From assembly GCA_031261015.1 (NCBI GenBank), contig JAISKG010000183.1:1-15460 (forward strand): a DNA stretch of 15,460 nucleotides, written 5' to 3'. The position numbers and the translations under genes are program-made. This DNA comes from Dysgonamonadaceae bacterium. GTDB taxonomy: Bacteria; Bacteroidota; Bacteroidia; Bacteroidales; Azobacteroidaceae. Below, piece by piece: positions 1 to 15,460 of this stretch (position 1 is its first letter; every line of letters begins with the position of its first letter). The notes under the pieces were generated by a model. That model worked only from the letters and a program-made list of their open reading frames with translations. It was not told where the DNA came from and did no database searches.

Positions 1-45
1 AATTAGGATTGCAATAGTGATTAAAATAATTTTCATAACTTTCAT
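1..45 (-). CDS. N-terminal fragment of a secreted or membrane protein (runs off the window)
   Basis: Reading the minus strand from an ATG at 45 gives MKVMKIILITIAILI before the window ends. A lysine-bearing start followed by an unbroken hydrophobic stretch is what the beginning of a signal peptide or lipoprotein leader looks like. A second ATG at 36 (MKIILIT...) is an equally possible start. Only 15 codons are visible, so no function can be given. It lies 62 bp downstream of the transposase stop, in the same direction. The intervening DNA is AT-rich with no clear TAnnTTTG box. Confidence 0.4.
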   Translation of the reverse strand, partial: MKVMKIILITIAILI

Positions 46-107
46 TTTTTTAAAATTTGATTTTATTGTTGTTTTTATTTTTCCATTCTGAGCATAAATT
101 TTGCTTT

Positions 108-728
108 TTATACCTTATAAAACATATCCGTTTCCCACCGTGCCGGATTATTGTTAATATAATCAACAATAATCCAATGCCGTTTTTCATTTTGGATAAT
201 GTGTTCAAAATAATTGCGTTGCCACACGGAATAACCGATTTGTTTTGTAACGCCAATTTTGAAACCGCGAACAATTGCACCGATTGTACGTGATGTTCCG
301 CACGGTTGCCGCCGTAGGGGCGAATAATTATTCGCCCCTTTATCATTCGCCCATTCATCGTCATTCGCCCTTTTGTCCATCGGTAATTCATTGTTATTGG
401 GCGAATTATTATTACAGGGCGAAAAATTTTTCGCCCCTACACCGGTACCGTCATCATTTGTAATAATCTCAATTATTCCATGTACATGATTCGGCATTAC
501 CACAAATTCGTGCAACACAACATTCGGATAATGTTGCGGAATGTCCAACCAACAATCATTTGCCGTTTTGCCGTATTCATTCAAAATCATTTCACCGTCC
601 GTGATTTTCCCAAACATACATTCGTGTTTTTGCACACATATCGTTACAAAATACAACCCTGCCTGCGAATAATCATAATCTCTCAGGCGAATACTGCGGC
701 GATGATGTATGTCAGGATTAAAAGGCAT
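108..728 (-). CDS. REP-associated tyrosine transposase (RAYT), Y1_Tnp / HUH family
   Basis: This 206-aa protein belongs to the single-domain HUH transposases (IS200/IS605-related) that act on short palindromic REP sequences by single-strand nicking and transfer. The N-terminal core (residues about 10-88) contains the LYFVTICVQ strand and ends in MPNHVHGIIEI, where H81 and H83 form the metal-binding HUH pair. The C-terminal part (about 143-206) has the conserved RGFKIGVTK, WQRNYFEHII and YINNNPARW blocks. Y173 in RNYFEHI is the likely catalytic tyrosine (my inference from family layout). Between them, residues about 90-140 form a low-complexity linker (GAKNFSP, NNNSPNNN, RANDDEWANDKGANNYSP) written by palindromic DNA (see repeats at 316-339 and 417-436). 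It starts 6 bp after the stop of the lipoprotein gene at 735, so it is probably read from the same transcript. No flanking REP pair marking a mobile unit was seen. The family assignment is firm; activity is not known. Confidence 0.88.
   Translation of the reverse strand: MPFNPDIHHRRSIRLRDYDYSQAGLYFVTICVQKHECMFGKITDGEMILNEYGKTANDCWLDIPQHYPNVVLHEFVVMPNHVHGIIEIITNDDGTGVGAKNFSPCNNNSPNNNELPMDKRANDDEWANDKGANNYSPLRRQPCGTSRTIGAIVRGFKIGVTKQIGYSVWQRNYFEHIIQNEKRHWIIVDYINNNPARWETDMFYKV
316..339. repeat. Perfect 24-bp palindrome inside the RAYT gene (GGGGCGAAT type)
   Basis: The half-site AGGGGCGAATAA is followed immediately by its exact reverse complement, giving a 24-bp perfect palindrome with no loop. 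It is read in frame as residues 130-138 (KGANNYSPL) of the transposase. Additional ATTCGCCC half-sites lie in the same orientation at 345-352 and 363-370, and an inverted GGGCGAAT lies at 399-406, so the linker is a cluster of decayed copies. REP-like substrate or insertion scar is an inference. Confidence 0.8.
417..436. repeat. Perfect 20-bp palindrome inside the RAYT gene (GGGCGAAAAA type)
   Basis: GGGCGAAAAA is joined directly to its reverse complement TTTTTCGCCC. The outer GGGCGAA/TTCGCCC arms match those of the palindrome at 316-339, while the central AT part differs. It is read in frame as GAKNFSP (residues 98-104 of the transposase). Two members of one palindrome family thus sit about 100 bp apart in the same gene. 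Confidence 0.8.
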
Positions 729-734
729 TGTAAC

Positions 735-1322
735 TCAATAAAATTTTTCTTTAGAAAATTCTAATCCGCTTTTATCAAAATATAAATCATTTCCCAAAGA
801 CACAATAAATCCTGGTCGAAAGTAAATAATGTCGCCTTTTTCGGTTTTAATAATTTGACTTACACTATAAACTTTATATTCTTTTCCCTTTTTAATTTTA
901 CTTAATAAATTTCTTGCTATTCCTTCTTGTTCAATAAACAAAGTATCAGTACTTACAGAAACAATGTTCGATTCAAACGAATTATTAAATCTATTCACTA
1001 AATTGTTTAATAAATGTATTTCATATTTTTTTGACTCTAAATATCTTTGTTCTGATAGTTCTACAAGTTCTTTGGGTGTTTTCATTTCTTTAAAATTTTC
1101 TGCCGAAGAAAACGAAAAATCAATATCGCTCAAAAAAGTCAGAAAACCCCATTCGCCTGCTGTTTTTCCATCCATTTGTTTGTTATATAAACTAATGGAA
1201 TCTTTATTGATAAAATCTTCTGTCAATCCTTTGGCAAATTTCTCCACTTTTTTGTCAGAAGTAGAACAACTAGAAAAAAATATCATTAAGATAATTACGC
1301 TAATATTTTTAATTGTATTCAT
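735..1322 (-). CDS. Uncharacterised lipoprotein
   Basis: This is a 195-aa protein with a short basic start, a hydrophobic segment (ISVIILMIFF) and a lipobox ending SSC at residue 19, so it should be lipidated and anchored in the envelope. The mature part is charged and mostly helical in character (KKVEKFAKGLTEDFINKD, then LVELSEQRYLESKKYEIHLLNNLVNRF), followed by a beta-like C-terminus (YKVYSVSQIIKTEKGDIIYFRPGF). I do not recognise a family. It begins 15 bp after the ilvD stop and ends 6 bp before the RAYT start. No promoter was seen, so it may be carried on the ilvD transcript. It is clearly more AT-rich than ilvD, suggesting a different history. Confidence 0.75.
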   Translation of the reverse strand: MNTIKNISVIILMIFFSSCSTSDKKVEKFAKGLTEDFINKDSISLYNKQMDGKTAGEWGFLTFLSDIDFSFSSAENFKEMKTPKELVELSEQRYLESKKYEIHLLNNLVNRFNNSFESNIVSVSTDTLFIEQEGIARNLLSKIKKGKEYKVYSVSQIIKTEKGDIIYFRPGFIVSLGNDLYFDKSGLEFSKEKFY

Positions 1323-1337
1323 ATCATATTCTTTTAA

Positions 1338-3239
1338 TTAAATTACTCTCACCGCCCCCTTATCCGCCGAACTCACCAAACTCGCATAAGCCCGCAACGA
1401 TTTGGAAACAACCCGATTACGGTCTTTTGCCGTCCAAGCCTCTTTGCCGCGGGCTTCTTCTTCGGCACGGCGTTGCGCCAATTCTTCATCGGATACTAAA
1501 ACATTTATGGAACGATTTGGAATGTCGATTTCGATGATGTCGCCATCGCGCACCAAGCCGATGGCACCACCCGATGCGGCTTCGGGCGAGATGTGTCCGA
1601 TGCTCAAGCCCGATGTGCCGCCCGAAAACCGTCCGTCTGTAATCAGGGCGCACTCTTTGCCGAGGTGGCGCGATTTGATGTACGAAGTCGGGTAGAGCAT
1701 TTCCTGCATTCCCGGTCCGCCTTTCGGTCCCTCGTGGGTGATAACTACGACATCGCCGCTTTGCACTCGTCCGCCGAGAATGCCGTCGCAAGCCGCATCC
1801 TGCGAAGTGAAAACCTTTGCCGTACCTCGGAAATGCCAAATACTTTCGTCCACGCCTGCCGTTTTTATCACGCAACCATCGAGGGCGATGTTGCCTTTGA
1901 GAATGCCCAAGCCGCCGTCTTTGGTATAGGCGTGGGCTATGTCGCGGATACAGCCGTTGGCGCGGTCGGTGTCAAATGTTTCGTAATATTCCGATTGACT
2001 GCCCATTACCAAATTAAATTTGTTGGCAGGGGCGGAAAGGTAAATCCGTTGCGGGTTATCGGGGGATTGCGGGTCAAGCCCGCAATGACACAACCACTCA
2101 CCGTCATTGCGGGCTTGACCCGCAATCCCATATTTCACAATCGCCTCTTTCAATGTCAAACCATCAACCCGCAAAACCGAATTGTCAATCAATCCGCCTT
2201 TGTCCAATTCCGCCAAAATCCCCAAAATTCCGCCGGCACGATTCACATCTTGAATATGATATTTCTGCGTATTGGGTGCTACTTTGCTCAAACAAGGCGT
2301 TTTGCGCGAAAGGGCGTCAATGTTGTCCATTGTGAAATCCACGCCTGCCTCGTTGGCAATCGCCAAAAGATGCAAAACGGTATTCGTGGAACCGCCCATT
2401 GCAATATCGAGCGTCATCGCATTGAGGAAGGCGGGGCGAGTGGCGATGCTCAGCGGCAACACGCTTTCGTCGCCATCGCGGTAGTATTTGTAGGTATTTT
2501 CCACAATCAGTTTAGCGGCATCTTTGAAGAGTTTGATGCGGTTTTCGTGCGTGGCTACAATCGTGCCGTTGCCGGGCAATGCCAAACCGATGGCTTCGTT
2601 GAGGCAGTTCATCGAGTTGGCGGTAAACATGCCGCTGCACGAACCGCAAGTGGGGCAAGCTGCAAATTCTATCTTTGAAACTTGCTCATCACTCACGCTT
2701 TCGTCTGCGCTCTGTATCATCGCATCAATCAAATCCAACCTCACCACTTCTCCCCCTCTTGTGGAGGGGGTTGGGGGGAGGCTTCCCGCTTCCATTGGTC
2801 CGCCGGACACAAAAACTGTGGGAATATTCAGCCGCATCGCTGCCATCAGCATACCCGGCGTAATTTTATCGCAATTCGAGATGCACACCATCGCATCGGC
2901 TTTGTGGGCGTTTACCATGTATTCCACACTATCGGCGATGATGTCGCGCGAGGGCAGGGAATAGAGCATTCCGTCGTGCCCCATCGCAATGCCGTCGTCG
3001 ATGGCAATCGTGTTAAATTCGGCGGCAAAGCAACCGAGTTTTTCAATTTCATTTTTAACAACCTGACCGATTTCGTGCAAATGTACATGTCCGGGAACGA
3101 ATTGCGTAAACGAATTGACTATCGCGATAATCGGCTTACCGATTTGCTCCTCCTTCATCCCGTTGGCGCGCCACAACGCGCGTGCTCCTGCCATCCGACG
3201 ACCTTGCGTACTCGTATAACTTCGTAGCTGTATTTTCAT
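1338..3239 (-). CDS. ilvD: Dihydroxy-acid dehydratase, carrying two in-frame repeat insertions
   Basis: IlvD dehydrates 2,3-dihydroxy-3-methylbutanoate (and the methylpentanoate homologue) to the 2-oxo acid, the third common step of valine and isoleucine synthesis, using an Fe-S cluster and Mg2+ in the cytoplasm. The protein follows the E. coli-type enzyme closely from [10 protein letters not shown] to the C-terminal [17 protein letters not shown]. Visible signature blocks are [12 protein letters not shown] (119-130), [18 protein letters not shown] (195-212) with the cluster cysteines, [16 protein letters not shown], and [15 protein letters not shown]. At 633 aa it is longer than E. coli IlvD (616 aa by my recollection). 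The excess lies at residues 153-164 ([12 protein letters not shown]) and 371-393 (GIAGQARND...CGLDPQSP), both encoded by palindromic repeat DNA. Both fall in loops that vary in the family, so the enzyme may remain active. No other ilv gene is adjacent; the next genes are a lipoprotein and a transposase. Confidence 0.96.
2063..2129. repeat. 67-bp double palindromic element inside ilvD
   Basis: Two 27-bp copies (2063-2089 and 2103-2129) are perfect reverse complements of each other, separated by 13 bp. Each copy also folds by itself: ATTGCGGG and CCCGCAAT (8 bp) flank a TCAAG or CTTGA loop. The element is read in frame as ilvD residues 371-393. The translated motif CGLDPQS (or AGLTRNP in the other direction) is one I remember from many unrelated bacterial proteins that contain the same interspersed repeat; that recollection needs a search. 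Confidence 0.88.
2748..2783. repeat. Short hairpin repeat inside ilvD (CCCCCTC...GAGGGGG)
   Basis: CCCCCTC (2752-2758) and GAGGGGG (2764-2770) form a perfect 7-bp stem with a 5-nt loop, followed by TTGGGGGGAGG. In the ilvD frame it gives [12 protein letters not shown] (residues 153-164), where E. coli IlvD has a shorter, unrelated loop (KTKLSDQ). The outer boundaries are estimated from where family similarity resumes. It shares no sequence with the element at 2063-2129. Confidence 0.7.
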
Positions 3240-3280
3240 TCTGTTAGTAATTTCTTGCTTTTACTGTGAAATTGAAGGTG

Positions 3281-3288
3281 CAAAGATA
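3281..3288 (-). promoter_or_regulatory. Putative ilvD promoter, -7 box
   Basis: The minus strand reads TATCTTTG, matching the Bacteroidota consensus TAnnTTTG, about 41 bp upstream of the ilvD ATG. Nineteen bases further upstream is TTTA (3308-3311), one base off the -33 TTTG. The implied leader is only about 35 nt, too short for a leader-peptide attenuator or T-box. Confidence 0.6.
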
Positions 3289-3397
3289 GTCTATTTTCGA
3301 TGAAAAATAAAGATTTTTTGATAAAAAACGAACGATTTAAAAGAAATTTGAATGAATTACAAAAGAATTATCGTATTTAACGAATGATTACAAAAAA

Positions 3398-3420
3398 ACC
3401 GGCAGGGTTGTTCTGCCGGT
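3398..3420 (-). terminator. Intrinsic terminator after the lipoprotein gene at 3444
   Basis: ACCGGCAG and CTGCCGGT form a perfect 8-bp GC-rich stem around a 7-nt loop. On the minus strand the hairpin is followed at once by a run of seven T. It lies 23 bp past the stop codon at 3444, so it ends that transcript before the ilvD promoter region. Confidence 0.8.
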
Positions 3421-3443
3421 GAAAGATTTTTTTCGATTGTTCT

Positions 3444-4016
3444 TTAATTTTTATCGTACACCCAATAACGGAAACTTGCATTAATCGAAAGATCCAAATA
3501 AACGGGAGTAGTCGCCAACGTGATGGTTTGGGTCGGCGTAAAAGTGATGTTGATTGCTACTTTTTCCTTATCGCCCAGTTCTTTTAATACTGCTTTAATG
3601 ATGTTGACTTCCGCGTCGCTCGTCAGTTCGATTTCGGAAGCTTTTTCCGAGCCTTGCGGGTTAACGGCGAAAGTTCCGATCGGATTATATGAATTGTTAC
3701 CTATTTTAATTTGCAAGTTTTGTATTTTCGTATCTGCCGGCGCTTTGTCTAATCCTTCGACTTTCAGGTAAGATTTTGAATTTTGAAATTCCGAAGAAAT
3801 GAAATTGGGAGCATTGTCGGCGCCCATGATTGCGCTCAAATACAAAGTATCCGGCGTAGAAATAACGCTACCTGCAATTCCTTGAATAGGAATCCGGTAA
3901 ACATTGTTAAACGTTTTTGTGGATTCCGTTTTGTCGGGACCTTTGTCGTCGCTGCCGCAAGCCGTAACGAAAAGACCAGCTATGACTGCTAATAAAAGTG
4001 AGTTGAATGTTTTCAT
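3444..4016 (-). CDS. Uncharacterised lipoprotein
   Basis: This is a 190-aa protein with a classical lipoprotein leader: MKTFNSLLLAVIAGLFVTAC, with lipobox cysteine at residue 20. The following GSDDKG resembles the acidic stretch that often follows Cys in exported Bacteroidota lipoproteins. The mature region (about 35-190) alternates polar and hydrophobic residues in a beta-strand pattern and ends in an aromatic strand (INASFRYWVYDKN), suggesting a beta-sandwich fold. I recognise no named domain. It stands alone, with its own promoter (4061-4068), a palindrome over that promoter (4068-4090) and a terminator (3398-3420), so it is likely a separately regulated monocistronic gene. Confidence 0.8.
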   Translation of the reverse strand: MKTFNSLLLAVIAGLFVTACGSDDKGPDKTESTKTFNNVYRIPIQGIAGSVISTPDTLYLSAIMGADNAPNFISSEFQNSKSYLKVEGLDKAPADTKIQNLQIKIGNNSYNPIGTFAVNPQGSEKASEIELTSDAEVNIIKAVLKELGDKEKVAINITFTPTQTITLATTPVYLDLSINASFRYWVYDKN

Positions 4017-4060
4017 ACGATTAAAATATTACTAAATGGTTGATTAAAATTATTATGAGG

Positions 4061-4068
4061 CAAAGGTA
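4061..4068 (-). promoter_or_regulatory. Putative promoter (-7 box) of the lipoprotein gene at 3444-4016
   Basis: The minus strand reads TACCTTTG, a perfect TAnnTTTG, 44 bp upstream of the ATG. A TTTG at 4092-4095 could be the -33 element but is 23 bp away, longer than the usual 19-21. Confidence 0.6.
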
Positions 4069-4090
4069 GTGATTTTTATCAAAAATCACT
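4068..4090. promoter_or_regulatory. Perfect inverted repeat filling the promoter spacer (candidate operator)
   Basis: AGTGATTTTT and AAAAATCACT are exact reverse complements around a 3-nt centre. The 23-bp palindrome overlaps the first base of the TACCTTTG box and extends up to just short of the TTTG at 4092-4095. A dimeric repressor bound here would block polymerase. No regulator gene in the window points to which one, so function is inferred from position only. Confidence 0.45.
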
Positions 4091-4120
4091 CCAAATGCTT
4101 ATGTGTTTTTTCAATAAGCA

Positions 4121-4154
4121 AACAAAGCGAACCGGTTTTTCGGTTCGCTTTGTT
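4121..4154 (-). terminator. Intrinsic terminator after the DUF1573 gene
   Basis: AACAAAGCGAACCG (4121-4134) pairs perfectly with CGGTTCGCTTTGTT (4141-4154) across a 6-nt loop, a 14-bp stem 26 bp past the stop codon. On the minus strand a T-poor stretch follows before an A-run, so termination efficiency is less certain than stem stability. On the plus strand it is followed by CATTTTTT, so it could also stop antisense transcription. Confidence 0.72.
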
Positions 4155-4179
4155 CATTTTTTCCTAATGATGTATTCAC

Positions 4180-4599
4180 TTAAGCTTCCACCACGCCTCT
4201 GATGTGCATGATCAGTTTTTCACCTTTGTCGGTCGTAGCGGTAATAGTTTTAGTGAAGGGACCGGGACGACCTTTCGGATTGAAAGTTGCTGTGATTTCG
4301 CCGGTTTTGCCCGGTTGGATCGGTTCTTTCGTCCATTGAGGAGTGGTACAACCGCAGGAAGCATGTACTTCGACTACGATAATATCATCTTGCGAAACAT
4401 TAGTGACTTTGAAAACAACTGATACGAGGCCGCCGTTTTCCTTGATTGTTCCGAAATCATGGTCGGGATCTGCAATAACGATTCCTTTTTTCACTTCGTT
4501 ACCTACGGGCGTTACATCCTGAGGAGTTGTAAAAGCCATGAAGCTCAAACCTGCTAAGGCAGGAAGAATAATAGCTAAGAATAGACCTTTTTTTAACAT
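4180..4599 (-). CDS. DUF1573 domain protein, exported
   Basis: This 139-aa protein has a signal peptide or N-terminal anchor (residues 1-24, LFLAIILPALAGLSFMAF) and a DUF1573 immunoglobulin-like domain over most of the rest. Diagnostic features are DHDFGTIKENG (47-57), the VVFKVTN strand, the SCGCTTPQW motif (81-89), then PIQPGKTGEITATFNPKGRPGPF. The molecular role of DUF1573 proteins is not established; they are abundant, often paralogous envelope proteins in Bacteroidota. The paired cysteines C82 and C84 of the CGC motif are retained. It has its own promoter (4637-4644) overlapping the 3' side of the upstream gene and a strong hairpin downstream. Confidence 0.9.
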   Translation of the reverse strand: MLKKGLFLAIILPALAGLSFMAFTTPQDVTPVGNEVKKGIVIADPDHDFGTIKENGGLVSVVFKVTNVSQDDIIVVEVHASCGCTTPQWTKEPIQPGKTGEITATFNPKGRPGPFTKTITATTDKGEKLIMHIRGVVEA

Positions 4600-4636
4600 A
4601 ATAACTTGTTTTGAAATTTAAGTTGATAATTGGTTG

Positions 4637-4644
4637 CAAAATTA
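4637..4644 (-). promoter_or_regulatory. Putative promoter (-7 box) of the DUF1573 gene
   Basis: The minus strand reads TAATTTTG, matching TAnnTTTG, 37 bp upstream of the ATG at 4599. No TTTG occurs at the expected -33 distance. The box lies 18 bp past the stop of the upstream YXWGXW gene, so read-through from that gene is also possible because no terminator separates them. Confidence 0.5.
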
Positions 4645-4662
4645 TAAAATATTTTTCATTAA

Positions 4663-5724
4663 TTATCTCGATCTGCTCGACGAATTTGAGTTGCTGCGCG
4701 AATAACTTCCGCCACTTGTGCCCGAAGACGTTCTGGAAGAGGAATTTCCGCTTGATACCGAACGGTTTACGCTGGAACCTGAAGAACTTGAGCTTACACT
4801 CGTTCTTTCTCTGCTTGAAGAAGAACTTACCGTCGGTCGCCCGGACGAACTGTTGCTTCTGGAAGTCCCTTCGGTTTTTACACTTTCGCGAACGGTGCTG
4901 TTCGATTGGGAAGAAGAAACCCGATTGTTGGTAGTTGTCGGGCGATTCGGCGTCGATTGCATCGTTTCGCTGCTGCGAGTGGAAGTACTCGGCGTTGTTG
5001 TGTAAGAACGACTTTCTTGACGAGAAGAATTGCTATTGTTCACTACTCCTTGACGGGTCGTTGTCGAATTTGAACTGCGTAAATCGTTGGTTCTTGAGCT
5101 ATTACTCTGGTTGTTGCTTCGGCTTTCTTGATAGCTGCTACGGGTTTGATCCGAATTAGCAGGGCGCGAACTCCGGTATTCTTTGTTAATCAATTCACGT
5201 TCGCGAGCAGGAGCTGCGTTGAATGATGACGAACTGTTGTAATGTTCTCCACGTCCGCGGTGATTGGGATTGTGGTCGTAACCGTAAGCATACCCGTGCG
5301 GGTGGCGGCCGTCGTAGCGATCGTAATACACTCTGCGTCCGTAATAATCATAACGTCCGTCGTAGTAACCGAAATGTACGAAATAGTTTCTCGGCACCCA
5401 GCAGGCGTCGATCCAGCGGTAACCGCTTCTGAACCATTCCCAATATCCCGGAATCCAGTAAGCATCAGTGTAAGGAGCCAAAGCCCAGTAACCTTGTATC
5501 CAAATGTATTCGCGCGTATAATTGTCCCACGTCCAATAACCGTCGATCCAAATATAATTTGACGCAGGCATGGGAATGGCCGGTGTTCCGACCGATAAAA
5601 CAACGTTGGGAGCCAGCGGAATATTGGCATATACGGAAATACGTACTTGCGCTTCAACGGAGGTTGCCAAACCTATCATACCAAATAGGGCAATGAAAAA
5701 AATAGTGCGTAATCTTGCTTTCAT
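4663..5724 (-). CDS. YXWGXW-repeat exported protein with a long Ser/Arg/Asn-rich tail
   Basis: From the ATG at 5724 the protein is 353 aa. The frame is open to a TTG at 5751, but the ATG places the signal peptide normally (MKARLRTIFFIALFGMIGLA, cleavage after VEAQ at 26). Residues 59-109 carry four spaced tryptophan motifs: WIDGYW, WIQGYW, WIPGYW and a variant WIDACW in which the glycine-tyrosine pair is lost. These are the YXWGXW (WXXGXW) repeats found in many exported, poorly understood proteins. A Tyr/Arg/Gly-rich stretch follows (about 119-162, YYDGRYDYYGRRVYYDRYDGR). The last half is almost only S, R, N, T, Q and G, likely disordered and cationic. The function is unknown; an envelope- or matrix-associated role is a guess from composition. 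It starts upstream of the DUF1573 gene with a 63-bp gap. Confidence 0.85.
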   Translation of the reverse strand: MKARLRTIFFIALFGMIGLATSVEAQVRISVYANIPLAPNVVLSVGTPAIPMPASNYIWIDGYWTWDNYTREYIWIQGYWALAPYTDAYWIPGYWEWFRSGYRWIDACWVPRNYFVHFGYYDGRYDYYGRRVYYDRYDGRHPHGYAYGYDHNPNHRGRGEHYNSSSSFNAAPARERELINKEYRSSRPANSDQTRSSYQESRSNNQSNSSRTNDLRSSNSTTTRQGVVNNSNSSRQESRSYTTTPSTSTRSSETMQSTPNRPTTTNNRVSSSQSNSTVRESVKTEGTSRSNSSSGRPTVSSSSSRERTSVSSSSSGSSVNRSVSSGNSSSRTSSGTSGGSYSRSNSNSSSRSR

Positions 5725-5818
5725 GACTTTAATTATTAAGTTGTTCAACAAATTATTTGCTGCTTTGACTTGTCGATTAAAATAATGTTTAATGATTAAT
5801 AGTTAATGATAGTTAAAA

Positions 5819-8668
5819 TTATTCGCAATCGCATTGTACTGCAACTAAGTTTCTGTCGCCAAAGGCATTATCTACTCGCGCAACATTCACCCAAAATTTG
5901 TTTTCCTGAATCCACGAAGCTGGGAAAGCCGCTTTGCTTCGCGAATAAGGATGTTGCCAATCGTCGCCGCAGACTTCGTATTGCGGATGGGGCGCATTCA
6001 CGAGGACGTTGTTTTCTTTGTCGGCTTTACCTTGCGCTACTTCTTCGATTTCTGTCCGGATGATCGTCATGGCTTCGACGAAACGGTTCAATTCGGCCAG
6101 ACTTTCGCTTTCGGTCGGTTCAATCATCAGCGTTCCATGTACGGGAAAGGAGAGGGTAGGAGCGTGGAATCCAAAGTCGATCAATCGTTTAGCCACATCG
6201 GTTTCGTCGATACCCGAATACGATTTAAGGTGACGACAATCCAGAATGAGTTCATGACCTACGCGCGATTGATTTCCTTTGTAAACGATTCCGTAAGCTT
6301 TTTCCAATCGAGAGGCCAGATAATTGGCATTTAAAATTGCGATTTGAGTGGCTAAAGCCAAACCTTTTGCGCCCATTAGGCGGATGTATCCGTAAGTAAT
6401 AGGGAGAATACCAGCGCTTCCAAACGGAGCAGAAGCAACTGTATTCAAAGAACTTCCGTCTTTTTCCGGATGTGCGGGCAGGAACGGAACGAGATGTTCC
6501 GCTACGCAAATCGGACCTTCACCGGGGCCGCCGCCACCATGAGGAATCGCAAAAGTTTTATGGAGATTCAGGTGGCAGACGTCTGCACCGATGAATCCCG
6601 GATTGGTCAGGCCGACTTGAGCATTCATATTGGCTCCGTCCATATAGACTTGTCCGCCGTTGGCATGAATGATTTGGCACATTTCCATGATGTTGGTTTC
6701 AAAAATACCGTGTGTCGAGGGATAAGTGATCATGAAGGCGGCGAGGCGGTCTTTGTTTTCTTCTGCTTTGGCTCTCAGGTCGTTGATGTCGGTGTTGCCA
6801 TTTTCGTCGAAGCGGATTGTCAGCGTTTCAAAGCCGGCTTGGATGGCGCTGGCGGGATTGGTTCCGTGAGCTGATGCGGGAATGAGTACTAAGTTTCGAT
6901 GTCCTTGCTTGTTAGCTTGCAGATATTCACGAATTACTTTAAGTCCGGCATATTCGCCGGCAGCTCCGGAATTGGGTTGAAAGCTAACGCCCGGCAATCC
7001 GGTGATTATTCCTAGATATTCCGTCAGGTTTTCGATCAATTCCTGATAGCCTTCGGTTTGATCTTCGGGAGCGTAAGGGTGAATATTCGTCCAATGCGGA
7101 TCGTTGAGCGGCAACATTTCGGCAGCCGCATTTAATTTCATTGTGCACGAACCCAAAGAAATCATGGATTGCGCCAGTGAAATATCGCGCACTTCCAAGC
7201 GTTTGATGTAGCGCATCAATTCCGTTTCGGTGTGGAAGGAATGGAAAACGGGATGAGTCAAATAATCGGAAGTTCGTAGAAATTTCGGATCCATATACTG
7301 TTTTTCCGGAATTTCCCGGTCTAACGAAAGATCTTTATTGAGTGCGGCAGAAAAAATATACAGTAAAACGCCAATATCTTCAGGTAAAGTGGTTTCGTCC
7401 AAACTGACGCCGATTTTTCCATCTTCAAAGTAATAGAAATTGACTTTACATTCCAAAGCAGTCTCCTGTAAGATTTGTATGGAAGCTTCTGCCGGCAAAG
7501 CAATTTTCAAAGTATCGAAGTAATTTTTATTTTCTTGGGTATAACCTAATTGTATTAATTGTTCGGATAAAAATCCGGCGTAAGCGTGGGTGCGGGAAGC
7601 AATGCTTTTTAGTCCTTGTGCTCCGTGGTAAACGGCATAGAATGAAGCCATTGTCGCCAACAAAGCTTGCGCGGTGCAAATATTGCTCGTCGCTTTTTCC
7701 CGTTTGATATGTTGTTCGCGGGTTTGCAAAGCTAAGCGCAAAGCGCGTTTTCCGTAGGCATCTTTGGAAACGCCGATGATTCGTCCCGGAATGTTGCGTT
7801 TATATTCGTCTTTGGTGGCGAAATATCCGGCGGAGGGGCCGCCGTAATACATGGGGATTCCGAAGCGTTGCGACGATCCGAAGGCTACATCGGCGCCCCA
7901 TTCGCCCGGAGGGGTTAAGAGGCACAAACTCAGCAAGTCGGCGGCGACAGCAACTTTCGCTCCGGCGGCATGCGCCTGTGCGACCAATGCGCGGTAATCT
8001 TCCACCGAGCCGTCGGAATTGGGATATTGAATGATGGCTCCGAAGACGTCGTTTGTCCATTCAAACGTTCGGTAATCGCCTTGACGGATTTCGATTCCTT
8101 GCGATTTTGTTCGCGTTTGCAGGACAGCTAACGTATTTTCAAATAGTTTGTTATCGACCAACAAAACGTTGGCATTGTTTTTGATTTGTTCGCGGCTGCG
8201 CGTTTGGAAAAACAGATTAGCAGCTTCGGCGGCGGCGGTGGCTTCGTCCAGCAGCGAGCAATTGGCTAAAGGTAAAGCCGTTAAGTCGCTTATCATTGTC
8301 TGGAAATTGAGCAAAGCTTCCAAGCGGCCTTGTGAAATTTCGGCTTGATACGGCGTATAAGAAGTGTACCAGCCCGGGTTTTCGAATACATTGCGGAGGA
8401 TAACGGCCGGAGCGACCGTATCGTACCAACCTCTGCCGATGTAGGAAGTAAAAATTTCATTTTTAGAGGCTAATTCCGCGATGTGTTCGGTGTATTCCCG
8501 TTCGGTCATGGCTTCCGGAAGGTCTAATTCTTCTTTTAGCCGGATGTTGGCCGGAATGGTTTCGTCGATCAGTTGATTCACGTTTTTCACGCCGATTTGG
8601 GCGGTCATTGTTTCGATTTCCTGTTGATTTACTCCGATGTGACGATAAACAAATGCTTCTTGTTTCAT
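5819..8668 (-). CDS. gcvP: Glycine dehydrogenase (decarboxylating), P-protein of the glycine cleavage system
   Basis: GcvP is the PLP enzyme that decarboxylates glycine and passes the aminomethyl group to the lipoyl arm of GcvH. The 949-aa product is the fused single-chain form (E. coli GcvP is about 957 aa). The N-terminal half opens with FVYRHIGVNQQEI and contains FTSYIGRGWYDT, NPGWYTSYTPYQAEISQGRLE and LLDEATAAAEA. The C-terminal half has SLGSCTMKLNAAAEM, HGTNPASA, and the PLP-binding block NLHKTFAIPHGGGGPG, in which K704 is the Schiff-base lysine. The end (FWVNVARVDNAFGDRNLVAVQC) is intact. The ATG overlaps the TGA of the metallo-hydrolase gene as ATGA, so translation is coupled. The gcvT and gcvH genes are not in this window, and no glycine riboswitch was seen upstream. 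Confidence 0.97.
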   Translation of the reverse strand: MKQEAFVYRHIGVNQQEIETMTAQIGVKNVNQLIDETIPANIRLKEELDLPEAMTEREYTEHIAELASKNEIFTSYIGRGWYDTVAPAVILRNVFENPGWYTSYTPYQAEISQGRLEALLNFQTMISDLTALPLANCSLLDEATAAAEAANLFFQTRSREQIKNNANVLLVDNKLFENTLAVLQTRTKSQGIEIRQGDYRTFEWTNDVFGAIIQYPNSDGSVEDYRALVAQAHAAGAKVAVAADLLSLCLLTPPGEWGADVAFGSSQRFGIPMYYGGPSAGYFATKDEYKRNIPGRIIGVSKDAYGKRALRLALQTREQHIKREKATSNICTAQALLATMASFYAVYHGAQGLKSIASRTHAYAGFLSEQLIQLGYTQENKNYFDTLKIALPAEASIQILQETALECKVNFYYFEDGKIGVSLDETTLPEDIGVLLYIFSAALNKDLSLDREIPEKQYMDPKFLRTSDYLTHPVFHSFHTETELMRYIKRLEVRDISLAQSMISLGSCTMKLNAAAEMLPLNDPHWTNIHPYAPEDQTEGYQELIENLTEYLGIITGLPGVSFQPNSGAAGEYAGLKVIREYLQANKQGHRNLVLIPASAHGTNPASAIQAGFETLTIRFDENGNTDINDLRAKAEENKDRLAAFMITYPSTHGIFETNIMEMCQIIHANGGQVYMDGANMNAQVGLTNPGFIGADVCHLNLHKTFAIPHGGGGPGEGPICVAEHLVPFLPAHPEKDGSSLNTVASAPFGSAGILPITYGYIRLMGAKGLALATQIAILNANYLASRLEKAYGIVYKGNQSRVGHELILDCRHLKSYSGIDETDVAKRLIDFGFHAPTLSFPVHGTLMIEPTESESLAELNRFVEAMTIIRTEIEEVAQGKADKENNVLVNAPHPQYEVCGDDWQHPYSRSKAAFPASWIQENKFWVNVARVDNAFGDRNLVAVQCDCE

Positions 8669-9297
8669 ATATAGGGATTATGTTGTTTTTCTTCTTTGAC
8701 GGTAGATGCAGGGCCGTGTCCCGGATAAATTTCGGTGATTTCCGGTAATGTAAGTAATTGATTTTTAATGGAGGCGATGAGTTGATCTTCGTTTCCTCCC
8801 CAAAGATCGGTTCGTCCGATGTCGTGCCGGAAAAGGGCGTCGCCGGTAAATACGCAATAATCTTTTTCGCAATAGAAAGAGAGGCTGCCGGGCGAATGAC
8901 CCGGAGTCAGCAACGCTTTGAGCGTAGTGTTTCCGAAGCGGATTTCTTCGCCGTCCTGCAAAAAATGTTCGGCGTGTACCGGTTCGTAATCAATAGGGAA
9001 TCCGAAGGCGGAGCCTTGGATGCGCAGGCTGGGCATCGAGTCTTCTGATTCGTGGTATTGCGGGTGCACTCCGTAAGTTTCATAGACAAACCGGTTGCCC
9101 AATACGTGATCGAAATGGAGGTGTGTATTAAGTAATTTTTTTAATGTGAGTCCGTGATAATCAATGTATTCCTTGATACGGCGACATTCCTCGTCGGTGG
9201 AGGCGCCGCAGTCGATAAGAGCGGCTTCTTTGGTTTCGTCGTATAGTAAGTAGGTGTTGACAAAGACGGGGTTTAGTTCGAATTGTTTGATTTGCAT
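8665..9297 (-). CDS. Metallo-beta-lactamase-fold hydrolase (glyoxalase II-like)
   Basis: This 210-aa protein has the complete metal-binding set of the fold: THLHFDH (58-64; H59, H61, D63, H64), then LTPGHSPGSLSFY with a third histidine, FTGDALFRHDIGRTDL with the bridging aspartate, and YPGHGPAS with the last histidine. The short length and the ending KEEKQHNPYI match small glyoxalase II-like proteins of the YcbL type, which hydrolyse thioesters such as S-lactoylglutathione; the substrate here is not known. It follows the PIN gene after 3 bp and overlaps gcvP by 4 bp (ATGA). A shared link with glycine cleavage is not established, and the coupling may only set stoichiometry. Confidence 0.9.
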   Translation of the reverse strand: MQIKQFELNPVFVNTYLLYDETKEAALIDCGASTDEECRRIKEYIDYHGLTLKKLLNTHLHFDHVLGNRFVYETYGVHPQYHESEDSMPSLRIQGSAFGFPIDYEPVHAEHFLQDGEEIRFGNTTLKALLTPGHSPGSLSFYCEKDYCVFTGDALFRHDIGRTDLWGGNEDQLIASIKNQLLTLPEITEIYPGHGPASTVKEEKQHNPYI

Positions 9298-9300
9298 TGT

Positions 9301-9705
9301 TTAGGTGAGAATATTTTTAAATGTTTGTATATCAACAATATTTAGTTTAGGAAAATCCGTTTCTTTCAATATATTGAAATGTCTGTCGTTAGTAACTAGA
9401 TAACTTGCGTTTGCACTAACCGCGCAATCTACAAATTTATTATCATCAGGATCTACAATTATTAATTGCCATTTATAATACACTCTAATTGGCTCTGCTT
9501 GAGATGCATCTAATATTGCATCAACGACATTTTTTGCTAAAGAAAAGGAATAGTATTGTGACAATATTTCAAAATATTCATTTAAAATTTCGCTGGTATA
9601 GCACAATGTAAATTTTTTATTTTGAAAGGCTTGCCATAACCAATAGTATTTGGAGTATTCTTGCACGGAAACAAGCAAACAATTGGTATCCAAAACAATT
9701 TTCAT
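9301..9705 (-). CDS. PIN-domain toxin-like ribonuclease (COG1569 type)
   Basis: This 134-aa protein is the size of a single PIN domain, the fold of VapC-like RNases. Candidate acidic active-site residues are D6 in KIVLDTN, E43 in ILNEYFE, the DPDDNKFVDCA block (D85-A95) and D107 in VTNDRHF. The PDDNKF and VTNDRHF motifs are typical of the putative toxin-component PIN family seen across Bacteroidota and cyanobacteria. It overlaps the small gene upstream by ATGA, the usual antitoxin-toxin arrangement, and its stop is 3 bp before the metallo-hydrolase ATG. Toxicity and RNA target are not known. All catalytic positions look intact. Confidence 0.85.
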   Translation of the reverse strand: MKIVLDTNCLLVSVQEYSKYYWLWQAFQNKKFTLCYTSEILNEYFEILSQYYSFSLAKNVVDAILDASQAEPIRVYYKWQLIIVDPDDNKFVDCAVSANASYLVTNDRHFNILKETDFPKLNIVDIQTFKNILT

Positions 9706-9920
9706 TTGTAAGGAGTTCTTATATGAGTATTTAACAATTCGTCCATCATTTCGTTACTCATATTTCTTTCTTTCCAAATACGTTTCCCTTCTTCATTAAC
9801 TTTTTTACAATAATAGTCAAACAATACTTCTTTGAGTTCATTTAAACTTTCTTCATCCTTATTGTATTGGAATAATTGCAATAGATGCAACTGAATCGGA
9901 TTTAATGTGCTTGCCTGCAT
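9702..9920 (-). CDS. Small antitoxin-like partner of the PIN protein
   Basis: This 72-aa acidic and lysine-rich helical protein runs MQASTLNPIQLHLLQLF to NTHIRTPYK. I recall the LNP.QLHLL start, the EL.EVLF.YYCKKV middle and the THIRTPYK end from small Bacteroidota proteins that precede COG1569 PIN genes, so the pairing is recurrent. The last codons overlap the PIN start (ATGA). It lacks an obvious ribbon-helix-helix or AbrB DNA-binding motif. The promoter at 9947-9977 has the best -33/-7 spacing in the window. Confidence 0.75.
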   Translation of the reverse strand: MQASTLNPIQLHLLQLFQYNKDEESLNELKEVLFDYYCKKVNEEGKRIWKERNMSNEMMDELLNTHIRTPYK

Positions 9921-9946
9921 GATTTACTATTTATTTTTTACATCTA

Positions 9947-9977
9947 CAAAATTACTACTTTTCTTTGGATACGCAAA
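9947..9977 (-). promoter_or_regulatory. Promoter of the antitoxin-PIN-hydrolase-gcvP unit
   Basis: The minus strand has TTTG (9974-9977), exactly 19 bp, then TAATTTTG (9947-9954), the full Bacteroidota -33/-7 arrangement. The -7 box is 26 bp upstream of the antitoxin ATG. No other promoter-like box was seen before gcvP, so this one may drive all four genes. Confidence 0.7.
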
Positions 9978-10047
9978 GCGACTGTAAAAATAAATTTTCG
10001 TTGTTTTTGAAGGTTATTTTTTGAAATTTGAACTGGGGAAAAAAGAG

Positions 10048-10977
10048 TTATTTCATAATTCCTAAAGAATCTATGTCGTGGGCGAGTTTGGTAGTAAAAA
10101 GTTCGGAGCCGGTTTTGTTTAAATGTGTAGCATTATAAAAATAGGCGGTATCGTATGAAATCGGATCATAATTATAATCAAGAATAGGAATGTCGTATTT
10201 TTTTGCAATGCTATCATACATAGCATACATTCCTTCGATATTTTTTACTTTTTGTGTAGCACCGATATATATAGGTGCATAGACAAAGATTACTTTAATA
10301 TTTTCAGCATGAGCTTTTGATAAATATTTATCAAATAGAGATAACGCCATACTATCTTGTCCATAATGTATTTCTTTTTGTTCGTTATGTTTTTTCCCGT
10401 CCCATTCATTAGTATCATTGCCTTTATAACCCTTAATTATATTTTCTTTCTGTGTGTTTCCTATACCTAAAGATTGTTTTACTACATTATAACCAATATA
10501 TCTGAAGCAAGGAATATATTTTTCTAAAACGTTAAAATGCTCATAATGTGAAATTGCTGTTTTTAACGAATCATCAAAAAAATAAGGGAAAAATTGTTCT
10601 CTCTGATAACCACCGTGGATAGCTATTGTAATCATATCGATATTCTGAATAATATATTTTGGTTTTATGTTAAATCTTTGATATGTATTGTATTTTATTA
10701 TTTGTCTGTTAATCGGACTTCCATCTATACCTAAATTATAAGAATTTACATTTAAAATAGAATCTAAAATCAGAGGATTATATTGTGCCCAAGCTCTGGA
10801 ATTACCCATTATAATAATATCGCTATTTATTTTACCAGAATAAATATCATTCCATCCCGCAAACATAAGCGAAGTAGTAAGTTTTTGCAATTTTGTAGAA
10901 ATGATATGATCAATCACAAAAGCCAATCCAAACAAGCCTATCGTAAATATAATCAGTATCTTGATAAATCTTTTCAT
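10048..10977 (-). CDS. Membrane-anchored SGNH-like protein paired with the MBOAT acyltransferase
   Basis: This 309-aa protein has one N-terminal transmembrane segment (about 5-24) followed by an extracytoplasmic domain. SDIIIMGNSRAWAQYNP (52-68) fits SGNH block I with S60 as nucleophile, and YNATHLNKTGSELFTT (about 281-296) fits the final block with H285. In most SGNH enzymes the last motif is DxxH; here the first position appears to be N282. Such proteins follow MBOAT genes in AlgI/AlgJ- and PatA/PatB-like pairs, where the MBOAT brings the acyl group across the membrane and the SGNH protein places it on a glycan. The start is 5 bp past the MBOAT stop, so both share one transcript. It is markedly AT-rich. 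The glycan target is unknown. Confidence 0.75.
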   Translation of the reverse strand: MKRFIKILIIFTIGLFGLAFVIDHIISTKLQKLTTSLMFAGWNDIYSGKINSDIIIMGNSRAWAQYNPLILDSILNVNSYNLGIDGSPINRQIIKYNTYQRFNIKPKYIIQNIDMITIAIHGGYQREQFFPYFFDDSLKTAISHYEHFNVLEKYIPCFRYIGYNVVKQSLGIGNTQKENIIKGYKGNDTNEWDGKKHNEQKEIHYGQDSMALSLFDKYLSKAHAENIKVIFVYAPIYIGATQKVKNIEGMYAMYDSIAKKYDIPILDYNYDPISYDTAYFYNATHLNKTGSELFTTKLAHDIDSLGIMK

Positions 10978-10982
10978 GTCTA

Positions 10983-12005
10983 TTAAAATTGAAAATAAAT
11001 AAATGTTTCAGCTTTTCCTCCACAGATAAAAAGCAATGCTATTAGAACATAATAAACTAAGAACTTCAAAATATGAGATTTTATATTTGATAAATCTAAT
11101 CCATGTTGTTTATCCCGTAAAATCCATTCGAAAATTAACATAATGGATAAATTTATAAATATTGGAATAGAATACTCACGATTTATAATATTAGGCCTAA
11201 TAAACAAATCTTTTCTGAAGATGCCTCCCAAATACCCCAACGCTTCATGTATTGTTTCCGCCCTAAAAAACACCCATCCAATCACCACCAATCCAAATGT
11301 CAACCCCATCTGAAACAGCTCTTTCAAACTCGGCAAAAGTTTGTTTTCCGCCACCGTATCGGTATATTTCCGGTTTTGATTTAACAAAATTAAAGGGAGA
11401 AAAAGTATCGCATGAAACGCGCCCCAAGCAATAAATGTCCAGTTCGCTCCGTGCCAAAAACCGCTGACAAGAAAGATAATGAACGTGTTACGTACAACCA
11501 TCAATTTCGAGCCGCGACTGCCGCCCAACGGAATGTACAAATAATCGCGAAACCACGTATTGAGCGAGATATGCCAACGCCGCCAAAATTCGGCAATATC
11601 GCGCGAGAAATAGGGAACCCTGAAATTATTCAAGAATTTAAAACCCAGCAATTTACCGATTCCAATCGCCATATCGGAATATCCCGAAAAATCTCCATAA
11701 ATCTGAAATGCAAAGAAAATCGCTCCTATCAATAACGTGCTGCCTGTTTGATCTTGGTAATTATCAAAGACTTGATTAACATAAACAGCGCAGTTATCGG
11801 CAATAACTACTTTTTTGAAAAGTCCCCAAAGGATTTGCCGCATTCCGTCAACGGCTTGGTCATAATTGAAAGTACGTTTGTTGTAAATCTGCGGTAAAAG
11901 ATTAGTAGCACGTTCAATAGGTCCCGCCATCGCCAGCGGAAAAATACTGACGAAAAGGAAAAAGGAGGCAATATCTTTGGTCGGCGCAAACTTGCCGCGA
12001 TACAC
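10983..12005 (-). CDS. MBOAT O-acyltransferase, C-terminal two-thirds (out of frame with its N-terminus)
   Basis: This frame carries most of an AlgI-like membrane-bound O-acyltransferase: YRGKFAPTKDIASFFLFVSIFPLAMAGPIERA, the EFWRRWHISLNTWFRDYLYIPLGG block, and SGFWHGANWTFIAWG with the histidine regarded as catalytic in MBOATs. Several hydrophobic transmembrane stretches are visible. 12005 is only a GTG codon inside the frame. The frame stays open upstream to about 12111 and contains LPVGISFYTFHTLSYTIDVYRG, a family-typical block, so 12005 is not a natural start. It is separated from the N-terminal piece by a +1 frameshift at the C10 tract (12093-12102). Without correction of the frame this part should be poorly translated. 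Restored, the full gene is 12423 to 10983, about 479 aa. Confidence 0.85.
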   Translation of the reverse strand: MYRGKFAPTKDIASFFLFVSIFPLAMAGPIERATNLLPQIYNKRTFNYDQAVDGMRQILWGLFKKVVIADNCAVYVNQVFDNYQDQTGSTLLIGAIFFAFQIYGDFSGYSDMAIGIGKLLGFKFLNNFRVPYFSRDIAEFWRRWHISLNTWFRDYLYIPLGGSRGSKLMVVRNTFIIFLVSGFWHGANWTFIAWGAFHAILFLPLILLNQNRKYTDTVAENKLLPSLKELFQMGLTFGLVVIGWVFFRAETIHEALGYLGGIFRKDLFIRPNIINREYSIPIFINLSIMLIFEWILRDKQHGLDLSNIKSHILKFLVYYVLIALLFICGGKAETFIYFQF

Positions 12006-12006
12006 A

Positions 12007-12423
12007 TCAATGGTATAACTTAATGTATGGAATGTGTAAAATGAAATCCCGACCGGCAGAACTAAGTGTAATAGCTTGATATTCAGCGAAATGGGGGGGG
12101 GGTAAAATGCTAATTAGTTGAGTTGCAAAAAAATCGTAGTACTTGAAAACGCCCAGAATGCCGAAACAGACCACGCAGCAAAGCGTTAAAATGGTTTTCC
12201 GCGCCCGTGCCTTTTCGTTTTTCATCAACAAAAGTCCTGCGCCGTAATTGGTAAGCGAACATATTAAAATGAGCGACAAAAAACGCCAATCCCACCAAGC
12301 GTAAAAGAAATATGAAGCAGCCAGCAGAAACAAGTTCTGAATTTTCACATTTTTGCTTAATGCCCAATAGATACAGAATACGATGGGCATAAAAACAGCA
12401 AAATCGATGGAGTTGAAAAGCAT
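12007..12423 (-). CDS. MBOAT O-acyltransferase, N-terminal fragment truncated by frameshift
   Basis: This frame gives MLFNSIDFAVFMPIVFCIYW...NVKIQNLFLLAASYFFYAWWDWRFLSLI..., the standard start of AlgI/PatA-like MBOATs with its first transmembrane helices. After ISILPPP, encoded by the C10 tract, the frame turns into HFAEYQAITLSSAGRD..., which has no MBOAT character, and stops at 12007. Had the tract nine C, the reading would continue ISILPPPISLNIKLLHLVLPVGISF, the expected sequence. As written, the product is a 138-aa protein without the catalytic histidine. It starts a two-gene unit with the SGNH protein and has a TATCTTTG promoter 18 bp upstream. Confidence 0.85.
   Translation of the reverse strand: MLFNSIDFAVFMPIVFCIYWALSKNVKIQNLFLLAASYFFYAWWDWRFLSLILICSLTNYGAGLLLMKNEKARARKTILTLCCVVCFGILGVFKYYDFFATQLISILPPPHFAEYQAITLSSAGRDFILHIPYIKLYH
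12093..12102. repeat. Homopolymer of ten G (C10 on the coding strand) inside the MBOAT gene
   Basis: A run of ten G in an AT-rich gene, at the exact point where the MBOAT reading frame breaks. Nine (or twelve) bases would join both halves in frame. Such tracts change length by slipped-strand mispairing and are a classical phase-variation device, but are also error-prone in sequencing and assembly. Confidence 0.95.
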
Positions 12424-12431
12424 ACTTGTAA

Positions 12432-12475
12432 TTTTGGCCGCAAAGATAATGAAAAATTAAGTTTTCTGGCCAAAA
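12432..12475 (-). promoter_or_regulatory. MBOAT-SGNH promoter flanked by an 8-bp inverted repeat
   Basis: The minus strand reads TATCTTTG at 12441-12448, a TAnnTTTG box 18 bp before the ATG, with a TTTG at 12471-12474 (22-bp spacer). The promoter is bracketed by TTTTGGCC (12432-12439) and its reverse complement GGCCAAAA (12468-12475), which might be regulator half-sites about 36 bp centre to centre. Confidence 0.5.
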
Positions 12476-12570
12476 ATTATAGAAATGTTTGGTAGTTATG
12501 ATAATTCTATGTAATTTTGAAATCCGAAAGCAGATAAACGGCTATTACTATTTCCGGGACGAGGAGGGTT

Positions 12571-12993
12571 TTAGCCGTTTTCTATTGCTGTAATACAATA
12601 CTGAATATGTTGTTTACTGCCTCTCAATACACCTACTGTTAATTTTATCTTGCCGAAAGATGCCTTTACGTATTGCATGATGATGATTTCTGAAAATCGT
12701 TTCTGATTTTGGTTGTTTGTTTTTGGCTGTACTCGCTTGACGACTTTTGCTTTTTCCAAAATCTCTGTTAAATAAGTTACTGCTAAGGTTGACTTATAAG
12801 TTGCAGCGGCGTGTTCTGCAGTTTCCTGAATAGATAGAAATCTTACATGAATAAATCCATGTAAATCAGCATTGTATATGTGTTTTTCCGGGTTTTCTGC
12901 ATTCCAAATAGCATAAAAATCTTTAATGATTTTTTCCCTGATTTGAATTTCTTCTCTGGTTTCTCCTTGTGGAATTTCAGCGGTTATGGCCAT
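12571..12993 (-). CDS. Uncharacterised 140-aa protein
   Basis: The ATG at 12993 (MAITAEIPQGETREE) is chosen over the TTG at 13005, since the -7 box at 13023-13030 would leave almost no leader for the latter. The protein has a charged helical N-terminus (REEIQIREKIIKDFYAIWN), a middle segment (HGFIHVRFLSIQETAEHAAATYKSTLAV) and a beta-rich C-terminus (KIKLTVGVLRGSKQHIQYCITAIE). There is no signal peptide, so it is probably cytoplasmic. The central and terminal blocks remind me of small domains found in phage and conjugative polyvalent proteins of Bacteroidota, possibly nuclease-like, but I cannot name a family with confidence. It is a single gene, transcribed divergently from 13083. Confidence 0.65.
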   Translation of the reverse strand: MAITAEIPQGETREEIQIREKIIKDFYAIWNAENPEKHIYNADLHGFIHVRFLSIQETAEHAAATYKSTLAVTYLTEILEKAKVVKRVQPKTNNQNQKRFSEIIIMQYVKASFGKIKLTVGVLRGSKQHIQYCITAIENG

Positions 12994-13022
12994 ATTAGAT
13001 TGCAAATTTTAGTTTTTAAATA

Positions 13023-13030
13023 CAAAAGTA
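13023..13030 (-). promoter_or_regulatory. Putative promoter (-7 box) of the gene at 12571-12993
   Basis: The minus strand reads TACTTTTG (TAnnTTTG) 29 bp before the ATG. It lies 12 bp from the opposing -7 box at 13043-13050, so the two divergent promoters overlap and cannot easily be occupied together. Confidence 0.5.
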
Positions 13031-13042
13031 ATAAAAAATTCT

Positions 13043-13050
13043 TACCTTTG
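13043..13050 (+). promoter_or_regulatory. Putative promoter (-7 box) of the gene at 13083-14159
   Basis: TACCTTTG on the plus strand, 32 bp before the ATG at 13083, matches TAnnTTTG. No TTTG occurs at the -33 distance; an AT-rich stretch is there instead. Confidence 0.5.
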
Positions 13051-13082
13051 CCTCAGTCATTAACCCCTAAAAAATAATAAAT

Positions 13083-14159
13083 ATGAAAAAAACAATCACA
13101 ACAATCGTTTTAGCAATCTGTTTTTCCTTCCTCTTATCTGCGCAAACAAAAAATGTAAATGTTGATAATGAGGGATTTTACTATGGTTACCGCAATTTCC
13201 CTTCGAAACCGCAAGATCCTCTCTTTTTTGATTATGCTGTTGCCGTCAATGCGACGAGTGTAGTAAAAAACAATGTTTCGGTAGAAGAAATTGCCGATGC
13301 TTTGTTCATCGAGGGACAAACGAAAATTGACGATCCGGCGCAGGCGCTTATGGTTTTGGAATTATCGCTGGGAAATATCGTTATAGGAAGTAGCGATGTC
13401 AGCGAACGCAAAGAAGTGATCAAAGACAAAGACGGCAATGTGACCGGCACCAATTATTATTATCGTGTCAATGTGGTTTATTCGTATGAGTCTTCGTATA
13501 AAATTTATTCCGGAGCGCAAGCTTTGGTGAATAATGTTGCTTACAGCCGTGTAAACTCTTTAACCTATACTTCGGATGAATATAGTTCCCGAAAAGCGGC
13601 TACCGATTACTGGAATAACAATCGTGAAGTGCATATTGCTAATTTTTACCGCGATTTGGTTTTGCGATCGGCCGGACAAGCTTCTTCTACAGCAACAAAT
13701 TATTACGGATTTAAATCGATGATCAATGTTCGCGATATTATTAAAACCATCAACGAGAAGAAACACGACGAAAACGAAACGTTCCGGGCTAACGTTAAAA
13801 TATTGAAAGATGCTTTGCAAGCGATGACGCCCAATATTCCGATGGATAAAGATAAGGTACTTCCTCTGATTACTTATTTCAAAAGTATTCCGGAAAAATA
13901 TACCGATCCGAAATCCAAAGCGGACTCGCATTTGCGTTACGCCGCCTATTACAATCTTTGCAAGATCTATCTCTATCTGGATGAACCGGATAATGTTTAC
14001 GAATGGGCTGATTTAATCCTTGCCAACGGAATGGATACCAAAGACTGTGAGCGCATGAAAAAAGCAGCCGACGAGGTGAAGGCTGCTTTTAATAAAGTTG
14101 GCTTAACGACCCGGCATTTTGATCCGGCTCTGCTCGACGTTTTTGAAGAAGCGTATTAA
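13083..14159 (+). CDS. Uncharacterised exported protein, possibly with TPR-like C-terminus
   Basis: This is the only plus-strand gene, 358 aa. The signal peptide is clear (MKKTITTIVLAICFSFLLSA, cleavage before QTKN). The first part of the mature protein (about 30-200) looks beta-rich and includes ELSLGNIVIGSSDVSERKEV and a YYYRVNVVYSYESSYKI strand. The last third (about 225-340) is helical: DIIKTINEKKHDENETFRANVKILKDALQAM, then YAAYYNLCKIYLYLDEPDNVYEWADLILANG, which has the spacing of a TPR-like helix pair. There is no lipobox, so it is probably periplasmic. I cannot assign a named family. Its stop overlaps the stop of nadC on the other strand. Confidence 0.8.
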   Translation: MKKTITTIVLAICFSFLLSAQTKNVNVDNEGFYYGYRNFPSKPQDPLFFDYAVAVNATSVVKNNVSVEEIADALFIEGQTKIDDPAQALMVLELSLGNIVIGSSDVSERKEVIKDKDGNVTGTNYYYRVNVVYSYESSYKIYSGAQALVNNVAYSRVNSLTYTSDEYSSRKAATDYWNNNREVHIANFYRDLVLRSAGQASSTATNYYGFKSMINVRDIIKTINEKKHDENETFRANVKILKDALQAMTPNIPMDKDKVLPLITYFKSIPEKYTDPKSKADSHLRYAAYYNLCKIYLYLDEPDNVYEWADLILANGMDTKDCERMKKAADEVKAAFNKVGLTTRHFDPALLDVFEEAY

Positions 14160-15001
14160 CCGACATATTTCAAACTCATATCCAGACTTTTGACGGAATG
14201 AGTTAAGGCGCCGACAGAAATAAAATCGACACCGGTTTCGGCATAAGCGCGAATTGTGTCGTATGTAATTCCTCCGGACGATTCCAACGGGTATCGTCCG
14301 GAAACTTTTTCTACGGCTTTGCGTGTGTCTTCGATGGAAAAATTATCGAGCATGATACGGTCGATGCCGCCGATTTTCAACACTTTATCCAATTCGTCGA
14401 AATTGCGGACTTCCACTTCAACCGGCAATTGTTTCCCTTTGCTTTTTGCGTAATCTTTCGCGCGATTGATGGCGTTTTCGAGGCCTCCGGCAAAGTCGAT
14501 ATGATTGTCTTTCAACAAAATCATATCGAAAAGACCGATGCGGTGATTAGTTCCGCCTCCGATGCGGACGGCTTCTTTTTCGAGTATGCGCATGCCCGGG
14601 GTGGTTTTGCGCGTGTCGAGTACTTTCGTGCGCGTGCCTTTCAACCGTTCCATGTAACGGTGCGTCGTTGTGGCGATTCCACTCATGCGTTGCATCACAT
14701 TTAAAACCAAACGCTCGGTTTGTAAGAGCGATTGCACTTTTCCGGCGACAGTAAACGCGATGTCGCCGTATTTCACTGCCACGCCGTCGTGAATCAAAAT
14801 GTTGACTTTCAATTCGGGATCGAAAGTGTGGAAAATTTGTTCGGCAATCGCTATGCCGGCAATTATACCGTCTTCTTTGACAAGCAATTGCATCTTTCCT
14901 TCGGCCGTTTCGGGAATGGTGGAAAGCGTGGTATGGTCGCCTTCGCCAATGTCTTCCTTGAATGCCAGACGAATCAGTTCGTCAATCAATTCTTGTTTCA
15001 T
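14156..15001 (-). CDS. nadC: Nicotinate-nucleotide pyrophosphorylase (carboxylating), quinolinate phosphoribosyltransferase
   Basis: NadC converts quinolinate and PRPP to nicotinate mononucleotide, CO2 and pyrophosphate in de novo NAD synthesis. The 281-aa product has the full set of family motifs: KEDIGEGDHTT near the start, ERLVLNVMQRMSGIATTT, the active-site strand VLDTRKTTPGMRILEKEAVRIGG with NHRIGLFDMILLKDNHI, VEVEVRN, DRIMLDNFS, LESSGGI and DFISVGALTHS. Length and both ends are normal. The ATG overlaps the TGA of the peptidase gene upstream (ATGA), so the two are co-translated. nadA and nadB are not in the window. Confidence 0.97.
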   Translation of the reverse strand: MKQELIDELIRLAFKEDIGEGDHTTLSTIPETAEGKMQLLVKEDGIIAGIAIAEQIFHTFDPELKVNILIHDGVAVKYGDIAFTVAGKVQSLLQTERLVLNVMQRMSGIATTTHRYMERLKGTRTKVLDTRKTTPGMRILEKEAVRIGGGTNHRIGLFDMILLKDNHIDFAGGLENAINRAKDYAKSKGKQLPVEVEVRNFDELDKVLKIGGIDRIMLDNFSIEDTRKAVEKVSGRYPLESSGGITYDTIRAYAETGVDFISVGALTHSVKSLDMSLKYVG

Positions 15002-15460
15002 TGGATTCCTAATTTCTTTTTTAATTCTTTGGATAATACGTCTTTATGCACGAGAATATCGGTCGTTTTGTACGAAACGAAAGGAACCGAAGCGTACCAA
15101 GTTCCTTGATAAGGACTGTCGGTTCCCCATGAATTTTTGATTAAATAATATTTCGTTCCGTTTTGATCTTGAGCGGTTCCGTAAATCAACATGCCGTGAT
15201 CGTCGGTCGTTTCGTAATTATCGAAAGCCGCTTGGCGCATTTCTTGCGTGATGGTTTTTTCGGGCAGCGGCTCGGTGAGATTGGCCAGTAAATCGTCTTT
15301 TTCCTTTTGCGAAAGTCCCAGCCAATGCGCTTGATCGGATCCGGGGCCTTCTTTGGCTTCCATATCCGGAACGAAGGCAATGCCTTTGCGGTTAAATCCC
15401 TTTTCGCTGACGTCGCTTGCCCAACCGACGGTATAACCTTTTTCTATCGAATTATCAATG
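14998..15460 (-). CDS. C1-family cysteine aminopeptidase (bleomycin hydrolase / PepC-like), C-terminal part
   Basis: About 153 residues are visible, open to the window edge (IDNSIEKGYTVGWASDVSEKGF...). The DDHGMLIYG segment carries the catalytic histidine and YYLIKNSWG the asparagine of the papain-like triad; the nucleophilic cysteine lies outside the window. GYTVGWASDVSEKGFNRKGIAFVPDME and the short tail after the catalytic Asn match Bacteroidota aminopeptidase C proteins. The enzyme would trim peptides from the N-terminus. Whether it carries a signal peptide cannot be seen. It overlaps nadC by 4 bp, an unusual but common-looking accidental operon pairing. Confidence 0.88.
   Translation of the reverse strand, partial: IDNSIEKGYTVGWASDVSEKGFNRKGIAFVPDMEAKEGPGSDQAHWLGLSQKEKDDLLANLTEPLPEKTITQEMRQAAFDNYETTDDHGMLIYGTAQDQNGTKYYLIKNSWGTDSPYQGTWYASVPFVSYKTTDILVHKDVLSKELKKKLGIQ

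Follow-up and report, generated by a model that had tools for sequence, protein, structure and literature searches.

In the window, the whole 15,460-nt stretch of DNA that was analysed, an MBOAT O-acyltransferase gene is divided into two reading frames at a run of ten cytosines. Judged by comparison of sequences, this run is fairly probably a slipped-strand contingency site of an enzyme that acts with an SGNH protein on a surface glycan. Under this proposal the MBOAT and the adjoining SGNH protein would acylate, probably acetylate, the glycan, and bases gained or lost in the run at replication would bring the catalytic core into or out of frame, so that a cell's glycan would switch between a modified and an unmodified form. 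The assembled genome would represent the OFF form, in which ribosomes would stop about 1 kb before the start of the SGNH gene; the SGNH partner may therefore be translated less and would presumably be switched together with the MBOAT. Phase-variable acetylation at this locus had been put forward in an earlier, sequence-only reading of the same DNA. Comparison with relatives supports phase variation, from which we infer reversible switching in the population, but the one-base lesion assumed in that reading needs correction and one related copy is without the run.

Counted on the forward strand, the run consists of ten G with a T on both flanks (12093-12102), corresponding to ten C in the MBOAT coding strand. 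The sequence and the open reading frames confirm the earlier claim that the MBOAT frame breaks exactly there: the gene starts at 12423 on the negative strand, and the frame of the downstream piece stays open past the run on its upstream side, for 376 aa in all (Table 1). The C-terminal piece matches PF03062 with an E-value of 3.7e-25 (89.4 bits against a curated cut-off of 27) and contains the WHGANW motif with its catalytic histidine, in agreement with the family and motif named in the sequence-only reading. In an alignment this histidine (H346 of protein P0010, an orthologue described below) is invariant in 32 relatives. The N-terminal piece alone matched no Pfam family in the profile search. 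Full-length relatives of the C-terminal piece are mostly about 470-490 aa, which bears out the AlgI-like length of about 479 aa expected earlier for a read-through product, and the N-terminal piece aligns with the N-terminus of the same orthologue; the two pieces were thus once one gene. Among 120 listed proteins, 103 are full-length at the N-side, another 12 begin no more than 60 residues from the motif, and in 5 the motif is missing. Upstream, the promoter-like TATCTTTG stands 17 nt before the MBOAT ATG by motif positions. It is paired with a TTTG at a spacing of 22 nt, somewhat long, and the pair resembles the Bacteroidetes promoter consensus, TTTG / TAnnTTTG.

Table 1. Features of the MBOAT-SGNH region (window coordinates) and runs of the genus survey with assigned gene families (locus handles).
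Feature	Location	Strand	Remarks
SGNH-like partner, 309 aa, intact	10048..10977	-	starts 5 nt after MBOAT stop
C-terminal MBOAT piece, catalytic core and WHGANW	10983..12005	-	340 aa; PF03062
N-terminal MBOAT piece	12007..12423	-	ORF of 138 aa; native until run, then out of frame to stop at 12007
Run of ten C (ten G on +), proposed slippage site	12093..12102	-	counted; same in L163
Promoter-like pair (predicted)	12441..12474	-	TATCTTTG at 12441-12448 and TTTG at 12471-12474
Methyltransferases, shifted	L224 (G017) and L243 (G020)		same site
DUF6044, shifted	L234		
Hexapeptide transferase, shifted	L242		
Epimerase, shifted	L243 (G020)		
Radical SAM, shifted	L259		
FkbM, shifted	L295		
FkbM (sub-cutoff match), shifted	L250 (G020)		run of 11
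GT2, in frame	L289		
GT group 1, in frame	L244		run near gene end
Methyltransferase, in frame	L251		run at its start
SusC-type, in frame	L221, L237 (G017)		run near signal peptide

The two closest copies of the window MBOAT within the genus both occur in genome G009, on contigs C48 and C88. The C48 copy (locus L163, protein P0010, 503 aa) has its own ten C at the position of the window's run, and its frame is intact. Between the window and L163 the N-terminal piece shows a pS of 0.68 and a pN of 0.07 (0.068), the C-terminal piece a pS of 0.74 and a pN of 0.13. The third base is kept at 58/137 conserved fourfold codons, and synonymous sites are near saturation. With low pN and high pS, both MBOAT pieces look constrained, and retention of the run over such divergence suggests its maintenance; the evidence for maintenance is moderate, coming from one pair in which the prolines are perhaps themselves conserved. 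Several marks of a phase-variable gene are found together here, namely a long run inside the gene, flanking frames that disagree in the window and agree in L163, and the presence of the run in both an off copy (window) and an on copy (L163), the latter a single orthologue of equal run length.

The nature of the lesion differs from that first supposed. In a three-way alignment the run has the same length in the window and in L163, and the window has two bases fewer just downstream; the run being equal in L163, the frame difference between the species is due to these two neighbouring bases and not to one extra base within the run. For the OFF state this leaves two readings: either the run is in a phase that is wrong for this species, or a small deletion has occurred next to it. 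This two-base difference at a run of equal length also suits a recent fixed pseudogene, in which a small insertion or deletion, within the run or next to it, inactivated the MBOAT in this lineage and the homopolymer is incidental, as would the additional MBOAT fragments on two other contigs of the same genome (G000:C189:5408-5893, query residues 174-340, and G000:C202:5-274, residues 2-91), which are contig ends or broken copies. Such a pseudogene is unlikely. No second lesion was seen in the gene pair from the window sequence and its open reading frames, and the low pN on both pieces likewise argues against it. Constraint on both pieces would also be accounted for by transcriptional slippage at the run, restoring the frame in some mRNAs and giving low expression without switching of the DNA; according to PMC3711429, homopolymers at least eight bases long are frequent sites of programmed transcriptional realignment. 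The characteristic sites named in that paper are runs of A or T, and the orthologue L163, being in frame at its copy of the run, would require no rescue, which leaves this explanation very improbable. In the second G009 copy, on C88, the run is interrupted and the frame at this place is intact. A related in-frame copy without the homopolymer had been named in advance as counting against phase variation; its occurrence in C88 weakens the claim for that copy.

Among the genus and family loci examined (57 matches, some places counted twice), in-gene runs of 9 or more besides that of the window were found in two distinct genes, L163 and that on G019:C351. The G019 gene carries nine C in a different loop, its N-terminal part being read in a different frame from the remainder; a second genus MBOAT broken at another poly-C run argues against an incidental homopolymer. 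In the best 80 of at least 588 related loci, of which the genus membership is unsorted, none of 87 MBOAT matches contains an in-gene run of 9 or more, and 2/87 contain a run of 8. In the same best 80 loci a short upstream frame without an in-gene run precedes 2/83 matches with enough upstream sequence (L043 and L048). The L048 contig, from a Spirochaetaceae MAG, also holds a G11 (5283) and a C13 (5623) about 2-3 kb from the MBOAT, where the surrounding frames are short. The homologous proteins P0007 and P0008, which start just after the run position, may be further out-of-frame copies or may be cut at contig ends.

The position of the SGNH gene 5 bp downstream of the MBOAT, given in the sequence-only reading, is confirmed. 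Its nucleophile serine (S60) and catalytic histidine (H285) are invariant in 31 aligned sequences. The usual Asp before the catalytic His is replaced by Asn; decay was considered as an explanation of this replacement and rejected, since at least 90% of the relatives in the alignment, 31 in all, share the Asn. The model of the protein has a pLDDT of 93.9 and an SGNH fold, and its structure matches are SGNH hydrolases, among them DltD, TesA and PatB. An intact partner with conserved residues again speaks against a pseudogene. In 36/38 rows (places partly duplicated) an ORF of 280-355 aa begins -1 to 32 nt after the MBOAT, the ORF being short or cut in the remaining 2/38, and the MBOAT-SGNH pair is therefore a unit in the genus. 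The SGNH gene of L163 (3812-4786 on G009:C48) has a tail like that of the window SGNH gene and a different body. This likeness of the tail behind a different body suggests that SGNH partner genes may have been exchanged.

For the MBOAT itself only a moderate model was obtained, that of the orthologue P0010 (pLDDT 74.6), with TM-scores to DltB of 0.49 and 0.58. Both the sequence and the model of P0010 match DltB, but for the DltB equivalog TIGR04091 the score is 144.6 bits, short of the NCBIfam cut-off of 375. Prolines 129-131 of P0010 adjoin a stretch with pLDDT <50 (130-132, 136-145), and this low-confidence loop sits between helices 117-127 and 147-163. According to the model, a break at the run would cut off the N-terminal helices from the core, where the invariant histidine lies, and the two pieces are unlikely to work alone.

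Long G/C runs are frequent in the genome that carries the window, which is a draft of 2.0 Mb in 284 contigs (72% complete). Its G/C runs number 13 at a length of at least 7, 9 at a length of at least 9 and 5 at a length of at least 10. As controls, four genomes of the genus poor in long runs were picked after the run counts had been seen; they have 72 runs of at least 7 between them, a single one of which reaches 10, and against these controls the excess of long runs is significant (one-sided Fisher p 2.2e-4). An excess by the same test is also seen in G002, G019, G020, G017, G024, G007 and G001 (p 2.8e-4 to 4e-11) and is absent from G009 (p 0.27). Five or more runs of 10 or more occur in 15/38 genomes of the genus, four of which have 28 to 61. 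Elsewhere in the order 12/195 genomes reach five, and none exceeds 18; G135, a 1.3-Mb genome outside the genus, has 11 runs of 10 and is denser in them than the window's genome. That the MBOAT should break at one of only 9 long runs in its own genome tells once more against a chance lesion in a dying gene.

The other eight long runs of the genome comprise five that are in frame in genes and three outside genes or at a contig end. By eye, the five lie in a SusC-type gene, a sensor-kinase gene and three others, none obviously a glycan gene; this, together with the small number of runs of 10 or more, counts against the switching proposal. These runs bear on the possibility, somewhat less likely even than a pseudogene, that the true MBOAT frame is intact and the consensus run length wrong. 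Homopolymers of this kind are error-prone in general, the draft is fragmented, and several runs of the genus stand at contig ends. In the same assembly, however, 5/6 in-gene runs of 9-10 are in frame, the run-poor genomes of the genus are drafts as well, and an independent species (L163) shows the same run length. The comparison with other homopolymers advised in the sequence-only reading accordingly makes gross length error unlikely, though an error in this one run may have occurred.

Surveyed across the genus, runs of 9 or more were examined in G017 (38/51), G020 (17/17), G019 (15/21), G009 (7/7) and G024 (9/33); the calls of shifted and in-frame runs are mechanical, and open frames can arise by chance. 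Of 67 runs in 60 loci, 12 were shifted, 29 in frame and 26 outside open frames, and of 27 runs in 20 further loci the corresponding numbers were 3, 6 and 18. After one shifted locus, L273 of G024, had been dropped as a repeat, 14 shifted loci remained in G017, G020 and G019, besides the G019 MBOAT. For eight of the 14 a family could be assigned to one or both pieces, L250 being included on a sub-cutoff match to FkbM (Table 1); long runs thus interrupt glycan-type genes elsewhere in the genus as well, which speaks for phase variation. Profile searches gave no family for L220, L230, L232 and L290 (one piece of each searched) or for L247 and L298; the last two encode similar membrane proteins, and their runs, 14 and 10 long, coincide in position and are both shifted. 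Run sites match in three gene pairs between G017 and G020. In two of these pairs (runs of 9/9 and 10/14) both members are shifted, and in the third the FkbM gene L236 of G017, with a run of 10, is in frame and L250 of G020, with a run of 11, is shifted; around this run 114/149 and 94/133 aligned bases are identical.

In-frame runs occur in glycosyltransferase, methyltransferase and SusC-type genes, and also in Hsp70, aldolase, ABC transporter and other genes without a glycan link, some of them of housekeeping type, which counts against the proposal; no family was found by profile searches for the in-frame L249, L252 and L244:2245-3276. L270 was dropped as an FkbM gene, having only a sub-cutoff match to another methyltransferase family. 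In TonB-dependent (SusC-type) genes, a G9 (L221:2973) and a C15 (L237:6014) of G017 and a C18 (L253:3036) of G020 stand at or upstream of the signal-peptide region.

Not all run-rich genomes fit this pattern. In G002, which looks complete, 9/11 runs of 9 or more in the stretches examined lie outside open frames, and there is thus no support there for in-gene switching. Many runs of G001, G007 and G024 belong to repeated intergenic sequence. A promoter-type switch was considered for the poly-C that precedes MBOAT genes in G001 and G007, and was rejected, similar intergenic sequence being present at several loci; no inverted-repeat arms were found in the four regions searched around runs of this type. 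At L169, L172, L173 and L176 (G001, G007), intergenic poly-C of 8 to 18 has similar flanks, such as AGCAAGTTA before the run or AACTTGCTCATTATCA after it, and on the strength of these shared flanks the runs are taken to be a dispersed element with a poly-C core. In G024, loci L271, L273, L275, L276 and L279 have the same sequence (INAKT.TGYVIIRFG.SRKH when translated) after C13-C14, likewise a repeated element. Azobacteroides is among the genera with over-represented palindromes in coding sequence, according to PMC4060949.

Taken over the genus, the survey makes it plausible, though somewhat short of an even chance, that a set of poly-G/C contingency genes resembling that of Campylobacter exists in this termite-symbiont-related group of Bacteroidales. 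The set would comprise acyltransferases, FkbM and other methyltransferases, an epimerase, glycosyltransferases and even, where a run falls at the signal peptide, SusC-type genes. Some sites would be kept between species, glycan surfaces would be reshuffled by slippage, and the window MBOAT would be an OFF member. The relationship to termite symbionts is suggested by the named relatives of the MBOAT, which include Candidatus Ordinivivax streblomastigis and Candidatus Symbiothrix dinenymphae, both termite-gut symbionts; further relatives are unnamed Bacteroidia and Prevotellaceae. The genus, which is related to termite-gut symbionts, is apparently Azobacteroides. Elsewhere in the window, an ORF that by eye resembles dihydroxy-acid dehydratase (1338-3239, negative strand) contains in-frame peptides at 2016-2129 and 2739-2783, e.g. 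CGLDPQSP..., which are presumably translated dispersed repeats, and at 108-728 (negative strand) an ORF resembles a REP-associated tyrosine transposase below the NCBIfam cut-off (50.7 bits against 80).

On/off switching at such runs is better known from Campylobacter and Neisseria. In Campylobacter, with phase-variable glycan genes such as Cj1295 (PMC3068675; PMC8355987), long G/C runs lie in surface-glycan genes, run length sets the frame on or off, and there are several such genes per genome, as here; Campylobacter belongs to a different phylum, and switching in the present genus is proposed from comparison. A glycan O-acetylation gene is likewise switched in H. influenzae, although oafA (PMC9558356) is an acyltransferase-3 and not an MBOAT. 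The E. coli K1 O-acetyltransferase, as cited in PMC3090145, is switched by slippage at repeats that, unlike the present run, are heteropolymeric. The closest precedent found is in the same order: PMC3090145 reports a one-C frameshift in a C run, among acetyltransferase-related genes of a polysaccharide locus of B. fragilis 638R, for which its authors suggest slippage. That case differs in that it concerns one strain and a run of four C, and a conserved long run is lacking. Capsule loci of Bacteroides, also in this order, have invertible promoters that switch surface polysaccharides stochastically (PMC12632263), but by site-specific DNA inversion and not by the homopolymer slippage proposed here; a search of that text, so far as it was available, gave no occurrence of the terms 'slipped' and 'homopolymer'. 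With regard to the enzymes, the pairs AlgI/AlgX and PatA/PatB acylate extracytoplasmic glycans (PMC9558356) and, like DltB/DltD among the structure matches, combine a membrane acyltransferase with a separate SGNH partner, as here.

No report of homopolymer phase variation in termite-gut Bacteroidales was recognised among the papers listed by literature searches. The mechanism itself is known; what looks new is its occurrence in this group, where several glycan genes apparently employ it. Surface glycans switched through homopolymers are familiar chiefly from colonisers of vertebrates, and some uncultured symbionts of the present kind live with protists in termite guts. If the reading given here is true, it would add a second switching mechanism for Bacteroidales besides the described DNA inversions, and a conserved set of such genes in these symbionts would point to phages or protist hosts as its driver, without an adaptive immune system.
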